NCBI GenBank assembly: GCA_003132445.1
Contig: PKXU01000082.1
Location: forward strand, 42,873-106,872
Direction: 5' to 3'
Length of the DNA stretch: 64,000 nt
Source: Acidobacteriaceae bacterium
GTDB taxonomy: Bacteria > Acidobacteriota > Terriglobia > Terriglobales > Acidobacteriaceae
Shown: positions 1 through 64,000 of the stretch, in pieces
Position numbering within the stretch: the first letter of the stretch is position 1
How the letters are laid out: every line of letters begins with the position of its first letter
Notes under the pieces: model-generated
What the model was told of the DNA's origin: nothing
What the model saw: the letters and a program-made list of their open reading frames with translations, nothing else
The model's database searches: none
Made by a program: the position numbers and the translations under genes

Positions 1-117
1 GTCGCCAGCGATCGCGGAACCGAAGTGGTGCAGCGCAATTTTCCCGGCGACCGCCAGCGTATTCGCCGCTTCGCCTCCACCATGGCGCTCGATATGTTGC
101 GGAAGAAACTGATGTGA
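1..117 (+). CDS. cinA: CinA family protein, C-terminal end (5' truncated by window)
   Basis: Frame 1 reads ...TEVVQRNFPGDRQRIRRFASTMALDMLRKKLM*, resembling the CinA C-terminal tail (FxGDRxxIRxxAxxxALxxLR). Confidence 0.7.
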   Translation, partial: VASDRGTEVVQRNFPGDRQRIRRFASTMALDMLRKKLM

Positions 118-128
118 AGGAAGCCTTT

Positions 129-156
129 AGCTGCGAGCTATGAGCTTCGAGCTTTG
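129..156. repeat. Degenerate 7-nt tandem repeat, 4 units
   Basis: agctgcg agctatg agcttcg agctttg. Confidence 0.85.
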
Positions 157-263
157 AGCACTTGCTTTGCAGCTGGATCGTCGGTTCGTTTGAGTTTAAA
201 CAAATTGCGTGAGCCTCGCGCTCGGTAATTTCAAGATTCCAAGCTGGCGGCAAGGAACTGTTT

Positions 264-851
264 ATGCGCCTCTTTGTTGCTGTCGACATTGACGACGCCA
301 TTCGCGAACGCATCACCCGCTTCATGGAGGGAGTGGAGGGATTCGCGCCTGATGCACGCTGGGCAAAGCCGGAGTCGCTGCATGTGACGTTGAAGTTTAT
401 TGGCGAACAACCTGAAGCCATGGCGGAGCGGATCAAGGAGAATTTGGGCAAGGTGACAGGGGACACTGTCAGTATTCATTTCCGCGGCCACGGATTTTTC
501 CCTTCGGCAACATCAGCGCGCGTGTTCTGGATTGGCATCGATTCGGGGCCAGAATTACCGGCTCTGGCTGGCGCGATTGATAACAAGTTGGCGACGCTTG
601 GAATTCCGAAAGAAGACCGCCCATTCAGCCCTCACCTCACTCTGGCGCGTGGCCGGGTCGGATCCGGTTCACCGCGACGAAGCAAAGCAGATGCTCCGAA
701 TCGCGCTTTTCAGCATTTGCAGAAGAAGATGGCTGCCTTGCCGACGCTTGAGTTTGGTACCATGTCGGCCCGCGAGTTCTTTTTGTATCAAATCCAGCTC
801 TCGCCGAAGGGATCAAGGTACACGAAACTGGCTGGCTTCGGTTTAAAGTAG
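264..851 (+). CDS. thpR: RNA 2',3'-cyclic phosphodiesterase (2'-5' RNA ligase family)
   Basis: MRLFVAVDID start; two HxT motifs (HVTLKFIGE, HLTLARG). Confidence 0.93.
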   Translation: MRLFVAVDIDDAIRERITRFMEGVEGFAPDARWAKPESLHVTLKFIGEQPEAMAERIKENLGKVTGDTVSIHFRGHGFFPSATSARVFWIGIDSGPELPALAGAIDNKLATLGIPKEDRPFSPHLTLARGRVGSGSPRRSKADAPNRAFQHLQKKMAALPTLEFGTMSAREFFLYQIQLSPKGSRYTKLAGFGLK

Positions 852-920
852 CGCCGTCTGAGGGATTGCATTCCCGTACTCTTCTCGCTTCCCGCCCGGT
901 CGGGAACGACGATTCACGAA

Positions 921-1604
921 ATGCCGAGATTACTTCTCATCGCCGCCACGAGCTACCTTTTAGGCTCGATCCCGTTTGGCTATCTCCTGGTGCGGATTTT
1001 TCGGGGTGAGGACGTGCGGCGCATAGGCAGCGGCAATATTGGCGCCACGAATGTCGCTCGCAAATCACCGATGCTGGGCTTGCTGACTCTGTTGCTGGAC
1101 GCGCTGAAAGGATCGACCGCAGTGGCCGCCGGCGTTCTTCTGAATCCCGCGAGCTCTCCTACAATTTTCGAGCGTTTTTCCCCGGCTGATATTCCGTGGC
1201 GTACAATTTTTCCCGCTTCGTCTCCTGAGCTAGTGATAGGTGCTGCCGTAGCTGCGCTTTTTGCCGTCGTTGGCCACATGTTTCCCATCTGGCTGAGCTT
1301 TCGCGGCGGCAAAGGAGTAGCCACGGGGCTGGGCGCATTCCTGATCATTGCTCCGAAAGCCGTGCTGCTTTCGGCCGCTATCTTTTTCGTTCTGGTACTC
1401 ATCTTCCGTTATGTTTCTTTGGGATCGATTGCTGCGGTCGCGGCTTTTCCTAATTTCGCACTGGTGTTGCACGAGTATGGCAATGCCCCCGTGGCTTTGG
1501 TATTAATGGCGATGGCCTCGGTGCTGATCGTCATCAAGCATTCCGCAAATATTCGCCGCCTGCTGACGGGCAGCGAAAACCGATTGGGATCGAGGCACGC
1601 ATGA
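921..1604 (+). CDS. plsY: Glycerol-3-phosphate acyltransferase PlsY
   Basis: YLLGSIPFGYL, GSGNIGATNVAR and FRGGKGVATGLG motifs; membrane protein; overlaps gpsA. Confidence 0.96.
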   Translation: MPRLLLIAATSYLLGSIPFGYLLVRIFRGEDVRRIGSGNIGATNVARKSPMLGLLTLLLDALKGSTAVAAGVLLNPASSPTIFERFSPADIPWRTIFPASSPELVIGAAVAALFAVVGHMFPIWLSFRGGKGVATGLGAFLIIAPKAVLLSAAIFFVLVLIFRYVSLGSIAAVAAFPNFALVLHEYGNAPVALVLMAMASVLIVIKHSANIRRLLTGSENRLGSRHA

Positions 1605-2620
1605 GCGAGATTGCCATCATCGGCGCGGGGGCGTGGGGAACGGGAATCGCGATCGTGCTCGGGCGCAAAGGGACGCACCGCGTCCGGCTGTGGGCGCACG
1701 AGTCCGACGTCTGCGAATCGATTAGTCAGAAGCGGGTCAACGAGAAATTTCTTCCCGGCCGCCCCATTCCTGATTCGGTCTGGGCCAGCAACGATCTGGC
1801 GGCGACTTTGCTGGGAGCACAAATCGTAGTCAGCGTAATGCCTTCGCAGCATTGCCGGGCTCTGTTTCAGCGCATGCGCACGCTGATGCGGCCAGAGACA
1901 TTGATCGTAAGCGCCACCAAAGGATTGGAAGAAGGTTCTTTGCAGCGTATGAGCGAAGTGATCACACAAGTGATGAAAGGTGATGAGGGACTGATTCCAG
2001 CCGTAGGGGCGCTCAGCGGACCATCCTTCGCGCAGGAAGTTGCTCGCGGAGATCCTACGGCGATTACGATCGCGTCAGCGGATGTGGCGCTCCTGCGCAC
2101 GGTACAACAGGAGTTTAGCGATCCAAGCTTTCGTATTTACACCAACAGCGACATGGTCGGCGTAGAACTGGGCGGCGCGCTCAAGAACATTGTTGCCATT
2201 GCCGCAGGAATTTGCGACGGCCTCGGCTTCGGCCACAACTCGGTCGCGGCGCTGATTACGCGCGGTCTGGCGGAGATGACTCGGTTGGTCGTGGCCTGCG
2301 GGGGTCGCGCCGAAACCATGGCCGGACTGGCCGGCCTCGGCGATCTGGTGTTGACCTGCACCGGCGGCTTGTCGCGAAACCGAAGTGTCGGCGTCGAACT
2401 CGGGCGCGGGCGGAAGCTGCCGGACATTATCGCCGGTATGCACGGCATGGTCGCCGAGGGAGTCTTCACTACGACGGCCGCGGTTGGCCTCGCCCACGCC
2501 CGTGGCGTCGAAATGCCGATTACGCAACAGATGCACGCGATTCTGCATCAAGGGAAAGCCCCGCGGGAAGCGATACAGGAGTTGATGGCTCGAAGCGGCA
2601 AGAGTGAGGGTGGGCCGTAA
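1601..2620 (+). CDS. gpsA: NAD(P)H-dependent glycerol-3-phosphate dehydrogenase
   Basis: IIGAGAWGTGIA nucleotide-binding motif, SGPSFAQEVARGDPTA, ALKNIVAIAAGI. Confidence 0.97.
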   Translation: MSEIAIIGAGAWGTGIAIVLGRKGTHRVRLWAHESDVCESISQKRVNEKFLPGRPIPDSVWASNDLAATLLGAQIVVSVMPSQHCRALFQRMRTLMRPETLIVSATKGLEEGSLQRMSEVITQVMKGDEGLIPAVGALSGPSFAQEVARGDPTAITIASADVALLRTVQQEFSDPSFRIYTNSDMVGVELGGALKNIVAIAAGICDGLGFGHNSVAALITRGLAEMTRLVVACGGRAETMAGLAGLGDLVLTCTGGLSRNRSVGVELGRGRKLPDIIAGMHGMVAEGVFTTTAAVGLAHARGVEMPITQQMHAILHQGKAPREAIQELMARSGKSEGGP

Positions 2621-2669
2621 GCTTCGGGCTTCGGCCTTTGGCTCTTAGCTATTAGCTCTTAGCCTTTAG
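2621..2669. repeat. Degenerate 7-nt tandem repeat, 7 units
   Basis: gcttcgg gcttcgg cctttgg ctcttag ctattag ctcttag cctttag. Confidence 0.85.
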
Positions 2670-2778
2670 CACTAGATCCGAGATTCTTGCCATCTTTGGA
2701 GCTCCGCAAATTAAGCAGCACAGCCGTGTTACCCTTTACGGTCTTACCGCTCTGTATCAGCAATAACTGGAGCCCTTC

Positions 2779-3705
2779 ATGTGCGTTCCCAAATATCTGC
2801 TTGCAGTCGTGTTCTTTGTTCTCCCTCTGACCACCGCGGCGGCGCAAACCAAAACCATCGCCGAGCGCCTTGGTTACGCGCGCGATGCGAAGCTACTCAT
2901 CATCCACGCCGACGACCTTGCGGTCGCACACTCTGAAGACGCAGCCAGCTTCGCCGCTCTCGACCAGCATGCCGTGACATCCGCCAGCATCATGGTTCCC
3001 TGCCCCTGGCTGACTGAGGTTGCCGCTTACGCCAAGAACCATCCTGATGCGGACTTGGGATTGCACCTGACTCTGAGCAGCGAATGGAAAAGCTATCGCT
3101 GGGGATCGGTAGCGCCGCGCGACCAGGTTCCGAGTCTGTTTGATTCTTCCGGATATTTGTGGCCCGAGACGGAGCTGGCCGCGAGTAATATTAAACCGGG
3201 AGAGGCGGAGCGCGAGATTCGTGCTCAAATCGAACGCGCCATTGCCATGGGAATTCATCCCACTCACCTGGACAGCCACATGGGCGTCCTTTTCGCGCGG
3301 CCTGAGCTTTTCGCGGTCTATGCGAAAGTTGCCCGCGAGTACAAACTGCCTTTCCTGGCGGTGCAATCCTCAGATGCGCCCAAAGAGCTAATGTCGCTGC
3401 TCACAGACAAAGACATTGTGCTGGATTCGGTGGTGATTGCGAATCCGACCATTGCCCCCGGCGAATGGAAAAAGTTTTATGCAAACGCCATCCAGAATCT
3501 GAAACCCGGGGTCACCGAAATCATTGTCCACCTCGGCCATGACGATGCGGAACTTCAGGCGGTCACGGTCGATCATCCTGACTATGGAGCAGCCTGGCGG
3601 CAGCGCGATTATAACGTCGTGACCAGCCCCGAATTCAAAAAGGCGCTCGAAGACAATCACGTCATTCTTATTCATTGGAAAGACCTGAAAGGCCTTCTCA
3701 ATTAG
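2779..3705 (+). CDS. YdjC/ChbG-family carbohydrate deacetylase, secreted
   Basis: Signal peptide; LLIIHADDLAVAHSED, DLGLHLTL, THLDSHMG metal-site motifs. Confidence 0.85.
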   Translation: MCVPKYLLAVVFFVLPLTTAAAQTKTIAERLGYARDAKLLIIHADDLAVAHSEDAASFAALDQHAVTSASIMVPCPWLTEVAAYAKNHPDADLGLHLTLSSEWKSYRWGSVAPRDQVPSLFDSSGYLWPETELAASNIKPGEAEREIRAQIERAIAMGIHPTHLDSHMGVLFARPELFAVYAKVAREYKLPFLAVQSSDAPKELMSLLTDKDIVLDSVVIANPTIAPGEWKKFYANAIQNLKPGVTEIIVHLGHDDAELQAVTVDHPDYGAAWRQRDYNVVTSPEFKKALEDNHVILIHWKDLKGLLN

Positions 3706-3847
3706 CCTCCTCGTGCGAAAGCGGCGGCTCGCTTTGATTTGCCGACTGCCTCGGCGGTACCACTATCGAAAGGTACTTTGGTAATGCTTCTTACTCTAGC
3801 TTTTCGTCGAGCCTAAGACGTTCACCGTTAGAATTTTAGAGACACGT

Positions 3848-5740
3848 TTGAAAGCTGCCGCCACTTCGTCTTCGGCGTCTGCGATGAGTGAAGGGAGAAA
3901 CTTGTCCGCCAGCGCTCCGAACCCGGCACGCATCCCGATTCTCTATGTAATCCTCGGTGTGCTTCTGGTCATCAGCATTGTCCCAATGTATTTTTATTCC
4001 ACACAGGTTGAGGCGATCAATCGCGACCGGCTGAAGACCAACGAGATGCTGCTGCAGAATACGGTAACGCGTTCGCTCGCCGATGATCTCTCGCAGCATG
4101 AACGCTCGCTGCACATGATGCTGGCAAATTTGTCGTCCGCCATACAGGTCGCCAGCGGCGGTGACATCGGCGAGACCAATATTCATTCTCCCGAACTGCG
4201 AGCCCTGCTGGAAAACTTCGTATCTTCGTCAGACGAGCTTGCCTACGCCACGCTGTTGAACTCCGACGGCAAAGGAATTTCGGCGGGACGAATTGCCCCG
4301 GACGCCTTTCTGAATCGCGAGCTGGAGCGGGCTTATTCCGCCGCGCGCGACGGCCGCGCCTATAACGGTCAGGCGCTGGTCGTGGGCGAAGGAAAATCTG
4401 CCCGTACCGTATTTCTGGTCAGTTATCCGGTCACCTATGAACAGCGTTTCCTGGGAATGATCGGCTCTGTAGTCGACCTGCAATTCCTGATCCGCCGCCT
4501 GCAGGAAGTGAGTGGCGGCGGCCTCACCCCATACGTGGTCGACGCTCAAGGACGATTGGTGGCCGCGGCCAGTCCCGAGTATGCCACGGGGCAGGACATG
4601 AAGAATCTGGACATCGTGCGCAACTTTGTGGGCGGTGGCAATAAAGCGCAACTAGCTGAAACTCGCGAATTCACCATGAATAACGGGGCTGAGAAAGTAG
4701 ATATGCTGGGCACCTACAGCCCGGTCACTTCCCTGGATTGGGCAGTTGTGGTGCAGAAACCTCAGGGCGAAGCCTATCGTGGCATCCTCGAAATGCAGCG
4801 TACCGGCCGCCTGCTGGCTCTTCTGGCAGTTCTGTTGAGCATCGGGGTCAGCATCTTCGCCGCCCGCCGCATTACCAATCCCCTGCAGGTGCTCACGCAA
4901 TCGAGCCGGGCGTTGGCGCGTGGTGATTTTTCTCAGCGTGTTACACTTTTCAGCCGCACGGAAATTGGCGAACTCGCCCACACGTTTAACACCATGTCAG
5001 TGGAACTGGAACGTTTTGTCGCCGACCTGAAGCGCGCCGCCGAAGAAAATCGCGAACTGTTCATGGGCTCCATTCAAATGCTGGCCGGTGCGGTTGACGA
5101 AAAGGATCCGTACACTCGAGGCCATTCTGACCGCGTCACTCGCTATTCCCTGCTGATAGCCAAGGAAATGAACATGTCTGACGAGTTCCTCGAGGTGCTG
5201 CGCATCTCCGCTCAACTTCATGATGTGGGCAAGATCGGCATTGAAGATCACATCCTGAAAAAGCCGGGCGCATTAACCGAAGAAGAGTTCGAAGTCATGA
5301 AGACACACACCACCAAAGGCGCAAACATTTTGCGTCCCGTCACGCAGTTGGCTGAGATGCTTCCTGGCATTGAGTTGCACCATGAGGCGCTCGACGGCCG
5401 GGGATACCCGTACGGTCTGCAGGGTGATCAGATTCCCTTGCTGGCCCGCATCATTGCCGTGGCCGATACTTTCGACGCGCTCACCACCACGCGTCCTTAT
5501 CAGCATGCGCACACGCCCGAGCAAACCCTGCAGATCATCAAGAACCTGGCAGGAAAACGCCTCGATCCGAAAGCGGTGGAAGCTCTGCTCGCGGTCTACA
5601 CCCGGGGTGACATCAAGATCCAGCGATTCACGATCAAGCGTCCGATCGCGCCCCAATCCACGCAGCCGCCCGCCACCCCAGTCACCCCCGGCACAACGAC
5701 TCCTTCCGAAATCGCAACCCTGGAAAGAACTCGAGTCTGA
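3848..5740 (+). CDS. Membrane sensor with Cache-like periplasmic region, HAMP and HD-GYP domain (c-di-GMP phosphodiesterase); ATG at 3884 is an alternative start
   Basis: TM segments, HAMP (RRITNPLQVLTQSSRALARGDFSQRV), LHDVGKIGIEDHIL, HHEALDGRGYPYGL. Confidence 0.93.
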   Translation: MKAAATSSSASAMSEGRNLSASAPNPARIPILYVILGVLLVISIVPMYFYSTQVEAINRDRLKTNEMLLQNTVTRSLADDLSQHERSLHMMLANLSSAIQVASGGDIGETNIHSPELRALLENFVSSSDELAYATLLNSDGKGISAGRIAPDAFLNRELERAYSAARDGRAYNGQALVVGEGKSARTVFLVSYPVTYEQRFLGMIGSVVDLQFLIRRLQEVSGGGLTPYVVDAQGRLVAAASPEYATGQDMKNLDIVRNFVGGGNKAQLAETREFTMNNGAEKVDMLGTYSPVTSLDWAVVVQKPQGEAYRGILEMQRTGRLLALLAVLLSIGVSIFAARRITNPLQVLTQSSRALARGDFSQRVTLFSRTEIGELAHTFNTMSVELERFVADLKRAAEENRELFMGSIQMLAGAVDEKDPYTRGHSDRVTRYSLLIAKEMNMSDEFLEVLRISAQLHDVGKIGIEDHILKKPGALTEEEFEVMKTHTTKGANILRPVTQLAEMLPGIELHHEALDGRGYPYGLQGDQIPLLARIIAVADTFDALTTTRPYQHAHTPEQTLQIIKNLAGKRLDPKAVEALLAVYTRGDIKIQRFTIKRPIAPQSTQPPATPVTPGTTTPSEIATLERTRV

Positions 5741-5864
5741 AAGTTGCCGGCTCTGACTCCGAGCGAGCTTCCTCATTCGGCAGAAGTGCGCCGAGTTTCA
5801 AGATGACTCCTTCCAGTCAAGTTCAGTCTGAGATGATTCTCTCGCTCGGCTCTTTATTGCGAAC

Positions 5865-7082
5865 TCACAGCGCGGCCACGCGCCGTTGCACCAGCAGAAA
5901 GTAGGCAGCCACCAGAACCAGCACCGCTCCGTTTACGCCTAATACGATTGGAGCCGTAAACATGGGAACCAGCCATCCCGAGACCAGGTTGCCCATGGGC
6001 ATACCTCCGCGGAAGGCGCAGTTATAGACGCTCATCACCCTTCCCCGCATTTCGTTGGTGGTAATCAACTGCACCAGGGAGGTCACAGTAGCGAACACCG
6101 CCATCATGGAGGCGCCTACCCATACCAGCGTGGCATAACTCAAGGGCAACGATTTTGAAAGTGAAAATACTGAAATCCCCGCTCCCAAGCAGATGAGCAT
6201 GGTTAGGGCGAACCGTCCTTTGTTGCGCATGTTGCCGATGCCAGCCACCGCCAGCGATCCGCAAATCGATCCCACGCCCATGAGCGAAAGCAGGTTGCCA
6301 TAGGTCTCCGGGCCGCGATGAAAAATGTCTTTAACGAATACTGGAATATAAGTTCGCATGGGCATACTCAACGCCGTCATGCAGAACGCCAGCAAAGTCA
6401 GCGCCACCATGGAGCCCTGCTTGCGCACGAACCCAATGCCCTGCTTCAGGCTGCTGAACATAGACTCCGTGGTCGTCGCCGGCAGATAGCGCGCCGCGAT
6501 CATGGAAAGCGAAACGACGGGAGCGAGAAACGAGATCGCATTCAGCCCAAAGCACCAACCTTCGCCTAACTTTGCTAAAGCCTGTCCCGCGAGCGCAGGC
6601 CCGATCGTAACCGCCATGTTGAACTGGATAGAGTTCAGCGCAATCGCATTGGGCATGTCTTCGCGATCGACCAGCGTTGGAATCAGCGCCTGGTAGGCCG
6701 GTCCACCGAACGCCTGCGCCAACCCGGACACGAACGAGAGACAGAGAATGTGCCACACATGCACCCAACCCGCCGCCACCAGTATGGTGAGTATTCCGGC
6801 GCTCGCCATCTGTACATATTGCGATGCCAGCAGAATCTTTCGGCGTTCGGTGCGGTCGGCTACTACGCCACCGATGAGCGAGAACAGGAAAATAGGAATG
6901 CCGCCGAGAAATTGATCCAGTGCCAGTAGAAACGCCGAATGGCTCAGTCGATAAATCAGCCAGCCCTGCGCCACGATCTGCATCCAGGTGCCAATACTCG
7001 AAGTACAGGCGCCGAACCACATCAGACGGAAATCTCGGTATTGAAATGCTTTGAAAATTCGGCGAAGCGTCGACGTTGCCAT
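5865..7082 (-). CDS. MFS transporter (EntS/MFS_3 type)
   Basis: FQYRDFRLMWFGACTSSIGTWMQIVAQGWLIYRLSHS; many TM segments; start trimmed to MATSTLRR. Confidence 0.88.
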   Translation of the reverse strand: MATSTLRRIFKAFQYRDFRLMWFGACTSSIGTWMQIVAQGWLIYRLSHSAFLLALDQFLGGIPIFLFSLIGGVVADRTERRKILLASQYVQMASAGILTILVAAGWVHVWHILCLSFVSGLAQAFGGPAYQALIPTLVDREDMPNAIALNSIQFNMAVTIGPALAGQALAKLGEGWCFGLNAISFLAPVVSLSMIAARYLPATTTESMFSSLKQGIGFVRKQGSMVALTLLAFCMTALSMPMRTYIPVFVKDIFHRGPETYGNLLSLMGVGSICGSLAVAGIGNMRNKGRFALTMLICLGAGISVFSLSKSLPLSYATLVWVGASMMAVFATVTSLVQLITTNEMRGRVMSVYNCAFRGGMPMGNLVSGWLVPMFTAPIVLGVNGAVLVLVAAYFLLVQRRVAAL

Positions 7083-7313
7083 GTGCTCCGTGCGGTCTTG
7101 CTGTCCGGCATCTATCTTCGCACGAGGAAGCGTTTGCTGCTTTGTGGGTGAGAGCACCCCTATTGGACGCGCGTTTACCCTGGATGTGATCGGGCGCTTG
7201 TATTCGCAGAAGATTTTCACGAAACCTTCATAATGCAGCGATACCCTGCCTTCATCGTCGAAGGATCGTCTTCGCCCCGACCGGATGCCCGTATAATCAA
7301 CTTTTAGCCTTTT

Positions 7314-8270
7314 ATGATTCAGACCCTATTCGGCAGTCTTACGGAAGAACAAAAGCCCAGCTTCATGGATCGCATGAAGCAGGCGGTCACGCGCACCCGC
7401 GAAAACCTCGCCGAGCGCATCGACGAGGTTATTTCCCTCGGCAAAGAGATTGACGCCCGCACTCTCGACGACCTTGAGGCCACGCTCATCGCCGCCGATT
7501 TGGGCAGCACTACCACGCAAGAAGTACTAGGCAAGCTGCGCGAGAAGGCAAACTACAAGCAGATCAGGGACGTTGCCGAACTCAAGCGCCTGCTGAAAGA
7601 AGAGTTGCTGGCAATTTTGAATACGGCGAATACTCGCCCGGTCAGCAAAGTCGAAGGCTCTCCGGAAGTGATTCTGGTGGTTGGCGTGAACGGCACCGGC
7701 AAAACCACCACGATCGGCAAACTGTCGCAGGTTTTCCGCTCCCAGGGAAAAAACGTACTGCTCTGCGCAGCCGACACGTTTCGTGCCGCCGCCATCGACC
7801 AACTCGAGATTTGGGGTTCGCGCACCGGAACCGAAGTCATCAAAACCAAGCCCGGCGGCGATCCTTCAGCAGTATTGTTCGATGCCCTGCAAGCGGCCGT
7901 AGCGCGCAAAGTCGACTACGTTGTGGTCGATACCGCGGGCCGTCTTCACACCAAGACCAGCTTGATGTCGGAACTCGATAAGATGCGGCGCACCGCCCAG
8001 CGCATCATTCCCGGCGCGCCCCATGAAACTTTGCTTGTGATGGACGCGACAACCGGACAAAATGGTTTGCAGCAGGCGCGCATGTTCACCGAATCCGCCG
8101 GGGTCACAGGGATCGTTCTTACCAAACTCGACGGCACGGCAAAAGGCGGAGTCGTAGTGGCGATCTCGCGCGAGCTCGGTTTGCCGGTGCGTTATGTTGG
8201 CGTCGGTGAGAAGGCCGGCGACTTGCTGCCTTTCGATCCGAAAGAATTTGTGGATTCGCTATTTGAATAG
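7314..8270 (+). CDS. ftsY: Signal recognition particle receptor FtsY
   Basis: [49 protein letters not shown]. Confidence 0.98.
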
Positions 8271-8278
8271 GAGCGGAT

Positions 8279-8482
8279 ATGTCGGATGATGGTGAGAAAC
8301 GCTCGAAATTCAAAGTAGTACTCGACTTCCTGAAGCGTCTGGTGGGCAAGAAACCGGCGCCGCCGGGAGATCCGTATGCGTATGCGATGGCGCCGGTACG
8401 TCGCGGTCCCAAAGGCCGGAGCGGAGCCGCCGTCGCTGAGATCGAAGAAGATTCGTATAAAAGTTTCCCTCCGCGCCGTTGA
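8279..8482 (+). CDS. Small basic hypothetical protein (67 aa) directly after ftsY
   Basis: ORF starts 9 nt after the ftsY stop; GAGCGGA upstream as possible RBS. Confidence 0.6.
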   Translation: MSDDGEKRSKFKVVLDFLKRLVGKKPAPPGDPYAYAMAPVRRGPKGRSGAAVAEIEEDSYKSFPPRR

Positions 8483-8546
8483 GCGTAGCGTCGTAGAGCG
8501 TCCGCCAGCCGAGCACTTTACGCACCGAAAGCATTTATGCGGAAGA

Positions 8547-8598
8547 GCGGCCCTTCAGGGCCGCGTCAGCTGTTCCCAGGAATTACGGGCTTCAGCCC
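8547..8598. repeat. Two REP-like hairpins upstream of ribD
   Basis: GCGGCCC-TTCA-GGGCCGC (8547-8564) and GGGCT-TC-AGCCC (8587-8598). Confidence 0.75.
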
Positions 8599-8629
8599 AT
8601 GTGATCCCCCGCCGTGTTAGATTCCCTGA

Positions 8630-9796
8630 ATGCCAGCTGACTCCGCCGACGAACAACTTCTCCACCGCGCTCTGGAGCTCGCTCGTGAAGGATTAGGATT
8701 AGCCTCGCCTAATCCGTACGTCGGCGCGGTAATTACAGACCGCGAAGGCAACGTTGTTGGAACCGGAACCTACACTTATTCCGGCGTAAAGCACGCCGAG
8801 ATTCTTGCTCTCGAATCCGCCGGCAACAAAGCAGGCGGCGGAACTCTCTACATTAACCTCGAACCGCATGCGCATCAGGGACGCACGGCTCCGTGCACGG
8901 ATGCGCTGATCGCCGCAGGCATTCATCGAGTAGTGGCTTCGATGCCCGATCCCAACCCTAAAGTGAGCGGCCAAGGATTCGACCAGCTGCGCTCCGCGGG
9001 CATACAGGTTGAAGTCGGTCCTCTAAGAGATGAGGCTCGCCGTTTGAATGAGGCATTCGCGCGTTACATTCGCTACGGCACGCCCTTTGTCACGCTGAAG
9101 GCCGCCATGACGCTCGATGGCAAGATCGCGCCGCCACCATCCGACGTGCTCGAGCGGCACGAAGGCATTCCTCCCGGCGGATGGGTCACGAGCGAAACCG
9201 CGCGCGCGCACGTGCAAGAGTTGCGGCATCAGAATGACGCGCTAATGGTCGGTGCGGGGACGATTGTTTCCGACAATCCGCTGCTTACCGATCGCAGCGG
9301 CCGTCCGCGACGGCGACCGCTACTGCGCGTCATTCTCGACTCGCGCCTGCGCCTTCCGCTGGAATCGCGGCTGGTGCAAGGCGCTGCGGCGGCACAAAAA
9401 AATGATGTACTGGTTTTTTGCACTACGGCAGATGAGCAGAAGAAGGCTCAACTCGAAGAACTTGGCATTCGCATTGAGACCGTTGCCGCAGGTGAACCGG
9501 ACGGACGTCCAGACCTTCCTGGGATTCTGCGGCGACTCGGGCAACTGGAGATTACATCGGTGCTGATCGAAGGCGGCGCTACCGTGAACTGGGCCGCGCT
9601 AGCCTCAGGCGTGGTCGACAAAGTCTTTCTCTATTACGCGCCGAAGATCCTTGCGGGCTCCGGTTCGATTCCATTCGCGGCTGGCCCGGGATTTCTACAG
9701 ATGTGCCATGCGGCGAAGGTCAACAATATTCAACTGCATCGCTTCGGCGAAGATTTTGCGGTGGAAGGCTATCTGCGCGATCCGTATGCAGAATGA
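8630..9796 (+). CDS. ribD: Bifunctional riboflavin deaminase/reductase RibD
   Basis: SPNPYVGAVI, KHAEILAL, LEPHAHQGRTAPCTD, VTLKAAMTLDGKIA, C-terminal reductase (SVLIEGGATVNWAAL). Confidence 0.96.
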   Translation: MPADSADEQLLHRALELAREGLGLASPNPYVGAVITDREGNVVGTGTYTYSGVKHAEILALESAGNKAGGGTLYINLEPHAHQGRTAPCTDALIAAGIHRVVASMPDPNPKVSGQGFDQLRSAGIQVEVGPLRDEARRLNEAFARYIRYGTPFVTLKAAMTLDGKIAPPPSDVLERHEGIPPGGWVTSETARAHVQELRHQNDALMVGAGTIVSDNPLLTDRSGRPRRRPLLRVILDSRLRLPLESRLVQGAAAAQKNDVLVFCTTADEQKKAQLEELGIRIETVAAGEPDGRPDLPGILRRLGQLEITSVLIEGGATVNWAALASGVVDKVFLYYAPKILAGSGSIPFAAGPGFLQMCHAAKVNNIQLHRFGEDFAVEGYLRDPYAE

Positions 9797-9803
9797 ATTC
9801 CTT

Positions 9804-9886
9804 TCACTACTGAGGCACAGAGTCACAGAGAAAATCAAGTCATGATTTGTTCTTCTCCGTGTCTCTGTGACTCTGTGGTGAATAGG
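9804..9886. repeat. Inverted repeat of CACAGAGTCACAGAG type between ribD and ribE
   Basis: Left arm GAGGCACAGAGTCACAGAGAAAA; right arm reads as CACCACAGAGTCACAGAGACACGGAGAA on the minus strand. Confidence 0.8.
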
Positions 9887-9918
9887 TTTATGATGTTTTG
9901 TTTATCCGAGAGGCGCTT

Positions 9919-10560
9919 ATGTTTACTGGCATCGTAGAAGAAGTGGGACGCATCATTCGTATCGAACAGCGCGGCGAAAACCGTCGTATTACCGTCGCCG
10001 CCGAGGGTGTGCCAAAAGAATTGCACACGGGCAACAGCGTATCGGTGAGTGGCGTCTGCCTCACGGCGCTGGACATCAAGCCGGGATCGTTTTGCGCCGA
10101 CCTCGCTCCCGAAACTTGGATCCGCACATCGTTCTCGCGAATTCACGAAGGCGCGCTGGTAAACCTTGAACTGCCCATGAAGGCCGACGGCCGCTTCGGT
10201 GGCCACATCGTGCAGGGACACGTTGATGGAGTCGGCCAGTTGATCGCCTTCGAGCGCATCGCCGATTCGGAGAACTGGTGGCTGCACATTGAACTGCCGG
10301 AGGAGGTCGAGAAATACACGGTCTACAAGGGATCGATTTCCATCGAGGGCATCAGCCTGACCGTCGCGCAACTGGAGAATCATCGCTGCACCATCGCCAT
10401 CATTCCGCACACGGTGGAGATGACGAATCTGCATTCTCTAAAGCCCGGCGACCCCGTCAATTTGGAAGCCGACCTGATCGCCAAATACGTCGAGAAGATG
10501 ATGAAGGGCGACGCGGGCCGTTCGCTGACCATTGAAGAGTTGGTGGAACAAGGGTTTTAA
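9919..10560 (+). CDS. ribE: Riboflavin synthase alpha chain
   Basis: MFTGIVEEVGRI start; two lumazine-binding repeats (NSVSVSGVCLTAL, SISIEGISLTV). Confidence 0.97.
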   Translation: MFTGIVEEVGRIIRIEQRGENRRITVAAEGVPKELHTGNSVSVSGVCLTALDIKPGSFCADLAPETWIRTSFSRIHEGALVNLELPMKADGRFGGHIVQGHVDGVGQLIAFERIADSENWWLHIELPEEVEKYTVYKGSISIEGISLTVAQLENHRCTIAIIPHTVEMTNLHSLKPGDPVNLEADLIAKYVEKMMKGDAGRSLTIEELVEQGF

Positions 10561-10616
10561 CAGCGGTTGCCCGTAAACATCGGTGCATGCTGACAACGGT
10601 CCACTGACAACTGCTT

Positions 10617-11384
10617 CTACGCTTCGATTTTCAGTTCATCTAGTTCTAGGAATTCCTGAATGATCGGCTCGGAGCTCTTTTCCATCTCCGCATAAGTACC
10701 GAAGAAAATTGCTTTGGCTTCGTGCAGAAACATCACGCGGTCGGCTAATTTTTTAGCCAGCCGCATGTCGTGGGTCACCACGATGCTGGTCAGGTTGAGT
10801 TGAATTTTCAGCCGCTTGATGAGATCGCCGAGCAGCTGCGCCATCAACGGATCAACCATGGTTGTTGGCTCGTCATAAAGCACGCACTCGGGGCGCGCGG
10901 CCAACGCTCGGGCAATGGCGACAGAGCGCTTCATGCCGGTCGAAAGATCGGAAGGAAGCAAGTCGCGCATCTCCTGCACGGCCACCATCTGCAATAGGCC
11001 GTCGACGATTTGGTACATCTGCTCTTCATTCAGTTCCCCGGTTTCACGTAGAGGAAACGCCACATTCTCGCCGACCGTGAGCGAGTCGAATAACGCGCCG
11101 TTCTGAAACACCATAGTCACTTTTTTGCGAATGGCTTTTAGTTGTTCCTCGGTGTAGTCGGTAATGTCCTCTCCGGCGACAATGACGCGACCCGAGTCGG
11201 GCTTGAGAAATCCCATGATGTGATGCAGCGAAACCGATTTCCCCACTCCGCTGCGACCTAGTATGCAAACTGTTTCCGAGGGCAACACATTGAAACTCAC
11301 ACGATCGAGCACGACATTGTCGCCAAAGGCCTTGGAAACCTCTTTGAACTCGATGTACGGCGCAGGTTGAGGATTGTCGGGCAT
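10617..11384 (-). CDS. ABC transporter ATP-binding protein, MlaF/Ttg2A type
   Basis: LGRSGVGKSVSLHHIMG, DLSTGMKRSVAIARALAARPECVLYDEPTTMVDPL. Confidence 0.93.
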   Translation of the reverse strand: MPDNPQPAPYIEFKEVSKAFGDNVVLDRVSFNVLPSETVCILGRSGVGKSVSLHHIMGFLKPDSGRVIVAGEDITDYTEEQLKAIRKKVTMVFQNGALFDSLTVGENVAFPLRETGELNEEQMYQIVDGLLQMVAVQEMRDLLPSDLSTGMKRSVAIARALAARPECVLYDEPTTMVDPLMAQLLGDLIKRLKIQLNLTSIVVTHDMRLAKKLADRVMFLHEAKAIFFGTYAEMEKSSEPIIQEFLELDELKIEA

Positions 11385-11467
11385 GAGTCAGCTTCTTCGT
11401 TTCTGGTTATTAACCTTTGCCTCTTTCGCTTGTGATCCTGAGCGCGTACTTTGCGTGAAGGATCTCT

Positions 11468-12100
11468 TCAGTTATTTCGGCCGCCACCAGATTCGTTTCG
11501 AACAGCTTCCAGTTCTCCCGGCGTATTCAAGTTCCGGAACATACTCGAAGAAAAGCCGGCGGATTCCAATTCTTTTTCAGCGACTATACGCGTATGCGGT
11601 GCAGCAAACAGCGCGTCAATCTTATAGTGGCCTGAGCGCAGAGAATTTTCCGCCGCGTCGGCGAACTGCGGGCGGTAGACAGCGCACAACGGCTGCAAGC
11701 GCCCGGCGGCCTGCGCAACTGCCACCGTTGCATTGGCAGAATTTCGCGCGCACATGATCAGATACTCTAACAGTGCCGTCGATAGAAATGGCACGTCCAC
11801 GGCCAGAATCAGATTCAGTTCGGCGCTCGATGCTTTCAATGCAGCGTGGATTCCGCCAAGCGGTCCGCAGTCGCGGAAAACATCTTCGACTACGGGAGCA
11901 AACTGCGCGAACTTTCCGCGATCGCCCACGATGCGCACATCGGAAGTCAGGAGTCGAGCAAGGTCCAGAGCTCTCTGCAGCAGCGTGCGACCATCGAGCA
12001 AGACGAAAGCCTTGTCCGTGCCCATGCGTGTGCTTTTTCCGCCGCCCAGGATGAAGGCGGCAACATCGGGCGAGGGACCGTCCATGTGGCGATGATACAT
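11468..12100 (-). CDS. mobA: Molybdenum cofactor guanylyltransferase
   Basis: AAFILGGGKSTRMGTDKAFVLLDG, DCGPLGGIHAAL, LAVDVPFLS. Confidence 0.9.
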   Translation of the reverse strand: MYHRHMDGPSPDVAAFILGGGKSTRMGTDKAFVLLDGRTLLQRALDLARLLTSDVRIVGDRGKFAQFAPVVEDVFRDCGPLGGIHAALKASSAELNLILAVDVPFLSTALLEYLIMCARNSANATVAVAQAAGRLQPLCAVYRPQFADAAENSLRSGHYKIDALFAAPHTRIVAEKELESAGFSSSMFRNLNTPGELEAVRNESGGGRNN

Positions 12101-12138
12101 GGTTGACTGTCTCTACTCAGGCGGGCTAAGTTTGGCTT

Positions 12139-12951
12139 ATGAAGTCGATGAGCAAGGCGGGCCTGATGGTTGGATTGGCCGTCGCGCTGGCGGGATCCAC
12201 TTCCGTGGCCCAGAATCGGGAATCGTCGTTACGCACTACATCAGGGATAGATCTGCTCGTGGTCGATCCCTCAGGCGCGGCGATTCCGAAAGCGAAGGTC
12301 AGCATCAAGGATGGCAGGAACGGGGAGATTGCAGACGGTCTCACAGACAGGTCAGGCAAGTTTATTATTTCGCAATTTCCGTCCGGTGCTTATCAACTCA
12401 CGATCTCTCTCCATGGATTTCAGCCATACGCGAAGACTTTGGATGTATTAGAGCATACGGTGGCCGATCTTACCGTTACTCTGCCGATTGATCCCGCTAC
12501 TGTCCTTCATCGTGGCAACTCTGCCTTTAATCTCGTTGTCAACGATGGGAGCGGTGCGGTCATTCCAAAGGCCCGCGTTTCGTTGACTCAAATCGCAACC
12601 CGCGTTGAGTTTGAGGGAAGAACGGACGAGTCTGGAGTCTTCCACGGCGCAGATTTAAGTTCTGGTCAGTACACCGTCCGCATTGAGCGTCTTGGATTCC
12701 TTACTGTCGAAGTCCCGACACATTTAGATCCTAACGAAACTCGCGAAATGGCAATTACCCTTCGAGTATCGCCAACGCCCCCCGACTTCCCACCTGAATT
12801 CCCCGGACCGGAGCCCAAGATTTCTAGGTTGGACTCTGAGCAACTCCCGTACCCGACGGTCCTTCGCCCCATGAATCCACCGCAATCAAAGCCGCAAGGA
12901 AATCGCATCAAGCGCTTCTTCTCCACGCTGGGCCGAAAGCTCGCCCGCTGA
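12139..12951 (+). CDS. Secreted protein with two carboxypeptidase-regulatory-like domains
   Basis: Signal peptide; two repeats (VVDPSGAAIPKAKVSI..., VVNDGSGAVIPKARVSL...). Confidence 0.8.
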   Translation: MKSMSKAGLMVGLAVALAGSTSVAQNRESSLRTTSGIDLLVVDPSGAAIPKAKVSIKDGRNGEIADGLTDRSGKFIISQFPSGAYQLTISLHGFQPYAKTLDVLEHTVADLTVTLPIDPATVLHRGNSAFNLVVNDGSGAVIPKARVSLTQIATRVEFEGRTDESGVFHGADLSSGQYTVRIERLGFLTVEVPTHLDPNETREMAITLRVSPTPPDFPPEFPGPEPKISRLDSEQLPYPTVLRPMNPPQSKPQGNRIKRFFSTLGRKLAR

Positions 12952-13115
12952 CTTCGGATTAAAACCAACCAAGAAACGATTCACAGGATAAGTCGCTCTG
13001 TTTATTGCATTTAGCGCGATCCGCGCGATTGCTTTGCACGAAAGTAACCTACCCAAAGCGTCGCGCTCGCGAGATGATAGGCCAAGCTTGAGTAAGTTAG
13101 CCCGGACGTTATAAC

Positions 13116-13643
13116 ATGCCGCAAAAATTCATGGATGTACTGATGCTGGGGCGCTGCTCACACGAATTCTCGTGGCCGCGCCGGGGTGGCGACGGCAACT
13201 ACTACCAGGTTTGCTTGCTGTGCGCCGCGGAATATAAATACGATTGGGCCACCATGCGCCGCACCGAACGGGTGGAGCATGCCAAGCCGGAAACGGGTTT
13301 GCGGCGCAGCCACGGGCGCGAAAAGCGGCCTTCGTGGGTACCGCGAGCGCGCCGCCTGAAGCTCGATATACCTCTGCGCTATCGCGTCAACAAGACCAGC
13401 ATCTGGTACGAAGGCATCATCGAAAATATCAGCCAGAGTGGGGTGCTATTCAACGGGCCGCAACAGCTCCCGGTCAATGCGCTGATTGAGATGGTTTTCG
13501 AAATGCCGGAAGAGATTTCCGGACAGAAGAACAGCAACGTCATATGCCAGGGCCGAGTCATGCGGGCTCAGGATAATTCCGAGCCCCCGACTGACAGTGG
13601 CGAACTCGCCGCTTCCATCGTGGACTATAAGTTCGTCCACTAA
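13116..13643 (+). CDS. PilZ-domain protein with N-terminal Cys/His motif
   Basis: RRLKLDIPLRYRVN and IENISQSGVLF PilZ motifs; N-terminal CSH...CLLC. Confidence 0.85.
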   Translation: MPQKFMDVLMLGRCSHEFSWPRRGGDGNYYQVCLLCAAEYKYDWATMRRTERVEHAKPETGLRRSHGREKRPSWVPRARRLKLDIPLRYRVNKTSIWYEGIIENISQSGVLFNGPQQLPVNALIEMVFEMPEEISGQKNSNVICQGRVMRAQDNSEPPTDSGELAASIVDYKFVH

Positions 13644-13799
13644 GCACGCCCGCAACGGACTTCTCGCCTTGAAAGTTAGGGCATGCTCTAACCTCGCCGC
13701 CCTCGCCGCCCTCACCGCACGCGTGCCGCAAGCTTATTCTGCGCGAAATCTACAGCCTTGAAGAGAGAGATTTCGCAAACCGACGCGTTCTCGCCGTTC

Positions 13800-14612
13800 T
13801 CATTTTGCCGCGGAAGTTCGCTCGATGGCCGCGACCAGGCCCGGTATGGTGAATTCTTTCGCCGCAATGTCAACCGGCAAGTCCAGTTCCCGCAATGTGG
13901 CTGACGTGACAGGGCCAATCGACGCCATTCGAATTTCCGCGAGTGATGCTGTGCGCATTTTCGAGATCGATCCTACCAGTTCCACAAAGTTCCGAACACT
14001 CGAAGAGCTCGTGAAAGGAATTACGTGCGGACGTTTTTTCGGATTCTTCAGCGTGGCGCGCAGGCGATCCTTTGAGGACAACGGCACGATAGTTTCGTAG
14101 GCTTCGACGACATCCACGTGCGCTCCCGCCTCGCGCAACTCGCGCGGAATCACATCCCGGGCAACTTTAGCGCGAACCAGCAGAACGCGTTTTCCCTTAA
14201 TTTTATGTTTCAGGCTTCGCACCACGGACTCGGCTACATATTCTTTGGGAACTACGTCGACTTTCGCGCCTCGTTGCTCGATTGCTTTCTTTGTCGCGGG
14301 ACCAATGGCAGCGATGCGCAAGCGCTCAAGACCGCGCATAGTCAGGCGCAGTTTCTCCATTCGTTTCCACATCGCCTCTACCCCATTCACGCTGGTCAAA
14401 ATCAGCCAGTCATAACTGCCCAGATTTTTTAAAGCCGCGTCCAAAGGCCGGAAGGATCTCGGCTTGCGAATCTCGAGGAAGGGAATCTCAATCACGACCG
14501 CGCCGCGCCTGCGCAGTTCTCCAGAGAGCGCGCCAGCCTGGTGGCGAGCCCGTCCCACCAGCACTCGAACTCCTCGTAATGGCTGGCTTGCCTCTACTTT
14601 CAATTTGCTCAT
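13800..14612 (-). CDS. hemD: Uroporphyrinogen-III synthase
   Basis: LRGVRVLVGRARHQAGALSGELRRRGA; DWLILTSVNGVEA; FTSSSSVRNFVEL; in heme gene neighbourhood. Confidence 0.92.
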   Translation of the reverse strand: MSKLKVEASQPLRGVRVLVGRARHQAGALSGELRRRGAVVIEIPFLEIRKPRSFRPLDAALKNLGSYDWLILTSVNGVEAMWKRMEKLRLTMRGLERLRIAAIGPATKKAIEQRGAKVDVVPKEYVAESVVRSLKHKIKGKRVLLVRAKVARDVIPRELREAGAHVDVVEAYETIVPLSSKDRLRATLKNPKKRPHVIPFTSSSSVRNFVELVGSISKMRTASLAEIRMASIGPVTSATLRELDLPVDIAAKEFTIPGLVAAIERTSAAK

Positions 14613-14651
14613 GGTTCGATTGGGCGAACAAAATGCCGTCTTAACACAAAA

Positions 14652-15278
14652 TCACTCACTTTTCTTCCCCAGTCGTTGCTCGCGCATGAGACGCGAAACA
14701 CCTGAAGCCGCGGTGTCTTCCGCTTTTTCCAGCGCCGTAATCACATTCGCTTGCTCTTCCCGCGTGCGGTTCTGGCTGAGCTTGAATTTGGCTTCAATCT
14801 TTGTCGCCGTAATTTCAAATCCGACGATATGGTTTAGCATGCGACTGCGGTAGGTTTCGCTCAAACTCGTCCATTGCTCGGCGAATTCGGGCTGGAATGC
14901 AGCGATGAGTTCGTCCAGCATGGGTTGTAATTCTTCTTCCGTCGCGAACACACGGGCGGTGCCGTAGACATGAACAGCACCGTAATTCCACGTAGGCACC
15001 GTTTCGTGCGTGGTGTAGTGAGCCGTGGAAATAAAGGCGTGTGGCCCGTGAAAGATGGCGAGAGGCTGCGATTGTTCAAGGAATTGCCAATGTGGGTTCG
15101 CTTTGGCGACATGGCCGCGGAGCACGAGGCGATCGCCGGTTTCATGTATCGATAACGGGAGGTGCGTGGCGAACGGACCCTGGTCCGTAGAAGAGATCAG
15201 GATCGCGAAGGGATTCGCTTGCATGAATGCGATCGCATCGGAATGATTGCGTACGCGAAAGTGTTCCGGGATGTACAC
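14652..15278 (-). CDS. FMN-binding negative transcriptional regulator, PaiB type
   Basis: MYIPEHFRVRNHSDAIAFMQANPFAILIS; NYGAVHVYGTARV. Confidence 0.92.
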   Translation of the reverse strand: MYIPEHFRVRNHSDAIAFMQANPFAILISSTDQGPFATHLPLSIHETGDRLVLRGHVAKANPHWQFLEQSQPLAIFHGPHAFISTAHYTTHETVPTWNYGAVHVYGTARVFATEEELQPMLDELIAAFQPEFAEQWTSLSETYRSRMLNHIVGFEITATKIEAKFKLSQNRTREEQANVITALEKAEDTAASGVSRLMREQRLGKKSE

Positions 15279-15370
15279 AGTATTCTCGTTCGCCCCTTTG
15301 AGCGGAACTTCTGAATCTGCCGATCGCTCCGGCTTACGCCGTGGACCTGCAATGCTCCACCGCTCGCAGC

Positions 15371-15889
15371 CTAGTTCACCGGCATACTTTCGCGGCTTGC
15401 TGATACGTCGTCTTTCTTGCGAACGTGCAGAACCTTTTCCACGACAGCCACAACTTCGCCGGAATCGTCCTTTACGTCGACGAAGAACACGGGCTCGTAT
15501 TTCGGCAGCGTCTTCAGCTTCTCACGAATATCGTCCAGCTGCGCATCGGTTAGGCGGAATTGAGCGTGGACCGTTCCCCTCCCCGGCCTACGGTAGCGGA
15601 TGCTCGCTGCTTTATCCCACACGATGTAGTCGCGGCCAAGGTTCGCCATCAACATGAGCATATAGAAAGCGTCGGTCATGGCAAAGAGCGATCCGCCGAA
15701 ATGCGTGCCGACGTAGTTAGCGTTCCACCAGCGCAGCTTCATCTCGACGTCGTCGGCCTTCATGTCGGGCGCGATCTGCTTGATGCGAATGCCCATGCCG
15801 AGAAATGGCGGCCAAAGGTTGATCCAGCGACGCAGCGCGCCGGACCCTTTCGTGCCGCCCAATATTTTGAGGAGAACGCTGCCGCTCAT
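15371..15889 (-). CDS. DUF4442/YiiD-C-like hotdog thioesterase
   Basis: [23 protein letters not shown]; hotdog-like pattern; 4-nt overlap with hemC. Confidence 0.78.
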
Positions 15890-16833
15890 GGTTGCAGACT
15901 ATGGCTGCGGGGCACGGCCAGGCCATGGCCGTAGACGGCTTCCAGGATTTCGTCGCCGCCGCGCGCCAGCAAAGCCGAGCCGGCATCGTTGCCGAGTTTG
16001 ACCGGGTCGTCACCGTCGCGGGAATCGCGGAGAAGTTTGGAGCCGTCTGGGTCGGCCACAATGGATTCAAGATGTAATTTCCCATTCTTTATTTCCGCGA
16101 AAGCGCCAATGGGAACCTGGCAGCCTCCGCCGAGTCGGTTAAGCAAAGCACGCTCGCAGGTGGTGGCCGCGCGCGCGACAGGATCGTTCAGGAATTCCAG
16201 GTGCTCGCGAGTGGCGTCGTCGCCCTCGCGAATCTCAATGCCGAGTGCGCCCTGGCCCGCGGCGGGACACATAATTTCCGCAGGAATGATTTGTTTCACC
16301 AGTTCCGTTTTGCCGAGGCGCTTCAACCCGGCGGAGGCGAGGATGATGGCGTCGTATTCTCCCTGCTCGAGTTTGCGCAGGCGCGTGTCGACGTTGCCGC
16401 GCAGCGGGTGAATGTCGAGGTCGGGACGAACAGCCTTGAGTTGCGCCTGACGGCGCAGGCTTGAAGTCCCCACGCGCGCGCCGTGTGGCAATTCTTGAAA
16501 GCTGGCATAGTGGCGCGAGCAGAAGGCGTCGCGCGGATCTTGTCTTTCGGTAATGGCGGCGATTTCAAATCCAGGCGGAAGTTCCGTAGGCAGATCCTTC
16601 AGCGAATGTACCGCGAGATCAACGCGGTTAGCGGCCAGCGCCTCTTCGATTTCTTTTGTGAACATCCCTTTCGTACCGACCATCGCGAGGGCGACATCGG
16701 TAATTTTGTCCCCGGTGGTGTGAATGATTTCAATTTCAACTTCATGGCCGCGTGCGCGTATTAAAGCCGAGATATGATTGGCCTGCCAGAGAGCAAGTTG
16801 TGAGCCGCGCGAGCCGATGCGAAGAGTAGCCAT
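15886..16833 (-). CDS. hemC: Porphobilinogen deaminase (hydroxymethylbilane synthase)
   Basis: [46 protein letters not shown]-like motif. Confidence 0.98.
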
Positions 16834-18137
16834 TACTGGCGCGTCTCCACTTCGTTTTTCTTTTCGGATGTGCTTGCTTCTTTGTCGTGGAGATTGAACA
16901 ACCGACGCACTACATCGATCACTGTCGTTGCCTCAGATTCTTTTGCCGCCGTTTTCAGGGTGGTGATCGGAGTGTGCATGACTTTGTTGATGATGCCGCG
17001 CGTCAGCGCTTCCACGGCGATTTCCTGCTCGGGCGTCATAGAACCGAGACGGCCGCGGACCCGGTCGATTTCCGCCTGGCGAATGGTTTCCAGATGATCT
17101 TGCAGCGAGACGATGGTCGGCACCACGTCGAGTGTGTGCAGCTTAGCCTCGAAGCGCTCCACTTCGCTCGTAATAATGGCCTCGGCGAGTTCGGCTTCTT
17201 TCCGCCGGTCCGAGACGTGACTGCTGACGGCCTGTTGCAGGTCATCAATGTCGTAGGTGAAAATACCGTCGAGCTTGGCCATCTCGGGCGAGACGTCGCG
17301 CGGCACGGCGATGTCAATAAAAAACATGGGCCGGTTTTTGCGGCGTGCCAGGAACTGCTCGCCGTGTTCGCGGCGGAAAATCGCATGCGGAGCCCCGGTC
17401 GAAGTAATGACAATGTCAGCGCGGTCGCAAGTAGCGTACAAGTCATCGAACTTGATGGCTTGTCCGTTGAATTTCTGCGCCAGGCCAATCGCGCGTTCGT
17501 AAGTACGGTTCGCCACAAAAATAGAAGTGCAGCCATGCGCCATCAGATGGCGCGCGGCGAGTTCGCTCATCTTTCCGGCGCCGACGATGAACACAGTTTT
17601 GCCATCCAGCGTTCCGAAAATCTTTTTCGCAAGTTCCACTGCTACGGACGCGATCGATACGGACGAAGATCCGACTGCCGTCTCGCTGCGCACGCGCTTG
17701 GCGACGGCGAAGGCGCGGCTGAAAAGTTGATCGAGTTGCCCGCGGACTGCGCCAATGGCGCGCGCGGTGGCGTAGGCTTCTTTGACCTGGCCGAGAATCT
17801 GGGCTTCGCCCACCACCATGGAATCCAGGCTGGAGGCCACGCGAAAGAGATGGCGAACCGCGTCTTTTCCGCGGAATTCATAGAGGTGCGGGTCCAATTC
17901 TTCGGGACTAAGTTGAAAGTGGTCGTGCAGGAATCCCCGCAGGTCGGCACTGCCGTTGACGGTGTGAGTTACAAGCTCCACACGATTGCAGGTGGAAATG
18001 ACCATCCCCTCCTCAATGCCCGGATAGGCAGTGAGGTCGCGGCAAGTATCGGGAAGGCGCGATTCCGGTATCGCCAGCCGCTCCCGCACTTCCAGCGGAG
18101 CGCTCTTGTGATTCACGCCAATGAGCTGAAATCTCAT
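16833..18137 (-). CDS. hemA: Glutamyl-tRNA reductase
   Basis: [45 protein letters not shown]; start trimmed to ATG at 18137 (TAATG with ccsA stop). Confidence 0.97.
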
Positions 18138-18946
18138 TAAGCACCAAACCTGTGAATCGCCGAGAAATAGTTCGCAGCCCACGCGGCCAGCGCAGCTACG
18201 AACGCGAAAGTCGCCAGGAACGCCGCCCTGCGTCCGCGCCATCCGGAGTTCCACCGGGTGAAGACCATCAGCATGTACACGACCCACATCAGCAACGACA
18301 GCAGAATTTTAGGATCGAGAAAGTCGAGATGTCCGTAAGTGGAGATCGCTACCACGGACCCGGTCAACAGGCCGAGCGTCATGAAGGGAAAACCGAGGAG
18401 CAACGAGCGATACCCGATCTGGTCAATCACTTCGAGCGCGGGAAGGAATGAGATCAGGCTCGACGGTTTCTTGGCCTTAAGCCGGCGCTCCTGCAACAAA
18501 TACAGAAGGCTGGCGCCAAAGCTGACCAGCAACGCGGCATATCCGATGAAGATCAGAAATATATGTGCGGCGAGCCATCCCTTGTGCGATACGAACTGCG
18601 TCAACAGAACTGGCTGCTCGTCGATGGCCGCAACAAACGTCAGAAAAAATACTACGGGAAATACGACCACGCCGGGGGAGGTGGTCTGGTAAATGGCATA
18701 AACGATCATGAAGAACGTCATGGAAAAAAATGCTAGCAGCGATTCCCCGTTGTGTACCGACGCCCAGACGACATGTCCCGAAAGGAAAACTTCCGTCAGC
18801 GAAACGAAGTGGAAGACCATGCCCAGGCTGGCCGCGTGCAAGGCAACTCGGCTGAACAGGTCGCTGGTGCGCGTCAGAGCCACGAAGGCGTAGACCAGTC
18901 CAACAAAATAGCAAGCGAGAGCGAACCTCAGCCAAAGCAGAGACAT
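18137..18946 (-). CDS. ccsA: Cytochrome c assembly protein, CcsA/HemX-like
   Basis: Multi-TM protein with HKGWLAAHIFLIFIGYAALLVSFGASLLYLLQER; upstream of hemA. Confidence 0.87.
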   Translation of the reverse strand: MSLLWLRFALACYFVGLVYAFVALTRTSDLFSRVALHAASLGMVFHFVSLTEVFLSGHVVWASVHNGESLLAFFSMTFFMIVYAIYQTTSPGVVVFPVVFFLTFVAAIDEQPVLLTQFVSHKGWLAAHIFLIFIGYAALLVSFGASLLYLLQERRLKAKKPSSLISFLPALEVIDQIGYRSLLLGFPFMTLGLLTGSVVAISTYGHLDFLDPKILLSLLMWVVYMLMVFTRWNSGWRGRRAAFLATFAFVAALAAWAANYFSAIHRFGA

Positions 18947-18964
18947 AGGCCTTAAAGTTTCCGG

Positions 18965-18996
18965 AATCCCTTGAGTCTACCCCAAATCAAGGGATT
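18965..18996. repeat. 10-bp perfect inverted repeat AATCCCTTGA-N12-TCAAGGGATT upstream of ccsA
   Basis: Direct reading of both arms (18965-18974, 18987-18996). Confidence 0.85.
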
Positions 18997-19075
18997 GGAG
19001 ATGCTTCCTCTACTACCAGTTTCTATTTTCAAACGCCGAAGAGGATAAGACAAACAAAGCGGGTCACTTGAGGGT

Positions 19076-19091
19076 GTGATCAGGATCACAG
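19076..19091. promoter_or_regulatory. Candidate CRP/FNR-family operator TGTGA-TCAGGA-TCACA
   Basis: Matches the E. coli CRP consensus TGTGA-N6-TCACA exactly; lies upstream of the ccsA-hemA-hemC operon. Confidence 0.5.
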
Positions 19092-19135
19092 AATTCGACG
19101 CACCCCGATCGTTGACGAAGTTAATACTTTTCTTT

Positions 19136-19639
19136 CTAGGGCTTGGTCGCCATTGGCGCCGTATGGGGATCGGCCATCCCGGGAGGCACGGCACCCGCGC
19201 TGTGGCCAGGCCCCATCGATCCCATATTGCCCGGAGCCATGCAGGTGACGCGTCCGCTAGAGGCGACGCGCAATTGAGCCGGACAGTCTCCGCTGGTCAG
19301 CTGTGCAGACGCGCCGCTCCCTTGCGACTGCACGCTGAACAGCCAGCCCTCAGCATTGCCCGCAACTCCGACTGCCATGCCCGGCATGTCGTAGGCAATA
19401 TAGAAGGGATGCTTGCTCTGGCTGGCTTGCAGAGCGCAATCGCTGGCCGTTTTTGATTGGTCAGCCGTCGCCTGCACATTCAGGCGTCCACAATCGGTCG
19501 CACCCGCTCCTGAATACTCCTGCAGCTTCTGCTGCACGGCATCGATGGGCTTCGACGACGACGCAGCGGGCTTTGCCATCTTGTTGCAGGCGGTCAGGCA
19601 ACAAAGCCCAACGATCACGGCAAGAGCGGAATTGTTCAT
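19136..19639 (-). CDS. Hypothetical lipoprotein
   Basis: MNNSALAVIVGLCCLTACNK, signal peptide with lipobox LTAC. Confidence 0.65.
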   Translation of the reverse strand: MNNSALAVIVGLCCLTACNKMAKPAASSSKPIDAVQQKLQEYSGAGATDCGRLNVQATADQSKTASDCALQASQSKHPFYIAYDMPGMAVGVAGNAEGWLFSVQSQGSGASAQLTSGDCPAQLRVASSGRVTCMAPGNMGSMGPGHSAGAVPPGMADPHTAPMATKP

Positions 19640-19839
19640 GAAGTCGCATTGTAAATCGAAGAACCGGCGGGTGGAAATATTCAAACGACGCTAGCTTTCA
19701 GGGTTTAAAGTCCGCCTCGTTTATGTCCCGCGTTAATCGTTATCAATGAGCTGCGACGCAGTGTTTGAAATCCTCGCCAAATGCAAGAAGTCGTGGTAAT
19801 TTCATCGCGCGCAATTTCCAGTTGGCGGGAGGGATCGGT

Positions 19840-20889
19840 ATGCGGTTCACGACGATTATTTTGGTATTGGCCTGCATTTTGTCGCCCATGGGAGCGCAAG
19901 AAAAAACGGACGAAGGTCCGACCAATGAAAAGGCGCAGAAGACCTATAAGGAAGGCCTCGCCTATTTGAATAACGGTGCAACTCAGCTGGCCTTCGACGA
20001 TTTCGCGAAGGCTGACAAGCAAGACGCAGGACATTGCCTGGCATGCCAGAAACAAATGGTATTGCACGGCATACAACTCCGCGCCTGGAAAGTGGCGGAG
20101 ACTGCAGCACAGGAGATGATCGCTGAGGCCCAGCGCCCGCATGACGTGGCCGCCGCCCATTATGAACTCGGCGCCGTGCTGACAAATGAGGGAATGGTTC
20201 AGAACAAAGACGAGTTATTCACCCGTGCACATGAGGAAATGACCAGGGCTCTGGCGGCCATGCCGCAGTTCTCGCCGGCTATTCTGGGCGACGGAGAGGC
20301 CCTCGCGTGCCTCAAGCAGGACGAAAAAGCAATCGCCTGTTTTGAGCAGTTCGCCAAAATGATGCCGCCGGGCAGCCACGAGCAAAAGAGAGCATTGCGT
20401 TATGCCAGCCGTCTGGATTTAGTGCGGGCCCGGCTGGCGCCCTCGTTTGTGCTTACCACTGTTGACGGCCAGCGAGTTTCCCTCGACGACTTGCAGGGCA
20501 AGGTCGTGCTGCTCGACTTCTGGGCCACCTGGTGCCCCGACTGCCTCATGGCTGTTCCGCATATCCGCGACATCGCGAAGAAATTTCACGGTGAGCCGCT
20601 CGTGATCATCAGCATTAGCCTCGATAGCAATCAAGAAGAGTGGAAGAAATTCATCGAAAAACACGAAATGATCTGGCCGCAGTATTTCGATGGCGGTTGG
20701 AAGGGGCCGATCACAAAAGCATTCGGAGTACAAGCGATTCCGCATACTTTCACTATTGACGCTGACGGCGTGCTCCAGGATGAGCGCATCGGAGACGCAT
20801 CCATTGAAGGAAAACTGAAGAAGCTGGTGGCGCAGGCTCGGGACCTACAGACAACGGCGAAAGAAACACCACAAGCTGAAGGTCACTGA
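19840..20889 (+). CDS. TPR-containing TlpA/ResA-like thioredoxin-fold protein, exported
   Basis: Signal peptide; WATWCPDCLMAVPHI CxxC site; cis-Pro region AIPHTFTID. Confidence 0.88.
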   Translation: MRFTTIILVLACILSPMGAQEKTDEGPTNEKAQKTYKEGLAYLNNGATQLAFDDFAKADKQDAGHCLACQKQMVLHGIQLRAWKVAETAAQEMIAEAQRPHDVAAAHYELGAVLTNEGMVQNKDELFTRAHEEMTRALAAMPQFSPAILGDGEALACLKQDEKAIACFEQFAKMMPPGSHEQKRALRYASRLDLVRARLAPSFVLTTVDGQRVSLDDLQGKVVLLDFWATWCPDCLMAVPHIRDIAKKFHGEPLVIISISLDSNQEEWKKFIEKHEMIWPQYFDGGWKGPITKAFGVQAIPHTFTIDADGVLQDERIGDASIEGKLKKLVAQARDLQTTAKETPQAEGH

Positions 20890-20907
20890 GTTCGCTGCTC
20901 GCTAGCC

Positions 20908-21288
20908 CTATTCCACGCCCAGGCTCGCCAGCGCCTCTTCGAGCAAGTTGGCGTCAATGGTCAGCCGCCGGCCATGAGTCTTTACATCTTCCAGTTCATC
21001 GAAGGCGCGAAACAGACGGACTTTGACCGCAGCGTATTGTTCGGCGTCATTCAACGGACGCCCGTGAGAGTCGTTCCAGGCCGCACGCGTGCTGTCCGGA
21101 AAAAAGATGCTCACCGCGTAGGTCAGCTTGCGGTCGGAAGTGACATCGAAAATATATTCCGTGGCCGGTGACTCGGAATCGCCTGGCAGTGCCGGTCGTT
21201 TGCCGACGAAGTAATACTGATACACGTAACCCTGGGCGCCAGTGTAGGTCTTGAGCCGACGAATGGGCGGATTGGGCGACATGCCCAC
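20908..21288 (-). CDS. Conserved hypothetical protein
   Basis: 126-aa ORF filling the gap between flanking genes; no family recognised. Confidence 0.55.
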   Translation of the reverse strand: MGMSPNPPIRRLKTYTGAQGYVYQYYFVGKRPALPGDSESPATEYIFDVTSDRKLTYAVSIFFPDSTRAAWNDSHGRPLNDAEQYAAVKVRLFRAFDELEDVKTHGRRLTIDANLLEEALASLGVE

Positions 21289-21322
21289 ATTATGATCGCA
21301 GACCTAACCCCTTGTCTTGGGC

Positions 21323-21352
21323 TCCGAATAAACATGATCCGAATAAACATGG
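21323..21352. repeat. Tandem 15-bp direct repeat
   Basis: tccgaataaacatga / tccgaataaacatgg, 14 of 15 identical. Confidence 0.85.
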
Positions 21353-21428
21353 CTTAATTCATTTTCGAGATACAATCCTCTGGCTCTTTGCCGGCCGTCA
21401 CAAATTCCGCTCAGTGTTTGGAGGGACC

Positions 21429-22169
21429 TTGGCAACCACCGTTGTTCAATCCACCTACATACCATCTCCTGCGCCTAGACGCCGCTACGACCGTTTCTTT
21501 TTCTCGGGCATGGCTTTCCTGATTCTCCTCGCCGTCTTCGTCGGTTTCGCTCGCACCTATTACCTGGCCGGTATTTTTCAGGCGCCGCTTCCCAACCGAT
21601 TGGTTCACATTCATGGCGCAGTCTTCACTTGCTGGATCCTTCTGCTCATCACACAAACTCTGCTGGTCTCCGCTGGACGCGTCGATATTCATCGGCGCCT
21701 TGGCCTCATCGGCTTCGGCCTTGCCTGCACCATGCCCGTTCTCGCGATTCTCGCAGCCATCGACGCGCTGGTTCGTCACGCGAGCCGTCCTAGCGCGCGC
21801 GCTTTTTTTGTCGTTCCCACATTCGACATTTTGGCGTTCGCTCCCCTGATTTTCTTCGCTTGGAGGTACCGTTCAGTTCCAGCCACTCACAAGCGCCTGA
21901 TCCTCATCGCCACTATCGCGATTCTTGACGCTGCCGTCGCGCGCTGGCCCATCCACACTTCCTGGTGGGGCCTGCACCCTGCGGAGTGGACAACCGCCGC
22001 TTTCCTGGTTCCGCTATTCGCTTACGATGTTTTCTCGATTCGCAAAATTCATCGCGCCACGCTGTGGGGCAGCCTCTTCCTTCTATTCCTTCACCAGATC
22101 CGTGGCCCGATCGGACAGACTTCCAGCTGGCAGGCCTTTGCGGCTTGGATCCAGCACGCCGCTGGCTGA
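21429..22169 (+). CDS. Multi-pass membrane protein of unknown function
   Basis: At least 6 hydrophobic segments; TTG start at 21429 behind GGAGGGACC. Confidence 0.65.
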   Translation: MATTVVQSTYIPSPAPRRRYDRFFFSGMAFLILLAVFVGFARTYYLAGIFQAPLPNRLVHIHGAVFTCWILLLITQTLLVSAGRVDIHRRLGLIGFGLACTMPVLAILAAIDALVRHASRPSARAFFVVPTFDILAFAPLIFFAWRYRSVPATHKRLILIATIAILDAAVARWPIHTSWWGLHPAEWTTAAFLVPLFAYDVFSIRKIHRATLWGSLFLLFLHQIRGPIGQTSSWQAFAAWIQHAAG

Positions 22170-22425
22170 CCGCACCCCACAACTTCCCATTCAATCTCTC
22201 GCAATATGTGCCGATAGAGAACCAAGGAGACCTTTGCATTGCGGGGGCATGGAAAATGCCCACCAGGCGCGGCGCCTGCTCGAATTAGGATGCGAGTACG
22301 GTCTAGGCCATTACTTCTCACCGCCCCTAGAGGCGAAAGCTGCGGAGAGATTTATTCTCGAAAACGCATCCCCGCTCCCTTGCCGAGGAGCAGCGAAGCT
22401 TTAGACCGGTGGAGGCGATATGAAA

Positions 22426-23346
22426 CTAGCGCGCGCCATTGCCGGGCGAGACGACTCGGCCATATTCCGTGGCTCGGCTGAGCCGATCGAACATGCGCCA
22501 CGCGTCGAGCGAGATTTTGCTGATAGCTTCTTCGCCGTCGCGCTCGTTGCGAAGAAATGACGTCATCACGCAAATCACATAAGGTCGCCCCTCCACGAAA
22601 ACAATGCCGGAATCGTTGCGTACCGCTTCCAGTTCTCCGGGCTTGTTCGCGACTTTCAAATCAGCCGGCAAGTCACGCGGAATCCAGGAATCTTTGTTCG
22701 TGCTCAACATCTGAAAGAATTCGGCAGTCGATTGTTTGTTAAGGACTTTGCCGCGGTAAATGGCATCGAGCAACGTCATCATTTCGCGCGGAGTAGAAAT
22801 GTTTTCGCGGCCTTCCTTGGCCGCCTGTAGGTCCATCATTTTGCGCCGAAGGCGCGTGTGCGTAAGGCCCAACGAGTCGAGCATGACGTTCACATTCTGC
22901 ATGCCGACACGATCGATGAGCACATTCGTCGCGGAATTGTCGCTGACCGCGACCATCATCGTCGCCAGATCGCGGAGCGTAAGCCGCGTCACGCCAGGCG
23001 TAAGTCCGCCCATGATGTCGCTATCGGGCACGAGATCGGAAGATTGCACCGTATAGGGATCCAAAAGCTTGAGCTTGCCTTCCTGCGCCTGCAAATACAG
23101 ATTGGCCAGCACCGTGATCTTGATGGAACTGGCTTGGGCGAAAACTTCGTCCTCGTGGAGAAAAAAGTGGTCGCCGCTAGTCAGATCTTCGATTGCGACA
23201 CCCATCACTCCATCAAGTTTCGCGTCCACTTCCTGAATACTGGCCTCTAGTTTTTGCCAAAGAATTTTTTGCTTACCGGCAGACGGCGCCGCAGTCTGGG
23301 CGAGGCATGAGGCAACCAAGACGAAGGAACAGAAAAATAATTTCAC
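22426..23346 (-). CDS. Serine hydrolase, class A beta-lactamase-like
   Basis: Signal peptide; SSIK (SxxK), SDNSATN (SDN), NKPG in place of KTG. Confidence 0.85.
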   Translation of the reverse strand: MKLFFCSFVLVASCLAQTAAPSAGKQKILWQKLEASIQEVDAKLDGVMGVAIEDLTSGDHFFLHEDEVFAQASSIKITVLANLYLQAQEGKLKLLDPYTVQSSDLVPDSDIMGGLTPGVTRLTLRDLATMMVAVSDNSATNVLIDRVGMQNVNVMLDSLGLTHTRLRRKMMDLQAAKEGRENISTPREMMTLLDAIYRGKVLNKQSTAEFFQMLSTNKDSWIPRDLPADLKVANKPGELEAVRNDSGIVFVEGRPYVICVMTSFLRNERDGEEAISKISLDAWRMFDRLSRATEYGRVVSPGNGAR

Positions 23347-23401
23347 GCGATGAATCTCCTAACGGCAGGGATTGTAGCAGTACAGAAAGCGGCGTCGTCC
23401 G

Positions 23402-23788
23402 TTAACCTGCCTGACCAATGAGAAGGCAATAGCCATCGGGATCATCGATGCGAACTTCGCCCTTGGGCATGTAGTCGGGATAACTAATAGGCGAGACCTT
23501 TACGCCATTGGCCACCAGATGCTCGCGCAAGGCAACTAGATTAGGCGAGTAGAGATAGAACAATACAGCTTGCTGGCTGGCGATCACCGGTGCGGAGGCG
23601 CGCGCGAACATCAAGTCCGCTTGGTCGCATGCCACGTGAACCCATTGCAATTCGCCCGACGGAGTCCGCAGGCTGCCGCGCACTTCCATCCCCAGCAGCT
23701 TGTAGAAGTCAACCGAGCGCTTCAGGTCGGCTGCATGTGCCATCGCGATGAGGGCGCCTACTCTCGGCTTGACGCCGCTCTCAGCCAT
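23402..23788 (-). CDS. VOC/glyoxalase family protein
   Basis: AHAADLKRSVDFYKLLGMEVRG; DDPDGYCLLIGQ. Confidence 0.87.
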   Translation of the reverse strand: MAESGVKPRVGALIAMAHAADLKRSVDFYKLLGMEVRGSLRTPSGELQWVHVACDQADLMFARASAPVIASQQAVLFYLYSPNLVALREHLVANGVKVSPISYPDYMPKGEVRIDDPDGYCLLIGQAG

Positions 23789-24791
23789 CGATTTTCGCCT
23801 CCCGCAATTGCTTCACCGCGCTCTCAGAACTGACTGGCGAATAATAAACCTCCTTGAACGTGTACGATCGGGCCTTTGAGACCACGACAGGAAGGATCTC
23901 AATGTGCCAATGGTAGTCGTCGTCAATCGTTTTCCAGTAACCGAGATTCTTCGAAGGATGCAAACTGCTGGGTGAAGTATGCAGCACCAGATGAAATTCC
24001 TCCGTAACCGACCGGACTCGCTGCAAGGTTCGGCGTATCAGCGCAGCCAAATTGGTACGCAATCCAGGTTTGTTCAGCCCCGTTCGTTCGAACGAGGCGT
24101 CGTGATTCCGCGGCAGAATCCAGGTCTCATAGGGAACGCGCGGAGCGTAGGGACACACTGAGAGATAATCTCCTCGCACCTCCAAGACCCGCACCGCCTG
24201 GCGTTCCTCCTGTTGAATGATGTCGCAAAACACGCAGCGCTCCTTGCCGATAAAATATTCGCGGCCGGCGCGCAACTCGTAGAGCACTCGCCGCGGAACG
24301 AACATAGTCGCGGTAATCTGCGAAGTAGGATGGTTGAATTCCTGTCCGGCATTCTTTCCATAGTCCTTGAACAGGCTGACGTACTTAATACGAGGATCAC
24401 GCTTAAGGTCTAGAATGCGCTCGGCCGCAAGCCGCAAAACGTGCGCAATCTCGTCGTCGCTGGCATTCCACAGATGCCGGTCGTGGCGCGGATTTTCAAC
24501 CAGCACCTCATGGGCGCCGACGGCGTGCATCCGATCATAAATGCCGTCGCCTCGCCGGCCGGCTTCGCCTTCAATGTGATAAAGCGGCGTGGGGTGCACG
24601 ACCGATCGCGCCGACCAGGGAACGCCCGGAGCGTTGGGCGATTTCGCGATGATCTGTAGTGGCGCGGCCGAGCCTTCGCAAAAACGACAGGCGGATTCGA
24701 TGCGCGGTCCGGTTTCGCCGGGATCATCGCCGGTAATGACCCAGGAACGGGTGATCGGATCCTTGCGAAGTTCCATGAGGAAGGAGAACAC
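23781..24791 (-). CDS. Galactose-1-phosphate uridylyltransferase-like protein (HIT superfamily)
   Basis: RKDPITRSWVI, CRFCEG, NHPTSQITATMFVP, CVFCDI, YHWHIEILP. Confidence 0.85.
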   Translation of the reverse strand: MFSFLMELRKDPITRSWVITGDDPGETGPRIESACRFCEGSAAPLQIIAKSPNAPGVPWSARSVVHPTPLYHIEGEAGRRGDGIYDRMHAVGAHEVLVENPRHDRHLWNASDDEIAHVLRLAAERILDLKRDPRIKYVSLFKDYGKNAGQEFNHPTSQITATMFVPRRVLYELRAGREYFIGKERCVFCDIIQQEERQAVRVLEVRGDYLSVCPYAPRVPYETWILPRNHDASFERTGLNKPGLRTNLAALIRRTLQRVRSVTEEFHLVLHTSPSSLHPSKNLGYWKTIDDDYHWHIEILPVVVSKARSYTFKEVYYSPVSSESAVKQLREAKIDG

Positions 24792-24903
24792 CTGAACACG
24801 ATAGAGTCAACCGAGTTTTGCTGCCGAAATTTTCCGGCGCGTTATCCGAATTGCAGCAAAGGATCGACAGCCCGCTTTGTTATAATCCGCCCAAGCCCGC
24901 CCG

Positions 24904-27591
24904 ATGAACGAGCCGTCCACTCCGCTGATGCGGCAGTATGCCGCCGTCAAGAAAGAACATCCCTCCGCGCTTTTATTTTTTCGGCTGGGCGACTTCTACG
25001 AACTCTTTTTCGACGACGCGATCCTGGCGGCGAAAGAATTACAGATCACGCTGACCTCTCGCAACAAAGAAAAAGGCATAGCCGTACCCATGTGCGGCGT
25101 TCCCTATCACGCGGCGGAAGGTTATATCGGAAAGCTGATTCGTAAGGGCTTCAAGGTCGCCATCTGCGAGCAGATGGAGGATCCGCGACAGGCGAAGAAA
25201 TTGGTGCGCCGGGAGGTGACGCGAGTGGTCACTCCTGGAACCGCTGCGGATTCGTCGCTGGGTTCGGAGGAAAATAATTTTCTGGCCGCGCTGGCTCAGG
25301 TTGCAGACCGCGTTGGATTCGCGGCTCTGGACTTGTCCACCGGGGAGTTCCGGGCCACGGAATTCTCGGGCGAGGATGCATTGCGGCGGGTGCAGGACGA
25401 GCTAGAGCAGTTGCGGCCGAAGGAATTACTGTATGGCTCGGCGGCGCCCTTGTTTGAAAATCAGAATTCCCGCGGGTTGATTGGTAGCATCGGTGAGCCG
25501 CGTCCCACCCCAAAGACAGTGCCGGCCGAGGGGTCGTTCTCGCGGGCCGGGGCAGCAGCCTGTACCGAGACCCCACTCGATGATTGGATATTCGCTCCCG
25601 ATCATGCAATTCCGCTGCTGGAAAATCATTTTGGCGTTTTGTCGCTGGAGGGATTCGGACTGGCTGGCCGCACGGCGGCTGCGGCTGCGGCAGGCGCAAT
25701 TTTGTATTACGTGCGGTCAACCCAACGTGGATCACTCGATCACGTCGACCGCATCGGATGGTATGAGCGTCAGAATTGCCTGGTGCTCGACGCCGTTACG
25801 GTTCGCAATCTCGAGTTGATCGAACCGTTGTTCGCCGGCGGTGATGCAGGTGTCACTTTATTCCGCTCTATCGATTGTGCAGTCACGCCCATGGGCAAGA
25901 GGTTGCTGCGCGCCTGGTTGCTGCGGCCTTCGCTCGACTTGAGTGAGATTCACGGTCGACTCGACTCCGTGGAAGCTGGAGTGAAAGAGATTGTGGCGCG
26001 CGAGGAACTGCGGCGTGCGCTCGATGGCGTCCTCGACCTGGAAAGACTCCTGAGCCGCGTTACGCTTGAAACCGCAAATCCACGGGACGTTCTCGCTCTG
26101 GCCGCGTCGTTAAGAAAGATTCCAGCAATCAAGACCGCGCTCGGCCGGCTCGGCGCAGAACGACTGATCGCGTTACACACGTCCATTGACGAATTACAAG
26201 AGATACGCGACCGCATCGAGAAGACAATCGTGCTGGAGCCTCCACTCAGTTTCGCGGACGGCGGCGTGATCGCCGCGGGCGTCGAGCGCGATCTGGACGA
26301 ACTTCGCGAACTTTCCCGCAACAGCAAGCAGGTATTGGCGCAAATCGAGCAGCGCGAACGCGGTCGCACCGGCATCTCGTCGCTGAAGGTGAAATTCAAT
26401 TCCATCTTCGGGTATTACATTGAAGTTTCCAAACCGAATCTGCACCTGGTTCCGCAGGATTATGAGCGCAAGCAGACGCTGGTTGGCGCCGAGCGCTTCA
26501 CCACTCCTGAACTGAAAGAGTACGAAACCAAAATTCTGGATGCTCAGGAAAAGATTGTCGAGATCGAGCGCCGGCTGTTTACAGAGCTGCGCACGGCGAT
26601 CGCGGCCGAGGCCAGGCGCATCCGGCAGACCGCGCTGGCACTGGCTGAGGTCGACGTGCTCGCATCGCTCGCGCACATCGCCGCATTGCGCAATTACTGC
26701 CGCCCAATTTTTGTGCAAGCGACTGACTCGAGTGAAATGGAAATTGTCGAAGGCCGTCATCCCGTAATCGAGCAGCAGGAAATGTCTGGCGGCAACGAAC
26801 GTTTCGTGCCTAATGACCTTTACTTAAACTCCACTACGCACAACATCATGCTGCTAACGGGGCCAAACATGGGCGGCAAGTCTACTTTTCTGCGGCAGAC
26901 CGCCTTGATTGTGATTCTGGCGCAAATGGGATCGTTCGTTCCGGCACGATCGGCGCGTCTCAGCGTAGTGGATCGCGTCTTCACTCGAATTGGGGCGAGC
27001 GATAATCTGGCGCGCGGCCGCTCGACTTTCATGGTTGAGATGACAGAGACAGCCGCCATCCTGCATACGGCGACGGCTCGCTCGCTCATCTTGCTCGATG
27101 AGGTTGGCCGCGGCACGTCTACCTATGACGGACTGGCGATTGCCTGGGCCGCGGTCGAATATTTGCATTCACGCGTGCGGTCGAAAACTTTGTTCGCAAC
27201 CCATTACTTCGAACTCACGGAGTTGGCCGAACAACTTTCGGGAGTGAAAAATTATCATGTGTCCGTCAAAGAAACCGGCGGTGGAATTGTTTTTCTGCGT
27301 AGAGTAGAGCCGGGCGCGGCAGATCGCAGTTACGGGATTGAAGTCGCCAAGTTGGCCGGATTGCCGAACGAAGTCATTGTCCGTGCGCGCGAGGTGCTGG
27401 CGCAGCACGAGTTCGCCGAACAGCAGGCGACGGCGCATCTTTCTCCCGAAGCGACTTCGTCGCCGACCCAGCTCACAATCTTCACTCCGCTGTCACAACC
27501 CGTGCTGGAGAAATTGCGGAAGATGGATTTGAATCGTCTGACGCCGCTCGAGGCGCTCAATTTATTGGCAGAGTTGAAAGAAGAAATTTGA
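24904..27591 (+). CDS. mutS: DNA mismatch repair protein MutS
   Basis: [66 protein letters not shown]. Confidence 0.99.
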
Positions 27592-27636
27592 AAACAGAAG
27601 GCGAAGTACACTCCGGAGATCTTTGGCAAGAAGATT

Positions 27637-28761
27637 ATGGCCTCAAGCAAGCGGCGCGGCAAAGACGAGACTGGGCAGTTATTAATCGTTGGCTTTAGCA
27701 ACACAAAAATGAGCTCACGGCTGGCTTCCCTGCTCGCAACCATACAGCCGGCCGGAGTCATCCTGTTTGCGCGCAATATTAAAAATCCAGAGCAAACGTG
27801 GCGACTGCTGCGCGATTGTCAAAAGTGCGTCACCACTCCGCTATTTACCTGCGTTGATCTGGAAGGGGGGACTGTCGACCGTTTTCGCGCTACGCTCGGA
27901 TCAGCACCCTCCGCGAGGGAAGTTTTCCAAACCGGCGATCGCAAACTTTTTCGCAGGCATGGACAGATCATCGGCGAGAACTGCCGCTCCATGGGATTCA
28001 ACGTCGATTTCGCTCCCGTGCTCGATCTGGCATTTGAAGCGTCGCATAGCGTAATGGAGTCGCGGGCAGTCTCCGCGAATCCGGGGGAAACGATTGCATA
28101 TGCGCGTGAATTTCTTGCTGGACTGCGGGCCGCGAATGTAATGGGGTGCGGCAAGCATTTTCCTGGCCTCGGCGAGGGCAAACTCGACAGCCACCGTCAG
28201 TTGCCCGTCATCGATAAACCGCTGGAAAAACTTTGGGCTGAAGATCTTCTTCCCTACCGGACCCTGCGGCAACAACTGCCGTTTGTAATGATCTCTCATG
28301 CCGCGTATCCGCAGGTCACGCGCGACCAAACTCCAGCATCGCTTTCCAAACCGTGGATCACGGATATTTTGCGCAAGCGCATCGGCTACCGAAATCTCAT
28401 CGTGTCGGATGATCTGGAGATGGGCGGGGTGCAATCGGCGAAGCCAACTCCCGAAGCAGCCTTGGAGTTTATTCGTGCGGGTGGGGATCTATGCCTGATC
28501 TGCCACAAAGAAGATTACATTACGGAAACGTACGAGAAGTTGGTCAAAACAGCCGAGCGGGATCCAAAATTCGCAAGGCGTGTGGCGGAATCGGCGCAGC
28601 CCGTGATGGCATTCAAAAAGAAATCGGCAAGAATGTTGCGCCGCGTGAACCCTCCTTCGAGCACAGCCGTTGGCAGGTTGACACTCCGGTTGTGGGAGTT
28701 CAGCGAAGAAGTACGTCTGGATGCGTTCAGCCGTCGAGCGGATAAGCGGTCGCGATCATGA
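27637..28761 (+). CDS. nagZ: GH3 beta-N-acetylhexosaminidase, NagZ type
   Basis: GVILFARNI, GCGKHFPGLGEGKLDSHRQLP, LIVSDDLEMGGV. Confidence 0.9.
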   Translation: MASSKRRGKDETGQLLIVGFSNTKMSSRLASLLATIQPAGVILFARNIKNPEQTWRLLRDCQKCVTTPLFTCVDLEGGTVDRFRATLGSAPSAREVFQTGDRKLFRRHGQIIGENCRSMGFNVDFAPVLDLAFEASHSVMESRAVSANPGETIAYAREFLAGLRAANVMGCGKHFPGLGEGKLDSHRQLPVIDKPLEKLWAEDLLPYRTLRQQLPFVMISHAAYPQVTRDQTPASLSKPWITDILRKRIGYRNLIVSDDLEMGGVQSAKPTPEAALEFIRAGGDLCLICHKEDYITETYEKLVKTAERDPKFARRVAESAQPVMAFKKKSARMLRRVNPPSSTAVGRLTLRLWEFSEEVRLDAFSRRADKRSRS

Positions 28762-29987
28762 GTCACAAATCGATGGTTGTGGCTGGAGTGATGAGCGGAA
28801 CATCGGCGGATGGAATCAACGTGGCGCTGGTCAGAATTGGTGAGGCGCGCGCTCCGGAACCACGCGCAGAATCGGTTGCAACTCGCGGTTCGCTTCGGCG
28901 AGTCGCTGGCGCTCAATCAATCAAGCTGTTGGGGCACGCGGAATATTCCTATCCGGCTCAGATCCGGGCCGCAGTTCTGGCGTCAATGAATGCGGAATGT
29001 GCCAGCGTGGCTGATTTGGCTCGGCTGAATTTTCTCCTAGGAAAGTTGTACGCTGAGGCCGTGCTGGCTACCGAGCGGCGATTTCGCATAAAAGCTCAGC
29101 TCGTTGGCTGCCACGGGCAAACTTTATATCATCAGGGCGAGCCCAAACCCTTTCTTGGGCGAAAAGTCGTCGCGACCTGGCAGACTGGCGAAGCCGCTGT
29201 GATTGCTGCACGCGTGGGCGTGCCGGTAGTATCAGATTTCCGTCCGGCGGATATGGTCGCGGGTGGCAAGGGCGCGCCGCTGGTTCCCTATCTCGACTAC
29301 TTGTTTTTTCGTGATGCCAAGATCGGCCGCATCGTTCAAAACATCGGAGGGATCGCGAACCTTACCGCGATTCCGCCGGGATCAAGTCCTAGCCGCGTTT
29401 TCGCTTTCGACACCGGCCCGGGAAACATGGTCATCGACGCGGTCACCCAGGAACTGTTCGGCAAGACGTTTGATCGGGATGGAAAAATTGCGGCCTTGGG
29501 AACGGTACGAAAAAGTGTGGTCGAACAAATATTGCGGCATAACTTTTTCCGTGCAAAGCCTCCGAAGACTGCGGGGCGCGAGGAATTTGGGCGCGAATTC
29601 GTGCTGGAATTCTTGCGCCAATGTGCAGCCTTTCCAAAGCAAGATGTCGTAGCCACCGCGACCGCCGTTACCGCGCAATCGATTGCCGATTCGTTGCGGC
29701 GCTTCGTGGTCTTCTCGGTCCCGGCTGCGAAACGCTCGTTTCGAGAAATGATTCTCTCCGGCGGAGGCGCGAAGAACGCGACGCTGGTCAGAATGCTCGG
29801 AGAAAATCTCACGCCGCTGGGAATTCAATTGAGATTCTCAGACGAGTTCGGTCTGCCTTCCCCAGCGAAAGAGGCGGTGGCATTCGCCGTTCTGGCGTAT
29901 GAGACCTGGAACCGGCGGCCATCCAATGTGCCATCGGCGACGGGAGCAAAACGGTCTGCCGTGCTGGGAAAGATCTCCTATGCATGA
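28758..29987 (+). CDS. anmK: Anhydro-N-acetylmuramic acid kinase
   Basis: GVMSGTSADGINVAL, GCHGQTLYHQ, FDTGPGNMVIDA, LSGGGAKN. Confidence 0.97.
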   Translation: MSHKSMVVAGVMSGTSADGINVALVRIGEARAPEPRAESVATRGSLRRVAGAQSIKLLGHAEYSYPAQIRAAVLASMNAECASVADLARLNFLLGKLYAEAVLATERRFRIKAQLVGCHGQTLYHQGEPKPFLGRKVVATWQTGEAAVIAARVGVPVVSDFRPADMVAGGKGAPLVPYLDYLFFRDAKIGRIVQNIGGIANLTAIPPGSSPSRVFAFDTGPGNMVIDAVTQELFGKTFDRDGKIAALGTVRKSVVEQILRHNFFRAKPPKTAGREEFGREFVLEFLRQCAAFPKQDVVATATAVTAQSIADSLRRFVVFSVPAAKRSFREMILSGGGAKNATLVRMLGENLTPLGIQLRFSDEFGLPSPAKEAVAFAVLAYETWNRRPSNVPSATGAKRSAVLGKISYA

Positions 29988-31584
29988 GGACAGCACCTCG
30001 GACCTCGGACTTCGGACCACGGACTTTGAAGGCCCAGGTCTGAGGTCTACGGTCCGATGCTCTGTCGTCCGCTGGGCGGGGACGCTGTTGTGCGTTCCGT
30101 TACTCATCTCACTTTTTTCCTGCTCCGCCAAATCCGATCGCAACACGCTCGTCATGGTGATCGAGTCAAGTCCAACGAATCTTGATCCACGAGTCGGCAT
30201 CGATGCGTTTTCGGAGCGAATCGATAACCTCATCTTCGACGACCTGCTGTCTCGCGGCGACGATCTAAATGTTGCTCCCGGACTCGCCGAGCGCTGGGAG
30301 ATCCCCGATCCGCTCACTTACATCTTTCATCTGCATCGCGGAGTCAAGTTTCACGACGGGCGCCCGCTCACGTCGCGCGATGTGAAGTGGACTTTCGATT
30401 CGCTGCTGCAAGGCAAAATTCGCAGCACCAAAACCGCGGTCTACCGTTTCGTCGACCGAATCGATGCACCAGACGACGCCACCGTGATCTTCCGCATGAA
30501 AGAGCAGGACGCGACCCTGCTGTGGAATCTTTCCGACGGCGCGATGGGAATCGTCCCCAACGGCAGTGGCGATGAAATGACGCAACATCCGATTGGCTCC
30601 GGTCCCTTCCGATTCGTCAGCGCTGAGACCGACCGGGAAGTCATTGTCGAACGCAACGACGATTATTGGGGCGGAGCCGCCAAACTTGCGCGCGTGCGCT
30701 TTGCCATCGTGCCCGACGCGACCACGGAAGCGTTGGAACTGCGCAAAGGCAGCGGCGACGTCGCCATCAATTCTCTGACGCCCGATACCGTGTTCACTTT
30801 GTCACACGATCCTAATCTTGAAGTCGAGCGCTCTGTCGGAACCAGGCTTGCTTATCTCGGATTCAATCTACGCGATCCTATTCTGAAAGACGCGCGAGTA
30901 CGTCAAGCCATAGCCTACGCGCTGGATCGGCAGCCAATGATTGAATTTTTGTGGCGTGGAGAAGCCGAGCCGGCTCGTAGTATCCTTCCGCCGCAGAGCT
31001 GGGCCTATAACGGCGACGTGCCCGCTTACAATCACAACCTCGACATGGCGAATCAATTGCTCGATGCCGCGGGCTATCCAGCAATCAACGGCGTGCGCTT
31101 CCACATCACCATGAAGACGTCAACCGACGAGAACACGCGTCTGATGGTGGCCGTGATGCAGCAACAATTGCGCGAAGCGGGAATCGCATTGGATATCCGC
31201 AGCTTCGAGTTCGCCACTTTTTTTTCCGATGTTCAGCACGGCGCCTTCCAGATGTACGGGCTGCGCTGGATCGGTGGCAATGAAGATCCGGACATTTTCG
31301 AGTATGCCTTCGACTCGGCAAAATTTCCGCCCAACGGCGCCAACCGCGGCTATTATTCGAACCCAAAGGTGGATGCATTGATCGATAAAGCTCGACGCGA
31401 GATTGATCCTTCTCTGCGCAAGCCTCTCTATGCCGAAGTGCAACGCATATTAGCGGCAGACTTGCCCTACATCGATCTTTGGTATCTGGATAATGTTGTC
31501 GTGCATACTCGCCGCGTGCGAAATATAAAGCTGAACCCCGCGGGAAACTACGACTTCCTCAGAACCGCGGAGTTAGTTCAGTAA
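29980..31584 (+). CDS. ABC transporter substrate-binding protein, peptide/SBP_bac_5 family
   Basis: Lipoprotein-like signal (LLISLFSCS), FHLHRGVKFHDGRPLTSRDVKWTFDS. Confidence 0.92.
   Translation: MHEDSTSDLGLRTTDFEGPGLRSTVRCSVVRWAGTLLCVPLLISLFSCSAKSDRNTLVMVIESSPTNLDPRVGIDAFSERIDNLIFDDLLSRGDDLNVAPGLAERWEIPDPLTYIFHLHRGVKFHDGRPLTSRDVKWTFDSLLQGKIRSTKTAVYRFVDRIDAPDDATVIFRMKEQDATLLWNLSDGAMGIVPNGSGDEMTQHPIGSGPFRFVSAETDREVIVERNDDYWGGAAKLARVRFAIVPDATTEALELRKGSGDVAINSLTPDTVFTLSHDPNLEVERSVGTRLAYLGFNLRDPILKDARVRQAIAYALDRQPMIEFLWRGEAEPARSILPPQSWAYNGDVPAYNHNLDMANQLLDAAGYPAINGVRFHITMKTSTDENTRLMVAVMQQQLREAGIALDIRSFEFATFFSDVQHGAFQMYGLRWIGGNEDPDIFEYAFDSAKFPPNGANRGYYSNPKVDALIDKARREIDPSLRKPLYAEVQRILAADLPYIDLWYLDNVVVHTRRVRNIKLNPAGNYDFLRTAELVQ
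29996..30059. repeat. Degenerate 7-nt tandem repeat at the start of the SBP gene
   Basis: cctcgga cctcgga cttcgga ccacgga ... tctgagg tctacgg tccgatg. Confidence 0.8.
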
Positions 31585-31702
31585 CAATCATGCAGCGCCT
31601 GAGATGCCATCGTGCGCCGCACGACCGGCAGACGAGCCCGACTCCTCCCGCATAAAGCTTCGCTCAACATCAGCGTGTTACTATCCAATTTCATTCCATC
31701 CC

Positions 31703-32494
31703 ATGCGAATTCTCTTCATTGGCGACATCTTCGGGCGGCCAGGACGCAACATTGTCAAAGAACGTCTGCCAGGCATCGTTCGCGATCACGCCGTGAATCT
31801 GATCATTGCCAACGGTGAGAATTCTGCGGCCGGCTTTGGCATTACTCCCGCGCTGGCCGAAGACCTCTTCGAACTCAACATCGATGTGATTACCACCGGG
31901 AACCACGTATGGGACAAGCGCGAAATCGTCGAGTACTTTCAAATGGTCGAAGGGAACGGGCATGGACCTGCGCGGCGCGTGCTGCGCCCGGCAAATTACC
32001 CGTCAGATATGCCCGGCTCCGGCGTCTACCAGGGATTCAAGGGCAAAATTCCATACGCCGTCATCAACCTGCAGGGGCGGGTTTTCATGGCCTCGAACGA
32101 CGATCCCTTTCGCACGGCTGATCAGCTTCTGCAAAAGATTCAAGCGAAAGTGATTCTGGTGGATATTCATGCCGAAGCGACTTCCGAAAAAATTTCTCTG
32201 GGTTGGTATCTCGATGGCCGCGTTACCGCTGTGGTCGGCACGCACACCCATGTGCCCACGGCCGACGAGCGGATTCTTCCCAATGGAACCGCCTACGTCA
32301 CTGATGTGGGCATGACCGGACCGTATGATGGAGTGATCGGAGTAAAGAAAGAATTGGTGGTGGGAAAGTTTCTCAACGGGATGCCGGTGCGCTTCGAACC
32401 GGCCACGGGCGATGTGCGTCTGTGCGCCGTGGTGATCGATTGCGACGAAGATACCGGCAAGGCGCGCACCATCGAGCGCCTCATGCTGTCGTGA
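31703..32494 (+). CDS. YmdB-family metallophosphoesterase
   Basis: MRILFIGDIFGRPGRNIVKERLP, NGENSAAGFGIT, TGNHVWDKREI, VVGTHTHVPTAD. Confidence 0.95.
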   Translation: MRILFIGDIFGRPGRNIVKERLPGIVRDHAVNLIIANGENSAAGFGITPALAEDLFELNIDVITTGNHVWDKREIVEYFQMVEGNGHGPARRVLRPANYPSDMPGSGVYQGFKGKIPYAVINLQGRVFMASNDDPFRTADQLLQKIQAKVILVDIHAEATSEKISLGWYLDGRVTAVVGTHTHVPTADERILPNGTAYVTDVGMTGPYDGVIGVKKELVVGKFLNGMPVRFEPATGDVRLCAVVIDCDEDTGKARTIERLMLS

Positions 32495-32699
32495 CAAATC
32501 GCCCGTAAGTCTTTACTGGCCTTTAGCCGCGCACCAAGTCATGGAGCTTTCCTTCTCTGCGCGAAAGAACCGCAAGTCGAAGGCCAGTACTCGTTCTCAG
32601 AATGTCCCAGATCAGTGGGCACCAGATGGTTAAGTCCGAAGGTACGGGGTCCTATCGGCCCGTGCCCAATATACGCAAACTACATTAAAATCACCCCAG

Positions 32700-34562
32700 A
32701 TGCGGACATCATTCATACCGGCGGCGCTTTTAGCCCTAGCGGCTCTCCTGCCTGCGTTCGCGGCCGCCGATGATTCCTCTTCCCCTCCGGTAATTTCTTG
32801 TGGGAACGGAATTCCGGGCGGAATTAGCTGCCTGGTTTCGAAGAAAGAGCTGAAGGAAGCCCGCATCGCCTTTCGCGATGGCGTAAATCTTCAGCAAGAT
32901 CGGCGGCTCGTAGAAGCCTTAGCGCAGTTCGACAAAGCCACGCGGCTCGCGCCACAGAATATGCAGTTTCTGACGGCTCGTGAAGTGGTGAAGGCGCAAC
33001 TGGTTTTCGCTCATGTGGAGCGCGGCAACGCGCTGCTGTCGGAAAATGCGCGGGCCCAGGCTGCTGCCGAATTTCGCGCCGCGCTCGATCTCGATGACGA
33101 AAATCAATACGCGCGCCAGCGATTGGCAGAGGCCACGCGAGAATTAGCTCCGGCATTGCCTGTCTTACCTGTGCGTCTGATTGATTCCGGCGAAGTCCAC
33201 ATTGCGCCCAGGGATGATCGGGCTACATTTCATTACAGCGGCGACGTTCGCGGCCTGTTCGACGAGCTGTCTGCCGCCTATGGTGTGACCGCGAAATTCG
33301 ATGATTCGGTCCCTGCCCGGCAGGTACGGTTCAATGTCGACGATGTGGATTTCTTCACCGCGCTGAGGTTAGCTTGCGAGGTCAGCAAGACGATGTGGGC
33401 GGCACTCGCTGCTCATCAATTGCTGATTGCCGCCAACACTCCCGAGAACCACAAGCAATTCGACCGCATGTCGCTGCGGACCTTCATCCTGCCACCACAT
33501 TCCACGCCGCAGGAAGCTACTGACTTAATCAATGCCATGAAGAGCATACTCGACCTGCGCTTGATCAGTTCGGGGCAAACAGCGGACACAGTAGAAGTAC
33601 GCGGACCGGCACCGATTCTAGCGGCCTGCTCCAGGTTGCTGGACCAGCTCAGCAACGAGCCGCCCCAGGTCATGTTCGATGTTCGCGTGCTGCAAATCGA
33701 CCACCAACTGGCGCGCAACATCGGCGTGCACATTCCCGACACTTTCAACATGTACAACATTCCAGTAGCGGCGCTGGCTGGATTGGCCGGGCTGGGAGGC
33801 CAGAATATTCAACAGCTCATCAATCAGCTGATCTCGTCGGGAGGAATCAACGCGGCTGGCAGTTCGGCTCTCTCCGGTCTACTGGCGCAATTGGGCGGAC
33901 AACAGAATTCCATCTTCAGTCAGCCTCTGGCCACATTCGGAGGCGGACTCACATTCAGCGGAGTGAGTCTCGATCAATTTGCTGCCAATCTTTCCGTCAA
34001 TGAATCCTGGGTGCGTAGCCTGGAAAACCTGACTATGCGCGCCAACCAGGGAAGCGACGCGACTTTCCATATTGGAGAGCGTTATCCGATTGAGAACGCC
34101 AGCTACGCGCCCATTTATAACTCACCGCAAATCTCGGCAGTGCTGGGCAATCAGTCGTATGTTCCGCCGTTCCCTTCCATCAGCTATGAAGACTTAGGGT
34201 TGAGCGTGAAGGCAAAGCCGGTTATCCACGGCAACGGCACCGTGAGTGTAACCATTGAGTTGCAAGTGCGTGCGCTTACTGGGCAATCGAACAACGGAAT
34301 TCCGGTGATCTCGAACAGCGAATATCAGGGCAGCATCAATCTCAAGGATGGTGAGCCGGCCGTAATCGCTGGTCAAATAACGCAGAGCGACACGATCTCG
34401 ATGTCTGGAATTCCTGGGCTGGGTTACATTCCAATTCTGAATCAAGCGATGGTCAACAACACAAAGCAATCAGAACATGACGAACTCATGATTGTCATTA
34501 CTCCGCACATTGTTGCAAACATCAACCGGACTGCCCCCGAGATTTGGCTGAGCGAGAACTAA
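32700..34562 (+). CDS. Secretin-family protein (type II/III secretion or type IV pilus type) with TPR-like N-terminus
   Basis: Signal peptide; VFDVRVLQID; secretin C-terminal motif (GEPAVIAGQITQSDTISMSGIPGLGYIPILNQA...DELMIVITPHIV). Confidence 0.9.
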   Translation: MRTSFIPAALLALAALLPAFAAADDSSSPPVISCGNGIPGGISCLVSKKELKEARIAFRDGVNLQQDRRLVEALAQFDKATRLAPQNMQFLTAREVVKAQLVFAHVERGNALLSENARAQAAAEFRAALDLDDENQYARQRLAEATRELAPALPVLPVRLIDSGEVHIAPRDDRATFHYSGDVRGLFDELSAAYGVTAKFDDSVPARQVRFNVDDVDFFTALRLACEVSKTMWAALAAHQLLIAANTPENHKQFDRMSLRTFILPPHSTPQEATDLINAMKSILDLRLISSGQTADTVEVRGPAPILAACSRLLDQLSNEPPQVMFDVRVLQIDHQLARNIGVHIPDTFNMYNIPVAALAGLAGLGGQNIQQLINQLISSGGINAAGSSALSGLLAQLGGQQNSIFSQPLATFGGGLTFSGVSLDQFAANLSVNESWVRSLENLTMRANQGSDATFHIGERYPIENASYAPIYNSPQISAVLGNQSYVPPFPSISYEDLGLSVKAKPVIHGNGTVSVTIELQVRALTGQSNNGIPVISNSEYQGSINLKDGEPAVIAGQITQSDTISMSGIPGLGYIPILNQAMVNNTKQSEHDELMIVITPHIVANINRTAPEIWLSEN

Positions 34563-34564
34563 AG

Positions 34565-34617
34565 CGGCTTCCGGCTTTCGGCCCGCGGCAGTGGGCAATC
34601 ATCTTTTCCGGAAGCCG
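34565..34617. repeat. 7-nt-period repeat and 10-bp inverted repeat between convergent genes
   Basis: cggcttc cggcttt cggcccg cggcagt; CGGCTTCCGG (34565-34574) versus CCGGAAGCCG (34608-34617). Confidence 0.8.
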
Positions 34618-34641
34618 AGTACCGGCAGCCGAACGCCATCC

Positions 34642-35553
34642 TCATTTCGCTTCCTTCGCCGCAAACTCGACCAGGCTCTTGTAAACATCTGACAGCCGCG
34701 GATCGAAGCTTCCGACTTTGCGGCCATTGATGAACAAAGTAGGCGTTCCATTCACATCCACGGACTTGCCCAACGCAAGGGAAGCGTCCACCCGAGCCTT
34801 AGTCTCGGGTTTGGTGGCGCACGCGGCAATTTCGCTTCCCTTTAGGCCCACTCCATCGGCAATGGCGGTAAGCTTTTCGTCCGCATTCTCGGCGGTAATG
34901 TCCGACTGGGTTTCGTAAGTCTTGGAGATAAATTTCCAGAAAGCATCGTTGGAAGCGCGTCCGACGCAATCGGCATAAGCTGCGCCCTTGGCCGCCCAAT
35001 TGTGCATCTCCAAAGGAAAATTCTGGAATACGAAGCGCGCGTTCGGCTCCGCGGAGACAAGCGTCTCAATTGTGGGTTGTGCCGCTTTGCAAGCGGGACA
35101 TTGCAGGTCGCCGAATTCGACAATCGTAACCGGTGCATTCTTTGGTCCGCGTTCCGGCCCATTGATTCCCTTGTTCAGCAGTTGCTTCGCCGGATCAAAA
35201 GGCCTGGCGCCGAACGGAATAATTTCGCCGACAAGAGCTTGTTTACCGTCGGGAACCACAAAGAAGCGAGACATCTGCTGGCCGTGCGGACTGGCGAGAA
35301 CCACGGTGACCTCCGCCAGCCCAGCGACGGTGGAAGGCTTGATGCTCGAAATTTTCCAGGTTAAATCCTGTTCGTAGCCAAACTGCTGGTGCAAGAAAGA
35401 ATCCACGGTAGATTCTGAGGGAAGATTTGAAGATCCCGAAGCGGCGGGCCTTTCCGAAGACTTAGCCGGAGCGGACTTCGGCGGCGACGTCTGCCCTGGA
35501 GCCAAACCGCAAGCCAGCAGAAAAATAAATGTCGAGTTCAGCAAACGGAGCAT
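34642..35553 (-). CDS. DsbA/DsbG-like thiol:disulfide interchange protein, exported
   Basis: Signal peptide; VEFGDLQCPACKAAQP CPAC site; NGTPTLFINGRKVG. Confidence 0.9.
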   Translation of the reverse strand: MLRLLNSTFIFLLACGLAPGQTSPPKSAPAKSSERPAASGSSNLPSESTVDSFLHQQFGYEQDLTWKISSIKPSTVAGLAEVTVVLASPHGQQMSRFFVVPDGKQALVGEIIPFGARPFDPAKQLLNKGINGPERGPKNAPVTIVEFGDLQCPACKAAQPTIETLVSAEPNARFVFQNFPLEMHNWAAKGAAYADCVGRASNDAFWKFISKTYETQSDITAENADEKLTAIADGVGLKGSEIAACATKPETKARVDASLALGKSVDVNGTPTLFINGRKVGSFDPRLSDVYKSLVEFAAKEAK

Positions 35554-35626
35554 GGGTTCCTTTCGATTTGTGGCGACTTTAAAAATTCAGGAAAGCGAAC
35601 TATCAGGATACTTCAAGTTAATGATT

Positions 35627-37267
35627 TCAAGCTTCACACTTGGCGGCGATAGGAAAGCGGCGTCCATAGCCGAAGGCCTTGGGAGAAATTTTGAGGCCGG
35701 GTGCAGCCTGCTGACGCTTGTACTCAGCGCGATCGACCATGCGAATGACTCGCCGCACCACTTCAATATTGATTCCTCGAGCGGTCGCGATGCGCTCCGC
35801 CGAATGAGAATCCTCCACGTAGTCTTCGAGAACAGCATCCAGAACATCGTAAGGTGGCAGCGAGTCGCTGTCTTTCTGGTCGGGCCGCAATTCCGCCGAC
35901 GGCGGCTTCTCCAGCGTGGGTTGCGGAATTACCGGCCGCCGCGAATTCACGTATTCGCTGAGACGATAGACCAGCGTCTTGGGTACATCAGAAATCACTG
36001 CCAAACCGCCGACCATGTCGCCATAGAGAGTGCAGTAACCAACGCCCAGTTCGCTCTTGTTGCCGGTGGAGAGTACGATCGCTCCGAATTTGTTCGACAA
36101 TGCCATCAACAACATGCCCCGGGCGCGCGATTGAATGTTCTCCTCGGTCACATCTTCTTTTGTCCCTGCAAAAACATCTTTCAAAATGCAGCGGTAGGCG
36201 TCATACGCAGGATTGATGGAAAGCAGTTCGAAACGAATTCCGAGATTTTTGGCCAGGGAGCGGGCATCATCAATCGACCCTTGCGACGAAAACGGCCCCG
36301 GCATGCCGACTCCGATCACGTTCTCCGGACCAACCGCATCCGCTGCAATGACGGCCGTGAGCGCCGAATCAATGCCGCCACTCAGCCCGATAATCGCTTT
36401 TTGAAATCCGCATTTGCGCATGTAGTCGTGTGTGCCCAGCACCAGAGCGGAATAAACGCTTGCTTCGTCGCCGGGAATTTGTTCGTGCATTTCGCCGGTC
36501 AAATCGCTCGAATCGAAATAGATGAGATCTTCTTCAAACGATCGTCCCTGCGCAATGACTTGCCCTTCACGATTTAGTACCAGGCTGGAACCGTCGAAAA
36601 CCAGACTATCGTTGCCGCCGACCTGATTGACCAGAACCACCGGAACGTTGTGCTGGCGTGCGATGCTGGCCAGCATGTCGCGGCGCATTTCGCGCTTGCC
36701 GATCCAAAACGGAGATGCGGAAATGTTCAGCACGAAATTTCCGCCTGCCTGAATCAGCGACTCCACCGGATCGACAGTATAGAGTCGCTTGTGCCAGAAC
36801 CGTTTGTCGTTCCACGCGTCTTCGCAGATAGTAAGCGCCATGCGATTGCCACAGAACGGAAACAATTCCTGACTCTTGGCGGGAGCGAAGTTGCGCATCT
36901 CATCGAACACGTCGTAGGTCGGCAGTAACATCTTCGACTGAATAAAGGCGATCTTGCCGTCCATCAGTAAGGCGGCGGAATTCATCGCCGCCTTGCCCGC
37001 GTCCGAGTGGGCAGCCGTAACCAGTCCGCAGATCACTGCAATCCCGCGGGTTTCTATGGCAATCTTTTCGGCTGTCTCGCGATTTCGTGCGACGAAAGAA
37101 GATCGTTCCACCAAATCGCGCGGAGGGTAGCCGCACACCGACAACTCGGGAAAAAGAATCAGGCCGGCGCCAGCAGCGAGGGCGCGCCGAGAGTACTCCA
37201 CAATCTTGGCTGCGTTGCCGGAGAAATCTCCAACCGTAGGATTGATTTGGCCCAGCGCAATCTTCAC
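35627..37267 (-). CDS. nadE: Glutamine-dependent NAD+ synthase
   Basis: Nitrilase domain (LILFPELSVCGYPPRDL, LTICEDAWND) plus synthase domain (GLSGGIDSALTAVIAADA); GTG start at 37267. Confidence 0.95.
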   Translation of the reverse strand: MKIALGQINPTVGDFSGNAAKIVEYSRRALAAGAGLILFPELSVCGYPPRDLVERSSFVARNRETAEKIAIETRGIAVICGLVTAAHSDAGKAAMNSAALLMDGKIAFIQSKMLLPTYDVFDEMRNFAPAKSQELFPFCGNRMALTICEDAWNDKRFWHKRLYTVDPVESLIQAGGNFVLNISASPFWIGKREMRRDMLASIARQHNVPVVLVNQVGGNDSLVFDGSSLVLNREGQVIAQGRSFEEDLIYFDSSDLTGEMHEQIPGDEASVYSALVLGTHDYMRKCGFQKAIIGLSGGIDSALTAVIAADAVGPENVIGVGMPGPFSSQGSIDDARSLAKNLGIRFELLSINPAYDAYRCILKDVFAGTKEDVTEENIQSRARGMLLMALSNKFGAIVLSTGNKSELGVGYCTLYGDMVGGLAVISDVPKTLVYRLSEYVNSRRPVIPQPTLEKPPSAELRPDQKDSDSLPPYDVLDAVLEDYVEDSHSAERIATARGINIEVVRRVIRMVDRAEYKRQQAAPGLKISPKAFGYGRRFPIAAKCEA

Positions 37268-37383
37268 TCTTTTAGTGTAAAGCCGCGGCTCGCAGGGGCC
37301 AAGCCAAGGGTGTGCCGGCGTCGGACTCGGCTGTCGCGCGGTCATCGCCTCCCTCGCATGCGGGCGGGGACGTCTCCACGTCA

Positions 37384-37400
37384 GCCGCTGAGACAGCGGC
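37384..37400. repeat. Hairpin GCCGCTG-AGA-CAGCGGC between nadE and GH3
   Basis: 7-bp perfect stem, 3-nt loop. Confidence 0.75.
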
Positions 37401-37501
37401 GCTGCCGTTTCGCTGCGACACTCCAAAATTAACCATTTGAACTTTCGCGAAAAGGCGTAACATTAACGATTTGGCAGTTACACCCATTCGAGGGAAACAC
37501 G

Positions 37502-39733
37502 ATGCCCGTGCGCGGCCTTTCTCTACTAAATCGATTTTTCACGCTCACAATGTTTTTCAGCATCGCTCTGTGTCCGTCATCGGCGCAATCAGGTGGCGAT
37601 GCGCATGCTTGGTCGAACTCCAGCCTCTCGCCCGACGAACGGGCGTCCATGGTGGTGAAAGAAATGACGCTGGACGAGAAGATTTCGTTGCTGCATGGGA
37701 CGGGCATGGCTGGCCTCAGTGCGATGAGTCCGCTCGCCATCCATTCCAATGGTGGCGCGGGATTTGTTGTTGGCGTTCCACGCCTGGGCATTCCTCCGAT
37801 CCAAATGTCGGACGCCGCTTACGGTGTGCGCGGCAGTGGCGAAAACGGCCGCTACTCCACGGCTCTACCCGCGGACGTGGCGGCGGCGGCAAGTTGGGAT
37901 TTGGATGCGGCTCGTGAATACGGTGCATTGATCGGCCGCGAATTGCGCGCTCAGGGCTACAACATGTCGCTCGGCGGTGGCACGAATCTCACTCGCGAAC
38001 CGCGCAATGGCCGCACCTTCGAATACTTAGGCGAGGATCCTGTGCTGGCCGGAAAGCTGGTTGCCTCGGTAATGAAGGGGCTGCAGGCAGAGCATGTCAT
38101 CGGCGACATCAAGCACTACGCCCTTAACGATCAGGAGAGTGGCCGCAATGCCGTCAACGTCAACATCGACAAGCGTGCCGCGCGCGAAAGCGATCTGCTC
38201 GCGTTTGAGATTGGTTTGCAGGACTCCGACATCGCTGCCGTCATGTGCTCTTACAATCGCGTGAACGGAGACTACGCGTGCGAAAACAAATATCTGCTAA
38301 CCGATGTTCTGAAAAAAGACTGGAATTTCAAAGGATTTGTACTTTCCGACTGGGGCGGCACGCACAGCGCCGAGAAAGCATCTGCTGCCGGCCTCGATCA
38401 TGAAGAGCCGGGATGGATCTTTTTCGGAGACCAATTGAAGAGCGCGGTTGAGTCGGGCAAAGTGCCGATCGCAGAGGTGGATGATCATGTTCACCGCATC
38501 TTGCGATCCATGTTCGCCACCGGAGTCATCGACGATCCCCCCCAAAAAGGCGTGGTCGACGTAGTCGGCGGCTTTGAGGTCGCGCAGAAAATCGAAGAGC
38601 AGAGCGCCGTGCTTCTGAAGAATGATCACGCGCAACTTCCACTCGATGCTTCCGCAATCCACAGTATCGCCGTGATCGGCCCGCATGCTGACGTGGGAAT
38701 GATTTCCGGCGGCGGTTCGGCGCAGGTCGATCCTTCAGGAGGAAATGCGATCATGCCTCCGGGCAAGGGTCGGACTCACTGGCAGGAGAAAATATGGTTT
38801 CCTACCTCGCCGTTGAAAGCGATTCGAGCCAAAGCTCCGACCGCGACTGTGAAATTCGACTCAGGCTCAGACCCGGCTGCCGCCGCGGCTTTGGCAAAGA
38901 GTTCGGACGTGGCGCTCATATTCGCTTATCAGTGGGAGAGCGAAGGGATGGACCTGGACAGCCTGTCTCTGCCCGAGCATCAGGATGATTTAATCGCGAA
39001 GGTCGCAGCGGCCAATCCGCACACAATAGTCGTGATTGAATCAGGCAGTCCCGTAACCATGCCCTGGGTCGATCAGGTGAGCGGTATCCTGGAAGCTTGG
39101 TATGCGGGCAGCCGCGGGGCTGAAGCGGTGGCGAATATCCTTTTCGGAGATGTGAATCCCAGCGCGAAACTGCCCAACACCTTCCCCAAGAGCGAAGCCG
39201 ACTTGCCGCATCCCACCATCGTCAAACCGCCGAAAGCGACTATGGATGCCGACCATCAAGGCTGGAGGAGAATTGCCGGCGGTTTGCCCGCGTTTCAAGT
39301 CACTTATAACGAGGGCGTCAAGGTCGGTTACAAATGGTACGACGCAGAAAATAAACCCGTGCTCTTTCCCTTCGGTTACGGCCTTTCCTACACCACTTAT
39401 TCGTATTCAAGCCTTAAGGTAACGCCGGGGAAGAGTCCCAGCGTCAGTTTCACCGTCACCAATACGGGCAACCGCGCTGGCGCGGAAATTGCGGAAGTCT
39501 ATGCTTCCCTGCCGCCCACGGCATCCGAGCCTCCGAAAAGACTTGTCGGCTGGAGTAAAGTAAAACTCAGCGCCGGCGAGAGCCAAGAAGTAACGGTCGA
39601 CGTCGATCCGAAATATCTTTCAATTTTTAACGTCGAGCAGAATGCGTGGCAGCTCATTCCGGGAGATTACGGCTTCATGGTTGGCGGATCATCTCAGAAG
39701 TTGCCCCTGAAAGAAACCGTCAATCTGAAGTAG
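37502..39733 (+). CDS. Glycoside hydrolase family 3 beta-glucosidase, secreted
   Basis: Signal peptide; EKISLLHGTG, VLSDWGGTHS nucleophile region, C-terminal fibronectin-III-like domain. Confidence 0.94.
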   Translation: MPVRGLSLLNRFFTLTMFFSIALCPSSAQSGGDAHAWSNSSLSPDERASMVVKEMTLDEKISLLHGTGMAGLSAMSPLAIHSNGGAGFVVGVPRLGIPPIQMSDAAYGVRGSGENGRYSTALPADVAAAASWDLDAAREYGALIGRELRAQGYNMSLGGGTNLTREPRNGRTFEYLGEDPVLAGKLVASVMKGLQAEHVIGDIKHYALNDQESGRNAVNVNIDKRAARESDLLAFEIGLQDSDIAAVMCSYNRVNGDYACENKYLLTDVLKKDWNFKGFVLSDWGGTHSAEKASAAGLDHEEPGWIFFGDQLKSAVESGKVPIAEVDDHVHRILRSMFATGVIDDPPQKGVVDVVGGFEVAQKIEEQSAVLLKNDHAQLPLDASAIHSIAVIGPHADVGMISGGGSAQVDPSGGNAIMPPGKGRTHWQEKIWFPTSPLKAIRAKAPTATVKFDSGSDPAAAAALAKSSDVALIFAYQWESEGMDLDSLSLPEHQDDLIAKVAAANPHTIVVIESGSPVTMPWVDQVSGILEAWYAGSRGAEAVANILFGDVNPSAKLPNTFPKSEADLPHPTIVKPPKATMDADHQGWRRIAGGLPAFQVTYNEGVKVGYKWYDAENKPVLFPFGYGLSYTTYSYSSLKVTPGKSPSVSFTVTNTGNRAGAEIAEVYASLPPTASEPPKRLVGWSKVKLSAGESQEVTVDVDPKYLSIFNVEQNAWQLIPGDYGFMVGGSSQKLPLKETVNLK

Positions 39734-39759
39734 AGGACTCGCGCTCTGACATTCCGCGG

Positions 39760-42597
39760 TTAGTCATCGTCGCCTGAGGCGAGCACTGTGTGCTTGGGTT
39801 TAGGCATCGGCACCGACCCCATTTGATCGCGCCATAAGACTTCATTCAGGCGCGCCGCTGGTGTCGCATCGGGACGCGAGAAATCCATCTTCGACGAGAT
39901 TTTGGCTCCCGGTGCATTGGGCTTGTTGATTTCGTAAATGAGCCCATTTTTCAGATTGCGATAGTCGGCCTTATAGGCCGGCTGATCTCCTGCGCCCGAA
40001 AATAGTCGCCCCATCACCGGCGCATAGGCGTCGTTCTGATTCATCGGCGGAAGGCCAAGCAGCATTTCCATGGTATGGATCAGATTCACGGTCGTGTAGA
40101 AGCGATGTTCCACATTCGGCTGCGCTGCCGATCCGGGCGAATATTTGCTGATGACAAGAGCGATCGAGCGATGCGCGTCCACGTGATCCGCGCCATTCTG
40201 AGCGTCGTCTTCCAAAACGAAGATCGCCGTATCATCCCAGTACGCGCTGTGCGAAACCGCGTCCACCACCCGGCCCACCGCCAAGTCATTGTCGGCCACC
40301 GAGGCCGCAGGTCGCGGAAAATTAGGCCGCGTGCCGCCAGTGTGATCGTCAGGGAGATATAGCAGCACAAACGCCGGCAATTCCAACTGCGGACCTTCGT
40401 GCGCTTCGCGCGCGCGAACGTATGCGCCAAATTCATTTAGGAATTCGTCCGCTCGCAGTTGGTCGGGATACTCAGTATTGAAATCCGGATACAAGGGATC
40501 GAAGTGGTCGCGCAATACGGCCTTGGTTGGTTTCACTCCGCTAAACAATGGCACCGCCCACGGGAACGGACTCGGCCCGCCGTGTGGATTGCCGACATTC
40601 GACGCCAGAGTTTCTCCTTTCTGCAGCACGGTCTGCGGACAGCGAGCTTCCTGTCCTGACGGTGTTCCCTGCATCGAACTAGCCGCCTTGGGCTTCTCAT
40701 TGCACCACTTCGCATTCACAAATTCGCCATAATCGCGGAAGCTGACGTGGTTGCGCGCGAGATTATCCCAGAGAAATCCGGTCGAGGGATCGTCAATGTC
40801 GGGCTGGTTATTTTCCAGCGGATATTCGTCTCCCACCTGGCCCTGGAAGTCGTAGGTTCGCTCCTTGCCGCGGTAGGCAATCTGCCAGGTTTTTTCGTTG
40901 TAGTCTGACGTAATCGCGGCTGTGGACCAGAGATGTCCGTCGCCTGAGACTTCCCCGCTGTCGTAAAAATTGTCGAGCACGCCGAATTGCGATGCGAGCT
41001 CGTGCTCGTTTGGCGTTATATCCGCACCATACATCGCGAGCGATGGATCGCCGTTCGCAACCTTCAAGTCGCCGAGAATCTGATCATACGTACGGTTTTC
41101 CTTGATGACGTAGATCACATGCTTGATCGGATTCTTTCCCCCAGCGAACACAATCGTCCCTGAGCCGCTGGACGATATATCCCTGGAAAATAAATTGTCC
41201 TGTTCAACCATTCGCGTGAGCTCCGGCAGGCGATTTATGGCGTCGGAAATCTTCAGGCGTGCGACCGAACCATGCAGCAGCGTGGGGATGTAAGGATGAC
41301 CGTGGCTCTTCACTTCATGCGGCGTCTTCCCCAATCCATTGTTCGGACCAGTTCCAACACCCTTTGCCGTCGCAATCAGCAAGTCGTCTCCGTGCACTGC
41401 GACCGCGCTGGGATACCAGTCGGTGGGAATCAAACCGATATCTCCTTGTCCGTGAAGGCTTTTGTCCGTGGAAAAACTTGAGACGTCGAATACCGCCGCA
41501 GCATTTATGCATGCATAGGCAACAAAAACATTTCTGCCATCTTTCGACTGCGCCAGCGCGGTAGGACAAAGACCAGCGGCGGCATCTTTCTCTCTCGGGG
41601 TTCTGGTCAAGAGGCCACGAACTGTTCCGTTTTCCGTATCGACCACGGCTACTGTATCGGCGTTTGAAAGAGCAACATACAAAAGTTTCTCGTCCGCACT
41701 CAGCAGCATCGCAGTCGGATGCGAACTCGGAGCCAGCGGATCCTTCGAACCCGGCAGACCGATCGATTTAGCTATCCTCGCCCCAATCAATTCGATCTGA
41801 ACAATCTGCGAGGTATTCCACAGGCTGCACCAGGCTCGGATAGCGTGGCGCGTAGCCACGCAAGTATAAGGAAATGTCGAAGGCACCAAGTCCTTTGTAC
41901 TCATGTCGAAGGTTTCGACAATTTTTCCTGTACTCGGATCGAGCACGACTACGTTATCGGAAAGATTATTTGCAACGATGAGCCACTCCGAACCTTTCGG
42001 ATTGGCTATCACTGCCAAGCCCGCGGGATATGGAACCGCCGTGTTGGCGCTCGTTTGCTGCAAGCCGATCGCAACTCTTTTTCCCGGTTTAAGTGGCTGC
42101 GGCGCAATCGGAATGAAGCCTTGCGGCGTCACCTTCCCCGCGGAGAAACCATAAACGGCAATTCCGTTCCCCGTATCGCCAAGTCTCGCTCCGGTAGGGT
42201 CGGTCAACGAACCCACGGAGGCGTACAGCCGCTTGCCATCAGAACTGAAAGCCAGCCCGAGAAAATAGCTTTGGTGTGCATCATCGCCCAGCCGCGGGTC
42301 AGGATAGTCGGCGATTTGATTGCTCACCAGATCCAGTATCGAAATCGATTGATGTCCTAAAGTCTCCTGTGTGCCATAGCCATCGTTCAGCAAAGCAACG
42401 TATCGTCCGTCGGGACTCACGACCATGGTCGCGGGAAAACTATTAGTGCTGCCAATGCGCCCCGGAGATGGCGCGCTCAGCATTTTGCTGGTTGGCAACA
42501 TGATGGGAGGCTGATCGCCGGAAGGTGTCTGCGCGCATGCAACCACGGCCCCAGCCATTACAAAACTGCAGAAAAAATGAAGCAAAGAACGAATCAC
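39760..42597 (-). CDS. YncE-like beta-propeller / phosphoesterase fusion protein (alkaline phosphatase superfamily)
   Basis: Propeller repeats, then KHVIYVIKENRTYDQILGDL and HVDAHRSIALVISKYSPG; GTG start behind GGAGGT. Confidence 0.88.
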   Translation of the reverse strand: MIRSLLHFFCSFVMAGAVVACAQTPSGDQPPIMLPTSKMLSAPSPGRIGSTNSFPATMVVSPDGRYVALLNDGYGTQETLGHQSISILDLVSNQIADYPDPRLGDDAHQSYFLGLAFSSDGKRLYASVGSLTDPTGARLGDTGNGIAVYGFSAGKVTPQGFIPIAPQPLKPGKRVAIGLQQTSANTAVPYPAGLAVIANPKGSEWLIVANNLSDNVVVLDPSTGKIVETFDMSTKDLVPSTFPYTCVATRHAIRAWCSLWNTSQIVQIELIGARIAKSIGLPGSKDPLAPSSHPTAMLLSADEKLLYVALSNADTVAVVDTENGTVRGLLTRTPREKDAAAGLCPTALAQSKDGRNVFVAYACINAAAVFDVSSFSTDKSLHGQGDIGLIPTDWYPSAVAVHGDDLLIATAKGVGTGPNNGLGKTPHEVKSHGHPYIPTLLHGSVARLKISDAINRLPELTRMVEQDNLFSRDISSSGSGTIVFAGGKNPIKHVIYVIKENRTYDQILGDLKVANGDPSLAMYGADITPNEHELASQFGVLDNFYDSGEVSGDGHLWSTAAITSDYNEKTWQIAYRGKERTYDFQGQVGDEYPLENNQPDIDDPSTGFLWDNLARNHVSFRDYGEFVNAKWCNEKPKAASSMQGTPSGQEARCPQTVLQKGETLASNVGNPHGGPSPFPWAVPLFSGVKPTKAVLRDHFDPLYPDFNTEYPDQLRADEFLNEFGAYVRAREAHEGPQLELPAFVLLYLPDDHTGGTRPNFPRPAASVADNDLAVGRVVDAVSHSAYWDDTAIFVLEDDAQNGADHVDAHRSIALVISKYSPGSAAQPNVEHRFYTTVNLIHTMEMLLGLPPMNQNDAYAPVMGRLFSGAGDQPAYKADYRNLKNGLIYEINKPNAPGAKISSKMDFSRPDATPAARLNEVLWRDQMGSVPMPKPKHTVLASGDDD

Positions 42598-42735
42598 GGC
42601 ACCTCCGCGAATGTCGAACTGGAAATGAACGAGGTCATGAGCGTAATGCAATGCCGCATGGGCGGTCAAAAAAGGCAGGAACACAATGTGGTTTGAATAC
42701 TAGATGCCGGCTTCACCCTCGGAGGCCACGCCTCA

Positions 42736-43449
42736 CTACAAGCCGGAAAGCCTGGATGCGGGACGTTCCGATTCTGGCTGTTCAGAATCCTCCGGATGCA
42801 CGTTGTGGCGAACATCAGCGCCCTGCACCCAGAAAATGACGTCCTCCGCAATGTTCGTAGCGTGATCGGCGACTCGCTCGAGATTGCGAGCAACCAGCAG
42901 GGCGTCGAGCGCCTGCCGCACGACATCGGGCCGCTCGTTCATTGCCTTGACCAGCTGGATGAAGGCATCGTCGCGCATGCGATCAATCACATTGTCCATT
43001 TCAAGCACGGCCTGCGCCAGTTCAACCTTGCCTTCAATAAACGATTCCAAAGCACGGCGCACCATCGCGCTCACGGCGGTGCCCATGCGCGCGATGTCCA
43101 CGGGCAACTCGGTTGCCGGAAGCTCGACCATGTCCATGACCCGCTCGGCGATGTTCACAGCCTGATCACCGACGCGTTCGAGATCGGAATTAATCTTCGT
43201 CACCGCGAGAATAAAGCGGAGATCGACAGCCATGGGCTGCTGCATGGCGAGCAAATCAAACGCAGCCTCGTCGATCTCTCGTTCCGCAGTATTGATCAGG
43301 CTCTCACCTTCGAGCACCATCTGGCAGCGGGTGAGGTCGCGTTCCACATAGGCCTGGCGCGCGCGATCGACGGCCTGCTCCGCCAGTCCGCCCATGCGAA
43401 GCAACCGTTGCCGCAAATCGTCAAGCCCTTGCTGAAAACGCGTGCGCAT
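42736..43449 (-). CDS. phoU: Phosphate transport system regulator PhoU
   Basis: MRTRFQQGLDDLRQRLLRMGGLAEQAV; ERVGDQAVNIAERV; ERVADHATNIAEDVIF. Confidence 0.97.
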   Translation of the reverse strand: MRTRFQQGLDDLRQRLLRMGGLAEQAVDRARQAYVERDLTRCQMVLEGESLINTAEREIDEAAFDLLAMQQPMAVDLRFILAVTKINSDLERVGDQAVNIAERVMDMVELPATELPVDIARMGTAVSAMVRRALESFIEGKVELAQAVLEMDNVIDRMRDDAFIQLVKAMNERPDVVRQALDALLVARNLERVADHATNIAEDVIFWVQGADVRHNVHPEDSEQPESERPASRLSGL

Positions 43450-43527
43450 CCTCTAACCTTTCTTTATTCCAATCTTTGCTTGTACAAATCAATCGCTTTC
43501 TGCAAATCTTCGCTTGTGCAAATCTTC

Positions 43528-44286
43528 CTATCCAAACCTGCCGGTAATGTAATCCTCGGTCTTCTTGTCGGATGGTTTGGTGAAAATCTTTTCTGTCTTG
43601 TCGAACTCAATCAACTTGCCTAACAGGAAGAATCCCGTAAACTCCGCCACACGTGCCGCCTGCTGCATGTTGTGAGTGACAATTACGATGGTATACCGTT
43701 CTTTTAGCTGGAAGATCAACTCCTCGATCTTGCCAGTGGAAATCGGGTCCAGCGCCGAACAGGGCTCATCCATCAGCAGCACCTCCGGCTCTACAGCCAG
43801 CGCGCGCGCAATGCACAAGCGCTGCTGCTGGCCGCCCGAAAGGCTTGCGCCAGATTTCTTGTGTATATGGTCTTTCACTTCGTCCCACAACGCCGAAACT
43901 TCAAGCGAATGCTGCACGATTTGATTCAGCTTGCCTCGGTCGTGGAATCCATTCAGTTTCAATCCAGACGCAACGTTGTCATAAATCGACATCGTCGGGA
44001 ACGGATTCGCTTTTTGAAACACCATTCCCACCCGGCGGCGGAGCTGAGTCGCCGACGTTCCGTTATAGGCGTCGATTTCACCGATACGGACTCGACCTTC
44101 AACACGCGCATCCGGAATCGTCTCGTGCATGCGATTGATGCAGCGGATAAAAGTCGACTTGCCGCATCCCGAGGGACCGATAAGCGCCGTGGCTCGATTG
44201 GCCGCCACTTTCAGATTAATGTCGTACAATGCCTGGCCTTTGCCGTACCAGGCATTCAATTTCTCGACTTGGACTCCGACACCCAT
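43528..44286 (-). CDS. pstB: Phosphate ABC transporter ATP-binding protein PstB
   Basis: [64 protein letters not shown]. Confidence 0.98.
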
Positions 44287-44301
44287 AGTTTAGGAGACAG
44301 A

Positions 44302-45186
44302 TTATGCGGTTCCAAACGTTCCGCGGCGCACCGCGTATCGCACTGCCGCGACCGAGCTGACGATAAGAAGAATCAGCACAAACGATCCTGCCCAGGCTTG
44401 GCGATGCCAATCGTCATAGGGCGAATTGGCATACACGTAGATCTGCAGCGGCAGCGCGGCCGTCGGCTGATCGTAGCGAAGATTCCAAAATGTGTTGCCC
44501 AGAGCGGTAAAAAGCAAGGGCGCCGTTTCCCCCGCCACTCGGGCAAAGGCCAGCATAACTCCCGTGATCACGCCGGAAGTCGCTGTACGAAGTGTAACCG
44601 AAAGAGTGGTTCGCCAGCGTGGTACTCCCAGTCCGTAAGCCGCTTCCCGCAGCGCGCGCGGCACCAGCAGCAGCATCTCTTCAGTGGTGCGGCAGATCGT
44701 CGGAACCATCATGATGGCCAGCGCCACGCCACCCGCCAGCGCTGAGAATCCTCGACCGCGAACCAGAATCGCCCAGGCGACAATACCGATCACGATGGAG
44801 GGCACGCCATTTAATACATCCGCAGTAAAACGCACTGCGCTTCCAAAGCGATTGCGTCCAAACTCCGCCAGGTAAATTCCTGCACCCACTCCAAACGGTA
44901 CGCCAATGAGGCTGGCGATGCCGAGAATGAGCACCGACCCGGCAATCGCATTGGCCATGCCGCCACCGGGCTCACCCACCGGCTTGGGAGTCTGAGTCAG
45001 AAAGGCCCAGTTGATGGAACCCAAGCCGCGATACACCAGGTAGCCGAAGATGGCAACTAACGGAGCCAGCACCAGCACGACCGTCAAGACCGCAACGCCG
45101 GTCATGAAATGATCGGTAAAGCGGCGGCGCCAACTGATCTGCGAAACGGGTGGCTGCGCGGAAGGGTTGCCAGCAAGTTCAGGCAT
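44302..45186 (-). CDS. pstA: Phosphate ABC transporter permease PstA
   Basis: Multi-TM; GVPFGVGAGIYLAEFGRN; GVPSIVIGIVAW; in pst order. Confidence 0.96.
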   Translation of the reverse strand: MPELAGNPSAQPPVSQISWRRRFTDHFMTGVAVLTVVLVLAPLVAIFGYLVYRGLGSINWAFLTQTPKPVGEPGGGMANAIAGSVLILGIASLIGVPFGVGAGIYLAEFGRNRFGSAVRFTADVLNGVPSIVIGIVAWAILVRGRGFSALAGGVALAIMMVPTICRTTEEMLLLVPRALREAAYGLGVPRWRTTLSVTLRTATSGVITGVMLAFARVAGETAPLLFTALGNTFWNLRYDQPTAALPLQIYVYANSPYDDWHRQAWAGSFVLILLIVSSVAAVRYAVRRGTFGTA

Positions 45187-46213
45187 GTCCCCTCGCAGGC
45201 TGGCCTCGAGTTACGCTCCACACGAGCAACTGTGCCAGAGCGTTTACCACGATCGTGACCAGGAACAACGCCAGACCAATTTCCACCAGCGCGGAAAGGT
45301 AAACGTCTCCCGTAGCCTCGCTGAACTCGTTGGCCAGCACGCTGGCCATGGTATAGCCGGGAGCAAACAACGACTTCGCAATCTCGGGGCGGTTTCCGAT
45401 GACCATGGTGACTGCCATGGTTTCACCGAGCGCCCGGCCTAATCCAAGAATGATCCCGCCCACAATTCCAGCCCGTGCGTTGCGCAATACGCCCACGCGA
45501 ATCATCTCCCAACGTGTCGCGCCTAAGGCCAACACTCCCTCGCGCTGATGTTGCGGCACAACCATAAGAACTTCGCGCGTAATAGACGAAATGATCGGGA
45601 TGATCATGATGGCAAGAATGATCCCTGCTGCCAGCATGCCGATCCCGTACGGCGGACCTTCAAACAGTCCCGTCCACCCCATCGTCTTAGCCAGGAAAGG
45701 TTGAACGTACCCGCTCAACAACGGCACCAGCACAAACATCGCCCACAATCCGTAAATCACGCTGGGAATCGCGGCCAGCAACTCCACAAAGAACGATAGC
45801 GGGCCCCGCAGCCGCCCCGGGCACATCTCGGTAGTGAATACCGCAACTCCCACTGCCAGCGGAATGGCAATGATGAGCGCCAGAAATGAAGAAACCAGCG
45901 TCCCGTAAATGAACGGTAGAGCACCGAACTGTTCGCTGACGGGGTTCCAGTCGCTGCCCGCGAAAAACTTGAAACCAAATGCATGCCACGAAAGACCAGA
46001 CCCCGATATGAGTTCGTAGACGATCAGAACAAGCACGCCGAGCACGGCAAAGCCGCACACCGTCATCGCCGACTTAAAGAGACGGTCTGGGACCTCGCTG
46101 GTCGAGGCCCGCAGCAAGGGCGACGACCGCTCCCCCGATACCGCAGTAACTTTCGTCCCTTCAACAGGTTGCGGTCCGGGCATATTAGGCCGAGGAAGCG
46201 CTGGATTGGCCAT
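45179..46213 (-). CDS. pstC: Phosphate ABC transporter permease PstC
   Basis: Multi-TM; LLAAIPSVIYGLWAMFVLVPLL; GLGRALGETMAVTMVIGN; 8-nt overlap with pstA. Confidence 0.96.
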   Translation of the reverse strand: MANPALPRPNMPGPQPVEGTKVTAVSGERSSPLLRASTSEVPDRLFKSAMTVCGFAVLGVLVLIVYELISGSGLSWHAFGFKFFAGSDWNPVSEQFGALPFIYGTLVSSFLALIIAIPLAVGVAVFTTEMCPGRLRGPLSFFVELLAAIPSVIYGLWAMFVLVPLLSGYVQPFLAKTMGWTGLFEGPPYGIGMLAAGIILAIMIIPIISSITREVLMVVPQHQREGVLALGATRWEMIRVGVLRNARAGIVGGIILGLGRALGETMAVTMVIGNRPEIAKSLFAPGYTMASVLANEFSEATGDVYLSALVEIGLALFLVTIVVNALAQLLVWSVTRGQPARGHA

Positions 46214-46237
46214 TCCGCCTAACCGTAGCAGAGGCGT

Positions 46238-46255
46238 GTTACAAAGGTGTTAAAA
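46238..46255 (-). promoter_or_regulatory. Candidate Pho box upstream of pstC (GTTACAA-AGGT-GTTAAAA on + strand)
   Basis: Two 7-nt repeats with a 4-nt spacer (11-nt period), 25 nt upstream of the pstC start. Confidence 0.55.
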
Positions 46256-46367
46256 TTAGGCAGGCTTTTCCGCTGGGGACCATCTGTCAGCCTGATTCAA
46301 ATTAAGCTGTCTGCAAACTGAATAATGCGGTACTGTATCCTTCCCCCCGCTCCTAGGATTCGTTTTT

Positions 46368-47243
46368 ATGTCGATCGCAGCCGACCGTAGCAAGTTTGCC
46401 TTTGAGAAGACCGAGCGCGCTTTGCTGAAGCTTTCTTCCGAGCAGGATGCGGAAAGCGTCCATGGCTTTCGCACCGCCAGCCGCAGGCTGCAAACACTCG
46501 TCGAACAGCTTCTTCCCGACCGCGACCGGAACCAGAAAAAACTTCTGAAGATGCTGGACCGGATTCGCCAGCGCGCGGGCAAAGTGCGCGACCTGGATGT
46601 TCAACTGGCGGCCTTGCGCAGCCTGAAGGTTCCTCAGCAGCCGCGCCGCAAGACTCAACTCATGCACGGCCTGATTGAACTTCGGGCAAAACATGAAAAG
46701 AAGCTGCGCAAATTATTGAGCAAAGATGCGATCCGTGAAATCCGCAAGAGACTCAAACGGGCCGCAAGACAGGTTCGTCCTGAAAACAGTCGCGACGCCC
46801 TGAGCGTCGCCCGCTCTATCTTGAGCGAAGTAGTCCGCCCTGCTGGGCCAGTTAGCGAAGATCTGTTACATCGCTACCGCATCGTCGTAAAGCGCGCCCG
46901 TTACGCAGCGGAGTTCGCTCCAAAATCCGCTGGAGCCACGCAATTGATTACCGAACTCAAGCGGCTTCAGGATGCCGTGGGCAACTGGCATGACTGGCTT
47001 ACCCTCACTCAATCCGCTGCCAAGCGGCTGGGCGATGTTAATCAATCGTCGCTGGTGGCCGCTCTTCACAATGTGACGGGCGGCAAATTCCGCCATGCTG
47101 TCGCGGCGCTGTCAGCCTCGCCAACCATTCAAAATACGGCGAAACCAGTCTCCGTCGTTCCCGAATCGCCTTCTTCTTCGCCGTCGCGCAAAGTGAACAG
47201 CAAGAGTCCAACACAGATGGAACGCATGGAGTCTGCCGCATAG
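46368..47243 (+). CDS. CHAD-domain protein
   Basis: ESVHGFRTASRRLQTLVEQLLPD; His/Lys/Arg-rich helices; RYRIVVKRARYAAEF. Confidence 0.9.
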   Translation: MSIAADRSKFAFEKTERALLKLSSEQDAESVHGFRTASRRLQTLVEQLLPDRDRNQKKLLKMLDRIRQRAGKVRDLDVQLAALRSLKVPQQPRRKTQLMHGLIELRAKHEKKLRKLLSKDAIREIRKRLKRAARQVRPENSRDALSVARSILSEVVRPAGPVSEDLLHRYRIVVKRARYAAEFAPKSAGATQLITELKRLQDAVGNWHDWLTLTQSAAKRLGDVNQSSLVAALHNVTGGKFRHAVAALSASPTIQNTAKPVSVVPESPSSSPSRKVNSKSPTQMERMESAA

Positions 47244-47272
47244 CACGATCGTCTGACTTTTCTGAATCCCGC

Positions 47273-47482
47273 AGGTAGTGGCTCAGTTTCAATTTATTCT
47301 CCTACGAGGCGTCATCCCGAAGCGCGGCGTACTTCAGCCGCGTGAGGGATCTCCCATAGATACGACCAGTGGGAGATCCCTTCGACTTCATGTCAGGGCA
47401 GGCTCTTCGTTCCGCCTGCAAAATTGCTGCACTCAGAAGGACTCCGAACTATCGACCGAAAGATTCAAATTGAGCCACTACC
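47273..47482. repeat. Intergenic element with terminal inverted repeats and an internal 11-bp stem
   Basis: GTAGTGGCTCA (47273 region) versus TGAGCCACTAC (near 47482); internal GGGATCTCCCA/TGGGAGATCCC at 47346-47380. Confidence 0.6.
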
Positions 47483-47540
47483 ATCCTGCAACCCGCCGTG
47501 ACGATCCGCCCCGCGTCCATGTAAACTGTGAGCCTTCCCC

Positions 47541-49070
47541 ATGCCCACGTTTGCCGCGGTCGATATCGGCTCCAACTCCGTACGATTAAAGATTGCGCGT
47601 TTGCAGGCGGGACGACTGCGCCCGCTCCATGAGGACCGGGAAGTTACGCGCCTGGGCGAAGGCGTTTTCGGTTCCGGATTTCTCACTCCTGATTCCATCG
47701 CGGAAACCGTAAAAGTTCTGCGCCGGTTCCATCGTGCCACGCAACAGATCGTCACTGACAACGTGCGTGTGGTTGCGACCAGCGCGCTGCGGGACGCGCG
47801 CAATTCGCAGGCATTCCTGGAGTGGGTGCGTTCGGCCACGGGCTGGCGAGTCGAGATCATTTCGGGCGTAGAAGAGGCGCGGCTCATTCACCTGGGGCTT
47901 GTCTCCAGTGGCCGCGTAGATCGGTCGCCCACGCTCATGATGGATCTTGGCGGCGGCAGTTGCGAACTCACCGTCACCCAGGGCGGCCACATTCGCGATG
48001 CAGTCAGCCTCCCTCTGGGGGCGGTTCGCCTGACCAACGAATTCCTGCGGCACGATCCCACGCGCAAAGGAGAATTGAAACGATTGCGCGGCTTCATTGC
48101 CCGTGAAGTCAATCGCATCATCGACCGCATTACTTCGGCGAAAGTAAAGAATGTGATTGCGACATCTGGAACGGCAGCTGCCTTGGCGGCCGTCGCCAGC
48201 CATCTGCGCCGGGGAACACGCAGCCAGCGGCTCATGGTGTCCTCTGCCGAAATGACCCGCATTGCCAAACGACTGGCCCGCCTGCCAGTCACCGAGCGCC
48301 GAAAAATCGAAGGTATTGGCCCACGCCGCGCGGAGATCGTCGTCGCCGGCGCCACCGTTTATCAGGAACTCATTGATCGGCTTCGCCTGAAAGGTTTCCG
48401 CTATTCGCCTCTCGGACTGCGCGACGGCATTCTCGCCCAGATGGCGGCCGACTACGATCGCAGCACTCGCTCCGGCCGACAGATCGAATTCGAGCGCTGG
48501 GAATCCATTATGACTGCGGTCGACCATTACCGTGTCGATCGCAAACATGCGCTGGACGTCCGCGACCATGCCACGCTGTTGTTCTCCGCGCTGCGATCAC
48601 TGCATCGCTTGCCTCCGGAATATCGCGAATGGCTTTCGGCCGCGGCCATGCTCTACGAAGTCGGCGACTACGTAAATCGGAACGGCCGGCACCGGCATAC
48701 TCACTACATCATTTCCAACTCTGAGATTCTCGGCTATACCCCGCAGCAACGGCGCATCATCGCCGCCGTCGCCCGCTATCTGGGAAAATCGCGCCCTGCT
48801 CTGGAGGATGGTCCCATGAAGTTGCTCGATCCAGGTGATCGCGCGAATGTGCAGAAGGCCATCCTGTTGCTTCGCTTGGCGCGTGCTTTGAACCTGGGCC
48901 GCAGTCGTGCAGTGGAAAAAGTGCGCGTGGGAGTTCGCTCGGCAGAAGTAAAGTTGAGTCTGGTCCCCAGGCGGCGAATGGGTGTGGATTTGGAACTCTG
49001 GGCAGTAGAGAAAGAACGCGATTATTTCCGCGAAGTCTTCGGCCGCGAACTCTCAACGGCTGTGTCGTAG
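47541..49070 (+). CDS. Exopolyphosphatase / GppA-family phosphatase with HD-like C-terminal domain
   Basis: AAVDIGSNSVRLKIARL; MMDLGGGSCELTV; ATSALRDARN. Confidence 0.95.
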   Translation: MPTFAAVDIGSNSVRLKIARLQAGRLRPLHEDREVTRLGEGVFGSGFLTPDSIAETVKVLRRFHRATQQIVTDNVRVVATSALRDARNSQAFLEWVRSATGWRVEIISGVEEARLIHLGLVSSGRVDRSPTLMMDLGGGSCELTVTQGGHIRDAVSLPLGAVRLTNEFLRHDPTRKGELKRLRGFIAREVNRIIDRITSAKVKNVIATSGTAAALAAVASHLRRGTRSQRLMVSSAEMTRIAKRLARLPVTERRKIEGIGPRRAEIVVAGATVYQELIDRLRLKGFRYSPLGLRDGILAQMAADYDRSTRSGRQIEFERWESIMTAVDHYRVDRKHALDVRDHATLLFSALRSLHRLPPEYREWLSAAAMLYEVGDYVNRNGRHRHTHYIISNSEILGYTPQQRRIIAAVARYLGKSRPALEDGPMKLLDPGDRANVQKAILLLRLARALNLGRSRAVEKVRVGVRSAEVKLSLVPRRRMGVDLELWAVEKERDYFREVFGRELSTAVS

Positions 49071-49552
49071 AGCGCCCTCAAAACTTTCGGCGTAACACAC
49101 CACTGTAGCGTGCCCGCAGCGCGGCGCATCTCCACCTTAGCCGCAGTGCCCTTTTTCAGTTCCACCGAGGCCTCGCAACCGGAATCGCTGATCACCGCGC
49201 CTAGAAATTGGCTCAGGTTCGGATTGTGCCCGACCACCAGAATCGCCTCCTGGCGCGCATATTTCTCCAGGAGTTTGCGAAAGTCAGCCAGCCCAGCCTC
49301 TGGGCGCAGCCCATTGTCGATCTGCAGCTTCCCTTCGTAACCTAATTCGTTGCCCACCAGAGAGGCGGTCTGAGTACAGCGCTTCAGTGGGCTGGAAACG
49401 ATCACGTCCACTTGCACATCGAGCGCGGCTAAAGCGCGTCCAACGTAGCCGCACTGTTCAATGCCTTCTTTATCGAGCGCCCGTTTCTCGTCCTTCTTCG
49501 GATTCACCAAATGCTCGCCCGCGCTGGCATGGCGTAGAAAATAGAGGATCAT
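49022..49552 (-). CDS. sixA: Phosphohistidine phosphatase SixA
   Basis: LYFLRHASAGEH; VIVSSPLKRCTQTA; VVGHNPNLSQ. Confidence 0.94.
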   Translation of the reverse strand: MILYFLRHASAGEHLVNPKKDEKRALDKEGIEQCGYVGRALAALDVQVDVIVSSPLKRCTQTASLVGNELGYEGKLQIDNGLRPEAGLADFRKLLEKYARQEAILVVGHNPNLSQFLGAVISDSGCEASVELKKGTAAKVEMRRAAGTLQWCVTPKVLRALYDTAVESSRPKTSRK

Positions 49553-49558
49553 CTGGGT

Positions 49559-51715
49559 TTATCGTTCCTTTCCCACCGCTTTTCGCTTTCCTGTTGGAAC
49601 GTGAGCGGGGATGGCGGTGGGAACCTTCCCTTCCGCAACCCGCATCAGGAAATCCTGCGCGCTGAAAGCCGCGGCCCCAGTGGGCGGCCGGCGATTGCGA
49701 GCGCCGTGCATGGGCTGCCAGGCACGCATGTAAGTAGCATCCTTCAACAGAATTCTTGCCTTACGGTTATCGGCCAAATAGGCATCCAAAATTTCATGCC
49801 GCACCCGTTCCCGCAACATTTCATCGCGCAGCGGCACCAGCACTTCGACACGCTCATAAAGATTGCGAGGCATCCAATCTGCGCTGCCGATATAAATCGC
49901 TTCTTCGCCCCCATTTGAAAAGTAGTAAATCCGGCTATGCTCCAGAAACCGGCCGACAATGCTGCGCACGCGGATGTGGTCGCTCACCCCGCGCACGCCC
50001 GGACGCAGCGCGCAGATACCGCGCACAATCAGATCAATCTGTACGCCAGCTTGCGACGCGCGGTAAAGGGCTTGGATCACACCCTTGTCCAACAGCGCGT
50101 TCATCTTCGCGATGATGCGAGCTTCTTTGCCCTGCCGCGCGTGCTCGGTCTCCCGATCAATGAGGGCGATGCACTTCTCCGCCAGATCCAGAGGAGCCAC
50201 CAAAAGCGGCTCGTAGCTTGGATTCTCAGCGTAAGCCGTCAGGAAACTGAAAACATCGTGCACGGCACGCGTGATCTCAGGATTGGCCGTGAACAAACTT
50301 AAATCAGTGTAGATTCTTGCAGTGTTTGCGTTGTAGTTCCCAGTGCCGATATGAGCATAACTGCGCGCCACCCCGTCAGGGTCGCGCCGCACCAGCAGAG
50401 ACAACTTGCAGTGCGTTTTCAGGCCCACCAGGCCGTGGAAGACCTGCACTCCCGCGTCTTCCAGATCGCGCGCCCAGCGTATATTCGAAGCTTCATCAAA
50501 GCGCGCCTTCAACTCCACCACGGTGGTTACTTCCTTGCGCGACGCCGCGTCCATTAGCGAAGGCACAATCAATGAATGTTCGCTGGTGCGGTAGAGAGTC
50601 TGCTTGATGGAAAGAACATTCTCATCCTCCGCCGCCGATTCAATAAACGAAATAACGGCGTCGTAGGAGTCGAATGGATGATGCAGCAGAATGTCATGCG
50701 CGCGCAGCTCCTCGAACAAGTCCTTGAATTTAGAAGTGAGCCGTAACTCGCGCGGAGAAAAAGCGGGGTCCTTGAGATCCGGCCGCTTCACCTGCTCGTA
50801 GACATTAAACAGGCGCGAAAGATTGACCGGACCATTTACCGGAAAAACCTGCCACGGATCCAGCTCGAACACCGTGCGCAAGCGATCGATGATCTCCGGG
50901 TCGGCATCCGCTTCAATTTCCATGCGGACCGCATCCCCTTTGCGCCGGTTATGCAATTCCGCACGCACCGATTCCAGCAGGCTTCTCGCCTCTTCTTCCG
51001 CCAAATACAGATTGCTGTTGCGAGTCACGCGAAAAGGCGCGGACGAAACGATGTCATATCCGTGGTACATGCGCACGGCATGATGTGCCACCAGGTCGGC
51101 CAGGAAAATAAAGTCGGCAGTGCCCTCTGACGGCAACCGCACCAGCCGTGGCAAAGCCCGCGGCACGGAAACTACGCCAGTGTAAGTGAGCGCCGAGCGC
51201 CGCCGCCGGCGCAGCAGAAAACCGAGACACAAAGCTTTGTTAATGACTCGTGGGAAGGGATGCGCCGGATCCACGGTAACCGGCGTCAACAGCGGGTCCA
51301 GTTCCTTTTCGCAGTATTCTTCTACGAAGCCTAAAGCATCGGCATCCAGTTCGTGCAGTCCCAGAACCCGAATTCCATTCTCGGCCAGCGCTGGACGCAA
51401 ACTTCCATTCCAGCAGTCATACTGATCGTCCACAAATTCGTGCGTCAGCCGGTTCAGTAGACCGCGTTTTTCCATCAGCGTTACACCGTCGGGCCCGGCC
51501 TCGTTGTAGCCGTCCTCGATTTGCTGCATCATGGCGGCCACGCGCACTTCGAAAAACTCATCCAGGTTGCTCGCGGAGATGGCCAGAAACTTCAGCCGCT
51601 CCAGAAGCGGATTTCCTTCGTCCGATGCCTCTTCGAGCACCCGCCGATTGAATGCCAGCCAGGAAGTGTCGCGGTTCAAAAAGTACTGTGGGTTGTCGAG
51701 CGAGATTCGAGCCAT
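49559..51715 (-). CDS. ppk1: Polyphosphate kinase 1
   Basis: FLNRDTSWLAFNRRVLEEA; LLHHPFDSYDAVISFI; GLKTHCKLSLLVRRD; IYIGSADWMPRNLYERVEV. Confidence 0.98.
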   Translation of the reverse strand: MARISLDNPQYFLNRDTSWLAFNRRVLEEASDEGNPLLERLKFLAISASNLDEFFEVRVAAMMQQIEDGYNEAGPDGVTLMEKRGLLNRLTHEFVDDQYDCWNGSLRPALAENGIRVLGLHELDADALGFVEEYCEKELDPLLTPVTVDPAHPFPRVINKALCLGFLLRRRRRSALTYTGVVSVPRALPRLVRLPSEGTADFIFLADLVAHHAVRMYHGYDIVSSAPFRVTRNSNLYLAEEEARSLLESVRAELHNRRKGDAVRMEIEADADPEIIDRLRTVFELDPWQVFPVNGPVNLSRLFNVYEQVKRPDLKDPAFSPRELRLTSKFKDLFEELRAHDILLHHPFDSYDAVISFIESAAEDENVLSIKQTLYRTSEHSLIVPSLMDAASRKEVTTVVELKARFDEASNIRWARDLEDAGVQVFHGLVGLKTHCKLSLLVRRDPDGVARSYAHIGTGNYNANTARIYTDLSLFTANPEITRAVHDVFSFLTAYAENPSYEPLLVAPLDLAEKCIALIDRETEHARQGKEARIIAKMNALLDKGVIQALYRASQAGVQIDLIVRGICALRPGVRGVSDHIRVRSIVGRFLEHSRIYYFSNGGEEAIYIGSADWMPRNLYERVEVLVPLRDEMLRERVRHEILDAYLADNRKARILLKDATYMRAWQPMHGARNRRPPTGAAAFSAQDFLMRVAEGKVPTAIPAHVPTGKRKAVGKER

Positions 51716-51869
51716 GGGAGAGCGCTTTACGTTTTATCTGTGAGATTTTCCCTGCGAACGATTCCCTTGAGTGCAGCTCCAAGTACGGGACCTTCAGTAT
51801 AAAGCATCGAGCAAGGCTACGCAGCCGCTTGACCCAAAAGAGATTCGAACCGTTGTCTTCGCTCAAAAT

Positions 51870-51909
51870 CAAAACGGCACCCAGACAGCGTGAATCTGTC
51901 CAGGTGCCG
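51870..51909 (-). terminator. Rho-independent-type terminator downstream of the porin gene
   Basis: Minus strand CGGCACC-tg-GACAG-N7-CTGTC-tg-GGTGCCG stem followed by TTTTGATTTT. Confidence 0.7.
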
Positions 51910-51964
51910 GTAGCTTTGCGTTGACCGGCAAAAGCGCCGGCAAAAGTGTCCGCCATTTCCTACG

Positions 51965-53773
51965 CTATGGCAGGTAGTAGCGGAACGACGTGAGTATCAT
52001 GTTGTCGACTCCCTGTGCGGAGCTTGGAGCACCCGCACCCGACCAGGAATTGCGGATTATGACCGAGTACTGCGGACCAAACTGTATTCGGCCCCAGTTA
52101 AATTTCTCCTTGGCTCCGTCAGCCACCTTGAACCAGACACCGGCAGTGCCTTCCATGACCACACGCGAGTCGCCCGTGCAATTCGAGAGCGCGCCAGGAG
52201 AGAATCCACCTGAACCCGGTCCGGTTTCGGTTAAGCAGCCGGTGTTGACAAAGAACGGCGACCCGTAACCCACATACTTTTTTTGCACCGGGTCATAGTC
52301 CGCCGCGCGGCCCGCATACTCTGCCCCGCCATTGAAGTAGATATCAGCCTTGGAGTTGTGGAATTCAAGAGTCGATAACCCTTGCAGGCTCTTGATGAGA
52401 TAAAGCGTTCCATTGGTGTGGACAGAAACGTCCGACAATCCTGCTGTGCCGTAGCGCCCCTCGCCGCTGCCGCCAAAGCCATGGAGTCCGAGATCGACGT
52501 GCTTATGGGCAAACGACCAGCGTACGTTGGCGCCGATTCCACCACCGTCCTTTGAACTGTTATACGCGCCAGTAGCGTTCGGTCCGGCCTTGGTGCTGCC
52601 GCCGCACACCGTGGTTGTGGCTACGTCTTCGCAAGGGAAGACACGATCGCGGAAGCGGCTGTACACGCCGAAAATTTCGTAGTGTCCGAAACCCGGCTCG
52701 AAAGCAAGCTTGGCAACGATATCGGGCGACGGATTGAAGGAATAGTTAGACTGGTTATTGAACAGGCCGCTGGTCACGCCCGCGGTTCCTACCAGGAAAT
52801 TGGAAGCGTTATTGTGCGCAGTGAGCGTGGCCGACGCGTCCTCCATCGACACCGCCAACCAAACCTTGTTGTTAAAGTTCTTCGCCAGGCGCAATCCGTA
52901 TTGCCGCGCCCAGCTGAAGCCCACCGTATATTGAGGGTCGATGGTCATTGGAGTCGCTTCCGTGCGATTATCCACGCCATGCTTGGTTTCCGTGACCAGA
53001 CTCCACATTTGTCCGCCGGTGACGCTCCAGCCATTGTCCATCTCGGCCTTGCCCCACGCTTGCCGCTGGCGGAGTGAGTAGCTGTTGCTTTGGTTGTTGT
53101 TGGAGGTATCAGCCGCCGACAGGAAGTCAGTTTCAACGTAACCCGACAACTTCGCGTTTCTCAAACGGCCTTCCACCAGCATCGAGAGTCGCGACTGCCG
53201 TCCGGAACCGAAGAATTCCGACATATTGTAGGTGGAGCTGCCGGGAAAGGGCACAGTGTTGAAGGGAGTGTTGATGTCCGCCCCCAGAGCACGTTGCCGC
53301 CAAACCGTTTCACCCGCCAGAAAGCCTCCCGGCGTGATGGTCACGCCTTTAACGTGAATAGCCATCGGAGCTGCCGAAATGTTCTTTTGTGTTTCCTGGA
53401 CGCTCACGACGGTGCTGGCGATATTGCTTTTCAGGTCAGTCACATCGCTCTTCAATTCGCTGACAGTCTGTTGTTGCTGCGCAGCTTGCGCCTGGGCCGT
53501 GTCCGCTTTGCTCTGTGCGTCGCTGGCCGCGCTTTGCGCCTGTTGCGTCGCCTGATCCTTGTTGTGAAGTTCATCGCGCAGTGCTTGAATCTCCCGTTGC
53601 TGCTGCGCCAGAGCCGCCTGTTGCGAGGCGATTGCATCCTTCAGCGCTTGCACATCCGCAGCGGTTACTGTCTCCGCCGGTCGTTTCTTCCTGGGTTGGG
53701 GCGCAGTGCTGGTCTGTCCGACCAGTCCCGTCGCCAGAGACAGAATGGCACACAACTTCCACACAGACTTCAT
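51965..53773 (-). CDS. Outer-membrane porin (DcaP-like/OprP-like) with N-terminal coiled coil
   Basis: Signal peptide, long QQ-rich heptad region, aromatic beta-barrel C-terminus (FRYYLP). Confidence 0.82.
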   Translation of the reverse strand: MKSVWKLCAILSLATGLVGQTSTAPQPRKKRPAETVTAADVQALKDAIASQQAALAQQQREIQALRDELHNKDQATQQAQSAASDAQSKADTAQAQAAQQQQTVSELKSDVTDLKSNIASTVVSVQETQKNISAAPMAIHVKGVTITPGGFLAGETVWRQRALGADINTPFNTVPFPGSSTYNMSEFFGSGRQSRLSMLVEGRLRNAKLSGYVETDFLSAADTSNNNQSNSYSLRQRQAWGKAEMDNGWSVTGGQMWSLVTETKHGVDNRTEATPMTIDPQYTVGFSWARQYGLRLAKNFNNKVWLAVSMEDASATLTAHNNASNFLVGTAGVTSGLFNNQSNYSFNPSPDIVAKLAFEPGFGHYEIFGVYSRFRDRVFPCEDVATTTVCGGSTKAGPNATGAYNSSKDGGGIGANVRWSFAHKHVDLGLHGFGGSGEGRYGTAGLSDVSVHTNGTLYLIKSLQGLSTLEFHNSKADIYFNGGAEYAGRAADYDPVQKKYVGYGSPFFVNTGCLTETGPGSGGFSPGALSNCTGDSRVVMEGTAGVWFKVADGAKEKFNWGRIQFGPQYSVIIRNSWSGAGAPSSAQGVDNMILTSFRYYLP

Positions 53774-53830
53774 CGTCCTCTCCTTTTTGTGCCGCGATGA
53801 ATGAATATCCCCCGCCGCTTGCGGAGTTTT

Positions 53831-54835
53831 TTATTTGACCTGCTTGATTGCTTCTTTCACTTTCGCCACAACATTTTCCGGCAATGGTGCGTAGGACAGC
53901 TCAGAAGTCATCTTCTGACCGTCAGTAACCATCCAGTTCAGAAAGTCGGCCAGGATCTTGCCCTTTGCCGGATCCTTCGACTGCGCCGGAATCAGCAACC
54001 AGGTAAAACTGGAAATCGGATAGGCATCTTTTCCGGGAGCGTTCGTGATTGACACCCGGAAATCCGGCGGCATCTTTGGCGCCGAAGCGGCCGCCGCGGT
54101 AACGCTCTCCAGTGACGCCTTCACGAAAGCTCCAGCGGAATTGCCCACGCTCCCGTATGGAATCTTGTTCTGCACCGCGTAAATTAACTCTACGTAACCA
54201 ATCGACCCCGGCAGCTGGCGAATAAATCCCGCGACCCCCTCGTTCCCCTTTCCTCCCATACCAACCGGCCACTTCACCGAGGTGTCGCTGCCCACCTGGC
54301 TCTTCCACTCCGGACTCACCTTGGAAAGATAGTCGGTCCAGATAAAGGTAGTGCCGCTGCCGTCGGAACGATGCACCACGATGATTTCCTTGTCGGGCAA
54401 GCTTACTCCCGGGTTCGCCGAGGTAATCGCTTTGTCATTCCATTTGGAGATCCTGCCCAGGAAAATTCCCGCCAAAGCTTCGGGCGTGAATTTAATTTCC
54501 CCGGTTACTCCGGGAATGTTGTAGGCCGGTACATCTGCTCCCAGTACGGTCGGAATATTCAGAATCTTCGTCTTCGCTTCCTGGAGTTGCTTGTCCGTCA
54601 TGGGCATGTCGCTGGCACCGAAATCCACGGTGCCGGCCGTTACCTGTCGGATTCCGCCGCCGCTGCCGATGGACTGATAGTTAACTTGCGCCTCAGAATG
54701 CAGTTTGTGATATTCGCTGAACCACTTCGAATAGATCGGATATGGAAACGTTGCCCCGGCTGCGTTTAGCGTTGTCTGCCCCACTACCGGCATCGCCAGC
54801 AGCACACACACCAACAGCAGCATGATCTTGCGCAC
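53831..54835 (-). CDS. pstS: Phosphate ABC transporter substrate-binding protein PstS
   Basis: LNAAGATFPYPIYSKWFSEY; QSIGSGGGIRQVTAGTVDFGASDMPM; VHRSDGSGTTFIWTDYLSKVSPEW. Confidence 0.98.
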   Translation of the reverse strand: MRKIMLLLVCVLLAMPVVGQTTLNAAGATFPYPIYSKWFSEYHKLHSEAQVNYQSIGSGGGIRQVTAGTVDFGASDMPMTDKQLQEAKTKILNIPTVLGADVPAYNIPGVTGEIKFTPEALAGIFLGRISKWNDKAITSANPGVSLPDKEIIVVHRSDGSGTTFIWTDYLSKVSPEWKSQVGSDTSVKWPVGMGGKGNEGVAGFIRQLPGSIGYVELIYAVQNKIPYGSVGNSAGAFVKASLESVTAAAASAPKMPPDFRVSITNAPGKDAYPISSFTWLLIPAQSKDPAKGKILADFLNWMVTDGQKMTSELSYAPLPENVVAKVKEAIKQVK

Positions 54836-54881
54836 CAGGTAATTCCTCCTTTAAATTGATATCCCGTTCTAGCGGCAGAAT

Positions 54882-54899
54882 GTTACAAGACGGTTACAG
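54882..54899 (-). promoter_or_regulatory. Candidate Pho box upstream of pstS (minus strand CTGTAAC-CGTC-TTGTAAC)
   Basis: Two 7-nt repeats with a 4-nt spacer, same layout as the enterobacterial PHO box, 47 nt upstream of the pstS start. Confidence 0.65.
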
Positions 54900-54982
54900 G
54901 CGGGTGAATTTCTGATGAAAGGCACAGCACTCAATGCAGGGATTGAGACAGGCTGCTCAAAAGCAAGGGAATTTCATTTTTT

Positions 54983-55849
54983 CTAACGTTCGCTTTGCAG
55001 GTGCGCGATCTCGCGAGGAAACAGCGTATTCGCGGGAAACTGCCGCCGTAAGCCAGCCAGCAACTGCAGTGCCCGCGAATTATTTTTCTCCCGAACGTAA
55101 ACAATAGCCAGCAGCACGCGAGCAAACGGCGCCAGATAGTGCCCATGCTCGGCAGTCATTTGCAGATCGGCGAGTCCTCCTTGCTTATCCGCAGAAAGCC
55201 CGCCCATGCGAAGAAGCCAGCGAATCGGGGCTGCCATGCTTCCGATAATGTACTTGCTGAAGCCCGTCGCCAGCAGCGCGTCGTAACAATCATGGCAAAC
55301 CGCCAGCAGTTCCTGCGCGGAGGCCGAAGCTTGTTTAGTGAAGTGCAACGATGCCAGATTTCGCTTTTCGATGAGCGCCGCATAGTCCGCTTGCAGCCCT
55401 GCCGACAAAGTCAGGGCAAATAAAGCGTCTTGATCTTTAGGATCTTTGGCCAATCGCACATGCGAAAGATTTTCGGCTCGTCCAATGGCTGCCATGAACT
55501 GCCCGCGGAGAGTGGGATCGGGGCTTAGTTTGCGACGACCTGCGAATGCGGCATCATTCTCGTAGAACTGAGACTCCAGCACTCCCAGCCGGTTGAACTC
55601 GGAAAATAAAAATCCCGCCGCCTCGCTCACTGGGCCAACCGGATCGTCCGGATGCAGTTGTTGAAAAGCTGCGAAGTTCTTTTGTGCGCCCGCAAAATCC
55701 AGATTGTACAGTCCAAAATATCCGCGGTCGAGGGCGGAACCTACACCGGACAGCGGCAGATCCTCGGCTCGCCCTCTCGGGCACAGAGCGCAACCCAACC
55801 ACAAGACTGCTACTATGATCCGCTCTCGTGCATCGAATGGCATAGCCAT
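54983..55849 (-). CDS. TPR-like hypothetical protein, exported
   Basis: Signal-like N-terminus; TPR-like helices (YNLDFAGAQKNFAAFQQLHPDDP). Confidence 0.65.
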   Translation of the reverse strand: MAMPFDARERIIVAVLWLGCALCPRGRAEDLPLSGVGSALDRGYFGLYNLDFAGAQKNFAAFQQLHPDDPVGPVSEAAGFLFSEFNRLGVLESQFYENDAAFAGRRKLSPDPTLRGQFMAAIGRAENLSHVRLAKDPKDQDALFALTLSAGLQADYAALIEKRNLASLHFTKQASASAQELLAVCHDCYDALLATGFSKYIIGSMAAPIRWLLRMGGLSADKQGGLADLQMTAEHGHYLAPFARVLLAIVYVREKNNSRALQLLAGLRRQFPANTLFPREIAHLQSER

Positions 55850-56127
55850 CTCACTTCGTAGTATCGTCGATTATGGTCGATAGTGATTAAGTAATCGTGA
55901 TCCCGTTGCTTCAGTGCTCTTTTGGAATCAGTGCGCGTTTAATCTAGTGATTAGTTGCAATTTGGGCGGCCTAGGGCCGCTATCCATTTGATGATTCCCG
56001 CCGCAAACGCTCGAGCCCTTTCTTGTAACCGCTGGGCACTGGTTCGTTTTGCAACCATTCGTTTGGCGACAGTCCGCGTGGCGACGATCTGTTCGAAAAC
56101 GTTCTTCAGCCCGAGGACAAAACCCGC

Positions 56128-58542
56128 ATGACTGACTCTTCCGCACGCTATGCGCCGGGCTGGCCCGGCATTCCTCCACGTTGGACCTCGAGCGCCAAGA
56201 GTGGGGTGGGTACGGCCCTCAATCAGCACAGCAAAGTCTGGTTTACGATCAGTCACGGCATCCTCAACGAAGTTTATTTTCCCCGCGTTGATCAGGCTTG
56301 CACCCGAGACATGGGATTCATCGTTACCAATGGCCGTGATTTTTTCTCTGAAGAAAAGCGCCACTGCACCTTTGAAAACCGGCCTTTTGAACCGGGCGTT
56401 CCCGGCTATAAACTGATCAATACCGAAAACAGCGGACGCTATCGCATTCACAAAGAAGTTCTTACAGACCCCTACCGCAACGTCGTTCTCCAGAAGGTCC
56501 GTTTCGAAGCGCTGCAGGGAGCGTTGTCCGATTACCACCTTTACGCATTGCTCTCGCCGCATCTGGCAAATTGCGGATATCACAACACCGGTTGGATCGG
56601 CGACTACAAGGGTGTTCCCATGTTCTTCGCCGAGCGCGACGGCGCTACTCTGTCCTTCGCGTCGTCAGCTCCCTGGAGGAAAACCTCCGTGGGATTCGTC
56701 GGCGCTTCCGATGGCTGGCAGGATTTGTCCCAGCATTTCCAGATGGAGTGGGAATACACGCGGGCGGAGAACGGCAACATTGCCTTCACCGGAGAGATCG
56801 ATCTTGCCGCCTGCCAAGGTGAATTCATACTCGCAGTGGGCTTCGGATCAATCTGGTCAGAAGCCGGCCAGCAGGCTCGATCGGCGTTATTCGAAGACTA
56901 TGAAGAAATCCGGCAGCACTACCTTGGGCAGTGGCAAAACTGGCAAACCACACTGCGCAAACTGGACGAACCTCTGCGTCAGAACGATCTTTATCGCGCC
57001 TCTACCTCCGTGCTGCGCACCCACGAGTCAAAGGATTTTCTGGGCGGCATCATCGCCAGCCTCTCGATTCCCTGGGGATTCAACAAGGGCGACGAGGATC
57101 TTGGTGGATACCATCTGGTTTGGCCGCGTGATCTGGTCGAAACCGCGGGAGCGCTGCTGGCTGCGGGCGACGTCTCCGATGCCGTGCGTGTGCTCCGCTA
57201 TCTCGAATCCACTCAGGAGGTGGCGGGCAACTGGGTCCAGAATCTTTGGCTCGATGGACGGCCTTACTGGAGCGGCATCCAGATGGACGAAACCGCGTTT
57301 CCGATTCTCTTGATCGATCTGCTCCGCCGCGAAGCGCCCGATGCCTTGGGAACACTCGACCGCTGGTGGCCCATGGTGCGCAAAGCCGCCAGTTTCATTG
57401 TTCGCAACGGTCCGGTTACGCAACAGGATCGATGGGAAGAAGACGCAGGCTACTCGCCGTTCACTTTGGCCGCGGAAATCTCCGCCTTGCTGGCCGGCGC
57501 CGACATTGCCGACCTCACCGGACACACTCATGAAGCCGTAACCATGCGCGACACCGCCGATGCCTGGAACGACAACATCGAGCGCTGGGTCTACGCCACG
57601 GGAGGCGATCTGGCGCAACAACTCGGCATCGATGGCTACTATGTGCGCATTGCCCCGCCTAATACCGACGCCAGCGCCGCCTCGCCTACTCAGGGATTTG
57701 TTCCCATCAAGAACCGTGCGCCGGGGCAGGACGGCGAACGGGCCTATCACATGATCAGCCCCGACGCACTGGCGCTCGTGCGCTTCGGACTGCGCGCGCC
57801 CAACGATCCACGCATTCTGAACACACTCCGCGCCATTGATGCCTTGCTCGGCGTTGAGTTACCCCAGGGGCCGTGTTGGTATCGCTACAACGGAGACGGC
57901 TACGGCGAACACAAAGACGGCTCCGCCTTTGACGGCACTGGCATCGGCCGCCCGTGGCCCTTGCTGGCTGGCGAGCGTGCGCACTACGCATTAGCGGGCG
58001 GCCATCGCGACGAGGCCGTGGCATTGCTTACGGTTATGGAGAACTCCACCGCCGGACAAAGCCGCCTTCTGTCCGAGCAGGTCTGGGATGCCGCGGATAT
58101 TCCCGCGCTCGAACTCTATCGCGGAAAACCGTCTGGCTCAGCCTGCCCACTCGTCTGGGCTCACTCGGAATACATCAAGCTCCGACGCTCGATTCACGAC
58201 AACAAAATCTTTGACCAGCCTCCACAGACCGTTCAGCGATATCTGGTTGAGAAACACACGCGCCAGCATTTCGGCTGGCGGTTCAACAACAAGGTCCGTT
58301 CCATACCGCGCAATCAGACCCTTCGCATCGCCCTCCTCACGCCCGCTCGCGTGCATTGGAGCGTCGATGGCTGGAAGACCGCGCAAGATACCGACACCAG
58401 CGACACCGGCCTCGACCTTCATGTACTCCATCTACCCACCGCGTCATTGCCCGCGGGAGGCCAGGTAGTCTTCACTTTTTATTGGCCGGAGGAGAACCGC
58501 TGGGAAGGGACTGACTATACAGTAACCGTCGAAAACAGTTGA
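56128..58542 (+). CDS. GH15 family glucoamylase/glucodextranase
   Basis: GWPGIPPRWTSSAKSGVGTA; HLVWPRDLVETAGALLAAG; QNLWLDGRPYWSGIQMDETAFPILL. Confidence 0.95.
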   Translation: MTDSSARYAPGWPGIPPRWTSSAKSGVGTALNQHSKVWFTISHGILNEVYFPRVDQACTRDMGFIVTNGRDFFSEEKRHCTFENRPFEPGVPGYKLINTENSGRYRIHKEVLTDPYRNVVLQKVRFEALQGALSDYHLYALLSPHLANCGYHNTGWIGDYKGVPMFFAERDGATLSFASSAPWRKTSVGFVGASDGWQDLSQHFQMEWEYTRAENGNIAFTGEIDLAACQGEFILAVGFGSIWSEAGQQARSALFEDYEEIRQHYLGQWQNWQTTLRKLDEPLRQNDLYRASTSVLRTHESKDFLGGIIASLSIPWGFNKGDEDLGGYHLVWPRDLVETAGALLAAGDVSDAVRVLRYLESTQEVAGNWVQNLWLDGRPYWSGIQMDETAFPILLIDLLRREAPDALGTLDRWWPMVRKAASFIVRNGPVTQQDRWEEDAGYSPFTLAAEISALLAGADIADLTGHTHEAVTMRDTADAWNDNIERWVYATGGDLAQQLGIDGYYVRIAPPNTDASAASPTQGFVPIKNRAPGQDGERAYHMISPDALALVRFGLRAPNDPRILNTLRAIDALLGVELPQGPCWYRYNGDGYGEHKDGSAFDGTGIGRPWPLLAGERAHYALAGGHRDEAVALLTVMENSTAGQSRLLSEQVWDAADIPALELYRGKPSGSACPLVWAHSEYIKLRRSIHDNKIFDQPPQTVQRYLVEKHTRQHFGWRFNNKVRSIPRNQTLRIALLTPARVHWSVDGWKTAQDTDTSDTGLDLHVLHLPTASLPAGGQVVFTFYWPEENRWEGTDYTVTVENS

Positions 58543-58601
58543 TCAAGACTGCCGTGGTGAGCAGTCAGGAAAACATCTGCGTTACAGGCCGGTGGGAAGT
58601 T

Positions 58602-60278
58602 TCAGGCCTCAAGGGCGGTGTAGCACAACTCGACCACGGTGCAATCGTCGTTCAGAGGATTACCACTACAGAATGCAGTCACAGCGGAAAAAATTCCCTC
58701 CATGGTCGGCGACTTAATGGCCGCCGCTTCCAGGCGAGAATCTTCGAAAAAGTCGCCCGCGGCATTTTCAGCCTCGGTAACTCCGTCGGTCACCAGAATG
58801 AAACGGTCGCCGGATTTCATCTGACATCTCGCGCTCTCGAAAGTCGCGTCAGCAAGCAAACCCACGGGCACATTCCCGTGCGGAGGCCGTATCACTTCCC
58901 CCGCGCACACCAGAAGCGGCTGCACGTGCCCGCAATTTACGTATTCCAGCTCGCCATCCCGTCGCAGACGCACCAGCAACAAGGTCGCGTATTTCTCGCC
59001 GCCCATTCTCTCGGTGAAGAACCGATTCACGACCGTGACGACCTCCAGCAACGTCATGCCGGCAATCAATTGCGAGTAGATCATCCCCTGTAACGTCGAG
59101 GCCAAGAGCGCCGCCGATACGCCCTTCCCGCTGACGTCAGCCAGCACAACGGCGAGGCCCTCTTTGGTATTCACCGCGTCGTAGAAGTCTCCCCCGATTT
59201 CTTTGCAGGAAAGATTTTTCCCGCTTAAACTCGCGAACGGCACTTCCGGAATTTTCACCTGCATCAGACGCTGCTGAATGCTGGCCGCAATGCTCAACTC
59301 CTGCTGATAGCGGCGCGCTTCTTCTTCGGCCTGCACCAGTCGCGCGTTCTCAATGAGCGACGCCGCTTCGGTCGCGATTACATCCAAAATATCCTGGCTC
59401 ACCCCAATGAGGTCTCGCGAGGCAAACCGCGAATCGACATACAAAGCTCCCATCGCCTCCGCCGCATTCGCGGCGGGCGCCGGCGTTTGCCCGCCCCGAG
59501 CCGACTGCACCTGCATCTTTCGTAGAGGGAAGCAGAGCACCGTCCGTAAGTCGTACGCGACAATGCTTTGCCGCCCCGCAAGATCCAGCGACCCGCTTGT
59601 GTCAGTCAGCAGAAATTTGGAATTCGAACGCAGCGAGTCTTCGAGGATCGAGTGTGAAATCGTCTTATCGTCGAGCAACGGCTCTTTCTTCGAATTACGC
59701 CCGGCAGCCAGCCGCAGCTTGCCCTCGTCGTCCTTCAGAAAAACATAGGCTCGCTCGGCGCTCGTCAACTCCAGAGTTACGTCGAGCATTGTCATCAGAA
59801 TTTCATCGAGCACGCCTACCGTATTGAGCTTGCGCGCAGCTTCCAGAAAAAGCGTCAGCTTCTCCAGGTCGGTCGCTTCCTGCTTGATTTGAATGCCCGA
59901 AATCTGGCTAAGAAATTCGCGAGCCGTGTTCGAAGTAGCCTGGCCGGGATTGAAGAGAAGATAAGTTGCGTCGCGCGCCCCAAACTCCAGCCGGTCGCCG
60001 CGCTCCAGTTTCTGCCTCTGGATGCGCTCCCCGTTCACGAACGTGCCGTGTTTGCTGCCCAAATCGACCAGGAAGAACTCCTGGCCTTCCTGACTAATTT
60101 GCGCATGATCTCGCGACACGCGAGGGTCGGCGATCACCAGATCCTTATCCACTTTCCGTCCTACCGTGAACGGCGTGCGATTCAGAACGATGTCTTTCTG
60201 CTCGCCGCCCTGCACGAACTTCAGCACCGGAAAAATACCGGAGCCAGAGCCGACAGGACTGATTGCGGTCAAGGTCAT
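58602..60278 (-). CDS. FHA-GAF-SpoIIE (PP2C) serine phosphatase
   Basis: FHA (DPRVSRDHAQIS...DLGSKHGTFVNGERI), GAF, PP2C (DVSGKGVSAALLAS, LVTDGVTEAENA). Confidence 0.94.
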   Translation of the reverse strand: MTLTAISPVGSGSGIFPVLKFVQGGEQKDIVLNRTPFTVGRKVDKDLVIADPRVSRDHAQISQEGQEFFLVDLGSKHGTFVNGERIQRQKLERGDRLEFGARDATYLLFNPGQATSNTAREFLSQISGIQIKQEATDLEKLTLFLEAARKLNTVGVLDEILMTMLDVTLELTSAERAYVFLKDDEGKLRLAAGRNSKKEPLLDDKTISHSILEDSLRSNSKFLLTDTSGSLDLAGRQSIVAYDLRTVLCFPLRKMQVQSARGGQTPAPAANAAEAMGALYVDSRFASRDLIGVSQDILDVIATEAASLIENARLVQAEEEARRYQQELSIAASIQQRLMQVKIPEVPFASLSGKNLSCKEIGGDFYDAVNTKEGLAVVLADVSGKGVSAALLASTLQGMIYSQLIAGMTLLEVVTVVNRFFTERMGGEKYATLLLVRLRRDGELEYVNCGHVQPLLVCAGEVIRPPHGNVPVGLLADATFESARCQMKSGDRFILVTDGVTEAENAAGDFFEDSRLEAAAIKSPTMEGIFSAVTAFCSGNPLNDDCTVVELCYTALEA

Positions 60279-60510
60279 GGAAGGTTATTCAGCGCGCGCC
60301 GATGTTGAAAAACCGCAGCCAGTGGCGCCACATGCAGAAATATCTCTGTCGCAACAGACTACTCTGCGGCAACGTTCTCCGGCAAGCCACGCACTTCGCC
60401 CGATGCCCAGCTTGCCAATCCTTGGCGATTACCGTCTTCCGGTCATCCTGAAGACCCCGGTCACCCCGAAGGCCCGCGCTTTCTCCAGCGGGACGAGGGA
60501 TCTCCCTCGC

Positions 60511-61857
60511 TCATATACCGTCCCGATCATACTGAACCGGTATCACTTGCCGTCCTGTCTCTGAGTTCCAGGCATGCAGCAGCGACAATCCGAAGATGAA
60601 TACCGGCAACATGAAATTAGCATAAAAGGGCATCGGCCAAACCCTTTGCCTCGCCCCGGGCGTCAACCAAGGGTAAGCGAGACTGAGCCCCACAGTTGCC
60701 GCCCAGGGCCACAGAAGTAAAGCGAAACCTACAGCGCGAGCCCATCGCACCGCAGGCAAAACGCGCTCCCGCGGGATCCGTCTCAACATCTCGCTTCGTA
60801 CCAGAATAAAGATTGCCGGAGCCAACAGCACTTGGTTGTAGGGAGCGAACATGGGAACAATCAACACCGTCGCCGCCAACACCAATGCAAATGCCTGACC
60901 AAATGCCATATTGCCAGCAGGTTCACGGCGCATCCGCCAGACACACAGGGCACAAGCCGCTGCGCTGACAGTTCCCAGAATCGCTCCTGCAATCGAACCG
61001 AACAACTCCGTTAGCACAGACTGATTTTGCGTGTATTGGTGATACTGCGCAATTCCACGGATGAACATGCGCAACCATCCTGGCAAAATAAGTTGCGCTC
61101 CGCCCAAAAGAAGCAACATGACGAATCCGAACCCGAATACAAATCGTCGTCGCGATCGCCACCCGCTGCCCGCCCAAAACAAAAGCCACAAAACCAGAGG
61201 CCACGTCAGTTGAGGTTTTATCGTCGCCAGCGCCAGCAAGGCCCCCGCTAAAACAAACCATCCTCCGGCCAGACACGCGCCGCACCCCGCCAGCAAACCC
61301 ACGACCAGCAGGCTGAGCTGCTGCAACTTGATCCCCTGCACCATAGGCAACCAGCCAAGCGAGAGCACCATGAAGATCAGAACGATACCGGCCGACGGCT
61401 TCCACCGCAAAACGTAAAGCCACAACAAAACGCTGGCCGGCGCCAGCCCCAGCAACAGCCACCGGAATCCTTTCTGCACAACGTCAAAAGGCAGATCGAC
61501 GGTAGGTGCCATCAGAAACACAACATAGGCTGGATACGCGAATCCTTGTTGGTCTTTCGGGTCGTCTGGTCGGGCCGGATCGAGAGGCCTGCCGTAATAT
61601 CCCTGCTGAATCTCGCGCGTAATCTCCGCGCTGTAAGGATTGCGGTCATGCCGCAGCAGTTCGCGCGCACCCAGCCAGCGCGGATAAAGATCCGATAAAT
61701 TGCCGCGGGGGCGATCATGCGCAGCGGCATCGGCAAGTTGTTGCGCCCGCAGAATGCGATTCATATAAAACCACGTACTGCCCGAGGCCACAACGGCCAG
61801 CAAAAATCCGGCGATGAATGGCAGTCTCTTCCGCAAAGTTAAGCGCTTCTCCTTCAA
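60511..61857 (-). CDS. GT87/DUF2029-family membrane glycosyltransferase
   Basis: Many TM segments; LYPRWLGARELLRHDRNPYS and KPQLTWPL motif typical of GT87. Confidence 0.82.
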   Translation of the reverse strand: MKEKRLTLRKRLPFIAGFLLAVVASGSTWFYMNRILRAQQLADAAAHDRPRGNLSDLYPRWLGARELLRHDRNPYSAEITREIQQGYYGRPLDPARPDDPKDQQGFAYPAYVVFLMAPTVDLPFDVVQKGFRWLLLGLAPASVLLWLYVLRWKPSAGIVLIFMVLSLGWLPMVQGIKLQQLSLLVVGLLAGCGACLAGGWFVLAGALLALATIKPQLTWPLVLWLLFWAGSGWRSRRRFVFGFGFVMLLLLGGAQLILPGWLRMFIRGIAQYHQYTQNQSVLTELFGSIAGAILGTVSAAACALCVWRMRREPAGNMAFGQAFALVLAATVLIVPMFAPYNQVLLAPAIFILVRSEMLRRIPRERVLPAVRWARAVGFALLLWPWAATVGLSLAYPWLTPGARQRVWPMPFYANFMLPVFIFGLSLLHAWNSETGRQVIPVQYDRDGI

Positions 61858-61921
61858 CCAGCGCCATAACGGCTGCCGGCGAAGGCTTCATGTTACAACT
61901 GTGTGGGCAACAACCTATCTC

Positions 61922-62839
61922 ATGCGAGTGCGCATTGCAGTTTCGGCCGCAATCGGCATTGCCAGCGGCGCATTCTGCTGGTTCCTCATGAAACGCCTTC
62001 ACCAGGATGCGGGAGACTTTCGCTGGGCGCTGCATCTTGTAAACCGCCTGCTCGCCCGGCAAAATCCTTACGATACGCCACTCGAACAATATCCCTTGAC
62101 CGCGGCGCTCTTCGCCCTCCCGTTTGTGCGTTTGCAGCCTGAACTCGCCGCCGGATTCTTTTGGGGAATCAGTTCATTTTTTCTCGCCTTCGGTCTCACG
62201 CGTGGCGGCTATACTCGCTTGCTCATCTTCTTCGCCTATCCTTATTGGGCAGGACTCCTCACCGTGCAGTGGTCTCCGCTCATTGCAGCCAGCGGATTCT
62301 TCCCGCTTCTGCTACCGGCAACCATGGCCAAACCTCAGGTCGGCTTGCCCGTCTTCCTGACGCGATTCAGCCGTCGTGGCTTATACGCGTGCGCTGCCGT
62401 AGGCTTGGTAAGCCTTATTGTGATGCCAAAGTGGCCGCTTCTCTGGTTTCGGCAACTTCGCAATTACGAACACTTCATTCCCATTCTCATTCTTCCCGGG
62501 GCGCTGCTTGTGCTGGCGCTGCTGCGATACAGGAAGCGTGATGCGCAGCTTCTTTTCCTGTCCGCATGTATGCCCCAGCGCTGGTTTTTTGACAGCTTTA
62601 TCCTCTGGCTGATTCCGCAATCGCGCCGCGAAATCGTCTGGACGGTTTTTTTCAGTTGGGGAGCGGCAATCTGGCGCTGGTATCACGTTCCTTCCAGTTT
62701 CACCAGCGTGGGACGCTGCACCGTAATCTTCCTTTATCTGCCCATGTTGGCCGTAGTACTTCTGCGAAAGGAACGAAACAGTGAACAAGGAAATCGCGAA
62801 CCGCTGCACGGGGTCGCGTCGAACGCGCATTCACTTTAG
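61922..62839 (+). CDS. GT87-like membrane protein
   Basis: Multi-TM; GDFRWALHLVNRLLARQNPYDTPLEQYPLTAALFALPF; MAKPQVGLPVF. Confidence 0.65.
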   Translation: MRVRIAVSAAIGIASGAFCWFLMKRLHQDAGDFRWALHLVNRLLARQNPYDTPLEQYPLTAALFALPFVRLQPELAAGFFWGISSFFLAFGLTRGGYTRLLIFFAYPYWAGLLTVQWSPLIAASGFFPLLLPATMAKPQVGLPVFLTRFSRRGLYACAAVGLVSLIVMPKWPLLWFRQLRNYEHFIPILILPGALLVLALLRYRKRDAQLLFLSACMPQRWFFDSFILWLIPQSRREIVWTVFFSWGAAIWRWYHVPSSFTSVGRCTVIFLYLPMLAVVLLRKERNSEQGNREPLHGVASNAHSL

Positions 62840-62853
62840 CGACTTTTTTCGCC

Positions 62854-64000
62854 ATGGCAATCCATAACGCCATCAAGCTCCGCGATTGGCATTACGGCGT
62901 GAGTGTGCTGCTCGCTCTGGCCATAATCCCACTTCTGCGCCACGAGCACCTACCGCTGAAATTCGATTGGATCACATTGAGCGTGGCTTATTGGTTCGTC
63001 CTGGCTGCGCAATCCATATGCGTTGCCGTCGTTTTGTGCCTGATCGCATTACCTCGTCAACAAGTCCTTGATCCTTTTCTAGCTCGCTATCGAGTGAACC
63101 CGCTCCGAGTTGTTCCTCTGCTATTGTTCGTTATCGCTTTGATCTGGCTCGCCGGTGGTCTCAAAGCGTTCGTGTTAACAGTGGACGCGGTCGCTGCACT
63201 CGAACTGATCAACCGTCTGCACGGGAAACCGTTGCGCCGCGCGGCAGCCGCAATCCTGGCCCCCACAGCCTACCTCTTCCTCGGTTTTCTAATGGTTCTC
63301 GCCTACAACAATGTCATTGTGTCGATGCGATACAACTTCGCAACCGATCCTGCGCTGGCCGCGATCGATCGCTGGCTGCTGCATGGTCATTCGGTTTCTG
63401 GCCTCTGCCATTGGGCGTTGCAGGTCTTCCCGCTTTCTTTTTTCAACTTTTTAGAATTCATTTATTTCGGAATGTTTCTTCAGATCGGCGCCACCCTCAT
63501 TTTTCTCGCTCTCTATGACGGCAGAACGCTGGCGCTGCAGTTCGTCGGTACGATCCTCACCTCGTACTATCTGGCGCTTGTCGTCTTCTATATCTGGCCC
63601 GCGCAAGGACCTTATACTTTGTGCCCTGCCCACTTCTCGCGCTTCCCGCCGAGCCTTCAGTCGTACACCATTCAAAAAACTTTAATCCCACACGCTCTGG
63701 CGCTATGGAATCACCAACGCATTTCTAAAATCTCCACCGATTACTTCATCGCGTTCCCCTGCATGCATATCGTGCAGCCGATTATCGTGCTGTGGTTTCT
63801 GCGGCGCTGGCGCAGGGCCGTGATTGTCCTCGCGTTTTACGATTTATTGCTGATCGCCTCCATCCTCTTGCTCGAAATGCATTACCTCATCGACATCGTC
63901 GTGGCGTTGCCCGTAGCCGCGCTGGCCATCGCCATTACAGGTGGCTCCTTGCGTAGCCCGAAACCGAACGCATTTTCGCCACCAGCCCACCCCGTGTCAT
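62854..64000 (+). CDS. PAP2-like membrane phosphatase / inositolphosphotransferase-type protein (3' truncated by window)
   Basis: Open frame to window end, absent from ORF track; FPCMHIVQPIIVLWFL...MHYLIDIVVALPVA resembles the PAP2 C-terminal motifs. Confidence 0.7.
   Translation, partial: MAIHNAIKLRDWHYGVSVLLALAIIPLLRHEHLPLKFDWITLSVAYWFVLAAQSICVAVVLCLIALPRQQVLDPFLARYRVNPLRVVPLLLFVIALIWLAGGLKAFVLTVDAVAALELINRLHGKPLRRAAAAILAPTAYLFLGFLMVLAYNNVIVSMRYNFATDPALAAIDRWLLHGHSVSGLCHWALQVFPLSFFNFLEFIYFGMFLQIGATLIFLALYDGRTLALQFVGTILTSYYLALVVFYIWPAQGPYTLCPAHFSRFPPSLQSYTIQKTLIPHALALWNHQRISKISTDYFIAFPCMHIVQPIIVLWFLRRWRRAVIVLAFYDLLLIASILLLEMHYLIDIVVALPVAALAIAITGGSLRSPKPNAFSPPAHPVS

Follow-up and report, generated by a model that had tools for sequence, protein, structure and literature searches.

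A Pho-box-type element conserved upstream of pstC in Candidatus Sulfotelmatobacter and related Acidobacteriota faces pstC and not the divergent CHAD-domain gene

The question raised by this locus was which gene is served by a short direct repeat situated between two divergent genes, pstC and a gene for a CHAD-domain protein. The window analysed is a 64-kb stretch of contig PKXU01000082.1 from an Acidobacteriaceae bacterium. The first-pass annotation had read GTTACAA-AGGT-GTTAAAA on the plus strand as a Pho-box-like element from which both genes could be controlled. The repeat was indeed found at 46238-46255, it does lie between pstC and the CHAD gene, and the GTTACAA half recurs, as was said, at pstS (54882-54888, within the pstS site at 54882-54899). 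Pho boxes are defined as two 7-nt direct repeats with 4-nt spacing, and their consensus varies between species (PMC4415409). Assignment to this type was upheld by conservation and by a cross-motif test, but it is the minus strand, not the plus, that is informative, since there the box is accompanied by a -10 element at canonical distance and faces pstC. Strand and target of the original finding are corrected here to the minus strand and pstC.

The coordinates of the features are given in Table 1. On the minus strand the order is TTTTAAC-ACCT-TTGTAAC, 10 nt (ACGCCTCTGC), TACGGT, 8 nt, and ATG. Two 7-nt direct repeats with a 4-nt gap, i.e., with an 11-bp period, have the build of a PhoB/PhoP-type Pho box, and this box occupies the place of the -35 element at a fixed distance from the -10 and in the same orientation as pstC, as in promoters of this type. 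PhoB sites in E. coli overlap the -35 region (PMC3348028, PMC2695467), and E. coli phoA, taken as a control, reads CTGTCATAAAGTTGTCAC-GGCCGAGACT-TATAGT, with 10 nt from box to -10 and the box facing phoA. When the repeat was read on the plus strand, facing CHAD, no -10 was found at the corresponding distance. A search against Rfam gave no RNA family in the window.

Table 1. Features of the pstC and pstS promoter regions (positions in the 64-kb window).
Feature	Position	Strand	Description
Pho-box-type element at pstC	46238..46255	-	Repeats TTTTAAC (46255-46249) and TTGTAAC (46244-46238), spacer ACCT (4 nt), 11-bp period
Extended -10 of pstC, TGcTACGGT	46222..46230	-	Hexamer TACGGT 46227-46222, first base 10 nt past the box
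pstC start region	46211..46221	-	8 nt TAGGCGGA, then ATG; predicted near-leaderless
pstC	45179..46213	-	First gene of pstC-pstA-pstB-phoU (to 42736); TIGR02138, 308 bits
CHAD-domain gene, divergent neighbour	46368..47243	+	PF05235, 77 bits; ATG 112 nt from the box
pstS promoter	54882..54919	-	Four tandem 11-bp units TTCAT, TTCAC, TGTAAC, TGTAAC, i.e., two Pho boxes
-10 of pstS, TAGAAC	54866..54871	-	10 nt past the box

The pstC loci used for comparison were drawn from congeners and named genomes, comprising Candidatus Sulfotelmatobacter and related Acidobacteriota, and by this comparison the window itself belongs among these. From 106 pstC loci 71 distinct promoters matching the box pattern were obtained, with box, spacing and -10 preserved. 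Seven loci had no match to the pattern; one of them was a slight variant, and six were divergent pstC loci (62-72% identity) in which a TAAC/TCAC repeat, the 10 nt and TAnnnT were decayed and still recognisable. All 71 promoters had 10 nt from box to TAnnnT, the TG of TGnTAnnnT at +7 after the box, and an invariant first T, A and last T in the -10 hexamer; the last T, unlike some columns of the box, was not fixed by the search pattern. Information content was approximately 1.3-1.5 bits per column within the element, a value inflated for some box columns because the search pattern selected them, versus approximately 0.0-0.2 outside, and the intergenic DNA beyond the element was nearly random between species.

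The same alignment bears on how the pstC message begins. In 68 of the 71 promoters the -10 ended 7-9 nt before the start codon, and a Shine-Dalgarno-like GGAG, GAGG or AGGA was present in only seven. The chosen ATG is supported by an excess of third-position substitutions in codons 2-11 of pstC. According to the criterion of Zheng et al. (2011, PMC3160421), leaderless genes have TANNNT approximately 12 bp before the start codon; pstC has a TANNNT at about this distance and no Shine-Dalgarno sequence, and, because of this together with the support for the ATG, its message is predicted to be near-leaderless across the clade. While the position of TAnnnT resembles that in the leaderless genes of the cited study, the leaderless-type start of pstC differs in being coupled to a Pho box. 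The genes following pstC, i.e., pstA, pstB and phoU, scored above the cut-offs of their equivalog profiles. Across the clade, most pst loci have the gene of a large protein after phoU (39760-42684 on the minus strand in the window); by inspection this protein has one portion resembling YVTN repeats and another resembling a phosphoesterase.

With at most two mismatches, GTTACAANNNNGTTANAA was matched three times in the window, against 0.26 matches expected from shuffles. Over the whole genome TGTAACN5TGTAAC with at most one mismatch gave 14 matches and its reversed control 15, i.e., there was no enrichment; the bare motif was therefore not used alone as evidence, and context and conservation must decide. 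A motif made from pstS promoters only placed the pstC site second among approximately 128,000 window positions (15.4 vs. 10.4 for the next), and a motif made from pstC promoters only gave the pstS site the same rank (15.2 vs. 6.7). The composite pstS-type pattern was matched 24 times in 37 congeneric genomes, never at CHAD. Six of these matches were not at an already known pstS, five being at homologues of a pst-associated porin and one at a truncated pstS. Conservation over the 71 promoters, the cross-motif test and the composite pattern (24 matches vs. 0 in the reversed control) are beyond chance. Sequence comparison thus strongly supports the view of 46238-46255 as a conserved Pho-box-type phosphate-starvation element common to pstC and pstS. 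The regulon of the window's own genome was sampled by pattern search only; the element was common to other phosphate-uptake promoters of this genome, namely pstS in the window and, elsewhere, matches near a fragment of a phosphate:H+ symporter and within an arsenic-resistance cluster that contains another pst system.

CHAD domains bind polyphosphate (PMC6537752), and a bidirectional site governing both pstC and CHAD, as the first-pass annotation had proposed, would tie phosphate import to polyphosphate handling. CHAD was the divergent neighbour in 41 of the 71 promoters, the remainder having ppx (16), a codirectional porin (2) or an unrecognised or off-contig neighbour (12). PhoB bound at the box would be within approximately 110 bp of the CHAD start, and there is a precedent for a phosphate-controlled CHAD gene in Streptomyces lividans, where pptA belongs to the Pho regulon via the ppk operon (PMC8003754). 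In S. lividans, however, the CHAD gene is co-transcribed with ppk, whereas here it is transcribed away from pstC, with no box directed towards it. The box was unchanged whatever the neighbour, and it was kept in the 30 promoters without recognised CHAD. Furthermore, box and pstC start were 40-43 nt apart in almost all promoters, while the distance to the CHAD start ranged from 58 to 191 nt (sd 31), which assigns the box to pstC. Neither a fixed CHAD distance nor loss of the box together with CHAD, both to be expected from bidirectional control, was observed. The CHAD genes of genomes without a pstC-CHAD pair had no box facing them, although these genes are mostly of 500-600 aa and maybe not orthologous, so that the missing box is weak evidence. 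A promoter scan upstream of CHAD was overall no better than shuffles; one subclade consistently has a recognisable separate promoter, TTGCCT-17-TATTTT, 23-32 nt before the CHAD ATG. Since the box stays the same with different neighbours, lies at variable distance from CHAD and faces away from it, dual control is not supported and we regard it as unlikely. Conservation in orthologous intergenic regions, which had been suggested as a check, was confirmed for the site with pstC but not with CHAD, and CHAD probably uses its own promoter. At the start of one contig (L193, 1-300), which carries CHAD and ppx, a pstC-type box and -10 remain with no pstC after them; this box faces away from CHAD and is a possible relic of rearrangement.

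Assigned to pstC, the element is very probably a PhoB-activated promoter for a near-leaderless pstCAB-phoU transcript. At low phosphate PhoR would phosphorylate PhoB, and a PhoB dimer would take the place of the -35 element, bound in head-to-tail fashion to the pair of 11-bp repeats of the pstC strand. Bound PhoB would then guide RNA polymerase onto the extended -10, which lies 10 nt downstream, and transcription of pstC would begin approximately 1-3 nt ahead of the ATG. Another promoter of this kind, in which there are four repeats and a normal leader follows, would drive pstS.

A candidate for the regulator is found in the same genome (C191), where a PhoB-like gene adjoins a PhoR-like kinase gene as in a PhoB-PhoR pair. 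The best matches of the two were to TIGR02154 and to the PnpS/PhoR families, below the curated cut-offs (246 bits vs. 296 for PhoB and TIGR02154). Orthologues of this PhoB, 88-94% identical, were found in all 18 congeners searched, i.e., in 19 of 19 genomes of the genus with the window's own included. The genome has two further PhoB-like regulators, C116 and C152, and the promoter might be an OmpR-family one read by one of these instead of the PhoR-paired protein, as the three have similar TIGR02154 scores and may recognise similar repeats. This is very unlikely, considering that the paired protein scores highest and is the best conserved in the genus, while few of the searched congeners had a match of similar identity to the C152 copy, which is part of an arsenic island. 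In the case of C116, the regulator gene adjoins a PhoU-like gene and weak box-like sites are near (L057, 1914-3676). A constitutive promoter of the ordinary sigma-70 type, with an AT-rich upstream stretch that merely happens to look like a Pho box, is extremely unlikely. The conserved -10 and the frequency of the bare motif when one mismatch is allowed would agree with such a promoter, but the promoter scan found no -35 hexamer 16-18 nt from the pstC -10 and no consensus sigma-70 promoter on either strand of the pstC/CHAD intergenic region, and the two repeats are kept with the same 11-bp period and identical spacing at the unrelated pstS promoter.

The pstS promoter is 8.6 kb from the pstC promoter and reads CTGTAAC-CGTC-TTGTAAC, 10 nt, TAGAAC on the minus strand. 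Its four-unit build is kept in relatives and, in contrast to pstC, it is followed by a normal leader with a strong Shine-Dalgarno sequence, AGGAGG. A tentative interpretation, to which we give slightly less than even weight, is that the clade splits its phosphate importer between two Pho promoters of unlike build, pstS having four repeats and a ribosome-binding leader, whereas pstCAB-phoU would have two repeats and be translated from a leaderless message. The amount of PhoB and the mode of translation would then jointly set how much binding protein is made relative to the channel, and how much PhoU relative to the transporter. In most loci pstS-(porin)-ppk-sixA are placed on one strand (49022-54835 in the window), so that transcription from the pstS Pho promoter may read through into ppk, the polyphosphate kinase gene; such read-through would be a more plausible link between Pho and polyphosphate than CHAD. 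The gene after pstS (51965-53773, minus strand) encodes a 602-aa putative porin with a signal peptide, a coiled coil and predicted strands. It had no match in Pfam, its profile gave only coiled-coil noise against PDB, and the predicted fold of the pst-associated porin was unusable (mean pLDDT 37). Relocated homologues in five genomes (L197, L217, L218, L219, and L220) each have their own multi-repeat Pho promoter. This undescribed putative outer-membrane porin is singled out as a likely Pho-controlled target.

That pst genes are preceded by a Pho box is to be expected. The element resembles the E. coli PhoB promoters of phoA and pstS in the 7-nt repeats, the 4-nt spacer and the box replacing the -35 (PMC4415409, PMC3348028), and phoA in particular in having exactly 10 nt from box to -10 and in pointing at a phosphate gene. 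It differs in the repeat core, TGTAAC/TTTAAC/TTCAC here versus CTGTCAT in E. coli, TTGTAAC and CTGTCAT having T-G-T-x-A in common; the consensus varies between species (PMC4415409). It also differs in that pstC has a promoter separate from that of pstS, with an extended -10 and a predicted near-leaderless start. The PhoP boxes of Streptomyces (GTTCACC) are likewise 11-bp direct repeats, and the upstream pstS units of the window contain TTCAC. No paper treating Pho box, PhoB and Acidobacteria together was found in a full-text literature search, and the Pho box definition of this clade, its extended -10 and its near-leaderless start appear to be undescribed in the literature searched. For this soil group, which is abundant and mostly uncultured, the data define by comparison the Pho box and the geometry of its promoter, and the pattern of box, 10 nt and TAnnnT is usable to find phosphate-starvation genes in metagenome-assembled genomes.

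Two sites elsewhere in the window's own genome complete the records. The best box outside pst loci stands before the phosphate:H+ symporter fragment (L003, 1500-1750, in C43), which is short and looks truncated (TIGR00887, E 2e-8). The arsenic-resistance cluster of C152 (L054/L055) contains, by inspection, arsR, arsC-like, ArsA-like, arsenite methyltransferase and Acr3-like genes, along with a second pstSCAB-phoU and the PhoB-like regulator, and has a box approximately 0.3 kb upstream of the second pstS.
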